Origin: Rhynochetos jubatus
Lineage: Eukaryota > Chordata > Aves > Eurypygiformes > Rhynochetidae
DNA length: 64,000 bases
Reading direction: 5' to 3'
NCBI GenBank assembly: GCA_027574665.1
Contig: CM050655.1
Span: 10,845,170 to 10,909,169 of the forward strand
Of the stretch, positions 1 through 64,000 are shown one piece after another (the stretch's first letter is position 1; the number at the start of each line of letters is the position of its first letter). Position numbers and translations under genes: made by a program. The notes beneath the pieces were generated by a model. That model worked only from the letters and a program-made list of their open reading frames with translations, did not search any database and was not told the DNA's origin.

Positions 1-3000
1 AAAAAAAAAAGTATAGCCTGGTAGTAAATGGAAAGCAGGGAGAGAGATGCTTCAGAAAAATGGTAGCTGCAAAAAGGGAATTTTCTTTAGGTTTGGTTAG
101 TGATGCGCACAAGGACTTTTGTTTCTAGTTTTCTACACTGTTCTGTCTTTACATTCAACCGGTCTTGCTCAGCAATCCCATCTGACACTGAAATGTATAA
201 ACACCATCATCAAAGACAGTGGGGTGTTTGCTCTGTGGTGCAGGTTATATAGGTGGCTTCGTTCTTTGCTCCTGGTTTATGCCTTCTGGCACCGTGCCGA
301 ATGAAATGGTGAATCTCTGACTGCTGACTTGTCCCAGTGGGCTTTATTCCTTTTCTTTGCTGTTTGCTCTTGTCTAAAATTGTCTTCTACTTTCTAAGAA
401 AACCGATGGTTTTCCCTTTGGAGCTGTTACACATTTGTTGTGGGGACAGGGATGGGAAGTAACTCATTTAGGAAACAATAATACAAATTTCCTCAATTAA
501 CTTGTTTACAGTGGGAGAGGAACTGATGTCTCCAGTCTGGGGATAACTACTTGGGTTCGTATGGGCATTCACCAGGTCAGTGTAACTAACTGCTCTGCGG
601 TGGGTCTCTCCTGCTTTCAGTAGGTCATGCTCCAGTGCATAAAAGACAGAAGTTTTGCTTCCCCACTCCCAAGCCTTGTGAGCCTCAGTGCTTGGAAAGC
701 CTATGACGGTTTGTTGGAAGTATTTACATGAAAACCCACTTGCAAAGATTTGAGAGAGAGATATAAATGCCGTTTTCTCCATAACAGAAACACATTTTAT
801 TTTCTAGTGATCGTTAGTATCTGTCCATTCCTTTTCTTGTAATAGTATACTATAGTCCCTGGTAACCAGTAGCTTTTGTCCTGGCTGATTTCTAGCCTTT
901 CCGTGTAAAGGAAAATACTATTGTAATATTTGCTTGTATCCCAGAGATCCTGAAGAGGAAGGGGTATTCATCCCCAGTGCTTTAGTGTATTTCTAGAGTT
1001 AGTGAATACTTGATTCTCTGAAACATTGTTCTTAAATGAGACAAGTATGACTTGTTGATCTGGGGGCTGTGGTCAGGAAGGGGTCAGGCATAGCTCAAGT
1101 CCTGGAAAAAGAAGAGGCCCTGGCTGATGCTGCGAGCTGCCATATGAACACTCAGTTGTATAGGCCTCCCTATGTATTTTTGTCTGCTCTGTAAATTGGT
1201 AGTTCCTTAGGGTAGGAAAGCTGTGTCCATCCATCTGTTCATGCAGTCATTCTCATTAGTTTTTCAAACCTCAGCCACTCAAGTGCTGCCTGATCCCTCT
1301 CACTCCCCTTTGGAGCGTGGCCAGGGGGAGCTTGGATGGGAACACGTGCCGTTTGCAAGGTGGTGCAGCAGCTGCACGTTGCACGCTGCCTCCCAAGGCC
1401 CCCGCTAGTAGTGTTTACTCCGAACCCTGTGCGGGCTTGGTTTTTCAGGGCACAGCTGTCACTGTCCTACTATGTATTTACCTAGTATACAACTCTGCTC
1501 ACAACAGAGCGTAGTAAGAATTCTCTGTAGTACATTGAAGGCAACGTGATACTATCAGCCTGCCCACTTGCTTTGAGTTGGGAATACTGGAAGTCAGATG
1601 TTTGCCTGGTAGGAAATTTGTGAGAGCTGAAAGTTCACATCTCTGAAGTAGTAAGTGTTCCTCTCCTTCTCTGGGAGAGGTGAAAGATGCTTTGCTTTTC
1701 AAGATGAAGTCTGTGCTTGGGCTTGAGGTGCTGAAGAACTACTATTACAATTAGACCTTGCTGTCAGTGGTACCCTGGGTTGGATTTGGTATATAAGCTG
1801 GCAGAAGTAGCTGTACCTTGAATCTCTGGTGGACATCTCACTGTAGCATTATATAAAGGCCTTTGCAACACCTGACATCTGAAAGCTATACCGTAATCCA
1901 GAGCAAGTGAGTTAAGACTATTACAAATGCTTTCTGGAATGGTTCTGTTAGACTTTGCCCAGAGAGGTTTCAAGAAAAAAACATTGGTGGTCAAATTGAA
2001 AAATGTATATTTTACCTAGACAGTACCATATTTCTCTGCTTTTGTTAATAGAACAGAGGCTGAAATGAGGACAAGCTAGAATTTACTGTATAGACAGATC
2101 TGGATTTGTGGTCTAATTCCACAAGTTAATTAACATTCACCCTTCATTTAAAAATATTTAAAAAAAAAATTTTTAAATAGAAAACAATCCCTAAAGATTT
2201 CACAAAGACACAGTGAGATCTTCTCTGTTTGTGATTATATTTACTAAATTTTTAGTAGACCAGAGACACATATTCAGAGGAAAATACCAACAGATAAACA
2301 CTTTGCATTCCATTCCTTTCTGCTGGATCTTTAAAAATGGGAACAAGATAGTCTTGAATATGCCTTGACACTTCAGATCTGGCTGCCCTGTATCGCCATC
2401 TGTACACTGGTATTTTGTCTCTAACAATTAGTGACTGTTCTCAGTGTCTGCTGTAGATGCACCCCGTGGGTTCACTTGAAAGTCTCACAGAGAACGCTGT
2501 TAGCTTCTAACTAAAATAAGTATAATTTTGTACTTTGATTTGAATGTTTTATACAGATTATGATTCCAGACTTTAATAATGACTTCTATACAAAGCTCTA
2601 CAGAATCAAATAATCTACATAGCGTGCTCGTAACTAGTGGGAAGACCAGGGGAAGAACTTCTTTCCTGATACTTATTATCGTTCTGAATTACAGATCCAA
2701 TTAACTAGATGGATCTCTTATTCTTGTGAGTGTTACTGAATTTTAGAGGTAAAGTGCTGGAGCTCTTAGTAGAAGAGCACAAACAAGTAGTCTAGGGAAT
2801 TGTTGTGGAAGGACTTTTTATTTTGAGTATGTACATATTTTTAAGTGTTTTCAGGTCATATTAGGGAAGGCAGGTGAAGGAATTTCACTTGACGCTTGAT
2901 GAGAAGTGTGCGGATTTGTGTTGGGTTTTGATTTCCTTAGGAATGTAACTTCATGGTTTCAGCCTGACTGAATTCTCAGGGGAATTTTGGCTCATAATCA

Positions 3001-4024
3001 GACACCTTTTTCTTTTATGTTCACTAAAGGAACAGAGTTGTTGACTGCAGCCTTTGTTGTAGCATTTTAGATCATCCTTGGGTGTTTTTTAGACGTGAGG
3101 AATGTAAGGAAGTGAGTACCTGAAAATAAGAGCAAAGATCTATAGCTTATGTCTGTACCCCTTAAGTACAGACCTGAGAGCAGAGGACGACTGATGTGCT
3201 CACTACAATTTGTCTGACTGATGGCATGTGAAGACTCTTCTGTTTTAGTTGGAATCAAGTTTCATAAGTAGCCCTAACGTATCAGTGTCATCCAGATGCA
3301 AGCTGAGGGGGCTGTGCAGAATTGAGGTCAGGATACTGTCCGTTGGGAGAAGATGCAGTCCACAGGTATCTGGAGCTAACAAAACGTGATGCCATAGTGA
3401 GTGACCAGATTTTCTGAACTGTTGTCTCAGTAGTTGGGTTTTTAGATGAAGCGTAGTGGCTTCTGGTTTCTAAAAGTGTGGATCTGCCTTTGGAGTGTCA
3501 GGTCCAACAGGTTGATGAGGTCACGTCAGGTATGCAGTGATGTGTCTTGGTAATGAAGCCCTAGTTGCAGGTGGGTGGGGTTAAGTGGAATGATTTCCTA
3601 TAACACTCGCTATAAAAGAAGCAAAGCATGTCCAAGGCCCCTCACACGCATTCATTTTCCGCCCACTCAATATAATGAATTAATTGGGGGAAAAAATCGC
3701 TTTTAGGAGGAAAAATACAATAAAATCGTGCAGCAGATAGTGGTTTATTAGTTTTCTGCTTCTGAGTAATGTCTCTATATGCTACTCCAATATTAATAAT
3801 GAGAATTATCCCCCTGAGGAGGAGATAATACATGGTAAGGAAATGCCTACATTGGGCTTACCCTCTCAGTAGGGCAGTAATAAATGTTGTTGTTCCGCCT
3901 GTACAATAACAACAGCTATTTCTGTATCTTTTCCTCATTATAATTCTAGGCAAATTCTCTGTGCTTTGTGCACAGAATGCCTTACCCTGTTATGACTTTT
4001 GCTCTCCTTTCTGTTCCCACACAG
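1..4024 (+). other. LDB3: LDB3 intron 1, 3' part
   Basis: Non-coding sequence upstream of the exon 2 acceptor (…cccacacag). ORFs here are short, lack splice-site support and resemble no family I know. AT-rich patches and a short run of A at the very start are the only compositional features. I see no promoter, no CR1 copy and no first PDZ exon. Confidence 0.8.
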
Positions 4025-4176
4025 ATCACCCCTGGCAGCAAGGCAGCACAGTCGCAGATGAACCAAGGGGATCTTGTGGTAGCCATTGATGGAGTCAACA
4101 CTGACAGCATGACGCACTTAGAGGCCCAAAACAAGATCAAGTCAGCCAGCCACAACTTGAGCCTCACTCTTCAGAA
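4025..4176 (+). CDS. LDB3: LDB3 exon 2: PDZ domain, second part
   Basis: A 152-nt exon reading [20 protein letters not shown] followed by [19 protein letters not shown] and [11 protein letters not shown], with two bases (AA) left for the next codon. This is the core of the PDZ fold: the GDLVVAIDG strand, the [10 protein letters not shown] helix that lines the ligand groove, and the last strand. In LDB3 this domain binds the C-terminus of alpha-actinin-2. The acceptor is cacacag before ATC and the donor is GTACGT. An open frame continues upstream from an ATG at 3968, but those residues are intronic. It differs from the human exon as I recall it at only a few residues (QMNQ for QLSQ, S for T, H for Y). 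The missing carboxylate-binding loop (PWGF) is on the exon before the window. Confidence 0.97.
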
Positions 4177-6360
4177 GTACGTTGATACAGGTTTAAGTCT
4201 TTGCGTTCCTAAGGGCATTCTACGAAACCTGTGACCAAAAGTGTTTTATCCTTGCCTGTTAGATTTATTTGAAGGGTTCATGGCACAGGTATGAGATGGA
4301 AAGCCAAAGTCGGCTCTGATTCTTGTAGGAATCAGCATGGATTCTTATAGAAATCAGTGTTGTTGATGTGCTGTGTGAGTGTATCTGTGTTGAATTTAGC
4401 CCACTGAATACCGGTGTAATCCCATATCCATTCAGGCTTCTGTTAAAAAATAAATCCAGCAGTGATGTTTCTTTCGCTTATTCCCGTGTGGACAACGCAC
4501 AGTTTTGAACGACTGTTCTGGAAATGACCACTGTAAGAAGTGTCATGAATGCCTGGGAGGAACCTGTCATTCACAGGGTGAAAGCAGGCCGAGAATTTGT
4601 GTTAATTGTCTGACACCTGGGAGCTGGGGAGTGGCCTCTGCATCTGACAATGAGAAAGATGTAGCCTGAGCGCAGGAGAGGAAGTCAGTAGAACATGGAG
4701 AGGGCAGACATTCTCACAGAGATGTGATGGAAGTTGTGTTGCCATTGAGAACACAGAATCTCTTCACATAACAGGTCTCAGCTTTTCCTGCTTAGTGCTG
4801 CTTGCTTTTTAGGCACCTTGCTCTCAAGTCACATAACCTTGCACAGAGATCTTCTGTAATAGTTGCATTAATATTTAAAGCTCCATAATTACATGAAGCC
4901 AAGTAACTGCTATTTTTATTGCTTCGTGGAGAAGACAATTGTTACGTGGGCTAGGCAAAGAACTGGTACGGAGAGCAGGTTGTAATGTCGAAGTACAGTT
5001 TCTGAGAATATGCCAGAAAATGGATGTGCAGTAAAGCTGAGCACTATCAGGAATGACTAACACATAAGGGAAAAAGATCTTCGGCTGAGGTTTCCAGGGC
5101 AGATCAGGGCACTCTAAATCAAAATTCATTTCCCACATGGCTGGGTAACTTCCAGGTTTGTCTTTAAGTTGGTGTTCCAGACAATGTATGCAACAAGTAC
5201 ACAAAGTAAAAATATGCTAACGAAATTGCACCATATTTGTTAGCTTCTGTGAGAACACTGGGTAGACTTACATATTTCCTGGAAATGTAGAATATGTGTA
5301 TTTCCTGGAAACAAGTGTAAATGCAGGCTCTTCAGATGTTCCAGGTTTTATAAAAAAAAAAAATCTTGGAGATTTTACCCAAAGGTCTAGCTGTTTCCAT
5401 GAACGCCAGGGAGGCAGGGAGATACATGGAATAATTTCTGCCACCTCGTATGATGTGCATGTGTGCCCCTAGTGTGCTTAGGCAAGTTTGGCAGCCAAAA
5501 CTAAACAGAGACCAGGAGTCTAATCCTGAACGTGCTGAAATGGGCTTTATATCAGAAGCCGGAAGAAAACGGTCTTCCAAAGTTTTTGAAGGAAGGTGGG
5601 CATATCTTGATGCATGTAGTTGAACTCTCATCCTATGAATGCTTGTTCTAATGAATGCTAGTGATATTATGAATATAAGTATGATGTCTTTAAAAAAAAA
5701 ATTACATTGTTCTGGATTATTTTGTATTTGAAAGTTAAGGAAAATCCTTTCTGATAATTTATATTACGACTTCCGTCTGCTGCTCTATTGGATCCTTGTG
5801 TTTTTACATTGAGAGAAAATGTTTTAGTGTGCCTTAGCTTTTTGCACATATTGGACCTGAAAAGTGGTTCAGTGGCTGCCTCTATGGCCTGGCATTTAAA
5901 ACTATGAAGCATTACCTCTCCTTCCACACAGAGGAAGGGTTCCCAAATCTGTGACTAACTAAACCAGGTTATCCTAATACACATCACAGATGAAAGTCAC
6001 TTAAAACAGTAATTTTGATTAAGTGTTGGCAGGGATATTTCATGTGAGTGATTGTTGTGCCTTTGCACTTGCTGACCTCTAACACCAGAACACCAACAGC
6101 TCTACTGGCCACATCACTAAAAAAAAAAAAGGTGTTTTACAACATCCCGGACAGGTTATTTATTCTTTAATGATTGAAGTAATTGTTAGTTTTTCTTAAA
6201 GTATTTTCAGACTGCTAAAGCTTTATTTATTGTGGAATATGCTATTCTTTGTCCACATAATTCTGGTGGAAGTACCATGATTTATTGCTTTCTTGCTCTA
6301 TTGTTTCTATTGTTTCTTTTATTTTTTAAGGCATTCCAAAAACAGTAGTATGTGATTCAG

Positions 6361-6395
6361 ATGTGGATATCTTATGTGGATATCTTATGTGGATA
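6361..6395. repeat. 13-bp tandem repeat, about 2.7 copies
   Basis: The unit ATGTGGATATCTT occurs twice in perfect register (6361-6373, 6374-6386), followed by a partial third copy ATGTGGATA (6387-6395). It is a small intronic minisatellite seed within intron 2, with no sign of function. Confidence 0.9.
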
Positions 6396-7234
6396 ATGAA
6401 GAGCCAAAGTAAGCAGTAAATGGAGCGTTCCACAGACGGAAATATGCTTGCACAGATAATAGATGTAGATGAGTTAAGATACTTTTTGAAAAGAGGAAAA
6501 ATGGCATAAAGTGATATGAAACACTCTTAAGCACAAATAGGTCAGACAGCTTCTTTGTTAGCAAGTAAAAACTTACACAGGTGATGCTTTGGCATTAAAC
6601 TTACACAATTCATAGAATCTTTTCTTCTGTGTTAGTTGCTTTTTGATATGAGCTGTTATTTCACACTGATGACCCATTCAGCCTCATGAGAGTTCTATGG
6701 GGAAAAACAAATGACAAAGACTGAAAAGTAATTGTATTTTTTTAGTAGTATTGTTTCTGAGATGATTAGGGCCTGTTCAAGAAGTTGTGCTCAGAGGTGT
6801 TAAGCTGGTTCACTTTGCACAATTCAGTATTTATACAAACTAAACCTTGTCAGCATGTGACCCCAGCCAAATGATGTAGGACCCTATCAAAGATCCACGA
6901 TCCCAATGTCTTAAACTTTTGGGAAGTTATATTAATTTCACCTTGAAAAAGCATTTTTCCTTGGCACAAATGGGTTAATTTGCCTAAGTACAATAAGACT
7001 GTGGCGGTTCAGTCACCTGCCCAAAATTTTCAAGAACATACACTCTTTTTCTCAACAATAATTTTTCAAAAATTGTATTTGTGCAAAGAAGAATAGGTAA
7101 CATGGAAAAGATGGGAGCGGTCACTAATAATATTTTTCAATCCAATAAGAACAAAACAGGAGAAAGGCAAAATCTCCTGGGACTTGGTTACCTGGAAAAT
7201 GACTGTCTTAAGAGATCATTTTAATTGTTAGACG

Positions 7235-8095
7235 TGGCTTGCCACAACAAAACTGGTGTTCCACCACAGTGGACCATCAGAGGGACCCGGACAGGCTGGA
7301 GAGGTGGGCCTGTGCCAACCTCATGGAGTTCAACAAGGCCAAGTGCAAGGTCCTGCACCTGGGTCAGGGCAATCCCAAGCACAAGGACAGTCTGAGTGGA
7401 GAATGGATCGAGAGCAGCCCTGAGGAGAAGGACTTGGGGGTACTGGTGGATGAAAAGCTGGTCATGAGCCAGCAGTGTGTGCTGGCAGCCCAGAAAGCCA
7501 ACCACATCCTGGTCTGTATCCAGAGAAGTGTGGCCAGTATGTCAAGGGAGGGGATTCTCCCCCTCTGCTCTGCTCCCGTGAGACCCCACCTGGAGTTCTG
7601 CATCCAGATCCGGGGCGCCCAGCGTAAGGGTATCAGCTGGTTGGAGTGAGCCCAGAGGAGGCCATGAAGGCCCCACCCTCTGCCATGGGCACAGGCTGAG
7701 AGAGTGGGGCTTGTTCAGCCCGGAGAAGAGAAGGCTTTGGGGAGGCCTTCTAGCAGCCTTCTGCTACATGAAGGGCCTACAAGGAAGCTGGGGGGAGACT
7801 TTTTACAAGGGCCTGTAGTGACAGGACAAGGGGTGATGGGTTTAAATTGAAAGTGGGGAGATTTAGATTAGATATCAGGAAGAAATTCGTCACGGAGAGG
7901 GTGGGGAGGCACTGGGACAGGTTGCCCAGAGAAGCTGTGGGTGCCCCATTCCTGGGAGTGTCCAAGGCCAGGCTGGATGAGGCTCTGAGCAACCTGGTCT
8001 AGTGGAGGGTGACCCTGCCTATGGCAGGGAGGTTGGAGTTATGGTCTATAAGATCCCTTCCAACCCAAACCACTCTATAATTCTGCTATGGAAAA
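7235..8095 (+). mobile_element. CR1 LINE, 5'-truncated copy
   Basis: A 5'-truncated copy of the chicken-repeat-1 family of non-LTR retrotransposons, in the same orientation as LDB3. From 7239 to 7649 a frame reads the end of the reverse-transcriptase [42 protein letters not shown] and [20 protein letters not shown] are typical of CR1 ORF2. The family 3' UTR follows, with the phrases acaggttgcccagagaagct and gatcccttccaacccaaacc. The end near 8090 is a degraded version of the usual short ATTCTATG repeat. The catalytic part of the polymerase and the endonuclease are absent and the 3' part has substitutions, so it is inert. CR1 is the dominant LINE in bird and reptile genomes. Confidence 0.95.
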
Positions 8096-10310
8096 ACAAA
8101 GCTAGTTTCCATAAAGATAGCAGAGATGGGTAAACTCAGTTATCTAATTTGTATAAAAGTTTAGAAACATTGGAAATCCTTTCAAGTGGAAAAGACATAT
8201 CCGTGCATTAGGAAATTGACTATGTGATGGGAAAACTTAAGCCCTAAATTTTGATGATGTTGGACGTTTATGTGAAGGAGTCATGTGGCTCTACAGAATA
8301 TGTTTCAAGGTTGTGGAATGCCTTGTCAGGCAATCTGTGACTTGGTTTTGCTGTTGCAGTACTGGAAGTAGAAGTGAACTTGCTCGCTTAGTCTATAAGG
8401 CCAGGCAAGAAGCAGTGCAACATGAAATCTAGACATAAACGCTCTGAGACAGAAAGCTTTCTGTTTTTCTGATGGCTCTTGGCTCTCGAGAGCGATGGCC
8501 TTTCCTTTTATTGATCTTGGCCATGAAGGTTTCATGAGCATTGTTTACAACCTGATAGTTCAGACAGTGTTGGCTGCTACTCACTTTTATTACCACACTT
8601 AAGTTCCCTGTGGGGTTTCTTTTGCAGGGTGGGGAACTGGTTATTTTTTATTTGGCTGTCAAGAAAGGCTGTACATGGTGTCAACACTTGTGCAGGCCAT
8701 CAAATTGTGAGATATCAAATGTAGCAGAAGGCAGGCATTAAGAATGCCCATTCGTGCTTGCCTGCCTAAACAGTGAGAGCCTGCATTTCTCTGGCTATCC
8801 AACGTTAGTTTTTATTCAAGTCCCATCAGTCTGCGCTGTTCGAGGTACACTAACCTAGCTCTTTGTCGGTGTCTAGTGCTTAGGCCTGAGTGGAATTCTC
8901 CGTGTTTCAGTCACGAAGCATTATGGGTTCAGGAATTTTTGGATGTCAAGTGCTTTTTCAGACAGCTTCCTTCCCTAAACTCCCTGTAAAATCCGTTGTT
9001 ACTACCTCAGCCATGCTAAGTTTTCACATGAAACTACAAAATTAGGAATGGAGATCTTGCCAGCTATGCCAGGGGTTTGATGAGGCAGCCAAAACTTGTC
9101 TTGGTACTGGCTTGAGTGAAACACTGCATTTTCTGACTGCTCATGTCCCATGTCTGGCTGCCTAGTTCTCCAGAGCCTGCAGCATGCCTCCCCGTGCTGC
9201 CTTTGGGAACCTAAAGGATGCAGACAGGCAAGCAGCAGGGAGTTGAAATATTTGGACCATTCCTGGAAAAAGAGACCTGTGATCCAGTGGTGTGGAAAAG
9301 TCTGGGACCTTCCAAACCACCACTGCTTCTGTCAGTTTAGAAGACAAAGGAATACACCTAGGAAGTGAATTCTCTTCTGCTGGAGAGCAGCAGTGAGGGG
9401 AGAAGGAAAGGCATTTCTTTGGCCCTCTGAGGTATGATAGTATTCAGGCAAACAAGGCTGATATTGTAAAAGTCAGACACTGACATGGATTCAGCTCATT
9501 CCTCAGAAGCAGAGGGTTGTGGTGGAAAATGACATTGCTTTGCTTTTAATCTTTTTGTGACCTCCTGGAGTTTCCTTCTCAGTCATTTTTTGGTATCAGT
9601 TTCTAATCAGTTACTTGAGCCACACAGCTGCCCCCAGGCATTTCAGTTCTGGCCCAGTCAAAGTTCATCTTCAGCTGGCTGGCTGTGCCACCGACACGAG
9701 GCAGGAAACTTCCTGTCCTGCAGCATTCAGCGCTCAGGTGAGAAACGAGATGCATGCAAAGTCTATTTTTATTTCATACAAATGGGATTCTTCTTTAAAT
9801 TCACAGTAAAGGCAATGCACGAGAGTGCAGTATTATTTGTCAACAGGTTTCACTGGAGCATCCACAACGTTCATTTGATCTTGACGCAAGGAATCTGATC
9901 AGCCTCTTTGGAAAGGATTCACCAAATGTACTGGCTTCGTTTTGGAAAGTGCTGTAACATGAGTGCGCCTCATTCTGCTGGCACAAACATTCCTGTGACA
10001 CTCTAAGACTCCTGCCTTGGTGTCACCCTGTGCTGCTGGAGAGGAGCAGGGGGGTGCTGGCTTTCTGTGCCTGGTGTGCGGTGACACAACCTCCCCCTCC
10101 CAGGGCATGCCAACGATGCTGCCCTTCGCTTCCAGGCAATCACAACTGACTGTCTTTTGCTGGAAAATCATGAGCTAAATAACCCTTTTCTCTAGTGAAA
10201 GGGAAGGTGTCAGAGAAAGCTCCGAGAGACTTACGGTAAATATTTAATAGCTTTTCTGTCTTGTGCAGCACCAAAAGGTGGCTGATCCTGCAGTATTTAT
10301 TTCAGGCCTA

Positions 10311-10328
10311 CTATAAATAAAGCATGTG
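10311..10328 (+). promoter_or_regulatory. MEF2-like site next to an E-box
   Basis: CTATAAATAA (10311-10320) fits the MEF2 consensus YTAWWWWTAR and is followed after two bases by the E-box CATGTG (10323-10328). MEF2 sites paired with E-boxes are common in muscle enhancers, and LDB3 is muscle-expressed. Both motifs are short and AT-rich introns produce them by chance, so this is only a candidate. The same MEF2 decamer recurs at 14332-14341 without a close E-box. Confidence 0.25.
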
Positions 10329-12446
10329 GTGACAGCAAACTGCAAGCAAGGGGAATTCAGTGGTTATTGTGAACTGCTTTCTTTTGTCTGAAGCTGTGAA
10401 TAGTAACCGGTTCTGTGCATGTTGTCGGTCTACTGATGGGCATGTTTTAAATCAGATCTAGGCTGCATTTATGCTCGGAAGAGGGTATCTATACCATTTT
10501 AAAAAGAAATTAGAACTATATAAATAATATTGGCGAAAACACAGTAGTGACAGTCAGACTACTCTGTACAAACATTTCCTAAAAGCACTGTAGGAGATGA
10601 TTAAAAAAAAAGTATTTGGAATTCTTTTCCCTTGTTTGAACGATTCCATTACATTCATCAGACTAATGATATTTTCACTCTGGGAATGTGTATATATTAG
10701 AGGTAGAATCTGAGCCCATATGAATATAACTTACTGGTTTCTTTGGAAAGGAACACTAATTCTATGATAATTTGCTGGTGTTCAACATAGTGAACATATT
10801 TCCTGAAATCCATTCTTGGAGTAACTAAGTTTTTCCTGGTTATTCCTGCCTTTCTGACTGCAGTCTTAAAACTATGGAAACTAAATGCCCCGTACTAATT
10901 GACTGCTCCTTGGATGAGGCTGCAGCAACACTTTTACTCTCGGGAGTCCTACCTGGACTCAACAGCATAGCAGCACTTAGAAGTTTAGGGAATGAGGACC
11001 ACATCAAGACTCTGGTAAGGATCTCTGAATTACTGGGTGCACCCGTGAGGTGGTTGTGACCATGTCAGACTGGATTAAGGATATGAGTGACTCCCTCCTG
11101 TCAGAACATAGTATTTGACAAGCCAGCCTAAAGTGTTGACAAAATGTGCCATTTGTGTTTGATAACATTTTACTAGAAATGACGGACTCTTATCATATTT
11201 TCAAGTACAAATATGATCATATTGCCATAAAAATATAACCTGAAATTAGATGATGCTTAAAAAAAACCTAATAAGACTACAAAAAGAAAAAAAACAAACT
11301 AAAAAATGAAGCTTTGTCCTTTAATCCATTCCTTTGAGTTCTACAGAAATGGTGTTTAAACATGTCGTATGATTCTCAGCAGGATTTAAAGGTTAAATTA
11401 AGAAAGTACTGGCTGAATATCAGAAAGAAAGAAATTCAAAGCTGGTGACTGTTGAATATTCCATGTGATATTCGCTGGAATAATTATGATCTAGACTGGA
11501 CCAAGTCCTGAGATGTGCAGCCATGTAGACCGTCTGTGTTGGAGCCCTCCGCAGTTCACCCAGTGAGCACCTTAGTCTGTAGGTAACACCATGTACCTGG
11601 CTCAGGATAGATACTACAAGATCAACCTTCAGAAAGATGAGAAAAGCAGAGTAGTTAAACGGCTGCTTATGTGCTTTACTGAATCACAGTGTGTATAAAT
11701 TCTAAATTTTAAGCAGATTAGTAGAAAGAGGAGAGCAACACTAATGGTGGATGTGACGTGATATTAGTTGGTTCTCTTTGTTTAGACATGTGACTAGAAT
11801 TTTTGAGAGCCTGCAATATCCAAGGTTTCCTCCCCAAACTTCTGATGATGCTGGGTGCTCAAAGCGTTAAAAAAAGACACACCCTACTAGAGTATTAAGG
11901 AGGTTGCCATGTGAGCTGAGAGAGGTGGTCCTCCCTCACTCCTTGTGAAATAGAGGTGAATCCTGTTGCATGCCCAGTTGTCTCTGTACACAGGTATGAG
12001 AGGACAGTAGGATTTGTTAATAGATGTCAGGCTAGCAATTGGATGGGACGGTGAGTTACGGTATTTGAGTAGTAACATTTAATGCTGTTGAAATTAGTGA
12101 GCAGCTTTTTCCATGGAAAATGAAATAAAATATCAGTGTCGGTCACTGCAATAAATATATTCCTTACATGAGCAATTTAATTGAGTGGACTGCTGTTTAC
12201 ACTCACTGCATAAAGTGTCCTTGTTAGTTTTAAAAAAGAGCCTGGAAACAGTGGATATAAGCCAAAGCTTTAAAGGGCAATGAAGTTTTCATTACGGTAA
12301 GATTCTACTTAGGGATTAGAACTAAGTGTATATCACTTTTTTCCCCCCCCTAAATACCAGCTTAGAGGTGAGGATAAAAATCATCATTTTATTTGCCTAA
12401 AAAAAATATTCTCTGGATGAGCTAAAGATAATCTCCATGTGAATTT

Positions 12447-12575
12447 CACAGATTCACAGAGTGTTCGGGGTTGGAAGGGACCTCTAGAGACCATCTAGTC
12501 CAACCCCCCTGCCAGGGCAGGATCACCCAGAGCAGATCACACAGGAACAAGTCCAGGCAGCTTTGGAAAGTCTCA
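12447..12575 (-). mobile_element. CR1 3' tail fragment, reverse orientation
   Basis: Read on the plus strand, the block opens with acagattcacagagtgttc and continues ggttggaagggacctctaga and ccatctagtccaaccccc, then tcacccagagcagatcacac and ggaacaagtccaggcagctt. This is the reverse complement of the CR1 3' UTR, so the element points against LDB3. Only about 130 bp of the family end is recognisable; beyond roughly 12575 the similarity fades into unique sequence. Confidence 0.9.
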
Positions 12576-15500
12576 TTGTGCTCACCATGGAAAGGTCAAG
12601 GGTGCATCTCACCCGAGTCAGGGGGCTGACACAACGTACTAAATACACGACAGTAGGGATCTTTCAGACAAGTAGTTATTGGTTGCATTCTGCAGTGAGG
12701 AAATAGGTATGTTACCCCAAATCTTACAGTAGACAAGAAGGTCACAATGTATTATGGCTGGGACTTTTTTAACATGGATTAGCTTAAGCATGGACATGTC
12801 AAAATGTAAATTTGACACTTGAAGCTGATTGGAATGGATGATACAGTATGTGGAATGAGGAATCATTCAATCAGGTAAAATACTAAGACTTCACTAAATC
12901 AATCTCTTAATGTGTTGTTTGTGCATGTGAGCTTCATATTTTCCTCAGAGCCTTTCTACTGTGGTGTCTTTTGCCCACTGGCCACTACAAAAGCTGTCAG
13001 GCCTCATTCCTTTTTCACAAAGTCATTGGTGGATCCATTGTTTCCTACAGCGAGAGCAGAGATGCACCACGGTCTGTTCTGCCAGTCTTTCAGGCACCTT
13101 CAGGGGTTGGCCACCTCTTTGTGCCTGTGCTCCCCCTGGCTGGTGTCTGTTGCTGAGCACTGGGCACAGGGTAGTGTTCCTGCGTTACTGTAATGACAGC
13201 TTCAAACAGGACTTCAGTACCTAAAAGAATTTGTTGCTTTTTGGACAAATCCTGGCTAACTTTCTTGACTTAGCAGTCATAAGAGGTAGAGTTATGCTTC
13301 CACTCAAAATCTCTCAGGTACAGGAATTAATGGAAAGCTCATTTTTTTTGCTTGGAAAAATCGCTTTGCATTTGTTTTAGTTTGTAAACAGAAAAGATGA
13401 ACGCATAAATGAGGCTGACTGTAATTAAGATCTAATCATCCATGTTTGCTAATTTTTCTCTCCCATATATCACAATTAGAAATGCTCTAAAAGCTACATG
13501 GCACACTGTAAAGTCCACATCCTAAGTAAGAGGAATTACAGGAAAATCAGCTTCACCAACAGCTTCAGGAAACTAAAGAAAGTGATTTGTGGTCCGTATG
13601 CTCAAAGTAACCTGAGTTAGGCTTTTGCTTTTAGAAAAAATTGAGTGGCGAAGGGAAAAATAGACTTTGTCTACATAGTGTGAGAAATCTGTTGGATTTG
13701 GTCAACACTTGAATGTCTCTGTATCAACAGAAGGCAGTTACAAAGCGCTGTATCATTCTTTCGTGAATCATCATGCCTTTGAGGTTTGGCTGTGATCCCC
13801 TGACTCTGGAGCTGGCTCGTTAGGGTGATGCTCTACAGCCGTCCCCAGCGCTGCTTTGGAATCTGTACCGGGATGACTTTCACCCCTAAGGAAGCTGTTA
13901 AGAAGCCAAGAGATGCAGGACTGTAGCGGAGCCTGATGCTGCTTCAGTGGGGGTAGTCTGCGTCTCGGGTACACTGCATGGCAGGGGAAAATTGAACAGG
14001 GGAGATGGCTGTGGTTCACTTCATATATTTTTCAGCTAAAGAACTTACATAAATATTTCTGATTCTTGATTGTTTGAAATGATTTATTATGTTTACTGGG
14101 GCGAGCTGAGTCATGTCTCAAGACTAGGCTCTGGTAGGCTACGTACCAGCACTGAATCCAGTGCCTCTTCTGCTCTTAATTAATAATAGCTAATTCTTTG
14201 CTCTATGCTATTAGATCCTTTTATAACCCAAATGGTTTTTTCTGCTTTTGTTAAACTGACAAATTATTATATTATTTGTACGTTTACCTTAAATATATTT
14301 TGTTCTAGCATCTCTCACTAACTATAAATAATACAATATAATCATGAAATCGTTAACAATAAATAGCTATGCTGAACACAGAAATTTCAAGTGAGACGCT
14401 CTATCTGAAGATTATATACCATTAGGCTTCATCCCTCTCTGGTAATTTTGTTTGTATTTCAGCCTCTCGCTTTTGATTCTGTAACACGCAATCCATATTC
14501 TGCATTTAGCCAATTTATTGTTGAGATGGGAATAGTGGCTTCCTATGTAGAATCAATACCCATTTATAATCAGATTCAAGTGATAACATTGTGATGTTAA
14601 CAAGGTTTTGTGAGCTACAGTAAAACACTGTACAACTGAGTGATATCTTGGGTAATTCAGCGTTAAAGCAAGTTCATTTTCAAATTCTAATGATGTGCTT
14701 ACTCCAGTTCTGTAGCTGCATGACATTTCCTGGTACAAACCTATGTTTCTTTACGGGTTACCTGAGGGTTTGGTAGTGATAAGGAGAGGAAAGGTTTGGA
14801 AATGGTTTTAAAACAGTGCAAAGAGAGGAAGAGGAGGTCAGCGAGAAAAATAACCTGCCTTAAAAAAAAGGTGTCCGTGCTCCATGGAGGTTAAGTGTCG
14901 AGCTTGCTATGTGTGTCAGGCGAGTTCCCTTTTCCTTTCCCTTTCTATCCCATAATGTTTGCGGCTGTCCCTGTCTCAAATCCCTTCTTAAGGAGAATGG
15001 GTATTATTACATACTTCCAAACAAATTCTTTCATAGGTTTTTTTGGATAGCATCTTCCCGTTAGGGTGGTGCCATTTATGTGTAAGAAGCTTCTGCCCAT
15101 GTATTGCTGTGGGTACGAGCATTAGGTCTGGAAAGTGTTAATTGCCTGTTGTGCGATCTGAGTGCAGCACAGTGCAGGGAGATAATTAACAAATCGCTCA
15201 TCCAGCCAAATGCTAATATTTGCATTCGCCATTGATAGACGGAGAGCAAAACTGCTGATGGAAATACTTTCAGTTTTATTGCAGGCACAGATGAGCATCT
15301 CGTCCTGAGAGAGGGAAAGCAGGTCTCATCCTAGCCCCAGAGTGGTGGCAGTTGTGTTTGAAGTACTGTGAAATGTTCAGGGTTCCGTCTTCGTGATTCT
15401 CACTGCAGTCACTGGAACTGTTTGGTGTCCCAGGCAGCACTGAGAGAACGAAACCCTGGTATCGCAAGGCCCAAGATTTTCTGTGCAACACAAGAAGTTG

Positions 15501-18169
15501 CTGTTTGGCTACTTAATTCACTGTTGGGTTGAAGGTTTAACTGACACATTACTGATATTAGCGTTTATTAAATGGACACCTCAAACTGATAACCCTACGT
15601 AAGAGTCTGTCCCTCTAACGTCTCTTCCCTGCCCCCACCAAATTCTCAGGAATATAATATAAATACACCATCAGAAGCCCAAATCTACATGCTCCGTTGT
15701 TCTGCATTCTGCTGTGTGCTCACCACCTCCACTCCAGAACAACTCCATTTCAGTGAGGTGCTAAGTGTGTAAAATGTTTTCTACGCATTTCTAACCCTTA
15801 TAGAATCTGGTTTATTCCCTTTCCGTGCACTTGACTCCATTTTCTAGTGGTTGAGATATGAAGGTACAATTATTAGGGTGCTCAAAAAAAATATAAATAA
15901 CTGCTCACGCGTAATAAAATCCAAGCAAAAGCTTACTGTAAGAAAGGGAATGTTGATCCTATCTGTCCTGAGAATTAGAGAAGATAGACCCTGACAGAAG
16001 ATATGAAGTATAAAAAAGCCCCATGAAGACAAAAAAGAGCTATTATGTGTTAGACGGTGTCACCTCTCCGCAGGCACGGTATTGTGCTCCCCTGAGGACA
16101 CAGATTAAGCTAATAGTGCGTTGCAGAACTCTTCTGCAGCCCGCCCCTAGGCAGGCAGCTCCTCTGAGTGCAGTTGAGTCCTAACGAACCTTTGTTGTGA
16201 GTGCAGAGATGCCAGGACTGGTCAAGTGTTCTTCGATTAAAGAGACATTCAGGTATGTGGGAACAAGTAGAAACTTTGGCAGCCGTATCAGCAGTGCTAT
16301 CACAATTGCACTGCTTTGCGAAACTACATCCGTCTTGGCTTTGAACTTCGTTAAGAAAGGAGCCAGTGTTGAGAGGGAGGGGAGCTGTGTATGTGGGAAG
16401 GAGGAGACTAAAAAATAGCAGAACGGTGTATTTGGTCATCGTTAAAGCTGGTTTGAGTTTTCATTTTCAAATGAGGTTTTTGTTTCTATTTTTAACTTTG
16501 AAAATAAAGAACAAAATGTCGAACAGTCAAAATCAAGTTAATTGCTTCAGAAAAACAATCTTGATGGAACATTTCAATATCAAATTTGAAATGATCACAG
16601 TAATGTGTGAAATTTGGACTTTCATCCTCCTCATAGCTCCACTAAGCAAGTACACTCCCTGCATGTTTGGAATAAAATCATTTTGCAATCTAAGGTTTAA
16701 AATGTAAACCTGGACACACACGTTTGGAACAGCACCGTCATCACTTGAAAAGCAAACTGGCGTTGCTGCAGGATTTGCTTCATCTAGCAAAAGGGGGAGG
16801 AAAAAAATGTCCTGAACTTGCAGATGTTTTTCCCTGAGGAGTAATGGCTCTTATGTAAATAATCACTTTATTCTGTAAGTGCATACGCTTTCATTCCACA
16901 AAATGACTTCACCTCTGCTGCCCTTTTCTCTGGTACAAGCCTCTGCTAAATCTAGCAAGGCTCATCCTTCTGTTTTTAAATATCAAAGCTGTAAGCATCC
17001 AGGGCAGAGTTGTGTAGGAACCTCAGTGTTTTAAAGTACCATCTCAAAACCTCAAAGTCACTGTGAAATAAGTGTGATAGCACTGTGAGTGGCAGATGTA
17101 GCTTATCAGTGATGTGGAAGAAATACAGCTTTTTAACATCGTCTTCTGTGGTCGGGTAATGAGTGAGGCAAAACCAGGCCTACGGTGAACAGCAGAAGTG
17201 ATACAGAGTGGTCTGGTAAATAGACCCCTTTGCTGCAATACAAACGTTTTCCAGTTGTGCATCAAACGTGCAGGATGTGCTTGCTTGTTATACCTCTGCA
17301 CGTGACCAACGACGTTTACGGCGCCGAGCAACGTTGGCACTAAAATTCATGGTCAGGGAGCAGGGGGGACGCTGCGTTGCCCAGCTGTGGTCTTCAGTCT
17401 GCCCAGGTTCCCCCCCAGAAATAACTGGGTGTACCCACAAGTGGCACCAATGGAAGGAGGATCAGAGTGTCCCCATAAATCTTTGTCTGTTCATACATTG
17501 TCGCAGTCAATTTTCAGCAGCTCTGACTGTGTTCTGGGCTGCAGCTGATTTTTTTTTTCTTTCCCTTTTTTGCTGTCTTTCACGATACATGTGCGTGTCT
17601 CATGAATATGATTTACTGTTTCTCATTTTAAGGTAAAATGGTTGGAAGAAGGGTACAGCACTCACTTCTGAGGGAAAGTCAGTTAGTAGCTCTCCTGAGG
17701 AAAGTTTGTTGTAGGCAGTTAGTGATTAGCTCTCATTCTTAGAACGTGAAGGTATACATTTCTCAGGTAATTATGTCTTAGGGAGTATGTTGTGATATAT
17801 TCCCAGTGTAAGTATCAACGATAGTGCCTTGTACAAATTTCTAGCCTCTTGTTTCAGGAATACTTTGTGTCAGTGAATTTCACAGGGTGATCACCTATTG
17901 CTTAACCAAATGCTGATTTTCATTCTCTCCTCAAACCGTATCTCGTGGTGAGGTAGGCATCTATCATCTTTGTTTTCAGCTCTCAAAGAAGCATAATTTA
18001 CGTATCTTCTATATGGAAATCTTCCAGTTCCTGTAAGGATTACTGCTTTTTCCTAGTTTTATTTTGTTTGTTTACTCCTGTTTATGGAAATATTTTACGT
18101 GTGGCAAGTAATGCTAAATGCACAGCCCATTGTGAAGCTAGGTATTAATGCAGGGTTTGCCACTGTGGA

Positions 18170-18740
18170 TGAATCCAGTGTCTGTCTAGCTCAGCTTTCT
18201 GTCCCTGGTAGATGCCCCTGCTAGGTATTGCAGAGCGCATCCCAGCCCCCAGTAAGGAAATAATGAAGCTAACACACAAGGTCTTCCACTACCAGTCCTT
18301 CAAGTTGTGCCATGAAAAATGAGAATCTGTACGGTTACTTATTTTTATCATGTCTAAAGCAGCTGTTGGGGCTTTTGTTGTTAGTATAAATATCTGATCC
18401 TTTCTGATATCCTGCTGTTCGCATAGTCTCAATGATGTCTTGTAACAATGAGTTTCACCTCAGGTTACTCAAGTACTCTAGGAAAAAAATGTTTGCCTTT
18501 ATCAATTTTATATGTGTTGTCTTTTCAGTTTCGCTTAATGTCCAGGAACATAGCTTTATTTCCCTTTTTCTACCACTCATTATTTTCTAAGCCTCTGTCA
18601 TATCTTCTCTTACTCATCTCCTCTCTAAAAAAATTCCAAATGCCTCGGTCACTTCTGCTTGATTTGTATGGTTTTAAATATTTTTATTTCATTTTTGTAC
18701 CTGTTCTACTTTTGGAATGTACTTCTTAAAAGATGAAAAT
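18170..18740. repeat. Possible ancient LINE relic
   Basis: The phrase tgtctgtctagctcagcttt near 18180 resembles old amniote CR1/L2-type repeats. The later run ttattttctaagcctctgtc (about 18580-18600), within a T/C-rich stretch, recalls reverse-strand LINE tails. The match is by eye and patchy. It may be two relics or simply pyrimidine-rich intron. Confidence 0.25.
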
Positions 18741-19670
18741 TCCAGGCATAATCCTGATCCGTAGGTTGGCAATAGGGTATTACTTGTATAATTCTGGTCC
18801 TTTTAACTATTTTTACGTTTTTCATTTCACGTTCTCTGGTGATCCCACGTGTACTGGAAAGGTTTCAGGGGGATGTTCAGCGCCATGCAGGTGCTGGCAA
18901 CACCTCCCACCCATGCATCTTCGCTTACCGGGGCATCCTGGCGTGCTTCAGTTAGCGTTTGTCCCTGTGCTTGCTTTCTTATGTTCCAGTGAAAGGGCAA
19001 ACTGGGCCTTTTGAAAGCATTTTAGTGGGGTTTAGTTTTGGTTTTTTAAATCATCATGTACGTGTATTTGTCAAATACAGGTGAAAGGCAGGCATTTGGA
19101 GTGGAGTGTGGTTAATTCAAGAGTGATCTGCTCCTTTTGAAACTAAATTGCCTGAAACGAAGCCCGTGCTTCCTCCTGCAGAGAGGTTGAAATTCTGGCA
19201 GTTGCTATGCAGTTTAAGCTATTAAATAATAATAATCTTCTGAGGAGTTGATCTTGAGATGCCTCAGTACCGAAGTTTAGCCTCTGCGTTTTAAGACACT
19301 TCTAAAGTCCTTTTTCCCAGAGTGCTGCCCAAACCTCAGTTTGTCTAGTTGTGGCTGATGGGCATCCGCGAACATGCAGTGTGTCTCAAGGTACTGGAAA
19401 ACAGATGATCTCCCAAGTCAGAGGCTGCTTCCGTGACTGCTGTCATTTCTTCTTCAGAGAATCTATCCAACTTTTTCTCACATTTAAGACCTTCATAAAT
19501 GAGGTTGTAGAAAAAACATGATGATCACTAGAAAAAAGTCTAGGTTGTGCTTAGTTGTCACTCCTGATGAAGCAGCATTTTTGCATGAAATTAGAGCTGA
19601 AAAATAGGAGTCCAGGTTGCTAATAATTTTTTCTTTTTTTTTCTTTTTTTTTTTTTTGGGTGGTCCCCAG

Positions 19671-19746
19671 ATCTAAACGTCCAGTGCCAGTTTCAACCAC
19701 CGCACCCAGAATTGACTCTCCCAGGGCTGTAATTCCCCACCAGAAG
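19671..19746 (+). CDS. LDB3: LDB3 exon 3: post-PDZ linker
   Basis: A 76-nt exon. Its first base completes the Lys codon begun in exon 2; it then reads SKRPVPVSTTAPRIDSPRAV and IPHQK and ends exactly on a codon boundary. The human exon also has 25 full codons here, so residue numbering through 107 is preserved. A long T-rich tract precedes the acceptor tccccag and the donor is GTATGT. This short basic/proline-rich linker joins the PDZ to whichever ZM module is spliced in. It is the fixed upstream partner of the exon 4 versus exon 5 choice. Confidence 0.96.
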
Positions 19747-19767
19747 GTATGTGACACATTTCTCCTC

Positions 19768-19807
19768 AGCCAAAGTTAACATAATTTAGCCAAAGTTAAT
19801 GTAATTT
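19768..19807 (+). repeat. 20-bp tandem duplication beside the exon 3 donor
   Basis: AGCCAAAGTTAACATAATTT (19768-19787) is followed at once by AGCCAAAGTTAATGTAATTT (19788-19807), with two mismatches. It starts 21 nt after the exon 3 end. Its position suggests it could influence use of that donor, but no known splicing motif is obvious in it. Confidence 0.85.
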
Positions 19808-22800
19808 TTATCTACTGCAGAGAAGGCAAATACCTACTACAGGAAATAGCTTTTGCCCGCTCCAAATAAGTAAACGTTGAATGAATGCTCAGGCAGCAAG
19901 ACTGCCACAGTGCAGTGTATTAGTGATCTGTATTTTGCTAATTTCTGATTACCAGAACCAAAGCATCTGGCTGTCCTCTGACGTGATCTGCTCTAACCCG
20001 TTCTGAGCAGTTTGTTTTCATCTAGAAAGAGGCTACCAAAGCTTCTCAAAATACACATTTGCTATTATAGATTCTTGGGAAAAAAGAAGATTAGACTGTG
20101 CTTCAGTGTATCCAAATCCTGACTGCTACTGAAGACACTGATTTGTAAAAAGGATATGAGGGCGTTTGAAAGCCTGCATCACATTACATTCTTGTCACAT
20201 CATTCAAAAGATGTGGGAATAAAAAGTCAATAGGATAAGTCAATTTAATGAATAATAGCGAATGGCAGAGGAAATGGATGGCTTGGTTTCTGTTGTCAAA
20301 GCTCATTGTCTTCCATAAAATAAATGTTCATATTAGAATAAACAGCATTCACTGACTGTACCTGGCAACTCATCATCTGTGTCTTTGGAGGCACTGAGGA
20401 GCAAGGATACCTGAAAGATGGTATACATCCTTAGGCACAAGCACCAGGCAGGACGTTTGTACTGCTGACAGTTTAATTAGAGACATGGACAGGAAGTACA
20501 GTCTCCATTGCTGCAACTTCACCCCTTCTGTGGGTGCCACTTTCATCCCTAGCACGTAGTATAAATTAGACACACTGAAGATCAAAATACATGGGGAATT
20601 GAGCGATGTTCTTCTGGTTTTGGCAGTTCTGATTTCCACAGATCAGTTTTAAGTAATTTTTATAACCGCCATGCTTTCCACATTCAGAGCTCAGAAGGTA
20701 ACATCAGCCCTGTGACCTCTGCAAATATATTCAAACTAACAGAATAGGATGCACTTGGGGAGAATTGTTTGATTCAGTTTTATTTTGTCAAATTTGAAAC
20801 AAACCTGTTTGGCCATTTATTACTTGAGACAGAAATAATGTTTCACTCTGATCTTGTGAACTATTTGGCAAGGGAAGATGAAATTAAGAATTTACTTTGC
20901 TCAGAGTTGTTTCTGCTCATGTCATGATTTAAAAAAAGTCATCTTGGAGAAAGTTACTGGAAAGAGTCACCAAACAGTACTGTGGAATTCCTAGAACAAA
21001 AACGATGAATCATTGTTTTAGGCTGGTGTTTGTCTGCACCAGCAAAGTACCAGGGACAGGAGCGGTGTACTTATTTTTGCTCAAGAACCACACAGAATGC
21101 TGTTAGTTTTCAAGGCAGCAAGTAGGCGTGTGTCTTCAGAGTTCTTCACCCACACAAGACACTGACAGCTACCTTTGGGGACCCTCAGGAGCACCTGTGC
21201 ACGTATGACATTCTCCTGCTTCCACCACAGGCACATAAAAGCTTTTCTACGTCAGAGTTTTGGGACTCATTTCATTAGGTGTCTTCCCATCTTGCCTGGC
21301 AAGTGTCAGTTTTAAAATTACTGCCATAGGCATTCAGAGCTGTTGACCACACAAAACATTTCTCTCCCTTAACTGTCTACCCTACAGAAAAGTTAACTCC
21401 ATGCACTGTAGGGTTTTTTTTAAAGGTCCTAAAAGTGCCTTTGGCATGAAAGCTGTGAACTCGCTTTATATTTCCTGTTTTAGCCCTTCAGAGACAGAGG
21501 AGGATCAGAGGACGCAACCCTTTTTTGGGAGCGTGTTGTCTCCCATTCTGTGCGTCGGCGCTCCGGAAAGGTGTATAGGAGCTGTTGCAGGCAGCCTACT
21601 CTGAACGGGCTACAGGCAGTACTTGCAGCTGAAAAAGAGATTCACTGGAACCTTTCTGGATGGAAAGGGTGGTGTCTAAGGGAAGCTATGATGAGAAAGA
21701 GGGAATCTAGCAATATTCAGAAAGGCCATCTTAGGTGTAGGGGCTTTGGCCCAGGGGGAAGAGGTAGCAATAGAGCGCAGGAGTGGGGAGCCCTTTGCAG
21801 GGCAAGAGGAGCAATGTTTGTGTCTCTAGTGTATACTAGTATCCAACAGTAATTTGTTACCCAAAGAAAAATTCTTCTCTGAGGGTGGTATGGAAGGGAA
21901 TTAAGGTGTTGAACCATTGGAGAAGTCTCAAAATCCAAAATCAAAAGCCTTTACTGATACAAACAGTGGTATAGGGATGTTGCAATAAGGTACATTACAG
22001 TAAATATACTTTAAAAGTCAAGGTTTCTTTGCTTGTCCCTTTATTATTTCCAGTAACGGTATCACTGTAGAGATGAAGAATTCTGTGACACATAGGGAGA
22101 AGTTGTTGCTTCCACATCACTGCTTGACAGTGTTTAGACATTGATGGTTCACATGAAAGGACTTTGATTGCATTTCTTAGAACAGCAAAAACCTACCTTA
22201 CAAGACAGTCGTGACAGTGTTGTCCTCAGACATCGAGAGAAGTTTTTCTCACCTTTCTCTGAGCCAAGGTTAAGGCATGGCAGTGTTAGCTGCAAAATCT
22301 GCATGTGCAAGTTCAGTGTCTACTTGAAACCATAAACTCCCTTGTACGTTACTGCTGATCTGATTGCAGCTTCCACTAATTTTCAAGCATGTGTTTCTTC
22401 TTTGACTGCTGTGGTCATGGTTTTTTATGCTTTAGGAAAATAAGTTTAGGAAGATAAGTGTGCTTTAGGAAAACAATACATTCTTTTACAAAGATGTAAG
22501 GAAGGTATAAAAACCCCAGGGTCCTTCACCATCACAGACACTTTCCTGCACTCTCCTTACTTTCTTGAACTGATCAGTGTTATGGATGGTACAGGTCCTG
22601 CAACAATAAGTACAGTGTCAACAGAGCTGTAGGGCTGCTGTTGGAAAGAAAAGTTTGCTGATCTGCAGTTTCACTATTTCCTTATCTGACGTTAATCTCA
22701 AACTCGAAACAACTTTCATTTAGTTCAGTGAAATCTTTTTGATTTAGGCTAAGAAAGAAGAGATGATCGACTTTAAACGAAGCATAGGATGAAGAGCTGG

Positions 22801-23177
22801 TTGAGCCAAAAGCTGTTTGTTGTCTTTGAGCAGAGCCATTCAGTGCCATGGTGTCTCCACTTCCTACTTTCTGTAAGAAGTTTAAAGCAGTGACTGCCGC
22901 TGGGCCATGTGGGGAGGTCAAACTCATTAGCGTGTGTTAACGTTGTTCTCTCGGAAGTGCAGGAGGTGAATAAAGACTCTTCAGTCACAGCAATAGGTAA
23001 ATAAAAGGAAATAGAAATTGAATGTTTATAGTTCCGAATGGAAACTGAGCGGATTCACAGCTTCCTTCTACTCCGGAAGGTTTGAGACTCCTCAGCATCT
23101 GTCCCCGTTAAGCTCATTTGCTGACAGGACAGTGGGAAATTGAAACGCAGTTTCCCCTCGTAGTGAGGGATCGCTGC

Positions 23178-23210
23178 AGGATCACAGCAGGATGACAGCA
23201 GGATCACAGC
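23178..23210. repeat. 11-bp tandem repeat, 3 copies
   Basis: AGGATCACAGC, AGGATGACAGC, AGGATCACAGC in exact 11-bp register (23178-23188, 23189-23199, 23200-23210), one mismatch in the middle copy. Intronic, no evident role. Confidence 0.9.
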
Positions 23211-26200
23211 ATCCTTCTGGAGGGAAGCAGCCCATTGCTCAGTGTCACAGCCTCCTCTTCTGGCTGGCTGGAAGGGTAGCACCAGGCCTGCATCGTTTGA
23301 AATGTCAGCTTGCTCTTCCAGCCACCGAGGCAGCCTGGAGGGGATGGAGAGCCGGGAAGCAGGGGTAGGTTTGTTCTGCTGGCTGCATTCATGTGCTGCT
23401 GCTGCTGCTCAGTGATGGAAATCTGGCCGTCACGTTCAGAAACGGGTTTGGAAACGCTGCACTGATCTGGTTTAGCCACTGAACTGGAGATGGAAAAAAA
23501 TTCAGAAATATCCTACCGGGAATAAACGGAATGAGAGATTGTCAATCACAAAAGGAAGGAGCTAAATAAGCTGATAATTGGGCAGTAATTCTTTAGAAGG
23601 AGCTATACAGCTGCTTTCTTAGACACTTCCATCTCATCCCTTTACCCCAAACACAGGGAAAACAACTACCTCAGAACTATTAACTGAGAACGCAGAATGC
23701 TAACCTGGCACTGTTGGGTTCCTAGGAATTCTGGTGTTGAGTTACCAGCACGCTGGTATTCCAGCTAGAAGTTGCTTGAGGCGTGAAGCCAAAGCTCCAT
23801 TCATGTCACAAAAATGAGGAAAGTCATCAGCCATCATTTTTCATGGAGGTCCTATAATTTTCCCTTTGTCCAGTGTTAGTCTCCAGCAACACCAAAACTA
23901 TGCAAATGCATTAGGATTAAGGAAATACCTGGCATTTCTCTCATTAGCCATTGAAACTGGTAGTTTATAATCAGATCTCCATGCACATCCTTTTATTATG
24001 GCATTTAGAAAGGAAACCCACGGTTAATTTAGATAAAAGCCACCGAGTTTTCAGGGTAACAACCAAATATAACTCTGGCATGTCCTTTTTCTTCTCTGTT
24101 GCCTCTGGGGTTTGTTTTGTCCCTCTCTGCTCGCACGTAAAACTCATTTGCACAAGTGGCAACTTAATTTATGAACATGGCCTTGTGCGTTTATGCCTTT
24201 TCTACAACCCATTTTTAGAGAGAATCCCTGGTTCCTGTTTGTGTAATGATACCTGGAACCTTGCAGTAGGCCTCTTAAAGGTTGGTTGTTTGCTGTTTTC
24301 TGTGTCAGGGTATAATGGCTGAAGTATGTAATTCAAATGGATTTATTTTAAAAGGCATAGTCTGAAAATGCTTTTAGGATTATCTGTTTCTACAGCCTCA
24401 GGCAGCTATTAATGCCAGCTAAAATCTCTTCCTGTTTATTACTAAGAAAAATGTTCTCAGTTCATTTTATCTGCCTCAATTTTTGATTCAGAACAGCTTA
24501 AATGTATTTAATGTCATGATTAATTATATCCTTAGACCTTTAGGGGTTTTTTTGCAATTAATTTTAATTAATCAGGCCATATTATCTTGATTTTTTTCAA
24601 ATGTAATCTCCCTAAACTTATATATGCAATATAGACAAACCCAAGAGGAGAATATAAAATATTTATCTTTCTAGTGAACCTTAGTTTCAAAATCAGCAGA
24701 TGACATTAATGATAACCAATACTAGCAAAAGTGGAAAATCAGAGGCCACATTATTCTCAGGCCTGTGTTTCATGCAAGGAGATGGGGGAGATGTGTGTGA
24801 GACATTGAAGATGGCAACTGGAGCAGTGCCGGTCTAAACGAGGCAAAACGTCACGGCAGGCCACCACCTGCTCTTGTACGGCCTTTCGTTGAGGGCAGAT
24901 GGTGGGCTCCTATCCTCCTTGGGGACAATGCCCCTGCCTGTCCCTGTCCCCCAGAGCTGGGCTGCAGCATGCTGCCAGCATTGCTGGGCGGCCTTTTAAC
25001 AGTGAGCAGCATGGATTCTGGGTACCAGTTATGGCTGCAGCGTGTCTTGGTCCAGAGAGAGAGGTTGAAGCGATCCTTCTCCTGCAGCAAAAGCCATGTA
25101 GACACGTTGGGCTGGAGCAGGGAGCTCCTGGGATAAACTGCAAACTGATACGACGGCTCTAGAGAAACCTGTGAATTGCCAAGCGTACAAATAGTTTGTT
25201 GGGTGCCACGGCTATAGGTTTCTTCAATCCAAAACACTTAATTAGAGACAAACAGAAGTGAAGAATGAAACAGCTTTTGAAACTATATAATTCATTCTTT
25301 TAACATGTGTGCTGAAGTTTCAGCACTTGGGATTCTAGATTAGAGATGTTAAGAATAATCAGTAGTAGAATCTAGCTATTCGTGTTCTGGTCACTGAGCC
25401 TTTAGGAGGTAAAGACTAAGAAAACAGCGTAAAGGTATAAAAATCCTTCCAGAAAGTGAAGTTCGTATTCCTCTCTGATCAAATTGTCCACGCTGCAGGC
25501 AGGCAGTCTTCCAAACAGCACAGAGCTGTGGTCACTACACGCTGCCAGCAGCTGGAAGGACGTGAGGAATTTAACCCTAAGGGTGCTCTGTGCTTCCCGC
25601 AGGGTGCTGAGTACCTCCAGTCCTTGGGACGTGGAGGGTGCTGCACTAGGATGAGCCTGAAGTAGGGATGGGGTGTCTTAGGCAACACGAGCACAGAAGT
25701 GTCAGGTGAAATGTCCCCAGAACCATGCGACGACTTATTTTCTGCATTGTGTTGCTGAAAAAGCAGTGTTTTCCTGTTCTGATACTACCTTTTATTTTGG
25801 TTTCTCAAAGCTGTTTTAACAGCAAATTGCTTATGAAACTGGAGCCCGTAGTACTGCATTTTTCCATGGAGGATGAGGTTGGTAGAGTGTTTCTAATGTG
25901 AGCACCAGCACAGACTTCTGCGAGCGTATATTGTAGGAGAGATTGCTGTGACTTGGACTGGGACAACACACCCTGCTGTCCTAGTTAGGAATACTAGCGG
26001 GGATGTGACTGTCGGATCATACGCTCGTCGTCTGCATAGCTCACGCACACAGTCCTTCCAGCGGCAGTGGTGCAGAAATGATCAGAATAGAAGGATCCCG
26101 TCTGTGGAGCAGTGCCTGTTCTCGGGGCCTGTGGGTCTCTCTGCTAACCATGCTGCATGGCCTGATGAGCATGAGCCAGAGCCTGTGAGAGCAACGCGAC

Positions 26201-26616
26201 GCGTGGGCGGCTGTAACGCGCAGTGTACTCGTGGGGAACAGAATGGCGCGGTTTGGAATCATTACCTTTGTGTAATAATGGCATTGACTTTGCTGTTTAT
26301 GTATTATCTCAAATGTTTCTGACCTCAGAGTTTTTAAAGATTTCTTAATTACCCTAGAAATTAATGGAAAATGTTGTCTTTGTATAAAATTATTGCTGTG
26401 AGGTTGACTAGTAGCAAATGCTCTTTTAATGTTAAGCTTTATTCGTTGATTTCAACTAAAACCCAGTAAAAATATGCCTGAGTATGTTTTGCTTCCCTTC
26501 TTTTAAAACAATGCCTTTCTCTGTTGAAAATCTTCCCTGAAAGGTTGGGTGCTCTGGCCCCAATCTATTTATTGCAAGTTTATCAATATGTTTAGGAAGC
26601 AGTGATATGTTATTTT

Positions 26617-26673
26617 TGCATGTGTTCTATGATTGCTCTTTTCTTTTTTTTTTTTCTTTTCCTGGCCTGCATG
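26617..26673 (+). promoter_or_regulatory. Two RBFOX-type TGCATG motifs before exon 4
   Basis: TGCATG occurs at 26617-26622 and 26668-26673, that is 65 and 14 nt before the exon 4 start at 26687. The second lies between the T-rich tract and the acceptor AG. UGCAUG is the high-affinity RBFOX1/2 element, and RBFOX bound upstream of an exon usually represses it. The motifs are seen directly; repression of exon 4 through them is inference. Confidence 0.55.
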
Positions 26674-26686
26674 TTTGCTACTACAG

Positions 26687-27093
26687 GAACCTGCTTGGGA
26701 AATCAATGGCAACAGAACCACCTTCAGTCCTCTAACTAACACGGCGACTGGGCCTGTGGGTAGTATTTTAGCAACCAATGGAACGTTTTCAGGCTACCTC
26801 AACAAGCAAGAGATCAGCTTTTCTAATAGCTCCTCCTACTTAAAGACCACCACAGTTAGATCTTCCATGTCCTCTCAGTCCGTGACTCCTGACACTTCTC
26901 CTGCCAAGAGTAACGTAGGTTCCAAACGAAGCCCTGTATTGACCGATGGCAATAGTCCTTTACAGCAGCTGAGCCCCGCGAGGCAGTATAACAACCCCAT
27001 TGGCCTCTACTCAGCAGAGACTCTAAGGGAAATGGCTGAGATGCATAAATTAAGTCTCAACCGAAGGGCTTCGGAAGGCGGACTTCCTAGAGG
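26687..27093 (+). CDS. LDB3: LDB3 exon 4: cardiac-type ZM exon
   Basis: A 407-nt exon starting EPAWEINGNRTTFS in phase 0 and ending with a two-base remainder (GG). About the first 95 codons are low-complexity Ser/Thr/Asn/Pro sequence, probably disordered. Only the end is strongly family-like: the ZM motif RQYNNPIGLYSAETLREMAE followed by a basic tail ending EGGLPRG. The ZM (ZASP-like) motif helps bind the alpha-actinin rod. In mammals this exon is used in heart. From memory the human exon is 368 nt, so this one is about 13 codons longer. The acceptor is ctactacag after a T-rich tract; the donor is GTAGGT. The ORF running upstream to 26633 is a read-through of the pyrimidine tract and not coding. 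Confidence 0.95.
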
Positions 27094-27171
27094 GTAGGTA
27101 CCGCGGTGAAACATTTAATATTTCAGTAAGTCATGAATTTGCTAGAAAATGAATGTAATAGTACCTACCCT
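27091..27171 (+). promoter_or_regulatory. Stem-loop covering the exon 4 donor site
   Basis: AGGGTAGGTAC (27091-27101) and GTACCTACCCT (27161-27171) are perfect reverse complements, giving an 11-bp stem with a 59-nt loop. The 5' arm contains the last three exon bases and the whole donor GTAGGT (27094-27099), so in the pre-mRNA the U1 snRNA site would be paired. The loop holds a second donor-like GTAAGT (27126-27131); its use would add 32 nt and place TAG in frame. Structure-masked donor sites are a known way to control alternative exons. That this one folds and acts in cells is inference. Confidence 0.6.
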
Positions 27172-29034
27172 ATTGTGCATTTGTCTGATAAATCATGATT
27201 AAGGTCTGGAACGATGGTTACATTTTCCAGTACCCCCCCAAACGTATACACAGTACCATTACAGAATAACTCTTGGTCTTTGGTATCTGAATTGCAATGT
27301 GGATTGGCAATAGGCACCAGAGCATGAGGAGGAACACTACAACTGCAGTAGCTGTGATCATCCCAGGGTTCTGGCATTCAGTGATTTAAACTAATGCAGG
27401 TAGCCTCGTAGAACCAGGGGTTGCTGTCGGCCGTTAAGGAAGCTGCTATAAAACAGGTCTGTCTTTGGTACTCTCCTAAAGAGAAACTGCTTTGGCCAGC
27501 AAACCTGACATGCTAGACTACTGGAGTGTCCCGCTGTGACTCCTGCCTTAATGTATTGGCTTTCCTATGCAAAATTAGTGAAAACTGCCATATTTTGGAT
27601 CCTCTGGTTTGAGCACTGTCTGTCTCGCATCCATTAGCTTTGCTTTTAACTTGTCTGTAACAAGGAGTGATCTCTAGGTGGTAGTACCCTGACAGTTTGA
27701 TGCCATGCCATCAAAGTTTTCAGTGCAGATCATCTGTTTTACTGGTAGGTTTGTGAAGTGAGGAGCTTGGACTACATACAATGCATGAGAAACAGCAATG
27801 AGAAACAGGTTTTCCTCATTTTTCTGCCTCCATGTATTAATTTGCAAACGAATCTCTAATTTCTTTATTTGTGTTTATTTAAAATGAAGATAAAATTCCT
27901 TATTATGAATATGGGAACTAGTGTACTTGACACTGGGGAGCTGGCTACATGAGGAAAACCAGAAAATTCAGACAATCCGCTCGAGGCCTGATAGCAAATG
28001 TTTTCAAGTACTTTATATCCCACTGCAGAAGCTATTTGCAAGAGTAAAACCAAGGGGGTTTAAGTTGCAGCAAAGTAAGGGTATTTTATCCTGATATATG
28101 AGCATACGTACCTGTTCTAGATGATTCAGGCGGTTTAGATGATTCATTGTAACTCTCTTGAGCAGTCGGCATGAACAGTCCTAATTAACTTACCTGAAAA
28201 AATCCTATCCTCCCTTCTCATACGGGATAATTAAGAAAGGCAATTAGTGTTTAAAAGAAAATAATTTCAGTTCGTGAGCAAGATCAGCAAAATAAACCTC
28301 AGAACGCTTCTCTCTCAATTTGCAGTTTTCTTGAGGAAAACTAACCCTTGTCTAATTCCAATATGCAGAGTTTCCTGGGAGTATGTCTCGCTGCCTTCAC
28401 AGCCCTCCTTAACATCTGCAAGGGGGAGGGCGAAGGGGCTGGATTTTGGATGGCTCAGCGGTTTGGCTGTTTTCTTACACAGCTGCATCCATCACCCACC
28501 AAAGTCCGCGTGAACCATTCCGCTGATTCCAGAAGGCATTGCGATGTGACCACGCGACGTGACAGCCGTTGCTGGGGTGCAGAAACGGTGTACCTGCAGA
28601 AACACTTCACTGCCTTCGCCCTGCTGCTTTTCCGTGGTTTAGGTCTCCTCCTTGTGTACGCGGTGCACGCCCGTGGCAGTGCACTCAATTACAGAGTAAG
28701 GTGCTACCTCAAAACAACCATCTGAGATTATATTTTTTTTTTTTAATTTGATCAAAATTTTAGGGAATGGCTGTCTTACCTGGCTGTAATATCTGTAGCA
28801 CTGATGAGCAAATCAGATAATTATGAGAAATCATCTAAATGTTCTGTTAAAAAATTCAGCCTTTGTCCTGCAGCCCAGGCAAAATCTGAAAATATGAGAG
28901 CCCGGAGTTACTAAGGACATGTGTCTTTTCAGGTAATTCCCCTGAGATTTAGACAATTGCACCTCTCTGTTCACATGCAGAGAAAATTCAGCGTTCATTA
29001 ATCCTGTCATTCCCACTCCCACTTGAGGGTTACC

Positions 29035-29345
29035 CGTGAAGCGAGAGGCATCTTTCCTACCGCTCTGCGGAGCGTAACACGGAACCTGTAGCTACCTTGG
29101 GCCTTGGTATCACGCGTGATAGCCTCGGTCTCATTGTGGATACGAGTGGAAGGGCGCACAAGGAGAGCACTGTGAGCTCTGCAAAATCTGCTCTGGACTT
29201 TGTTGTGGATGTGCTTATCGTATACAACGTGAGATGCCACGAAAAGGTGGGGCAGTGAAGGCGCTCCGAAACTGTCGATTTACGATGCGTTCATGAACGC
29301 GTACTTAGCAGCGTCGTAAAAGCTGTAAGACAGATCCGGTCCGAG
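29035..29345. promoter_or_regulatory. Short CpG-rich segment in intron 4
   Basis: By hand I count about 25 CpG dinucleotides in about 310 bp, roughly what base composition alone would give and far above the depleted level of ordinary vertebrate introns. The segment has no recognisable exon, repeat family or clear core promoter. It could be an unmethylated regulatory element or a young insertion. Confidence 0.4.
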
Positions 29346-31686
29346 GGGTTGATCTTAAGGTGTATTTCAGTTTGGTGTCCTTTTCACCAAGTCATTTAAA
29401 CTGAATTGTGTGAATTGCTGTTGGAGGTTTAGCTAAACCCTTTGGAAAATCCTTTCAGAAAGCTAAAATTAATTTTGAGATTATTTCCTTGATCCGTGAA
29501 GAATAACAAAGCGTCTGTTTCCCTGGTATGCCTTCACGCTAACGCTTTATCACCCTGGCCCAGGGTGAAAAACAGAGATGGCCTGTTAAGAGCGTGGCAC
29601 TTGATGTGCTGAAAGCTCTGGAAAGGCGAGTATTAATAAATAGGAAGAGTGAGTCATAGCTTGTAACATGTGGTTCTTTTTCATTCCAGTGTAAGTTATT
29701 TTTCGCATTGTAGGTCAGGGGCAGTAAATACCTGTCCCGCGAGTACGTGCCAGGTGGCTTGGGTTACTGGCTTCTGACGGTGTGACCTCTGCGAGCAGCA
29801 ACTTGGGTGTTTCATGCATGCCCGTATTTAGAATCGAGCTAAAATAACGTGTGCCTCTGAACTGGAGAGAATTTTCTCATCACATACCGGAGTTAAGGAG
29901 AAGTAAGGCTTTACTCTTTTTGAAGGAAGCTACAGTAGCCTCTTCACATCTAAAGAACCTTCACGGGGACATGTGGCTTTTGAGCTCTTCTTAGCGTGTG
30001 CACATAATGATTTTTGTCTCTGGACATATTTTTTATGCAAACGAGTGGTTCCTCTAATTAAGGTCTTTTGGGGAAGGTAGTTCCGCCTTTAAAATAATAT
30101 TTGATGTGTAAGGCAGAGGCCTGGATTGGAAGATCACAGCAGGCATCAGCGTCCACTTCAGAAAATGATACCGTTACGCTGTGTTTCGTTGTAAATGAGT
30201 GCCCAGCTGTCCTGCACAGGCCTAAAATGGGGATAGGCTCACTGATGTGCTCACAGGCTACAGCTCCTTCCTAATATATCTTACTGGTCCTTGTAACGGA
30301 CTGGTGTGTTTGGCTTAATGTAGGGTTTATAAAGTTAGGATATTCTCCAATCCAAGATGAACGGTAGCCGCAGAAGGTGAGCTGTGGGTGCTTTTCCATG
30401 GAAAGGCAGAAGCTTCGGCCCATTCGAGTGGTTTTGATCATGAAAAAGGCAGCTGGGTGAGGCAACGCGAAAGGACCGTGTGTAAAAAGCAGCAGTGATA
30501 TCAAAGGTTCCGCTTCACAGTGTAACATTGCTGTCCAGCGTTTTGCATCAATCCCAGATCCAGAAATATTACAGCAGCAAGCTGGGAGGTTCAGTGCCCA
30601 GTTCTGGCAACAGCATTCTGTGCAGCTAAGGAAGAATAAACGTTTATTAACTGATCCGGGACTCTCTTCCTTTTTATTTTGTGCAAAATACGCTGAATTA
30701 CTCTTCACCCAAGAATACAGAGGCAAAATATGGGTATTCTAAGCTTTGAAAAAACAAAGTTAAAGCAAGTGTCATAGCCCATTAAGCTGTATGTGCAAGC
30801 CACAGAAAGAGTTGCTAGCAAATAATATAATATTACAGCCTGTCCATCGCTCCCGGCTTTGGCCCGCGTAAGGCCTACGCTGAGTTTTGTATTGAGTTTC
30901 TTTGGCATTACAGTGCAAGCCACTGTCACTTCTTGTTTATGCAGCGAAGCAGGATGTAGCATGAACATATGTTTTTTCATACCGTATACATACCAGATGG
31001 AATAAAATATCCTGATACGGATATCCAAAAAGCCACAACATGGATGGACTTGCTTAATTTCTCATGGAATAAATTAGGAATGACTATCTGAAATAAATTG
31101 GCTTGGAGCATGGTTGGCATAATGTACACACAGATTTAGGCCAACGGTTTGTTAAATACAAAGGCATTTTCCTTAGTTTTACATTTAAAACATCTACCAG
31201 TATATTCTTTGGATATTCACCAGCATATAAAAGACCAAAAAGTCAGTCTTGCAGTACCAGCTCTGAGGGCGGCCTGAGGTGAACAGACTTCATCCCTGAA
31301 TGTTTAGTATCTGAGGGAAGAATATAATCTCCATCACTCACTTGCTATTTTCAGATGAGGATATACTCTCAAATGCTTCTTTCTTCCCTCCGCTCCCTCC
31401 CGCCGTGCACTTTGATAATAGTACTTTAGGGATGCACAGCAATACAATCATGTTCAAGGGTCAGCCAAAATGCCATGGTACCCTACTAAGTCCTAGCGGA
31501 TCAAGCATAATCCCTACGTTTTTTCCTTCCTTAATCACGGTGGGGTTTTCAGCATACACTTCCTTTTTGTTCTTATTTGTAGATGGTCTGAAAAAAAGCT
31601 TTAGTAAGCTTTTGTAAATACCTTATGCCCTTTGCACTCTCAACACTATTGACGTTTTCTGTTTGGTTGGTTTTGATGTTGTTTGT

Positions 31687-31705
31687 TCTCTTTCTCTTCT
31701 TTTAG
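31687..31705 (+). promoter_or_regulatory. TCTT/TCTC-rich acceptor tract of microexon 5
   Basis: The 3' splice region of the microexon is a run of overlapping TCTC, CTTT and TCTT units ending in ttttag. UCUU-type elements are bound by PTBP1 and by the muscle regulator RBM20, which is known to control LDB3 splicing. Which protein acts here cannot be read from sequence. Confidence 0.4.
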
Positions 31706-31728
31706 GTCATAACCAACACCGCTGCCAA
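31706..31728 (+). CDS. LDB3: LDB3 exon 5: 23-nt microexon
   Basis: GTC ATA ACC AAC ACC GCT GCC AA encodes VITNTAA plus two bases of an Asn codon completed by exon 6. The human counterpart reads VVVNSPA then N, so position, length and phase agree. The acceptor is cttttag. The donor GTTAGT is weak, and TGCCAAGT at the exon end is repeated 27 bases on (31750-31757) as a decoy. It is far too short for ORF searches and was found by matching phase between exons 3 and 6. With exon 6 it makes the skeletal-type module. Joining exon 4 to it gives GGG TCA TAA, an immediate stop, so the microexon acts as the frame gate of the switch. Confidence 0.9.
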
Positions 31729-34700
31729 GTTAGTATCACTTCTATCTAGTGCCAAGTATTTGTGTTGCGCTGTATGTGTGAAGGTTTGTTTGCTGGGGTA
31801 GCATGATCCCTTGTGTTCCTGCTGTGTCTGCTTGCAAGTGCAAATATGTTTCTTTACAAACCTTACCGGTGTGGCAAGCGCCACAGGCCGCCACTGGTGT
31901 CCGGCGGCGCTGCCTCCTAAGCACGCCATGTGTTGGGCATTTCTTGGTGCTGTTCTAACGCTGCAGGTGGGGTCAGCATCCGAGCTTGCTCAGCTCTTGT
32001 AAGTGCTCTCAGATGTTGTCATCCCTGCATGCCAGGTTTAATTCCTTCTAACTCTTTAAGCAGTCTTCATGCCTTCAGGATTTGGGGAGCCTTATCTGAG
32101 CTGGTTTTGGCGTATGATTAGTGATGTATTTTTTAGCCTCAACGTTAAATTCATTTCCAAAGTTCTACTCCGTTAAATTTCAAATTCAGGTTGGTATGAG
32201 ATACTGATACGGAAAAGATCTAAAAAGTAATCTACCTTCGTACGCGTGTCACCCAAACAAGAAGCAACACCTGATTTGAAAATGTGATTGATCGGCTTTA
32301 TTTAGGAAAGTTCACAGAGCCCTCAGCGCTGGTCCTTAGTTTGGTAAGGGCAGAGGATTGTCTCTAAATTCCCCTCGTTCTGTCTCTGAACTGAGTGTTG
32401 TCCAGAAATTGCTGGAGAAACTGGTTTAAATTCAGCGTAAGACAAGTAATTATTTTAGATAAGTGTCAAATTTAAACTGACATGGGAAGCTTAGAAGTAG
32501 TAGAATACATAAAGTTGAAATAATACTTAATGCGTATCATTTACACTGATCTGGCATTCTCTGTTGATTTTAAGGAGGTGTGGGTGTGATGTCGTGTCAA
32601 TGATGTAACTCCTTTGGAGTGATGAAACTCTAGCTAATTTACATTGATAATTATTCTGTTCCAGCTGTCCTAGAAAGCAGAAGTCACATTATAGGGCTGA
32701 TTTTCATCTTACCTGCTCCGGGATTTATTTTTCCTGACACTTTTCCGGCTTGGTAGGAAAACCCCATTCATTTTGCAGAGGTGCTCCAGCTGGCTTTAGG
32801 GTCTTAGCTCTGCCACTGTGCCCCAGAGCACAGCACCCAGTATCTTCTGTTTGCTTCCAGAGTTATAAAGACAACTCTGCAGTTGAAAATCTGTACCCTT
32901 TTCGCTTGTTTTTATGGGAGTCCTGTTAACTTCAGTGAAAGTTTTGCCTTGGTATGTGGAATGTGACTCAAACCTCTTGAAAGAGGTCACTGGAACTGTT
33001 TAAATACCACAACTGAACGCCTAAATCGGTACTGCTGCTACCGTTGGGGAAGTTCTACGATGAGTAGCTTTTATTTTTGTAATTGATTGTGGAAACCAAT
33101 TGCTTTGAGCTTTATACTTCAAAAGTGGCGTATTTGACCTCCGTCTTTTGATTCGCACAGTCTGCTCAGGTCTTGGATTTAGAATCTCTTCAAGACTTCC
33201 AGCAGCGTGGGCGAAAGAGAACACAAGGTTCAAGATCTCGAGAACCTGTGTGTTCGTAATTCCCGTCCGATCGCTTAGGGCATTGCAAAGAAAAGAGATA
33301 CCCTTGTTAAAGCAAGGCACGCGCGTGCCGAAAAGTCAAGAGTATAACGACCGCCACGTCTCTGCGCACCGCCCTTCCACTGATGTCAGTGTAATATAAC
33401 ACCGTCATAGCTGATGGAGAGAGATTTTAAACGTGAAAATGTCGTTGTAAAAAGATGATTTTCACTTTTCGAATGCATAATGCAGCCAGTTCCCTCCCTT
33501 AAAATGTCGATGTGTGTAACTAAGGGCTGTGGCTGTAATAAGGGTGTGCATATTTATGGCTGTTCCTGGAGCATGTGGCTGTTAATGTCCTATTGAGTAT
33601 TTTGAGTGATGTGTGACTGTCCATCCTGCGTCAGGGCATCCCACCGAACAAAAGGCTGAAAACACAGTGCAGTCCCCTGGCTGGGTTCAGAGGTGGCACA
33701 TCACCCTTCCTAAGCTCTGGAAGATTAAGCCAGCTTTACCTGATTTTCCTTTTTCCTCCATGCCAGGCTGAGGGTTCGGTTTTAACACCCACCCTCTGTG
33801 GCCAGCCCAAGGCAGACAGCCACGCTGTTGTTCCCTTGCCAACCAGAGAAGCTCTGGGTCAGTCACATGAAAAAATTCAGCGGATGACTTAACATCAGCT
33901 GAGCAACTTATGGTGTAATGGCTTTAAACTGCAAAGGAAAACTGTTCCAATGAAACGGGGTTGCGTTTTTGAAATTTCTTTAGAGGGGGAGATATACCCA
34001 TTGCCAGCTTTTGGGCTCAGTTCAAAACAAAACCTTTGTGAAATATCCGTTACTTCCCAGTATTCCCAGTTTTGCCCAGTTTGGCATACGGCATCTATAC
34101 TGTTGACATGCTCCTGCTACTGGCAGGACGGGAACAGCAGACTGGAGATTCATCTGACCTCCCACGGGTTAGAGAAGAGCAGCTACTTCAGCGACTGACC
34201 GCTGAGGTGTAGGTTGCTCATGGAAACTGCAGGCAGTACTCAGTCCTAACTCCAGGAGTAGAGCAAGGTACGGCTAGGCTCTACAACCAGGCCAGGGGCT
34301 CTGGACCTGAGGTCTGACAGGAATCCAACTCGTTTTGTTGCAATGGGAGCTTCACTGAGCCTGCTCCAGGCTCAACTTCTAAATTAAAAATCCTTGCTCT
34401 TAAACGGAAACGCTGGAAAATACGGCAGCTACTCTGCCGCTGGTGGCTGTCCCGCTGATTGCAGCATGGGATATTTTCATCTGAGGCTGAGCATTTATCA
34501 TGCCCTAGCAACACTTACTGTAGAGATTTTGGGAAGATTAAATTAGTCTTTGTGAGGGAAGCTTTGACGATTAAAAGGAGCAAATACTAAATTTCACTAG
34601 AATTCTTAATCCAGATAGAAATCTGTCTAAATAATAGAGGTCCTGACATCTGTGCCCACTGCACTCTCTAGCGCTTGGCAAGATCCTTCTGAAAGAAGGA

Positions 34701-35134
34701 ATGGATAAATAAGGAGTGTGAACAAACGGGGAATTCTCGGCAGTGTGTGCATCCGTGGGCATGCATGTGTGCATGTGTGTGCATGTTTGTATACACTGAG
34801 ATGTATATATGCATGTAAGAATAGAATTTTAATATGTGTAAGTATCACATCATTACCTAGGGATTTGTCATGATTTTTAATACCTTGACAACTGTCTCAC
34901 CTCCGCCTACACACCTGTGAGCCAACACAGAAATGGCATCCGTTACCGCAGCCAGCTTTGAGCTGGCACTTGTTACCTCTTGTCCCTCGTCCTCTGACCA
35001 GAAGCTTTTGGGGCGAGATGCCACGGACAGCCCCGCACACTCCTCTGTTGGCCCTTTCCCTCTCACTTCACTGTCACACCTTTCTCCTCTCTTCCCCTCT
35101 CTCCCCTGTCGAACCTCACTCTTGCGTAACCCAG
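31729..35134 (+). other. LDB3: LDB3 intron 5 (about 3.4 kb)
   Basis: Separates microexon 5 from exon 6. Several YGCY (MBNL-type) words lie within about 110 nt of the exon 5 donor. A CpG-rich stretch is at 33150-33375, a TGCATG cluster at 34762-34815, and the acceptor is preceded by a C/T-rich tract from about 35035. No gene or mobile element was recognised. Confidence 0.85.
34762..34815 (+). promoter_or_regulatory. Cluster of four TGCATG motifs upstream of exon 6
   Basis: TGCATG occurs at 34762, 34770, 34780 and 34810, inside a TG/CATG-rich low-complexity patch 320-373 nt upstream of exon 6. Four copies of the RBFOX element in 54 nt is notable, but the patch is a simple TG-type repeat, which raises the chance of coincidence. 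If bound, they would affect inclusion of the skeletal-type exon. Confidence 0.4.
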
Positions 35135-35338
35135 CACGGAGTTCACGGAGCGTTTCAACCCCAACGTCCTGAAGGACTCTGCCCTGTCTACGCACAAACC
35201 CATTGAGGTGAAAGGCCTCGGCGGCAAGGCTACCATCATTCACGCCCAGTATAACACCCCCATCAGCATGTATTCCCAAGATGCTATCATGGATGCAATT
35301 GCAGGCCAGGCACAAGCCCAGGGTGGAGAATTTGCTAG
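35135..35338 (+). CDS. LDB3: LDB3 exon 6: skeletal-type ZM exon
   Basis: A 204-nt exon. Its first base completes the Asn codon from exon 5; it then reads TEFTERFNPNVLKDSALSTH, KPIEVKGLGGKATIIHAQYN and TPISMYSQDAIMDAIAGQAQ, ending AQGGEFA plus AG. The ZM motif is IHAQYNTPISMYSQDAIMDA. Numbered as in human skeletal ZASP, the Lys and Ala residues affected in human myopathy variants (K136, A147, A165) are unchanged. The acceptor is taacccag after a long C/T tract; the donor is GTAAGG. The length is a multiple of three, so it can also be skipped or joined to exon 4 in frame. A 182-aa minus-strand ORF over this exon is a shadow of it. Confidence 0.96.
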
Positions 35339-38300
35339 GTAAGGTTCTTTCCTTGTGTGGAATGCCCTTGTTCTGCATGATACATCTAACAGTCCCTACG
35401 CGCATGACACGGCACCTCTTCCCGGGCTTCTTTTTATCTTACACACAAAACCCACAAATCAGTCCTAGGTAGTGCTTGAAAGCACTTGGTTGTTTTGAAG
35501 TTAAAAGGATGGATAGTTAGGAAGTGTAACGTTTCTTTTTTGGTCTCCTTCCCAGAACTGGTAAACCCCTCAAAGCTACAGCTAGCGCTCTGTATATGGC
35601 AGTGGACGGCTCTTCATTTGTGCTTTGTGATAACCACTGTATTACATGCCTGTCTCAGAACAGGAAAGGGGGGCTGGAATTTTTATTGATACCTGAAGAA
35701 TGCAGAATATTTATTTGGTACTGGCTACTGTTTCATTCATCAGGGTGCAGTGTTGTCCTGTATCGTCCCTGTCCCTAGTTTACGTGTCTTACGCATATCC
35801 GTTGGCCTCTGGCAAAATCCACTGAGCTTTAATAATTCTGCTTCTCCCCGTGTGTGTTTCTGGTAATCTTTTCTGATAAGCCTATCCACAGTGGTGATGA
35901 CTTAACTGAAATTACACGTGCGATGAATGCAGCCCGGTTTCTCTCTTCCTGCCCAAAACAGAACTTACCTTCTTTTCATGTGACACCAAAATGTAGGTAT
36001 AGCAACATCCTTTAACCTAGTTTCTTTTGAATATGCTAGCTGCAGCCTTATTCTAAATTTAGGTATTTTACGTATTTGCTTGTGCTCCCTTTTACTGGCT
36101 ATTTCTCTTTTTTTTTTTTATTTTTTTCCCCCTATGGATTTTTTTGCACCGCTGCTGTTCTGTTGGCCAGCCCAACACTCCCTAATGATGGATCCCAAGC
36201 AATACCTTGAGTTGGTTTTGTCCATGACGCGGTGAATCTCCACAGGTGTAAGTCGACTCAGATTTCCCATGAGCCAAATCCCATGAAAGAAGTTGATGCT
36301 CTTGTTGTTCCTGAGAATGGTTCACATCTTTCACAGGCACGGACTGCCGAGTCCTTGCACCGGGAGCAGCAAGAGCGGTGGTCAGCACCACTAGCAAAAG
36401 CTCTGCTCTACATTTTTTTTCTCATTTTGGACGTGGAATCCACCTATCACACGGGTTTTTTTGAATGAGATGGTTATTTCCATAATCCTCTTGTATCAGG
36501 CAGTTCTAGTGGAACATTATTTCTTGCAGACAACTCCATGACTATGTTCTCCCCTTAATGCTGCAAAACCAGTTTTTCTGCGAGATCCACTATATAAACT
36601 GCCGTTTAAGCTTTTCCTTCCTTACAGAACATTCACCTGGCCCCAGAAGAAACTGGTGTTTCTATTCCTTAAGTTTTACCTTAAGTCACTGAGATCAGAG
36701 TCAGGCTCATGGCGCTTAGAAAATGCCCCACACGTACGGAATCACCAAGGAAAACACAAAGGAAAGCATTTAAATTATTTGTACTGCAGTTATTCAGACC
36801 TCATGCTGGAACTTAATGGTAGAAAAATTTGAATGCCCTGACTTTGTATCCTTTCTTGCTCTTTGTTTTAATTGATTTTCTATACCAAGAACCAAGAGTT
36901 GGTTGGAATAAAACTATGTGGCTGGTACATTTCTGTCAAACCTCTTCCAAATTCTATTGTGCAGAATTTTAGCCAAATTCCCAAGTCATGTAAGTAGACA
37001 TAAATCCAACAGCTTCATTAGGGTTACGATCTAGCAGTTCTAGTAGCATAATCAATAATGTGATTGAACAAATTCAATCAAGTCACGTGTATCCTCTACA
37101 AGAAGTCAGCTTGGCTGGATAATTTACTGGTCTCCAGGAACTGTTTGTTTGTCGGGTTGTTTGGGGTTTTTTACCTCTTAGAGTTTTTTTTAAGAGTTGG
37201 AATCAGTCTAATATCCAAAGTCACAATATTTTGTTATATGTCTACATCAGGGGCAGAACACTGCAGTGTTCCTAGGTTTGTACTTCTAATCTGCTAAAAA
37301 TAATTCTGAATGATGACTCCAGGGAGCGATTCACATGGTAAATCAGAGTTTGTCATGACCTCCAAGAAAAAGATCATATTGCTACTTATTCAGAGAGGTT
37401 TGACCGTCTTTAAAGCTTGATAATAACCTGTGGCTTGTGTGATGATGTGGAAAAGGGGGACAATTTTTATTGAATCCTGCTAAAATACCTTGGGCTATAA
37501 TATGAAAAACCCTCAAAAGCACTAACCCATTTGGGACAAATTTTTTTTTTCAGTAACATCAATTTGAAGTAATATGCTTAAGGATGCGTGGTATTTCTGC
37601 TCATACACACCCAGATGGAAAAAAATTAAATTAGGAAGAGGTATAACAGAGGTATTAACATGGTTATGTGCATCTTTCGGCTGTCTGCAAGAATCAACTG
37701 TCACATTTAGGTTTATGAAATGCTCGTAATCAGCGAGGCACTGTATTTTACACTTCCACGCTGAGTGGCTCATATGTCCTACTTACTCATCTACAATATA
37801 ATTACAATTTTAAAGAAGAAAAAGGCCTGCTGCATTAAAGACACTTGGAAATATTCCAATGTATTGCATTAATTTAGTTCAATTTATAGGAGCGTGTTTC
37901 ACTCTGCTAGGGAAGGTTAATTCACCAAGCTCCATTTCCTCCCTTAATCATCCACCATAAGGGTATTAATATGTCATATTAATGCCACACATTGCTACTG
38001 TGAAATTTGTGGTCCAGATTCTAGCGGTTTTTAACTACTTTTGAGCTAATGACATATCTATCCATACGCTTTTAAACTGCTTTTTCGTATCTTGGTCATA
38101 ACATAAGAACAAAGCATTTCAGCTAGAGGATTTAAACAAAGGAACTTGAACTGCTCCTGGTGTGCACGCCAGAGCAGGGGGTGGTTGCCACCAGCAGTGC
38201 TATCCAGTGGTTTGTTATCCAGCCCGCAGCAGTCTGCAGCTGTGGAACCCGCTATCCCATGCAGCAGGGTTTTAAGCTTCAGCAGGATTAAGCAGTAAGC

Positions 38301-40484
38301 CTGGGGATGTTGGTTAGCTGTTGGCCAAAACCCGGCGGTCACCTGTGACAGTACACAGGGCAAGGTACTGTGCTCAGTCAGCACGAAGGCACAGCCCTGA
38401 AGTGGCAAGTGCCTCTGGGAACTTGAAAACGGGGTCACTTTTTGGGGAACTTTAACTGGACCCTTTGTGTGACCGAACTTGTCAACGTAGCCCAGTGAGA
38501 AGTGGCAGCAGAACGGCCAGGAGGGGGTTGCTGACTTACCTTTGGCCTTAGAGCCTCCCTGACCCTTACAAAGACCGTTTCTGCGTGAAGTCAGCGGAGG
38601 GCAGAACTCACTCCTTGGCTTCCTTCCCGGGCTCAGCAAGCCCGTCTGCCCCGGAGGGCCAGAGGAGGAAGGCTACTGCCCTCTCTCCCATCTGAAGCAG
38701 GGTATGACACCAATCTGTCCGGTGGTGCACACAGGGCACGCTGCTTCCTCCTGCAGCGCGTCTTCCACCCTGAGAGACCTTTGTACAGAGCTTCTGTGTT
38801 TTGTGGCAGAGCTTAAGCTGAAGGGTCAGGTTTTTTCCAGAGCTGTGCTCCATCGCGTAGGTGGTTGTGCTGAAACACATAAAAGAAAAATAACGGGGTT
38901 TTGTACCCTGCTGGGTCCTCAGGAAAGTAAGAACTTTGCATATACAGCGGGTTGTGAGGAATATAAACACTCCTCTAATAAAAAACCCACCTCCTAAAGA
39001 GCTGCTTTTGGGTCCGTAGCATAGATAAGCACACTTCAAGATTCTGAGCGCTGTGCAGTCTTACTTGAAGAACACATCCCATGCTATTGTCAGGTGCGAA
39101 GCCATTGAAACACCCTACAGTGTGCACTGCTGAAGAAGAGGAGGGTGTCAGCTGGAAAACACTGATATTTGAGGCACTACCTGGTGATGTTTTTTCTTAG
39201 AGCGTACGTTATTGCTGTATGTAGGATATCAGGCATGCTTCTTGGCTTTTTCGTGACTCCTGTCAGGCGTTCAGATCACAGAGCCACCCTCAGGCGCAGT
39301 GCTGTGTTAAAGAACACCGATTTTGAGCCTGAACCAAGGAAGCAACTTTTATAGCAGGCGGCTGCTCCAGGAACTTGATAGCTGTGACTTAGTCGGACCA
39401 AACGGCCCTTGACCGTTAACGGAGCCTTTTCTCAGTTTTAGTGAGGCTGAACACGCTGCTCGCAAAGCTCTATATGGAATAGCATGTTAAAGCTGTTACA
39501 ATAAATCACTGGCTTCAAAAATAGACCTTGTATTTAGAGAAGTCGTGGAGCCAAGTTATCCAAGCACACCTCATCCCCTCAGTGTATATTTCTGCAGCTC
39601 TGTTAATATTTAATTTTAACTGTATGCTATGCAGAAGTTATTTTTGCCGTGAAAAAAAAAAAAAAGCTATTAAGTTACTAAGTCTGTTTCTAGCTCGCAT
39701 CGTAAATCAAAGAGAGGTTACCTCATCTGAGCTACAGAGCTTCGCAGCTTTGACTTCAGGTGAGCAAAATTGGAAGTTCCTTCCTGGATGTGTCACACTG
39801 CAAGGTGATTGGAGATTCGTAAGAGACAGATACATTCTGCTGTTAAAGATTTCAGATACAAAATAGGCATGCGAGTCTACACTTCCCATGCTTCACATGT
39901 TTAGTAGACAATGAATCCAGAACTATGGCAGCTGGATGGTTCATTCAGGGCTTGGCAAAGAATAATAATCTCTGGAGAAAGCTATAAAAGCCTATCACAT
40001 TATTTTTATAATGAAATACGGTTTTCATTTCTAACTGCAACCTTAAAGTACATGGGCACAAAACTGTAATAAGATATAACAAAACAGTGTGAACATGAAG
40101 CCGTTTTTATCGGAAGTAGGATGAGACAAGAACGCTCAGAGAAAGAAACGCTTTTCCCTGGCGTGCTCTCCTTTATCGCCACACGTTATTCTAACCACTC
40201 TAAGCTTGTGGCGGCTTTGGCTGAGGAAGCACGGACAGACGTTTCCAAGCATTTTCAGTTTTGAATATGCAGCTTTGAACGGTAACAGGTCATTTCCAAG
40301 ACAGAATGAGCCATAACATTCTTAATTCACGTAAAATTGATCTACGTGTTTTTTTAAGAAGTGGTATTTTCAAAGCTGTGCTTTGGATTGGTGATGTTCT
40401 GGGTGAGAAGCTGTAAGACCAAAGAGAGGTTGGGATGAAAGCTTCCATGTGGTGTTTCACACCGTTTTGCTTTCTGAATTGCAG
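35339..40484 (+). other. LDB3: LDB3 intron 6 (about 5.1 kb)
   Basis: Downstream of the alternative ZM block. It contains two T-rich tracts near 36110-36127 and 37540-37551, a MEF2-like decamer at 37294-37303, a run of A at 39650-39665, and overlapping minus-strand ORFs of 193 and 143 codons (38058-39039) that I cannot assign to any family. No CR1 was seen. Confidence 0.8.
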
Positions 40485-40654
40485 TACCCTTCCTCTTAAA
40501 GACCCTCACGTAGACAGTGCCTCCCCAGTCTATCAGGCTGTGCTTAAAACCCAGAACAAGCCTGAAGATGAAACCGAAGACTGGAGCCGCCGTTCTGCCA
40601 ACCTGCAGTCTAAGTCTTTCCGCATCCTTGCCCAGATGACTGGAACGGAGTACA
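40485..40654 (+). CDS. LDB3: LDB3 exon 7: constitutive post-ZM segment
   Basis: A 170-nt exon reading [40 protein letters not shown] and [16 protein letters not shown] after one carried base, ending with one base (A) of a Met codon. It is common to the cardiac and skeletal forms: exon 4 supplies GG and exon 6 supplies AG before its first T. The human version ([20 protein letters not shown]…) aligns without gaps after the first residues. The [19 protein letters not shown] block is typical of the Enigma-type PDZ-LIM proteins LDB3 and PDLIM5. The acceptor is gaattgcag and the donor GTAAGT. If exon 3 were joined directly, the frame would hit TAA at the fifth codon. Confidence 0.96.
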
Positions 40655-41612
40655 GTAAGTCAAATAACAAAACATCCCCCTCGCACTGATTTTAGATTCG
40701 TGTCTTCGTTTTCTCACCCCAGTATCGGCAGCTGATGCTCAAGGAAGGCTCGTGTTGAGCTTGTAGTCGTTGTCGGTGAGGGCTGCGATCAGAGAGCCCT
40801 GGGCGTCACTTGAGGGAACGAGGAAGTCCAGTGTTCAGTCTCACCTCATGCTGTATGAAGAAAATTCCTTGATCTGCCAGGGGCCTCACCACAGAATTAG
40901 AACAGACTATACAGTAGAAGAGCATTTGGGATCCCGTAGCTCCTTCTTAGAACCCAAATCCCATAGCCTTTCACTTTCCAGCAGCCTAGACATAGGAGGC
41001 TGACCATTCACCGGAAAGAAAGCTGAACAATTTATGTCACTTTTAACAGCCTTCTATAGAAGGATCTCCCAGAGGTCAAAAAAACCCGTGGATCACCACC
41101 TTTACAGTTCTGTCAGCCCTGTTACCTAAACCTAGATCTGCGGTGAATGTCATGGGAGCTTGAGCTTTGTTGCCTGTGGAAATGTTTTTCTGACCACCTT
41201 GGTACTACCCTCACAGCTTCTTTCTGCTGTAGAGAGAAGGAAGTTCAGGGACCTTTCCCACATCAGGGCAAAATACTTAGTATTTGCTCCTCACATGACC
41301 CTGCGGCTGCCTCTCATGTTTCCTACAGAGCAGCAGGCCCTCTCTCCAGAATCATTGCCTGCAGCTGTGAAACACTGCTAATAAATGAGTGAGAAAGTAG
41401 TCGTAACAGCTACTTTCCTACTAACATCCTTCTTCCTAGCTCTAGGGGACCGCTCCTCTTCATGCTGTTCTTACAAAACCCACTGCTGCAAAAGCAGCGT
41501 GAGTGCACCTTTAGACAGGCTTTTGATATGTTTCTAAAGATCTTGTAATTTCATCGTAAAGCCAATTCATTCCTTCCTTTCTGTTTCAATGGAAACATTT
41601 TTTTGCCTGCAG
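40655..41612 (+). other. LDB3: LDB3 intron 7 (about 1 kb)
   Basis: Short intron between exons 7 and 8, with a T-rich tract and acceptor gcctgcag at its end. Nothing else recognisable. Confidence 0.85.
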
Positions 41613-41649
41613 TGCAAGATCCAGATGAAGAAGCCCTGAGGAGGTCAAG
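41613..41649 (+). CDS. LDB3: LDB3 exon 8: 37-nt small exon
   Basis: After the carried A, TG completes Met and the exon reads QDPDEEALRRS, with AG left over. The residues match the human QDPDEEALRRS segment. The acceptor is ctgcag and the donor GTAGGC. This is the last exon shared by the short and long isoforms. Its AG remainder can be completed by G of exon 9 (Arg, short tail) or by T of the exon at 61468 (Ser, linker and LIM forms). Both choices are in frame, so isoform type is set by splicing after this exon. Confidence 0.94.
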
Positions 41650-43689
41650 GTAGGCAAATCCCTGTGGAAAATACGGCTTTCTCCTTACTGATAACCAAGT
41701 AATGTTTTAAAACAGCATTAATATGAGTGTACATTATTATCTTTTTGTCTTTTAAATATTCTAATACATTTAATTAAAAATCACTAAAATCAAAATGCTG
41801 TCAGGGAGAGGCATTTGAGTGAAAAGGATAACAAAGCAGCATGTTTTTAGGAAAGATGGTGCAAAATTCCTGAAGCGTGTGTTCGAATCTGAAAGCTCTC
41901 TGCACATGCACCTTCCGTGTACTTTACCAAGTGTGTGAATGCAACGAGTTCCTAAGACCAAGCCCTGTGTAACTACTTGACTGTGTAACTGGATGAAAAT
42001 ATATAATGTCGTGATAGCACTGAAATTTGCGAGCAATTTATTTGGATGACCCTGTGACTGAGATTTGATTCTTCTGAAATGGTACAGTAAAGGAGTTGTT
42101 TCCATCTGTATCCATAAAGCATTTGCTGATGTTTTGTTTGGAACAGATACAACCCAAATTTGTACAATGTGGAAGCACAGGACTGCTTTTGCTAGTGGAT
42201 GAACGTATTAGTTTCATATGATCTACCAAAACCACGGAAAAAGTGGATATGTTCAGCGATATAATAAGGAACTAAAGATTTGTCGTCGTCTCGTGTTGTC
42301 CTGCAGAGCCAGGGAATAGATTTATTAGGGATCCGTACGTAGAGCTTAAAGACTGCGGTTGGATCGGAGCATCCTGCGCGCAAGCCTGACTTTGTGTTGG
42401 CATACTTCAAACCCCCGTATCACACGAGCTGCTCTGGGCCGCTGGACGGCTCCGTCATGTGCCTGATACTCAGCCCACTTTCCCTCCTTGTTCTTTTTAC
42501 TGCCTTGTGGCTTCTGTGAAAGTTTCTGATCACAGTGCAAGTTACAAATGTTGACTCAGGGAGAAGGATGTCTGCCACCTTCCCTGTGAAAATACAAATA
42601 TACTTTCAGTTTACACTTGCTATCAACCTCCCACGGCAGCTCGCCAAAGCTCGTGGCTAGGTGCCTGAACATCAGGCTTGACGTTACGTCCCTCGCGGAT
42701 TTACTTCTTCCCTCGAACGTGCAAGCCTAATGCTTATTAAATGTACTGGGCGTTACCTGTTTTGATGTGATAGCACACGTCCAGTTCCTTACTGTGAGGG
42801 GATTTAAAGCGCTGTGCTGAACTGCAGTCCCCCGCACACCTCTGAGAGTAAGAAGTTGTTTTAAAGCAATGGTCTTTCTAGCTCTGGTCTGCGGCTTTGG
42901 GAAACACTAGATGTTGGAAACTTCACGTGGTATCAGATAGGCTGCGAATAATTATCAGCATGTGGAAATTGCACGTTCTGTTCCGTGTAACCTCGAGTAC
43001 GTGACTGTATCCACTGTGATAGATAGGCGCATTTTCTGCGGTTTTGAGGTCTCGCTGTGTTACCCCTTCTTTCACAAGGCCAGTTAGGAGTTTATTTAGG
43101 CACAGCTGTATCACCTGCACAGCTTTTAGGGCATTCATTGGTAGCAGAGGCAGGAGGGAATACGTACCAGATAGCTCTATGGGTACAGCGCAGCTGGCAT
43201 GAGCGCTGGTGCAGGGAAAGAACTGGGGCCTCCTTCCTACCTCACTGATCGTTTTTGACCCGTCTTGGTGGCTGGGCACCTCCCCCAGGTGTTGCACATA
43301 CTCCACTGCAGGTTTGGTAGCAGCAGCCCTGGTCACGCATCCATCCACCCGCCGGCCCCGCTGCACCCCTCTTTAAGCCCTTGGCAAGGTCCCTGCCACT
43401 TGTGATTGTGAAAAGGATGCCAGGAGCACACAACCCAGGCTTTCAGTCCACTCTTCCAGCACAACGATGGAGTAGAAACTCCTCTTCACGTGCCAGGCTG
43501 CACAACCGCACTGTTCTCCATGCCCACATCTGGGATCACCTGGAAGGCTTCCTGGGCTCCCAGAAGCACCAGCTTTCCATGGCGCTGTGGAGCCTGAGCC
43601 TTGCCAGGCGCAGCGTTGCAGTAATCCCGCGCTGTGCTGGCATTCTGGAGAAATCCTTCGTGTTCCCAAACTGCAACTGCCAGAGGATT

Positions 43690-44140
43690 CCCGGCACGGG
43701 GGTGTCGGGCCCTGCGGCACGCTGTGGGCGACCTCTCTCTGGTCACTCTTCGGTGTGGTCAGCAAGAGCCGCGTGAAACGGTGATCGGGTTTCTTCCACA
43801 CGCTGAGGGGGGAAAACCCAACGCGCGTAGCTTATTTTGGGCAGAACGGTTTTACACGAAACCAGTCGCTTCTAGGTCGCTGCTCCTAACTTCGTGACGT
43901 GTGCTCTGAACAGAACCCATGGGGCTTGGGAATTTGCAGGTGGCAGAATATTCCTTTCGGTTCATACTAACGACTGCCCTTCGCTCGGCCCGCTGCTGTT
44001 TTCAAGGCACGCGTCAGGTTATAACTTGCTCCGAAAACGTTCCATTGCTCCTGTGACGATCGTTACGGAACGTTTTCCGGAAAGATTTCCGTTTCAAGCC
44101 AAACAGATGTTTCTGAATACCTTTCCCTTGAACGGAGGGG
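43690..44140. promoter_or_regulatory. CpG-rich segment in intron 8
   Basis: I count about 37 CpG dinucleotides by hand in about 450 bp, clearly more than neighbouring intron. It sits about 1.3 kb before terminal exon 9. No TATA box, exon or known repeat was recognised. A regulatory element or internal promoter is possible; a GC-rich unknown repeat is another explanation. Confidence 0.35.
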
Positions 44141-45327
44141 TGTATCTTTAAAGCAGTGAGGGAATTCTTAGATTTCATGTGAGACCCACTGTAGCTAGTT
44201 TGCTGCAGCGTAACTGGAAAAAATGCCATCATGTGAACGTTCAGCATTTCAGCCAGCACTACTTCATATATTTTAGTTCCTCAGAAGCGTAAAAGGTGGT
44301 TTGCGAAGTCACACATCGACTCCTTCGGGAGCGTTACTTGCATGACGCTTACCAGGAACAGAGCTTTGGAAACAGCAGTGAATTTGTTGACATTCAGTCT
44401 ATGTATTGTTCTGTGCTTTCTGCAGCCTGAGGAGTAAAACCAGCCCGGTCTGTTCATTTCGGTTTGCCTGGTTTCACTCTCAAGTTCCGCTGCATTAACA
44501 CAACAGTCTTGCGTTTGGGGTGTAAATAACGAAGGGAGATTACCTTGCTTGCAATGAATCAAACACCTTTTGCAAATAACAAGAACACATTATTTTCCAT
44601 TCTGTTTGATATGCTTCTCCTTGACTGTGCTCTCATCCCGCATCCTCCTCTTTCCCGTTTTTATTTACAAAACCTGAATTTAAAGCATGGAACATCTAGG
44701 AAAGAGTAAACCCTGAGAGCTGCTGAACACCTCTTACAGCGTGCTGGAGCACCCTAGTCTGCAGTCAGAGGTAGCTAGGGGTGTTTGCAGGAGGTGGCCA
44801 CCACTTCTCAGGGCTCCGCCTTGAAAATCCCATCTTATTCTGCTTTTCGACACAGGCGACAGGAACTGTTTATGCCGATGCCCACACTGACACTCACTTA
44901 GGCTGAGAAAAGCTACTGAAAGCACTGCTGAAGCCTGGGGCTGATGGTCCTTACAGGAGGTACAGCAGGATATAGACAGGCTGACCTAGGTGTTACAGAA
45001 TGGAAAATAGGTGCGTCGATTTTGCTCTTGCATGGAGTTAACTTTCACTGACTGCTCAGCGGGGGGGCAGGGAGGGAAAAGCCGAGAGCATCTGCTGGCA
45101 GGAAAACAATGGGATTGCACTGCAGTTCTAGCAAAAGCAGCCCTGTAATACCAAGGACAAATCAAAGAATATGAGGTTATATCAAGTTACTTCTTGGAAA
45201 TGAACAACTTTTATCCAAAAAGGATCACCCAGCGTTCTTTGCGCTGATTGGAAGGTGAGGCAAAAATCCAAATAAATTGCCGTTGCCCTAGTTATACGGC
45301 AGAGGAGTGGTAGCCATGGTCCCTAAC

Positions 45328-45417
45328 CCCTTTCTTTCTCCCTCCTTTCTTTCTTCTCTGTGTGTGTCTCTTTCTCTCTCTCTGTCTCTGTCTTTCTCTC
45401 CCTCTCTCTTTCTTCAT
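45328..45417 (+). promoter_or_regulatory. About 90-nt pyrimidine tract before exon 9
   Basis: An almost unbroken C/T run made of TTTCTTTC, CTCTCT and TCTTTC units, interrupted by one short TGTGTGTG (45360-45366) and single G bases, ending just before the acceptor gccacag. Long CU tracts bind PTBP1, which often represses the following exon. The placement fits control of short versus long isoform choice, but that is inference. Confidence 0.6.
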
Positions 45418-45424
45418 GCCACAG

Positions 45425-45521
45425 GGAAAGGTTTGAAACGGAACGTAACAGCCCACGCTTTGCCAAATTGCGCAACTGGCATCACGGCCTGTCAGCGCAA
45501 ATCCTTAACGTTAAAAGTTAA
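45425..45521 (+). CDS. LDB3: LDB3 exon 9: short-isoform C-terminus and stop
   Basis: With AG from exon 8 the first base gives Arg, then ERFETERNSPRFAKLRNWHH and GLSAQILNVKS, ending TAA at 45519-45521. As I recall the human short ZASP tail, all 32 residues are identical, which is striking for a tail without a named domain. This exon ends the protein before the linker and LIM domains, giving the PDZ-ZM short isoform of striated muscle. The ORF beginning upstream at 45307 is only the open pyrimidine tract. The 3' UTR follows. Confidence 0.96.
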
Positions 45522-46370
45522 AAGCCCACGTTTAGCAGGCACATACCCGAGACAGAGTTACCGTAAAAAATTAACCACTGTCCTGAGAGCCTAGGAGTGT
45601 CACACGCACAGGAAAGACTGCTAGGGCCTTTCCCTGAGTGCCTGTCCCCTGTAGATTTCTGTTGTTAGCCTGGTATCCATTCGCTGTCACCATCAGTAAA
45701 CATAACGATACAACCCAGTTCAAGTTCTTCATGATAGAGTAGAGTAGCTCTTGTCCTTTACTGTAGCAAATGCAACTTCACTGTACAAGAAAACATCACT
45801 ATTGTACTCTCTTGACTTTAATTCTAGAAGAAAATGAGAGAGAGGGAAGTTATTGTCAGTATTTCTTAGGAGGAAGAGGAATGAGACTCTTACGGAGCTT
45901 TACTGCTGTAAAGATCATTAAGTAGGAGAAAGAAAGATGAAAAGGCAAACTGAGCCTGGCCTAGACTTTGCTAAATGAACAACACACTTTGCTCGCATAG
46001 TTGAACGCTGCCGTTTGAAGTAAGATATTAGCGATGTGAAGTTATATTTCCTCAGTCTATTATACCGGTAGAAGTCGCTCGCTGAAACCATTGCTCGAAG
46101 TTTTCTGTTGGAAACCTGAACTTGTCACTAGATGAAGGCTAGAGATAGCTGTGGTTGCTCGGGATCTGTAAGGAAATGGCATTTTGCAAGAGGTGATTTA
46201 GGAGTCAGAAGAATATATAGTACGACCGGTGCACTGAAGTTTTTAAAAGCATCTTGTAAGTTTTAAGGAATATGTTGCCCATTCTGTATTGCTCTGGCGC
46301 TGACCCACGTTTTTTCTGTATATAGCAGCATGCTTTATCTGAAATAAAAGGTTTAAAACTAAAATAACCA
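45522..46370 (+). other. LDB3: Probable 3' UTR of the short LDB3 isoform
   Basis: Non-coding sequence from the exon 9 stop to shortly after the first AATAAA downstream of it. No repeat or second ORF of note. The 3' end is inferred from the poly(A) signal. Confidence 0.6.
46343..46348 (+). terminator. LDB3: AATAAA poly(A) signal for the short isoform
   Basis: AATAAA about 820 nt after the exon 9 stop, followed within 20-35 nt by a T/G-rich stretch (tgtgcctgtttt), the usual layout of a cleavage site. Confidence 0.6.
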
Positions 46371-49300
46371 TGTGCCTGTTTTACGCAGTACTTTATTCTG
46401 GTTTGTAACAAGAGCTGCTTCAACTGATTACTGAAGGGAGGAATTTCCTTTCCACGATAGGAAACTTGGTCAGAAAGCTTTCCCGTTACCTCTAATTCTT
46501 ACTGACTTTTAAGTTACCTGAATTAGAATAAACCTGAGGAAGCAGTTGAAAGAACGACAACAGAAATGAACAAATACTGTATTAGGCGTGAATGAAACCA
46601 AAGCGTAATTAATAGATGTCGGATGACAACGTGCTGATAGTATCGCTCAGCATTCCCAGTTGAGTAATAGGCAATCTCTGGCAATAACGCACTGATTTGT
46701 GCCCCTGGCGAAGGGACACTGCGTGTGCTTAGGATGGGATCTTTTTGTTTCAACACTACAACGATGCTTTGCTTTTAAGCTCTGTCAGTCAAGATGTGGC
46801 AAACCTGTACCCAAGACCCCCAGATATTCCAGTTTTCTGTTTGAAGTACACCAGGAGCAATGCCTCTTCCCTTTGCAGTTTATGCTCTGATCATTGAATG
46901 AAACAAAACATGCAACTAAATTAAATGGCGGTTTCCATAGAAACAGATGGTGTTAGCCCTCAGCAATCTGCATCAGGAGTCCTTAGTACTAGTTGAAGCA
47001 AGTTTCTGGAGGTAAAACACTGGTCTCTGCACCGGGAGGCTGACTCTTGCAGTCCTGCCTACAGCCCTCAACAATTCATTGTTTTCATTTACTCTATCAA
47101 CTGCAAATTAGGTACCTTTACCTGGTAGCAGTAATTCTGATCAGAGACGAGTGAATGAGGTTAGATTGAAGTTCTTACACTTTTTGCTGCTTCCACACAT
47201 CTGGAATTCATATCACCAGTCCATCCGTACAAGAACCAGGTTTATTCAAACTCCCATTGTTTTCCTGTGTTATAGAGGAAGGAAAAGCTAGCAATCGTGG
47301 AGGAGTGTGCATGAATGGACAAAATACCACAATGTTTAAAGGGGAAAAAAACCACAGCTATCATAGTTTTTAAAAAACCAGTAAATTCTGAGTATTATTT
47401 AAGAGTACGTGAGCACTGGTTCCTTTCAAAATGCATTTCATTTTTCTTAGAGAAGTACCATAGCAACTAAGTCAGCGTGCCGTTGAACAGACAATACTCA
47501 TTTATAATTTCCTCATGGGGACACAAACAGATTCTCATTGCACCACCTTCTTAGTGCCTGTGGAAAATCAGCATAACTGCATGAAGTAAGAGCAACATTT
47601 CAACTTCTGAATGTTGCTAAGATCAAACTTTGGTTCAGAGTGGGGTATTTTTATTGATATATGGGAAACTTTGATAGAATTTAAAATGCCAATAGGCAAT
47701 TAACATTTTTTTTTCGTAAACATCAAAAGTTACCTATGTAAAAAATCTTCCAGTTCTCATTTTCAACCAAATTAAATGGTTTTCTGAATATGTAATAATA
47801 CACCGCTTAAATAAGAATTGTGTGTCTTTAATGTTTTATGAACACAATACGGATAGTGTTTGTTTCAAGCAGTCCTAGTGCATGTACTGTAATGGAAAAG
47901 AAAATGCCTAGATTATATCTCCATGTTTACACGGAATGTTATTCTTAGAGATATGTTTTAATAATCAGAAAAGCACAGTTTGATCAGATACGGAATTAAT
48001 GCAGATGTAATTAAGGAACTCGCTCCCCTTAACTCTGCTTCAGCGGATTTAATGATAAAAATTCAGTGTATATAAACCATGTAATCAGATAGAGAAATAG
48101 CTGAAATCCCTTTTCCTTGAGGATGTAAAGTAGAATCTAAACAGTCTCCAAGCTTGTAGAATTCCAATTCCTTATGCAATTACAGGGAAAAAGTAATAGA
48201 AAAACCTTTGGTATTTGGGAACTTTTGGAATGATGACCTTCTGTGAAGGTGCTGTCATTAATCCCTAAGGCAGGGTTGTTTACTTCAGCATATTCCCACT
48301 GCTTAGTCCAGTCCCTCTCACAAGATCTCCCAGGCGGTGGGCTTTGTTGGTTAAACCGGCAGTCAAATTTTTCTATCCAGTTTCTTGTTTATATTAGACT
48401 AGTAGTTCCTTAACTCTTACTCCTCAAAAATCCGCCCTTACGCCGTCACGGCGATCTTCAAGCCCAGAAAATGGAAGTTAGAGATCTTTCTGTACGCACC
48501 TATGAAGAGGCCTTGGTTTTCCCTCCTGAGCGGGAGGCAGACCTCGTCTCTAAGGCGGAGAAATTGGGCTGGGTCTGTCGTTCTGCTGCATCTCAGTGCT
48601 AGAGACTGTAACAGCCTCAGGCCTGGTGAGAATCACCATCAGCTGTAAGAACCCCTAGCTCTGGTCTAGCGGAAGGTCAGGTCTGGCCCGGCTGTGCCCC
48701 GTTTCTAACACATCCAGGCTTATCTCGCCGTATGCTGCTTCTGACTGACTGACCCCATCTCGCGGTGTTTCTTGTCCATTTGCCGAAGTTCTGCTGTTCT
48801 GCCCAGGAAAATTAGTCTCAGTTAATGACAGCGAGGCTTAAAATAGGTTCCCGACTGAAGACTCGCTGAGTCATGTAATTCTTTAGAGTAGCACTGATGA
48901 TAGACAAGTGCATCTGTCCCACGCCGAGTGTATTTTGAACCGTGACTGTTCTGCCGAGCAGAGGACAATGGTGGGTGACAATACTGTCTTTTAAATAGCC
49001 TCCATGCCAAAAATAAGCACGCAGGATGTGGATAGTGATATTAACCCCCTGCCCTTCCCAGTACTGCCAGTAAAGCATAGTGTTATAAGCATTTAATGAA
49101 GACACAGCAAAGCTGATGCCAGTAGGAAATCAAAACCAAAAGGCCTTCCAGGTAAATGTGCTTGTCTGGTTATGACACAGGGAAATGCTCATTTTCTGCT
49201 GTGGTATAAGACCGTTTGATCTAAACTAACCCGTTTCCTGAACCCTGCTGCCTTGCCTTCGACCCGAGCGGTGGCTTCCTCACCTCCTGCGGTGCTTAGC

Positions 49301-52300
49301 GTGGCACAGGAACGCTGGCTGCATGCAGTGTGTGCTGACGGGATGTGGCTAGAGTGTGCCTTGAGGAAAGCAGGCATGAGAACTTGGCCCCTCTTGCTTT
49401 CATGCATGAAGGGATTACGAAAGGAGAAGGGTTCTGCGGCTCCTTCCCTTGCCTCCCTCTTTTCACGCCTGCCTGCATGGGAAGGAGAGTGTTTGCTCTG
49501 TAGTAAGCAGAGAGGTCGCTTTCTCTTCACTGCGGTTTCTCGTTATACACAGCTGTGTGGAGTGTCTCTTCGGTAGCCAGGAGTAAGCGTTCTAGGGACT
49601 ACTGCATCGCTTCCGAGAAGTCCAGCTCTTGCGTATCACAGTGCTGTCTGAAGCCTTCTTCAGGGGTAGGAGGGGTGACACCAGTTTTTCACGTGTCTGC
49701 TCAGGTTCCCGCAGGGACTAAGTTGATTTTGTGGCTCCTTCGTGAGTTCGGTGACTGAAAATACATGGGTACGTGCACAAATTTGAGTGTGCAGAGTTAA
49801 AAAGCTAGAATTTTGGTATGGTGCGTGGTAGTACCAGCTACCGCCGTCCTTTCTCAGGTAGCCTTTACTGAGCAGCTTTCTGCAATGTATACGGAAATGA
49901 GTTGACTACAAATTGCTCTCGAGCACAGTAACGTTTTGTTCTACTGCTGCTTACCAAAGCCATCTGACACCACCAAGACAAGCTAAGGCACCCTGACCCC
50001 TTCCTTCGGTTGCCAGAATTGCCAGTGATTAGCATTGCTGACCTGCTGGGTTGCCAAAAACTTCCCATCTACACGCTGATCAGATCCCCCAAATCCTTTT
50101 GAAAGCCAGACCTTCTTTTTCCAGAACAGCCCATGAAATAAAGCAGACTTCTGGAGGTAGCTTTCTCTTCTAACAAACATAACTGCAATCAAGGCTGCTA
50201 AGCACATCATATTCTGATCCCAACTTGCCTTTTAGCACCTAAAGAGTGACAAAAATATAAGAATAGTGAAATAACTCGATTGTCTCTATAGAATTCTGAG
50301 TGGAACCAGAAGGGGCAATCGATCAAATACAATGTGTTTCTTCCCCAGATTACTCCTGGAAGTTCTGTAGGAAAAATTAAGTTAGAGCTCTTAAATTCCT
50401 TGTTTTCAAGCCAGTTCTCTGTAGAACCAATTGATGAAAGATGGTGACAGTAAGGTATGGCGTGTCCGTATCAACGTACTCACTTCAGATTGAAAGAGTG
50501 AGGCCTCCAAATGAAAGTAGCAAATACCATGAAGCTTTTCTTAAAGTAGTTCAAAGAGAAAGTAGTGCATAAGTGAACAGGGCTTGTTAAAGCTCAAGAT
50601 CCATTTCTCTGTGTGTACTGACCTGTGTGTACCATCTCGTCTTCACCATCTCAGTGTTCTGCATGTTCCTGTCCAGCACTTTGCTTCTGCAGGGGCAGCA
50701 ATTCCCATCGCCTTCCTTCCTACCGTGCAGCCGCTAAGATTCTCGCATGCGTCCTTCCGCTGACGTAGATGCTAACCGAGGTGCCAGTGCACAAGGCTGC
50801 CTTTCTCTCTGACTGCTGCCTTGCACTGCCTTCAGCCTGCCAAGGAGAAAGCAGTCCTTGCATGCAGCAGGCTTTCCAACAAGCACGTGTAACCCGGAGC
50901 TACTCGGTCGTGGTCTGCGGATGGTCAGAGTGGCTCTTGGAGCTTTGTTTAGGGTGAGCTGGAGATCTGGCTGATCGCACAGCACTGGCACTGCTTCCTT
51001 TTGTTCTGCTTCTGAATTGCATTAATGTCAGCACAATTGCCCTAAATACTAATAACTTACTAAGAGTTCATTTCCACGTAAGCATTTGTAGTTGTCCCAG
51101 AATGTTCCGTATTACAAATGAGAGAGAGGGAAGGTAAGAAAATCCTTAAGGGAATTTATGAAATAAAGTGTAATCCACATTCTCAAAGAGTGACAATTGC
51201 TCTAATTCATACCGCTCACTTCTTTGCTTCTGGAGCTGAATAGAAAAGACACAACGGTGTATTTCAGGTGCAGCTTCGAACTGGGGATAATACCATGCAG
51301 AGAAAGTACGAATTTTCTCATCATGGAGGTCCAAAAATCAGAAAGTAGCTCTACAAAACTACCAGCTGTAATTGAGATCTGTGGGTTGTTGTTCTTCCCC
51401 GGAGAAAAGTGATGCGAAAGGGAGAATTTCCTGGTGTGCAGCACCTAAACCTGTGGTGCGTTGGGTTTGTCTGTCATGGTCGCAGATACGGACCGCAAGA
51501 CCCGTGTTCGGGTGCCCGGTGGCACGTACCCGATCTACCAGTGGGCTTATAAAGAGCTAGAGGGAACCATTTGCGTAAATCCAACTGCACGCTTAAGGCC
51601 AAGATAGGGAATAATCATCTGAAACGCCTCCCAGCTCAAACTGCTCCACATGCTCAGAATTTGGCGGTCTCTGTTCTTAGCAGAGGGATGTGCTTACCAA
51701 TAAGATAAATTGGAGTACGTGTACTTGCATGGCAAACATCACTGCGTAAATCTTGGAAAAGAGTTAACGTCCACCAACACGGGTGCTGCTGTACTTCCAG
51801 CTGCATTTGTTACTTGACTGTTAAATATAACAGCATACCAGTAGCCGCCACTAAAATGCATCCGTAGGAGGTGTTGCTTTGATTTTAGTGGACTGCTTTG
51901 ACTGAGTTTCATACTACTTGTTGAGAATGAGTTGCTGGTTGTGTTTTCTTCCACCGGCTATACGGTAATGCTTTTCCTGTTCTGTGGCACTGTCTGCACC
52001 AAGCTGGGAGAAACGTATTGCCCAGTTTTGGGAAGCAGGCACACTAGTAGGATATACTGCAATCAGTTTGGCGTGGGCTGCTCACATTGTTAACTACAGT
52101 GGCTGAAAAAGAGAGATCAGCTCTTCTACCCCTTTTTTCTGATCCCAAGCCGAAGTTTTCACTAAACCAGCATGATAGTTGTCTTCTGTCCTCTCCAGTT
52201 AACTGCCTACGATTTCTTTGTGTGTCTACGGTGACTCTGTTAAGATAACAAAAATACAGCTTGGGGAAACAGAAGATAAACCATCTCAATAGCTTCATAT

Positions 52301-52469
52301 GCATGTGACCTTTCTGCAAACACAGAAAGGTAGAAATAGCCTCATGGGCTCAGGACAGCAGTTCATCCAGTTTCCGACAGTGCCAGCATCTCATGCCTTT
52401 GAGACAAAAATGCTTGGAAGGCAATTATAAAATAGCTTTCACACAACTTTACTCCAAAACATCCTAAAA

Positions 52470-52530
52470 GTTTTGGGTTTTGGTTTTGTGTTTTGGTTTG
52501 GGTTTTGTTTGGTTGGGTTTTTTTTTTTTT
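52470..52530 (+). repeat. G/T-rich low-complexity tract ending in poly-T
   Basis: Irregular GGTTTT/GGGTTT units followed by an uninterrupted T run. Probably a decayed GTTT microsatellite or a retroposon tail in reverse; it is not a regular telomere repeat. Confidence 0.7.
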
Positions 52531-52944
52531 AATTAAACTCCAAAAATTACTTTGTGACTTCTTAAGAGGAAATTTTATTTGTAGGCAAATACATTTATGT
52601 AAATATAAGTACCCGTTAGGATGAAAGCTACCGTAAGTCTAATAAGTATAAGTTCTGCAAATCCACAAATACACTACTAGAAAAGCAGAATTTATAATTT
52701 CAGTAGATATAGACCTAACTAACCTGCAAGTCTTGATAACTATTTCCGCTTTGAAAAAAAGCCAGTATGTAACTGTCAGGTTCTATAGAAGACGACTGAA
52801 TGATCAATACAGGAAAATACTGATAAAGTGAATAGTAATATTTATTGAAAAATCCATAATCTCTTCTTAAAGAGAGTCATGTGATACTTGAAATAAGCTC
52901 TCCTGAATCCCAACAGACTATTTCAGTTCTTTGTCCTGCTGCAG

Positions 52945-53020
52945 ACCTTCTTTTTGACCATGAGCAATTCTCTTTTAAGTTTTAGTTCCTCATTTGTAAA
53001 ATGAGAAAAACAGTCTTGCT
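52945..53020 (+). mobile_element. MIR-like ancient SINE relic
   Basis: The stretch tttgaccatgagcaattctc followed by tagttcctcatttgtaaaat resembles the MIR consensus (tgaccttgggcaagtcac … tttcctcatctgtaaaatgg). Divergence is high, as expected for MIR-class elements that predate the bird-mammal split. Confidence 0.6.
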
Positions 53021-56000
53021 CCATGAGAACATGGAGAAAAAAATCGATTGCAGCGTTCAGTACTGAAAGACAGAGAAGAACTGAAGGGCCACGTGGTCAC
53101 TCAGGATGCCCAGTGCTCCTTAGGTCATCAGGCAGTCATTACAGGTTAAATGGTTCTGTCTCGACACCGTTTTAATGGAACAGGGAGGAGCTCTTCCAGA
53201 GTCTAGGTCTGTTTTGCTCCAAGGAGAAGGTAGATGGAAAGTGCACATGCTCCACATCTCAGGTCACCTGTTACATGCATATTTGTTTGGGAATCTTTTA
53301 TGTTTGGTTTCCAAAACTGAAATAGAATGGGAAAGTATTCCAGTGTCCAGTCCACGTGGTTCAGATTGAACGGACTCATTTACTGGGAACTCTCTTGAGT
53401 TTCTTCAGGCTTTTTTTAGGACCCAACAGCACACACGAGCCTGGCTTGCAAATAAATTTTACATTTTGTTATTCAAACTATTATAATTCTTGCTAGGGTG
53501 CGGGAGAGTAAGACTCTGTTTCTGTCATTTCATTCCCTCTGTCTTTATGACCATGTAGCGTATTTTTATGAGAAGGAAACATTTAATGATTTCCACTGTA
53601 TGACATTCTGTGTAATTGGGAAGGCAGTATATTGTGTAAATCTTGTTTGAGGTACATGTCCAGTATTTAATAAAAGCTGTGGGACTTGCACTGTTCTCTC
53701 AGAACAGGCATTGACTGAGGCCCTTCTCTCAAAAGCCGTTTAAGCTGGGGAATAAAAGGGCCGCAGACAAAAACCTGTTAATATTAAACCCTCCCAGATA
53801 TAGCTCAAAACTAGTATCCACTGCTGTCGCTTATTTGAGCAGCCCGTGTAGCCAGAGACACAAACCGCTTAGAACGTTCCGAGCCAAACTCTTCCATGTT
53901 GCGAAGGTAGCGACTGCACTGAGCCTGCCCCAGGGATGTGTTTGGCTCGAACGTTAAATTAATTCTGTGTTTAGTTAGCAAAAAATGTTTGATTGTAAAG
54001 GCTGGAAATCCAATAGTCTGTTCCTCAAAATGGAAGTATTGCCAATAACTGACACATCTGATCTTGAGCCTTTCTCACGGTTAGACAAGTGGGAATTACT
54101 CCTGTTGACTGGGAAAATAAATCGGTCCTGGAAGCAAAACTGTGAAGAAGTGTTATGTGCCTTTCAACTCCCCTTTCCCGCTACTCTCCGCCTTTTCCTT
54201 TGCTTCATCCTGTGGAAGTATGTTTACTACACTTCTCTCTCTTTAACTTTCACAACTCCCCTGCCATCGTCACGCAACGTTATCCCATACCTGAACACTC
54301 GGAAAAAGCTTTCATGAAGTCCCGACCTCAAAGTCAAATGATGTTTTTCTGCATTCTTCAGTGTAGCCACAGCCAGTGGGAGCAGGAAAGTTTGGATCAG
54401 ATGAATAGTAACAACAGAGGCCTAATGCTGCTTCTGCCTGCCCTTTGGTCTTGACTGTCATTTCTTACGGAATATTTGTTAGCACTGGAAAAAACCCAGT
54501 GCTCTATCCTTTACAGGCTGTGACCGTGTCTAACATTCTCGCATGAGTATGGCTCTTGGTATACTAACCCCCCCACCCCCTCACCCTGCCCCGTTTCTAA
54601 TCCATCCTCCTCTACTTTGTTTCATGCTGGCTTTCCTATTCCCAGCATTCCAGTGAACCCATGGCTTGGTTACCGTAAATACAGTGTTTGGTTTCTCATT
54701 GCTTTGGAGTGGTGAACCAATTGATCTTATTGGGGCGTTTACTTTCAAGCCAGGTTCTTTCGTTCTGACCATAATGACATTCTCGGACAGCCACATCTGA
54801 GGGTCATTTCAGACCTACTTCTGGGTTTGAAAATCTGCCCTCAATTCATGTGTTTTAGGGGTTACATTTTAGTCAGAGGTTCTAAAAATTGGTAGAACAC
54901 ACCTATGCCCAAAGCTTTGCTGATGTAATCTGGACTGGGTGTTATAACTTTGTTGGAGCTAAACTAAGGAAAGAAGATGTGATTGTACATACATGTACCG
55001 GCATAAACACGGAGAAAAATATATGAAATACTGCTAATAATGTGGAAAATATTAAGAATGGAATTCCAAACAGAATGTAAGATAATGACAGGAGTCCAAC
55101 AAATCCACGAGTAAATACAAACCCCTTTTTTCCAAAGGATTTTTCAGAAAGAAGGTTCCGTTTGGTAAATGAGGACACTTGCTTCATGTTGTGTAATTTT
55201 AGATCCCAGTTAGGAAAAGTGTTCTCATTTGGCATATTTCAGCGTTAAACGTGTTGGAATTCCAGCACAATTCCTTAAACAGCAAAGGACGCAAGCACAC
55301 ACTGAATCATTAAATATCGAGACCATCTTAATTACTTAATTGGATTTCAGACTTAGGAGTCTAAGGCTAAAGGATTCTATTCCTCATGAAAATGCCTCTG
55401 TCTTAACTTCTTACACAGATAGACGGTTGCTTGCACTTGAACTGATCGGTGCTTTTTCCAGGTGTGGTTACAGAAGAGCGGCCTAATTCTCTGTCACTGC
55501 AAGAGAGGCTGACTTACTCCTCACCTCAGTGCAGGAACGATTTCACTTGTTTCTAATCCAACCTAGACTGAGAAAACTAGGAGTTATTTGGGTAGGACAG
55601 AGACTTTTCAAGTGATGCCAGACATACATAATCCGTCTTGATGAGTCTTGAGGACTGCCCGAGTCTGATTACTTTTACTGCTTGGAGTTGGCATCAGAAT
55701 ATGTTCTGCTGGAACATTCTTGGAACCTACATTTAAGAGGGAACTTAACGAAGTCAAAGCTATGCCTGAAATCATATACCTACGTGGAATGTCTAATTTG
55801 TAACTGTTAGTTCTCCTTCATTTTCCTTTTAATACCGAGGCGCAGTTGTGCGCACCTGAGAAGCGTACAGTAAATTGCGTATTTGGTGGGTTTCACTGGG
55901 AGAGCTGAAGAGGTTTCTCACCGCTATATGAGCAACCACTCTAGGATGCTTTTTGCAACCAAACATTTCTCCTCGACCCATCTTTCTGCCTGGTTTTGTG

Positions 56001-59000
56001 GTTTGGGTTTGTGTTCTTTTTTTGGCTGGTGGGTTTTTGTTTCACCACTGGTAATTGCATTTGCTTTATTCATACTGTATCCCCTCCTTTCACAGAGACA
56101 AGGAAAATGTTGCTGCAGCATCAGAAAGCAGGTAATGTTTGCTCTGTGTGTTTGGCTTCCCTCCTATTCAGACTTTACCTCCACTTTCCTCATAGTGTTC
56201 TTACCTCAAAAACACGAGATTTCTGCACCGTTTGAGCAGATGATGAATGCAGACGTTTCAACTACACGGGTTGGTTGGGCATTTCTTTCTCCTGTAGACT
56301 TCAGAAAGCTCCGTGAGATGGGGCAGGCGGGGATCGTGTTTCTCAGAACGTACAAACCTGAAAAATAGGCAGCTTTTCTCAGACATTCTTGAAATGGAGT
56401 ATTGTCAGTTTGTGATGGAGTTTTAAGAACAATTTCCATTTTAAATTTTGTCTAGGTTGTTGAAGAACTTTTAAAAATCTAAATAAGATCATCTCTTTGG
56501 TGTTTTAAGAATATTTACCTATCAGATTCTTGCATATCTTGATTGATCCTCGTTGGGCTGTGAGATTCAAAACATCCCTGTAAGTCAGTTCTTTCATTTC
56601 GAAAGTTGTTTTCTCCCAAAGAATCTCCGCGCATTTGCAGCGATATACAGAAAGGCATTGTTTCCTACTCGGTCACAGACTGAAACACACAAGCACTGCA
56701 ACACAGGTTCTTCCTGAGTGATTCTGACCAATTGTTTAACGGCGCAGAGAAACGCCTCTGACTACCTAGTGATGAAAACTGCCGTCCTCTCTCTTGATTC
56801 CTGCCTAAACAACGTGCAACCACGTTTTAGTTTTGAGCTTTATACGACTGCACGCATCTGAGCGAAGGTTGCACAGAGTTAAAATCCAAGTGCAAGCACT
56901 GTCATTACTAGTGACACAAGCAACAGCAACTGGCACTTGGGACAGTAGGGACACTTGATTTTTATTTGTAAATGAATTATGTCAACAGAATGAAATATAA
57001 CTGTTGATTCCTGCGTAACAACTGTGTATAAATGAAATAGGAAGAACCAGGTAAGACATGGTAGCATTTCACTAGCAGTTTCATTTGTGTAAAATCACCT
57101 ACAGGACTGCACAGCTGCTCCACTGAAGTGTGTCTCTGTATTTTTTTTTTTTAATTCTTATTTTATTTTATCAGGAACAATTTCTGATGTATGACTGGTG
57201 TTAGTGTCATACTACACTGCCTTAATCTCGCATGCTTTGTCATACCATAGCTTTTCTCCACTTCCATTATCATCACAGCTCTGCTATGTGTCTTACTTTG
57301 ATATTCCTAGCAGTATGGTTTCCAGATTTAACACAAGGTACCTTGTTTAATTCTTAAAGCCTTTCCTGGTCTTAAACTAATCGAGTGTCTAGATTTGTCA
57401 TGACTTCATTTGCAAGATCATGATCTCCTATGGTATAAGGGATTTGGAGATACAAGAAGAGGATACTAGATATTTACAGATATAAATCTTCTTCCAGGAA
57501 GAAGAAAAGACAGAAAACTAAAGCCTTCACTATTAAACCTAGACCGAACTTGATGAGGTTCAGCAGTTCTGCGTTGTTTTGGGTTTGTTTTCTGAAGGCT
57601 TTACTGCACAGACATAATAACTGCTGTTAAGGGGCCAGGTATCAGCGTTCTAAAATGCTGCTTTAATTGGTAGGGTAGCCAGTAAGCACACATACCTCTG
57701 AAAACTAAAACATCAGAACACCTTTCTTCTGTGAAACCACCAGCTGCCCCTGAGGCTGGAATTCTGTCTCTGCCTCAAATACCTGCTGATACCTAGGAAA
57801 TGGGTGACGTGATGATAAATACCCCGTTTACAAATCCCCTTGTAATCTTTGTTACCCAGGCCTACAGCCACTGCGCATGCGCCACAGTATGTGACCTCAA
57901 GTATTTGGCATCCTCCTAAGTCATGCGCCATGGATGCCAACACTGACAGTGCTAAGGCAGTGGCCTCCCAGGGGTCCGTGAGGCTTGGAGCGGGTACAAG
58001 TCAGAGGGAGGCTGGTTTCGTCACTACTGGCCCGAAAGTCCCTCTTACTTCATCCAGTAATCCAAGGTACACTGTGACGTGTAACTGCATAACTGACCTG
58101 GTTTGGAGCTTTGGAATGGTTTGGTAATAACAACCTCTAACTCCTCAGACAGAAATGCCCATTGCCTCAAAGGCAGTTGTCCAAGCTGTGCAAGTCCCAG
58201 CAGCTTGGAGTTCAGGCGGGTTTCACATCTGAAGTGGCACTCCTCAGGATGGCACCTGCGCTGTAGAGACAACAGCCAAAAGCACCTTCTGCAGGGCAGC
58301 CGCAGCTCGTACGGGTCCCTGTGTTTTTACAGACACTCCCGTATTCAAATGCAAACCCCCTCCCTGTCGTGTCTTTCTCTGAACCCCTTCTCCAGCACTT
58401 TTCGCTATTATAAGAGAGAATTTTTGCCTATTCATTTTCATTTTTGGTCTCTGTATTCTCAACTCTTTGAGAGATCTGTCGGAGGACTGGAAACAAACGG
58501 AACTTCATGCGTTACGTAAAGGAGACTAAGTACTGCTTCAGTATTCCACGGGATTGTCCCTTGGACAGGAGGTCTCAGAACTCAGGCTTTTACTGAGAGA
58601 AAGGAGTGTAATCTGCACTTACTTCTGTAAATGTCAGAGTGCGTTTGTTGCTGTGTTTTCTCATGATGGTTGTTAACCATTACTATCCTCTTAATCTCTA
58701 CTGATCCGTGTTCCTTTTCCTGAGTGAAAATCACCTGGGAAGAATACGTGTGTTTGTTTTCATCCACGTAACTTACTCACATTGTGCATTTCATGTTTGT
58801 TATCACAAATACGGAGATGTTTGAGAACATCCATTTCCTTTGCTTTTCCTTAAAATGCAAAATACTGTAAAGACTGAAAGTGTACAGGATGATTGCATTA
58901 AAACAAGAAACTCTGTAACATTCAGAATGATGAAGCTATTATAATAGATTATCTGTTTGATAAAGCAACATTCCCACTTATCAGGTCTTAAAATTCTTCT

Positions 59001-60194
59001 GCACCTGAAGAACGTAAAAAAACCAAACCCAATTGGGTTGAAAAGGAGGCAATCTTCAGGGTAAAACAAGTTATTTTATTTGAATATCTAAATAAAATTA
59101 CTTAAAATGTATAGTGGTTAAACTGAACCCAGTCAAGTTAGACTAAGTTCTTTCTGCAAAGCTGAGAATTAGTTACCAACTGCATAATAATGTATGTAAC
59201 CAGATCACCCTGGTTTTTAAGGTTTATATCTGCTTCATCTCTATGTATTCCAATTCCTTGTTCCGTTAATTAATATATTCTGCCCTGCAGGAAGGTGATC
59301 AAGCCTTTATCATTTTAATCATGTGAAAAGAACCATTACAAACAGCATGCACGATAAAATTTGTTTGTATTTCTTGTAAGCTCTCTAAGGTATTCCAGTA
59401 TGTTTGCATTTATTGTATTTATATGTGTTTGTCCAGTTCAAATCTGTCTCCCCACAGGTCCATGTCCACCCATACTCTTTTTTTTTTTTTTCTTTTAAAT
59501 ATATATCACTGAGTACACAGAGTTTGTTTAATACTTTGGAGATCTTTACGACAGTTACGCACTCATTCTAGGTCCTGAGGAGCCTGACTTGTTGAATCAG
59601 TGCTTCTGAGAGACGCTAAAGACAGTATTAGCTGGAATGGCAAATTGCTGAGAGAAGGGATGTTTGAGGAGTAGGGGTAGGCTGAAAAAGTCATGGAACT
59701 GTAAGCTTTCCTTGGTTATTTGATGCTTACTGTGCTCAGGAAAGAATGGTTTGGGCATTCTTGATGGGTGTTCCATCACCCCGAGAGGAGTAAGAACCCA
59801 GAGATGTGGTGATCCACTTCTGAGTTGGGTCAGAAGTAGTAAAAATATATCCGTTATGTTCTTAAACCACTGCTCGTGGACAAGACAACTGTGTCATTTC
59901 CAGTAATGCCCCGATTTGAAAAAAAAAAAAAAAAGACATATTAGGATAACTATTCAAGAAAATGAACCTAGAGCACCATGACGTGGCATCAAGAAAAATG
60001 TCTCTCATGCCTGGAGGACATAAACTTATACTGTCGCTGAAGTTAGTGTTCCAGAACAGTGTCATGATCTGAAAAATCAGCATTTGGTTCGTTTTCAGCA
60101 GCTTATTTGTTCTGCAGATAATAATTAATAAAATCCTCAGTAAAATCTGCCTAAACACAAAATTAAGCTTTTGGTTTTTTCTTGTTTATCCCTT

Positions 60195-60209
60195 CCCCCC
60201 CCCCCCCCC
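60195..60209. repeat. Poly-C run
   Basis: About 15 consecutive C bases between T-rich sequence. Slippage-prone in sequencing, so its length is unreliable. Confidence 0.85.
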
Positions 60210-61467
60210 TTTTTAATTTTAAATGACCTAGTGATTTTTGTGAGGTTTATTGTCATGCGAATAATGACTCTGCATATCGCTGTTGGTTTGCTGACATTAA
60301 GTTCGTTGAAACCATCAGCAAAGAACTCGTAAGTCCACTTAATCTTTTTTTTTCTTTTCCATTTGATGTAAAGCTAGCGGAAGACAATAAACCCAACCTC
60401 CCGAAAGGTTGGTTCGTGCCGTAGCAGCGGATGGCTTTGCACTATCTTGCGAAGCTGTCTAATAGACAACTTGTTGTCTCACTCTAAGAGATGGGTAATA
60501 CTTTCCAAATCCGCGTGAGGCTGCAGGGCCGAGATACCTTAATGAGAACCGGCTGCTCTCACAGCAGGTGCTGAAAGACACTAAGAGTTCAGTAGGTTAG
60601 TAACCTGGCCACAGGATACGAGACTAGATTTTTATTATTATTCACTTTGATTAATCTATTTTGCAGTCAGATAAAATGAATTAAACATTAATCTTTCTCT
60701 GCCCGTGTTATCTGTGCCACAATAGCACAAGAGGGCCACAAGGATAACAACTCACATTCATCATCCAAGTGGTTTTAAAACTGGCATAGTAAAATTTTAC
60801 GTTACATCTTCCCCTTGTGTTGTTCACGCTGCTCTGTGCGTAAAAAGGCATCTTACTGTTGGACGGGTTGGGCAGTGTAATGTAAGGTGAATTTAGGACA
60901 GAGATGAACGGACTCCTCTTAAACCTCTTTTCACTACCTGTATTGCATAAAACCGGTTAAACCCAACACAACGTGTGCTGCCTGGATTTCTAGACCACCA
61001 GAACTTGCAGGAACCTTGCTGATACAAGACTATGATAATATCCTTTAAACTGCTTTTCTTCATCTAATTAAAAAGTTGACTCCTCCTGGAGATGATGTTT
61101 ATGTTAGTAAATATTGAGCGAGATTTATCCGAGCTCAGAGAGTTTGTGCAGGCTCTTTGCGACCATTGAAGTCCTGAACGCCACGTTTCCTACCACTGGC
61201 TTCAGCAGGAACAGGACTTAAGTGTTGTGTCATGCCTGGGATAAATATCAGTCAGGCAGAACCAAAACTGCATTACGGTCCTAACTGCACACCCGACAAG
61301 GCCTAACGAATGTCTTTTTTCTTTGCATAATTGTGCTTTTCCCTCAGTAACGCAGCCTGCTACTATGTTTGCAGCTTCAGGTTCAAACATAGTAGGTTTT
61401 ATGCTCTACATTTAAATACGCACCTTCATAAGATGCTTCTTGTTTTATTTAATTGAACTCTAATTAG

Positions 61468-61632
61468 TACCCCTGTTGAGCATGCTCCGGTGTCTACCAG
61501 TTCTGCCTCTGCTCCTGCACCACACGCTTCAGCACATCAGCCTGCTACTGCTGCTCAAAATACCGCCAGCCCGATGACGCCACCAGCAACCGCCTCAGTA
61601 GTGCAAGAGTCTTTCTCCTCCTCCTTCCAAAG
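61468..61632 (+). CDS. LDB3: LDB3 linker exon (exon 10-type), start of long isoforms
   Basis: A 165-nt exon. AG from exon 8 plus T gives Ser, then TPVEHAPVSTSSASAPAPHA, SAHQPATAAQNTASPMTPPA and TASVVQESFSSSFQ, leaving AG. The opening STPVEHAPV matches human STPIEHAPV, and the rest is an Ala/Ser/Pro/Thr-rich disordered linker like the mammalian one but poorly conserved. The length is a multiple of three and the entering and leaving phases are the same, so it could be skipped in frame. The acceptor is aattag with a modest pyrimidine tract; the donor is GTAACG. It leads to LIM exons outside the window. Confidence 0.93.
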
Positions 61633-63263
61633 GTAACGCTTCATTGCTTTGTCCTTCCGCAGACACACTCCCGCGTGGCTCTGGAAATGCTGCATACGCA
61701 TTCTTAAGTGAAGAATGTAGTATGTAAGAGCTGTAACCCAGTTGACATGCTTTTATACATTTTGGTGTGTTTTCCGATTTCGAAGTACGTCGTTCATGTT
61801 TGAAAAGAATTTGCAAAATGAAACTGCCCTGAAAAAATGTAGCTTGAAGCCTGCAATACAGCTCGCGTTTGCAGAAAGCAAGGCTGGCGTTAAAACTAGA
61901 CATAGTTTTTTACCACTTGTAATAAAACCAAACCAACTCCTAATAGTTACAGTGGTTGAATGAAGGTTCTTTCAGTAGCGTGCCTGCAGTATGACATGAA
62001 ATGGAAAATTAGAAAATGTCATTTACTCACGTGAGCTTACCATATCACGTCAGTAAAACCTGGTGGGCAATGAGCACGATGTCAGTAAACCCGCACGTTC
62101 GATGACTGACTTGCTCTGTGAGGTGTTAAGTCAATCTCTATTTGATTTACGTACTCCCTTTGCTCTGGTGAGGTTTGGCTGTAGGGCTGAAGTGCGTTTC
62201 AAGGAGGTATGCATTCCTAACGCTTGTAGTACAGTAGGAGTTACAGCGGTATGGTAAAATCTGTCAGACGGCCTGTGAAGAAACGCGTGGGATTTATACC
62301 GCTGTCACTTGCATTGTAGTGATTGTGGGGATAGAGTGAATTCTGTTGGTGCTTATTGTACTTTTATCTTTGGTTTTAGTTTTTGTTTTCTATATGAATT
62401 TTCCTAAAAGGTGTATATTTTAGCATGCTTTAAAAATCCAAGGAAAACCACACTTCCAGTAATGTAAACTACTTTAACTGAGACCTAAAATATAGTACAT
62501 CATATCTTAGACATGTGTAAATGGAATTGAAAATACTCTCTTGCCTCTTTCTTGTTTAATTTTGCTAGTTGACTTAAATTATTGATGTATACCAACTACT
62601 TAGTTTCTCACCTCAGTCAGTTTTTCCTAACCGTCACCTACTGGACTCCAGTGCTTTTATTCCAGTGCAAGAAAATCAATCGTCCAGCCAGCAAAGGAGC
62701 TTTGAGTAAGGTATTATTCTGTAAGTCTGAACTGTGCTGTAAGGCACTTCCAGATGAAACGATGGTACAGTTCAAGTAATTTTTATCCCTCAGTTGAAAC
62801 TGCAACGTGAAGAAAATGGATTATCTAATATATGCTTCAAAAATAAATGCCTCTACTAAACGAATCATGCAAATGACGCGTGTTTTCAATAGGAGATTTT
62901 TGTCTAGTACTGCTTGCATATTAAAAAGTTTAGCTTAGACTCAAACATCTTCAGATCTTGCTGATAAAAACATGTACCGTTGATGAAGTCCTGTCCTGCA
63001 ATACTGTCTGTCTTAATTACCAATAGACTCTGGTTTCCAGATGTAACGGAAGGTGTGCGTTCTGTCTTGTGTTCCGTAGGAATGTGCTTGGTCGTGCTAT
63101 CCTGTAAGTCTGCCCATGTGCGCTACAGAAAACCTGTTCCTGGTAACTCTGCAGCAGTCCCCTTGTATCTGAACTCCGCCGGAGCTTCATTCTGATGTCA
63201 CTATTTTTGTGCCTGTTCAACTATTTTGTACATGATTTTATGCTTTTACTGTGTCTTCTGCAG
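61633..63263 (+). other. LDB3: LDB3 intron between linker exons (about 1.6 kb)
   Basis: Unique sequence without recognisable repeats or genes. It ends in a T/C tract and acceptor cttctgcag. Confidence 0.8.
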
Positions 63264-63371
63264 AGTGCTTGCAGCCCCCAGCTCTCTTTCACAGCCTAAG
63301 TCTTTCCGTGGGTCCAAGAACATGTCATTAGCAGCTTCCACTATTTCATCTGCTATCTCGTCTCAGTCTAG
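63264..63371 (+). CDS. LDB3: Probable LDB3 linker cassette exon
   Basis: A 108-nt open segment between cttctgcag and the donor GTATAT. AG from the previous exon plus A gives Arg, then VLAAPSSLSQPKSFRGSKNM and SLAASTISSAISSQS, leaving AG. Phase in and out are equal and the length is a multiple of three, as for a cassette exon. The acceptor must be the first AG of cagag, since using the second gives an early TAA. The Ser/Ala-rich composition suits the disordered linker, but I do not recall this segment in mammalian LDB3. It may be a sauropsid exon, one that mammals have lost, or rarely used. Frame and splice signals support it; homology does not yet. Confidence 0.75.
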
Positions 63372-64000
63372 GTATATCTGTAAAGCTCTCTTCTTTTTCT
63401 TTTAACTAAATTTGGTTTTATTCTGTATTGCTCTCTCTTATTTAAGATTTTCAGCTTCTTAAGAGATTGGCTTGGCAGAGACTACGGAAAAGCATGGGGT
63501 TTTTACAGGAATAGCCTTCTTGCTTACCTTCCACGTTAAAACTGAGCTAAGAAACACCTAAGCTTTAGATTGAGGATACGTGTCCAAAAGATCCTTTTGG
63601 AACAAAGGTATTTCAGTTGGTTGGTTAGTGCTGGGTTTGCCATCTTTAAATATTTGTCCGGTGACACTGGGTGAGAATGACAGTCTCTTTTTTTTTTTTT
63701 TTTTTTTCTTGGTGAAAACACAGAATCACAAGAACCACAGACCTTCTTTTATTATGCTCTTAATCATCACTGACGAAAGACCACTGATAGGGAGAGCTAG
63801 CATGTCACTAGAAAGAGAGTGCTGTTGTGCCGCCTCGCTGCTAAGCCTTGTAATTCTTGCGTTAACACTTCGTCAAGACTAACAGAGGAGAAAGCAGTAG
63901 ATTTTAAGATTCATTATTTGGATGCAATTTTCAGAAATAATAAGAAACTGAATCAGTAATACATCTGAAATTACAATTATCCCTGTCTGCCTTACGCTGA
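63372..64000 (+). other. LDB3: LDB3 intron, 5' part, to the window end
   Basis: Intron downstream of the last linker exon seen. It has a run of about 20 T near 63690-63709. No further exon before the end. Confidence 0.8.

Follow-up and report, generated by a model that had tools for sequence, protein, structure and literature searches.

Hairpins at 5′ splice sites that alter splicing are established for exon 10 of MAPT, an alternative exon whose donor is paired within a local hairpin; this pairing is considered to restrict use of the exon (PMC11802352, PMC9236610). Disease mutations, NMR and in-cell probing all support the MAPT hairpin, and it is modulated by the helicase DDX5 (p68), as indicated by the title of a study cited in the same report (PMC9236610). 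A pre-miRNA-like hairpin tied to an alternative exon, with splicing promoted by Drosha, is also reported (PMC4006729). In Dscam1-type systems of competing selectors, a docking site can pair with a selector at each of the competing exons.

In the gene LDB3 (ZASP/Cypher), the choice between exon 4 and exons 5–7 is a heart-versus-skeletal splicing choice that is altered on loss of RBM20 or QKI. In mice that lose QKI, exon 4 of Ldb3 is reported to be skipped in part and exons 5–7 to be included, and overexpression of QKI in neonatal rat myocytes is reported to shift Ldb3 in the reverse direction (PMC10202634). RBM20 is described as promoting exon 4 in rodents, with the choice between exon 4 and exons 5–7 changing on its loss; in Rbm20 I538T mice, exons 5–7 are reported in homozygous hearts, with exon 4 still included in all genotypes (PMC9691496). 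This control acts in trans via proteins, and the accessible parts of its descriptions mention no RNA hairpin; structure probing is reported for another Ldb3 exon (exon 10, with MBNL binding; PMC5730568). A search by titles and the beginnings of abstracts, with most subscription papers and supplements outside its reach, found no published hairpin at the donor of LDB3 exon 4 among the papers listed.

The exon 4 donor of LDB3 in the bird Rhynochetos jubatus would be a candidate new case of donor-masking hairpins. As in MAPT exon 10, the donor nucleotides of an exon are base-paired, here in a predicted fold. Unlike its counterpart in MAPT, the LDB3 hairpin is a prediction, with a perfect stem of 11 bp and a wide, folded loop. 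It concerns the same gene and the same choice of exon 4 versus exons 5–7 as the control by QKI and RBM20 in rodents.

The LDB3 gene and its two ZM exons

The window analysed is a stretch of 64,000 nt of the R. jubatus genome. The gene in it is LDB3, the best PDB match of a half-PDZ exon at ~4025–4176 being LIM domain-binding protein 3/ZASP/Cypher (4ydp, 1rgw, 1wjl). Two ZM exons are present (table 1), and the exon homologous to the first of them is alternative in rodents. We take the first to be the cardiac exon 4 and the second the skeletal-type exon competing with it, an assignment based on the exon order and sequence of human LDB3 together with the exon choice reported in rodents. The ZM motif of exon 4 scores 28.0 bits with the Pfam family DUF4749, slightly below the cut-off of 28.7, and the first base of exon 8 completes the glycine codon split at the exon 4 donor.

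Two further regions of the window deserve a remark. Directly after the skeletal-type ZM exon, a pyrimidine-rich acceptor-like site precedes an open frame of 73 codons (35557–35775), which has no significant Pfam match and is possibly a further alternative exon. Open frames similar to the terminal part of the reverse transcriptase of CR1-type LINEs occur at 7212–8002; the first of them is without a significant Pfam match.

Table 1. Features of the LDB3 locus discussed in the text, with positions counted from the first nucleotide of the window.
Feature	Position	Strand	Remarks
LDB3 exon 4 (putative cardiac-type ZM exon), phase-2 donor	26687..27093	+	frame open from 26687; ZM motif QYNNPIGLYSAETLREMA; acceptor ...CTACTACAG; donor AGG/GTAGGT
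ACTAAC, QKI-type motif inside exon 4	26735..26740	+	
Predicted hairpin, 5′ arm	27091..27101	+	covers donor positions −3..+8
Exon 4 donor GTAGGT	27094..27099	+	predicted duplex with U1 of −11.1 kcal/mol, stronger than those of the other three LDB3 donors compared
Predicted hairpin, loop	27102..27160	+	itself predicted to fold (7 + 4 + 7 bp) within the 81-nt hairpin
Decoy donor GTAAGT, predicted as paired in inner stem	27126..27131	+	use would retain in-frame TAG
Predicted hairpin, 3′ arm	27161..27171	+	
ACTAAT, QKI-type motif	27390..27395	+	297 nt downstream of exon 4
Second ZM exon (putative skeletal-type), competitor of exon 4	35135..35338 approx.	+	start inferred from a CAG picked by eye; DUF4749 42.1 bits; donor TAG/GTAAGG, predicted opening ~4–5 kcal/mol
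Exon with second part of DUF4749	~40485–40654		DUF4749 40.2 bits

The surroundings of exon 4 contain motifs of several splicing-factor types. Two RBFOX-type TGCATG motifs lie within 70 nt upstream of the exon (26617–26622 and 26668–26673), flanking an extended pyrimidine tract in which TCTT, a motif of the RBM20/PTB type, occurs three times. The two QKI-type motifs would fit an activation of exon 4 by QKI as in the mouse; the downstream side is reported to be the activating one for this protein within the 200 nt examined, a range outside which the ACTAAT motif falls.

The predicted hairpin and the accessibility of the donor

The initial annotation of this DNA had pointed to a perfect 11-bp inverted repeat with a loop of 59 nt, one arm of which was said to cover the last three bases of exon 4 and the whole GTAGGT. 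Both statements hold: the arms AGGGTAGGTAC and GTACCTACCCT are perfectly complementary over 11 bp with 59 nt between them, and, since exon 4 ends at 27093, all nine donor positions (−3 to +6) lie inside the 5′ arm. The 3′ arm reads the same donor-like AGGGTAGGTAC on the minus strand, so that there is a donor-like site on each strand. The loop had been drawn as open, a picture that we reject, as it is predicted to form stems of its own, leaving a large 9/4 internal loop and an apical loop of 5 nt.

Folding calculations predict a strong structure. The 81-nt hairpin has a predicted energy of −26.7 kcal/mol, compared with a mean of −13.2 (sd 3.1) for 200 shuffled sequences, none of which is as stable (z −4.34; z −3.57 when 10 nt more are included on each side). 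The inner stem alone reaches −10.9 kcal/mol (z −1.91), a stability attained by 8 of 200 shuffles. In six contexts of 81–714 nt the pairs of the stem have probabilities of 0.90–1.0, except for one end pair with 0.72 in the shortest context. Under the energy sets Turner 2004, Turner 1999 and Langdon 2018, the probability exceeds 0.9 for almost every pair of the stem, and it does so at 41.5 °C too, about the body temperature of birds; the Andronescu 2007 set gives the weakest stem of the four, with most pairs at ~0.7 at 37 °C and ~0.8 at the higher temperature. An additional outer helix (27041–27048/27173–27180), strongly predicted with 160 and 281 nt of context, is absent at 481 nt or more and was therefore discarded; details of the fold thus depend on the context.

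Other origins for the structure were considered and set aside. A query of 301 bases around the hairpin hits one place in the 1.33-Gb genome (in a search that skips very common words), so we reject an origin from a repeat or transposon. A microRNA-like hairpin was likewise rejected, the window having no Rfam match at the gathering score and the loops being unsuitable; in the same features, namely the 9/4 internal loop, the 5-nt apical loop and the missing Rfam match, the LDB3 hairpin differs from the Drosha-promoted case (PMC4006729).

The predicted cost of opening the exon 4 donor is 9.6–11.2 kcal/mol when the 3′ arm is included in the flanks and 6.4 kcal/mol when the flanks end before it, as opposed to 1.4–1.8, 4.0–5.0 and 2.6–3.7 kcal/mol in the same contexts for the donors of exons 2, 6 and 8, respectively. 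Another context gives 11.0 kcal/mol for exon 4 versus 1.4, 4.1 and 3.9 for the same three exons, while with the Andronescu 2007 set the values are 7.1 versus 1.5, 5.9 and 1.9 kcal/mol, the gap to exon 6 being small. Deleting or scrambling the 3′ arm is predicted to lower the cost to about half, from 10.8 to 5.5 or 6.2 kcal/mol, respectively. In simulations of a growing transcript, the cost stays at 4.4–5.0 kcal/mol up to position 27163, is 5.4 at 27165 and reaches 10.8 at 27171; for comparison, the median of other donor-like sites is 4.9 kcal/mol. As the cost jumps only once the 3′ arm emerges, U1 would have a brief period in which it meets an ordinary donor. The predicted pairing with U1 (−11.1 kcal/mol) nearly balances the opening cost of 10.8 kcal/mol, with U1 energies that treat pseudouridine as U and ignore proteins. 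The donor matrix and the sequence of the U1 5′ end used in the scoring are those that we assume to apply.

The loop had also been said to hold a decoy donor whose use would bring a stop. A GTAAGT is indeed present there, matching the consensus perfectly at positions +1 to +6, and the frame read beyond 27093 runs immediately into a stop (GGG TAG). Opening the decoy is predicted to cost 8.1–8.3 kcal/mol and its predicted U1 duplex is weak (−5.6 kcal/mol). The 81-nt hairpin is predicted to hide both the true donor and the decoy.

Comparable sites in the genome and the related ZM exons

How unusual such an arrangement is depends on what is counted. The window contains four perfect repeats of at least 11 bp with loops of 3–100 nt, compared with a mean of 1.8 (sd 1.3) in 30 first-order Markov sequences. 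Across 18 sampled pieces of this genome, each 10 kb long, the count is 15, or 10 without low-complexity sequence, the latter equivalent to 3.6 per 64 kb. From the repeat density, simple arithmetic puts the chance of an 11-bp arm over all of −3 to +6 at an estimated 3.3e-4 per donor. For the other comparisons we used donor-like sites, defined as sites on either strand with a matrix score at most 1 bit below that of exon 4 rather than as annotated donors. Of 707 such sites in 244 kb, two are covered completely by a perfect 11-bp stem: the exon 4 donor and a second site, which has to be the 3′ arm read on the minus strand, since its 11 letters are the same. An opening cost at least as high as that of exon 4 was found at seven of the other 706 sites (0/194 in the window; 4/461 at a G+C content of 45% or less), which places the predicted occlusion above that of ordinary donor-like sites, in about the top 1%. 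A mean unpaired probability as low was seen at four of the 706, two of these in the window, and an 81-nt folding energy as low at 32 of the 706. When the exon and the donor were held fixed, 21 of 1000 shuffled introns produced equal occlusion. The initial annotation had called the match unlikely by chance; this stands for the exact 11-bp complement at one named donor (~3.3e-4) and fails for the strength of the occlusion, which is as high in 1–2% of controls. If a genome has on the order of 180,000 donors, dozens of them would be expected to carry such a stem. Together with the free choice of features in 64 kb, this means that a claim of function cannot rest on the repeat alone.

No further copy of either arm with at most one mismatch exists anywhere in the 64-kb window beyond this one pair, so that nothing in this comparison points to a partner at the competing exon. 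Such arm matches average 0.65 in 100 shuffles of the whole window, 16 of which contain at least two anywhere in the 64 kb. A scan of free duplexes in 30-nt pieces at 10-nt steps found partners of equal energy near 7001 and at 41191–41201; among the 15 best partners listed, none is near the 35-kb exon, and the nearest, at 28651, is ~1.5 kb away. A competing-selector system is therefore without support in this limited test, and we do not retain it.

To place the exon 4 donor among its relatives, we turned to the DUF4749 family in the genome, in which a search (with the best candidates scored) gave 10 matches. Six of them are ZM first-half exons: two belong to LDB3, and the remaining four lie elsewhere in two pairs. 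The five ZM donors found besides that of exon 4 are all phase 2, and their predicted opening costs are 1.6, 3.0, 3.9, 4.1 and 5.3 kcal/mol versus 11.0 for exon 4; the hairpin is thus not shared by the exon family, and we reject it as a common trait of ZM exons. Exon 4 has the costliest donor among 11 assigned donors in LDB3 and its paralogues, two of which are assigned uncertainly (L025, with two candidates at 3.8 and 7.2 kcal/mol, and L026, with a weak candidate at 6.9 kcal/mol). The donor at 1649 of locus L024, in a ZM second-half exon of a paralogous PDZ-LIM-type gene, comes close with 9.9 kcal/mol. We presume that exon to be constitutive, in which case such a cost need not stop splicing. 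Searched against its own genome, the exon 4 protein matches itself and three weak sequences (E 3.6–5.8). Neither 57 pattern matches in bacterial and archaeal contigs nor 12 in viral contigs include a relative in the form of stray vertebrate LDB3.

Possible roles of the hairpin

Our tentative interpretation, which we hold with somewhat less than even confidence, is that the 81-nt hairpin engages every nucleotide of the exon 4 donor in pairing and makes it less accessible to U1, acting as a local brake and not as a tissue switch. A brake on the baseline use of exon 4 would be the likeliest role, if there is any, because the tissue decision can be ascribed to factors of the QKI/RBM20 type and their motifs. 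In the nascent LDB3 transcript, the inverted repeat would fold into the hairpin over the donor. Until about 27163 the donor would be as open as ordinary ones and accessible to U1, and once 27171 is transcribed U1 would have to pay ~11 kcal/mol. The good match of the donor to U1 would roughly offset this cost and leave exon 4 near a tipping point. In the heart, QKI and RBM20 would favour exon 4; elsewhere, the brake would tip the competition towards the ZM exon at 35 kb. The repeat, the fold, its energies and the jump in cost on emergence of the 3′ arm come from computational prediction; we infer that the hairpin forms in cells and reduces the use of exon 4, and that the protein factors play their part in R. 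jubatus.

The brake is consistent with the stem probabilities, the z-score of −4.34, the gap in opening cost, the cost jump, the precedent of MAPT exon 10 and the rodent data on QKI and RBM20. Against it count the 21 of 1000 shuffles and the seven of 706 sites with equal occlusion, the small gap under the Andronescu 2007 set, the 9.9 kcal/mol of L024, the dependence of fold details on context and the fact that other stretches of the gene could pair about equally with the 5′ arm in a free duplex; U1 may also reach the donor ahead of transcription of the 3′ arm, and proteins might keep the RNA open. An alternative view is that the repeat arose by chance and has no measurable effect, U1 binding before the 3′ arm exists and proteins keeping the RNA open. 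This is quite possible too, and we prefer the brake over it only slightly: four such repeats occur in the window, equal occlusion in ~1–2% of controls, the five other ZM-exon donors are open, a scan of 64 kb meets many features, and at an estimated 3.3e-4 per donor a genome would hold dozens of them. What speaks against mere coincidence is that an exact stem covering the donor completely is rare, the other 705 of the 707 donor-like sites providing no independent example, and that the fold is strong and lies on an exon used alternatively in rodents.

The initial annotation had gone further and proposed a structural switch, in which the folded donor leads to skipping of exon 4 and an opened one to its use. 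The hidden donor has survived as a prediction, strongly in three of the four energy sets, and occlusion of the donor is plausible on the basis of these models; an evolved switch is unproven. An avian-specific switch, or one with a hairpin conserved in birds (or archosaurs), in which the hairpin is poised at near-equal energy with U1 and is unfolded in cardiac tissue by a helicase or by an RNA-binding protein, allowing use of exon 4, appears improbable to us. The idea can draw on the position of the hairpin on one of two competing exons, on the near balance of −11.1 and 10.8 kcal/mol and on MAPT exon 10 with its reported helicase DDX5, but neither arm has a second copy with at most one mismatch in the window, the other ZM donors are open, L024 reaches 9.9 kcal/mol, and published work on rodents attributes the choice to QKI and RBM20. 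Still further down we rank the possibility that the hairpin mainly silences the decoy GTAAGT at 27126, the true donor being paired incidentally. The decoy does sit in the inner stem with an opening cost of 8.1–8.3 kcal/mol, but that stem is modest when alone (−10.9 kcal/mol, z −1.91, 8/200 shuffles), the true donor is more deeply hidden and the U1 duplex of the decoy is weak (−5.6 kcal/mol), which makes this reading very improbable.

Should the hairpin be a product of chance, it would serve as a reminder that equally occluded donor-like sites occur at a rate of ~1 in 100. If the switch were true, a layer of RNA structure would be added to the choice between the cardiac and the skeletal ZM exon. 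If the brake is true in birds, the donor hairpin would set the baseline of this choice, a simple and testable structural layer beneath the protein-controlled switch.
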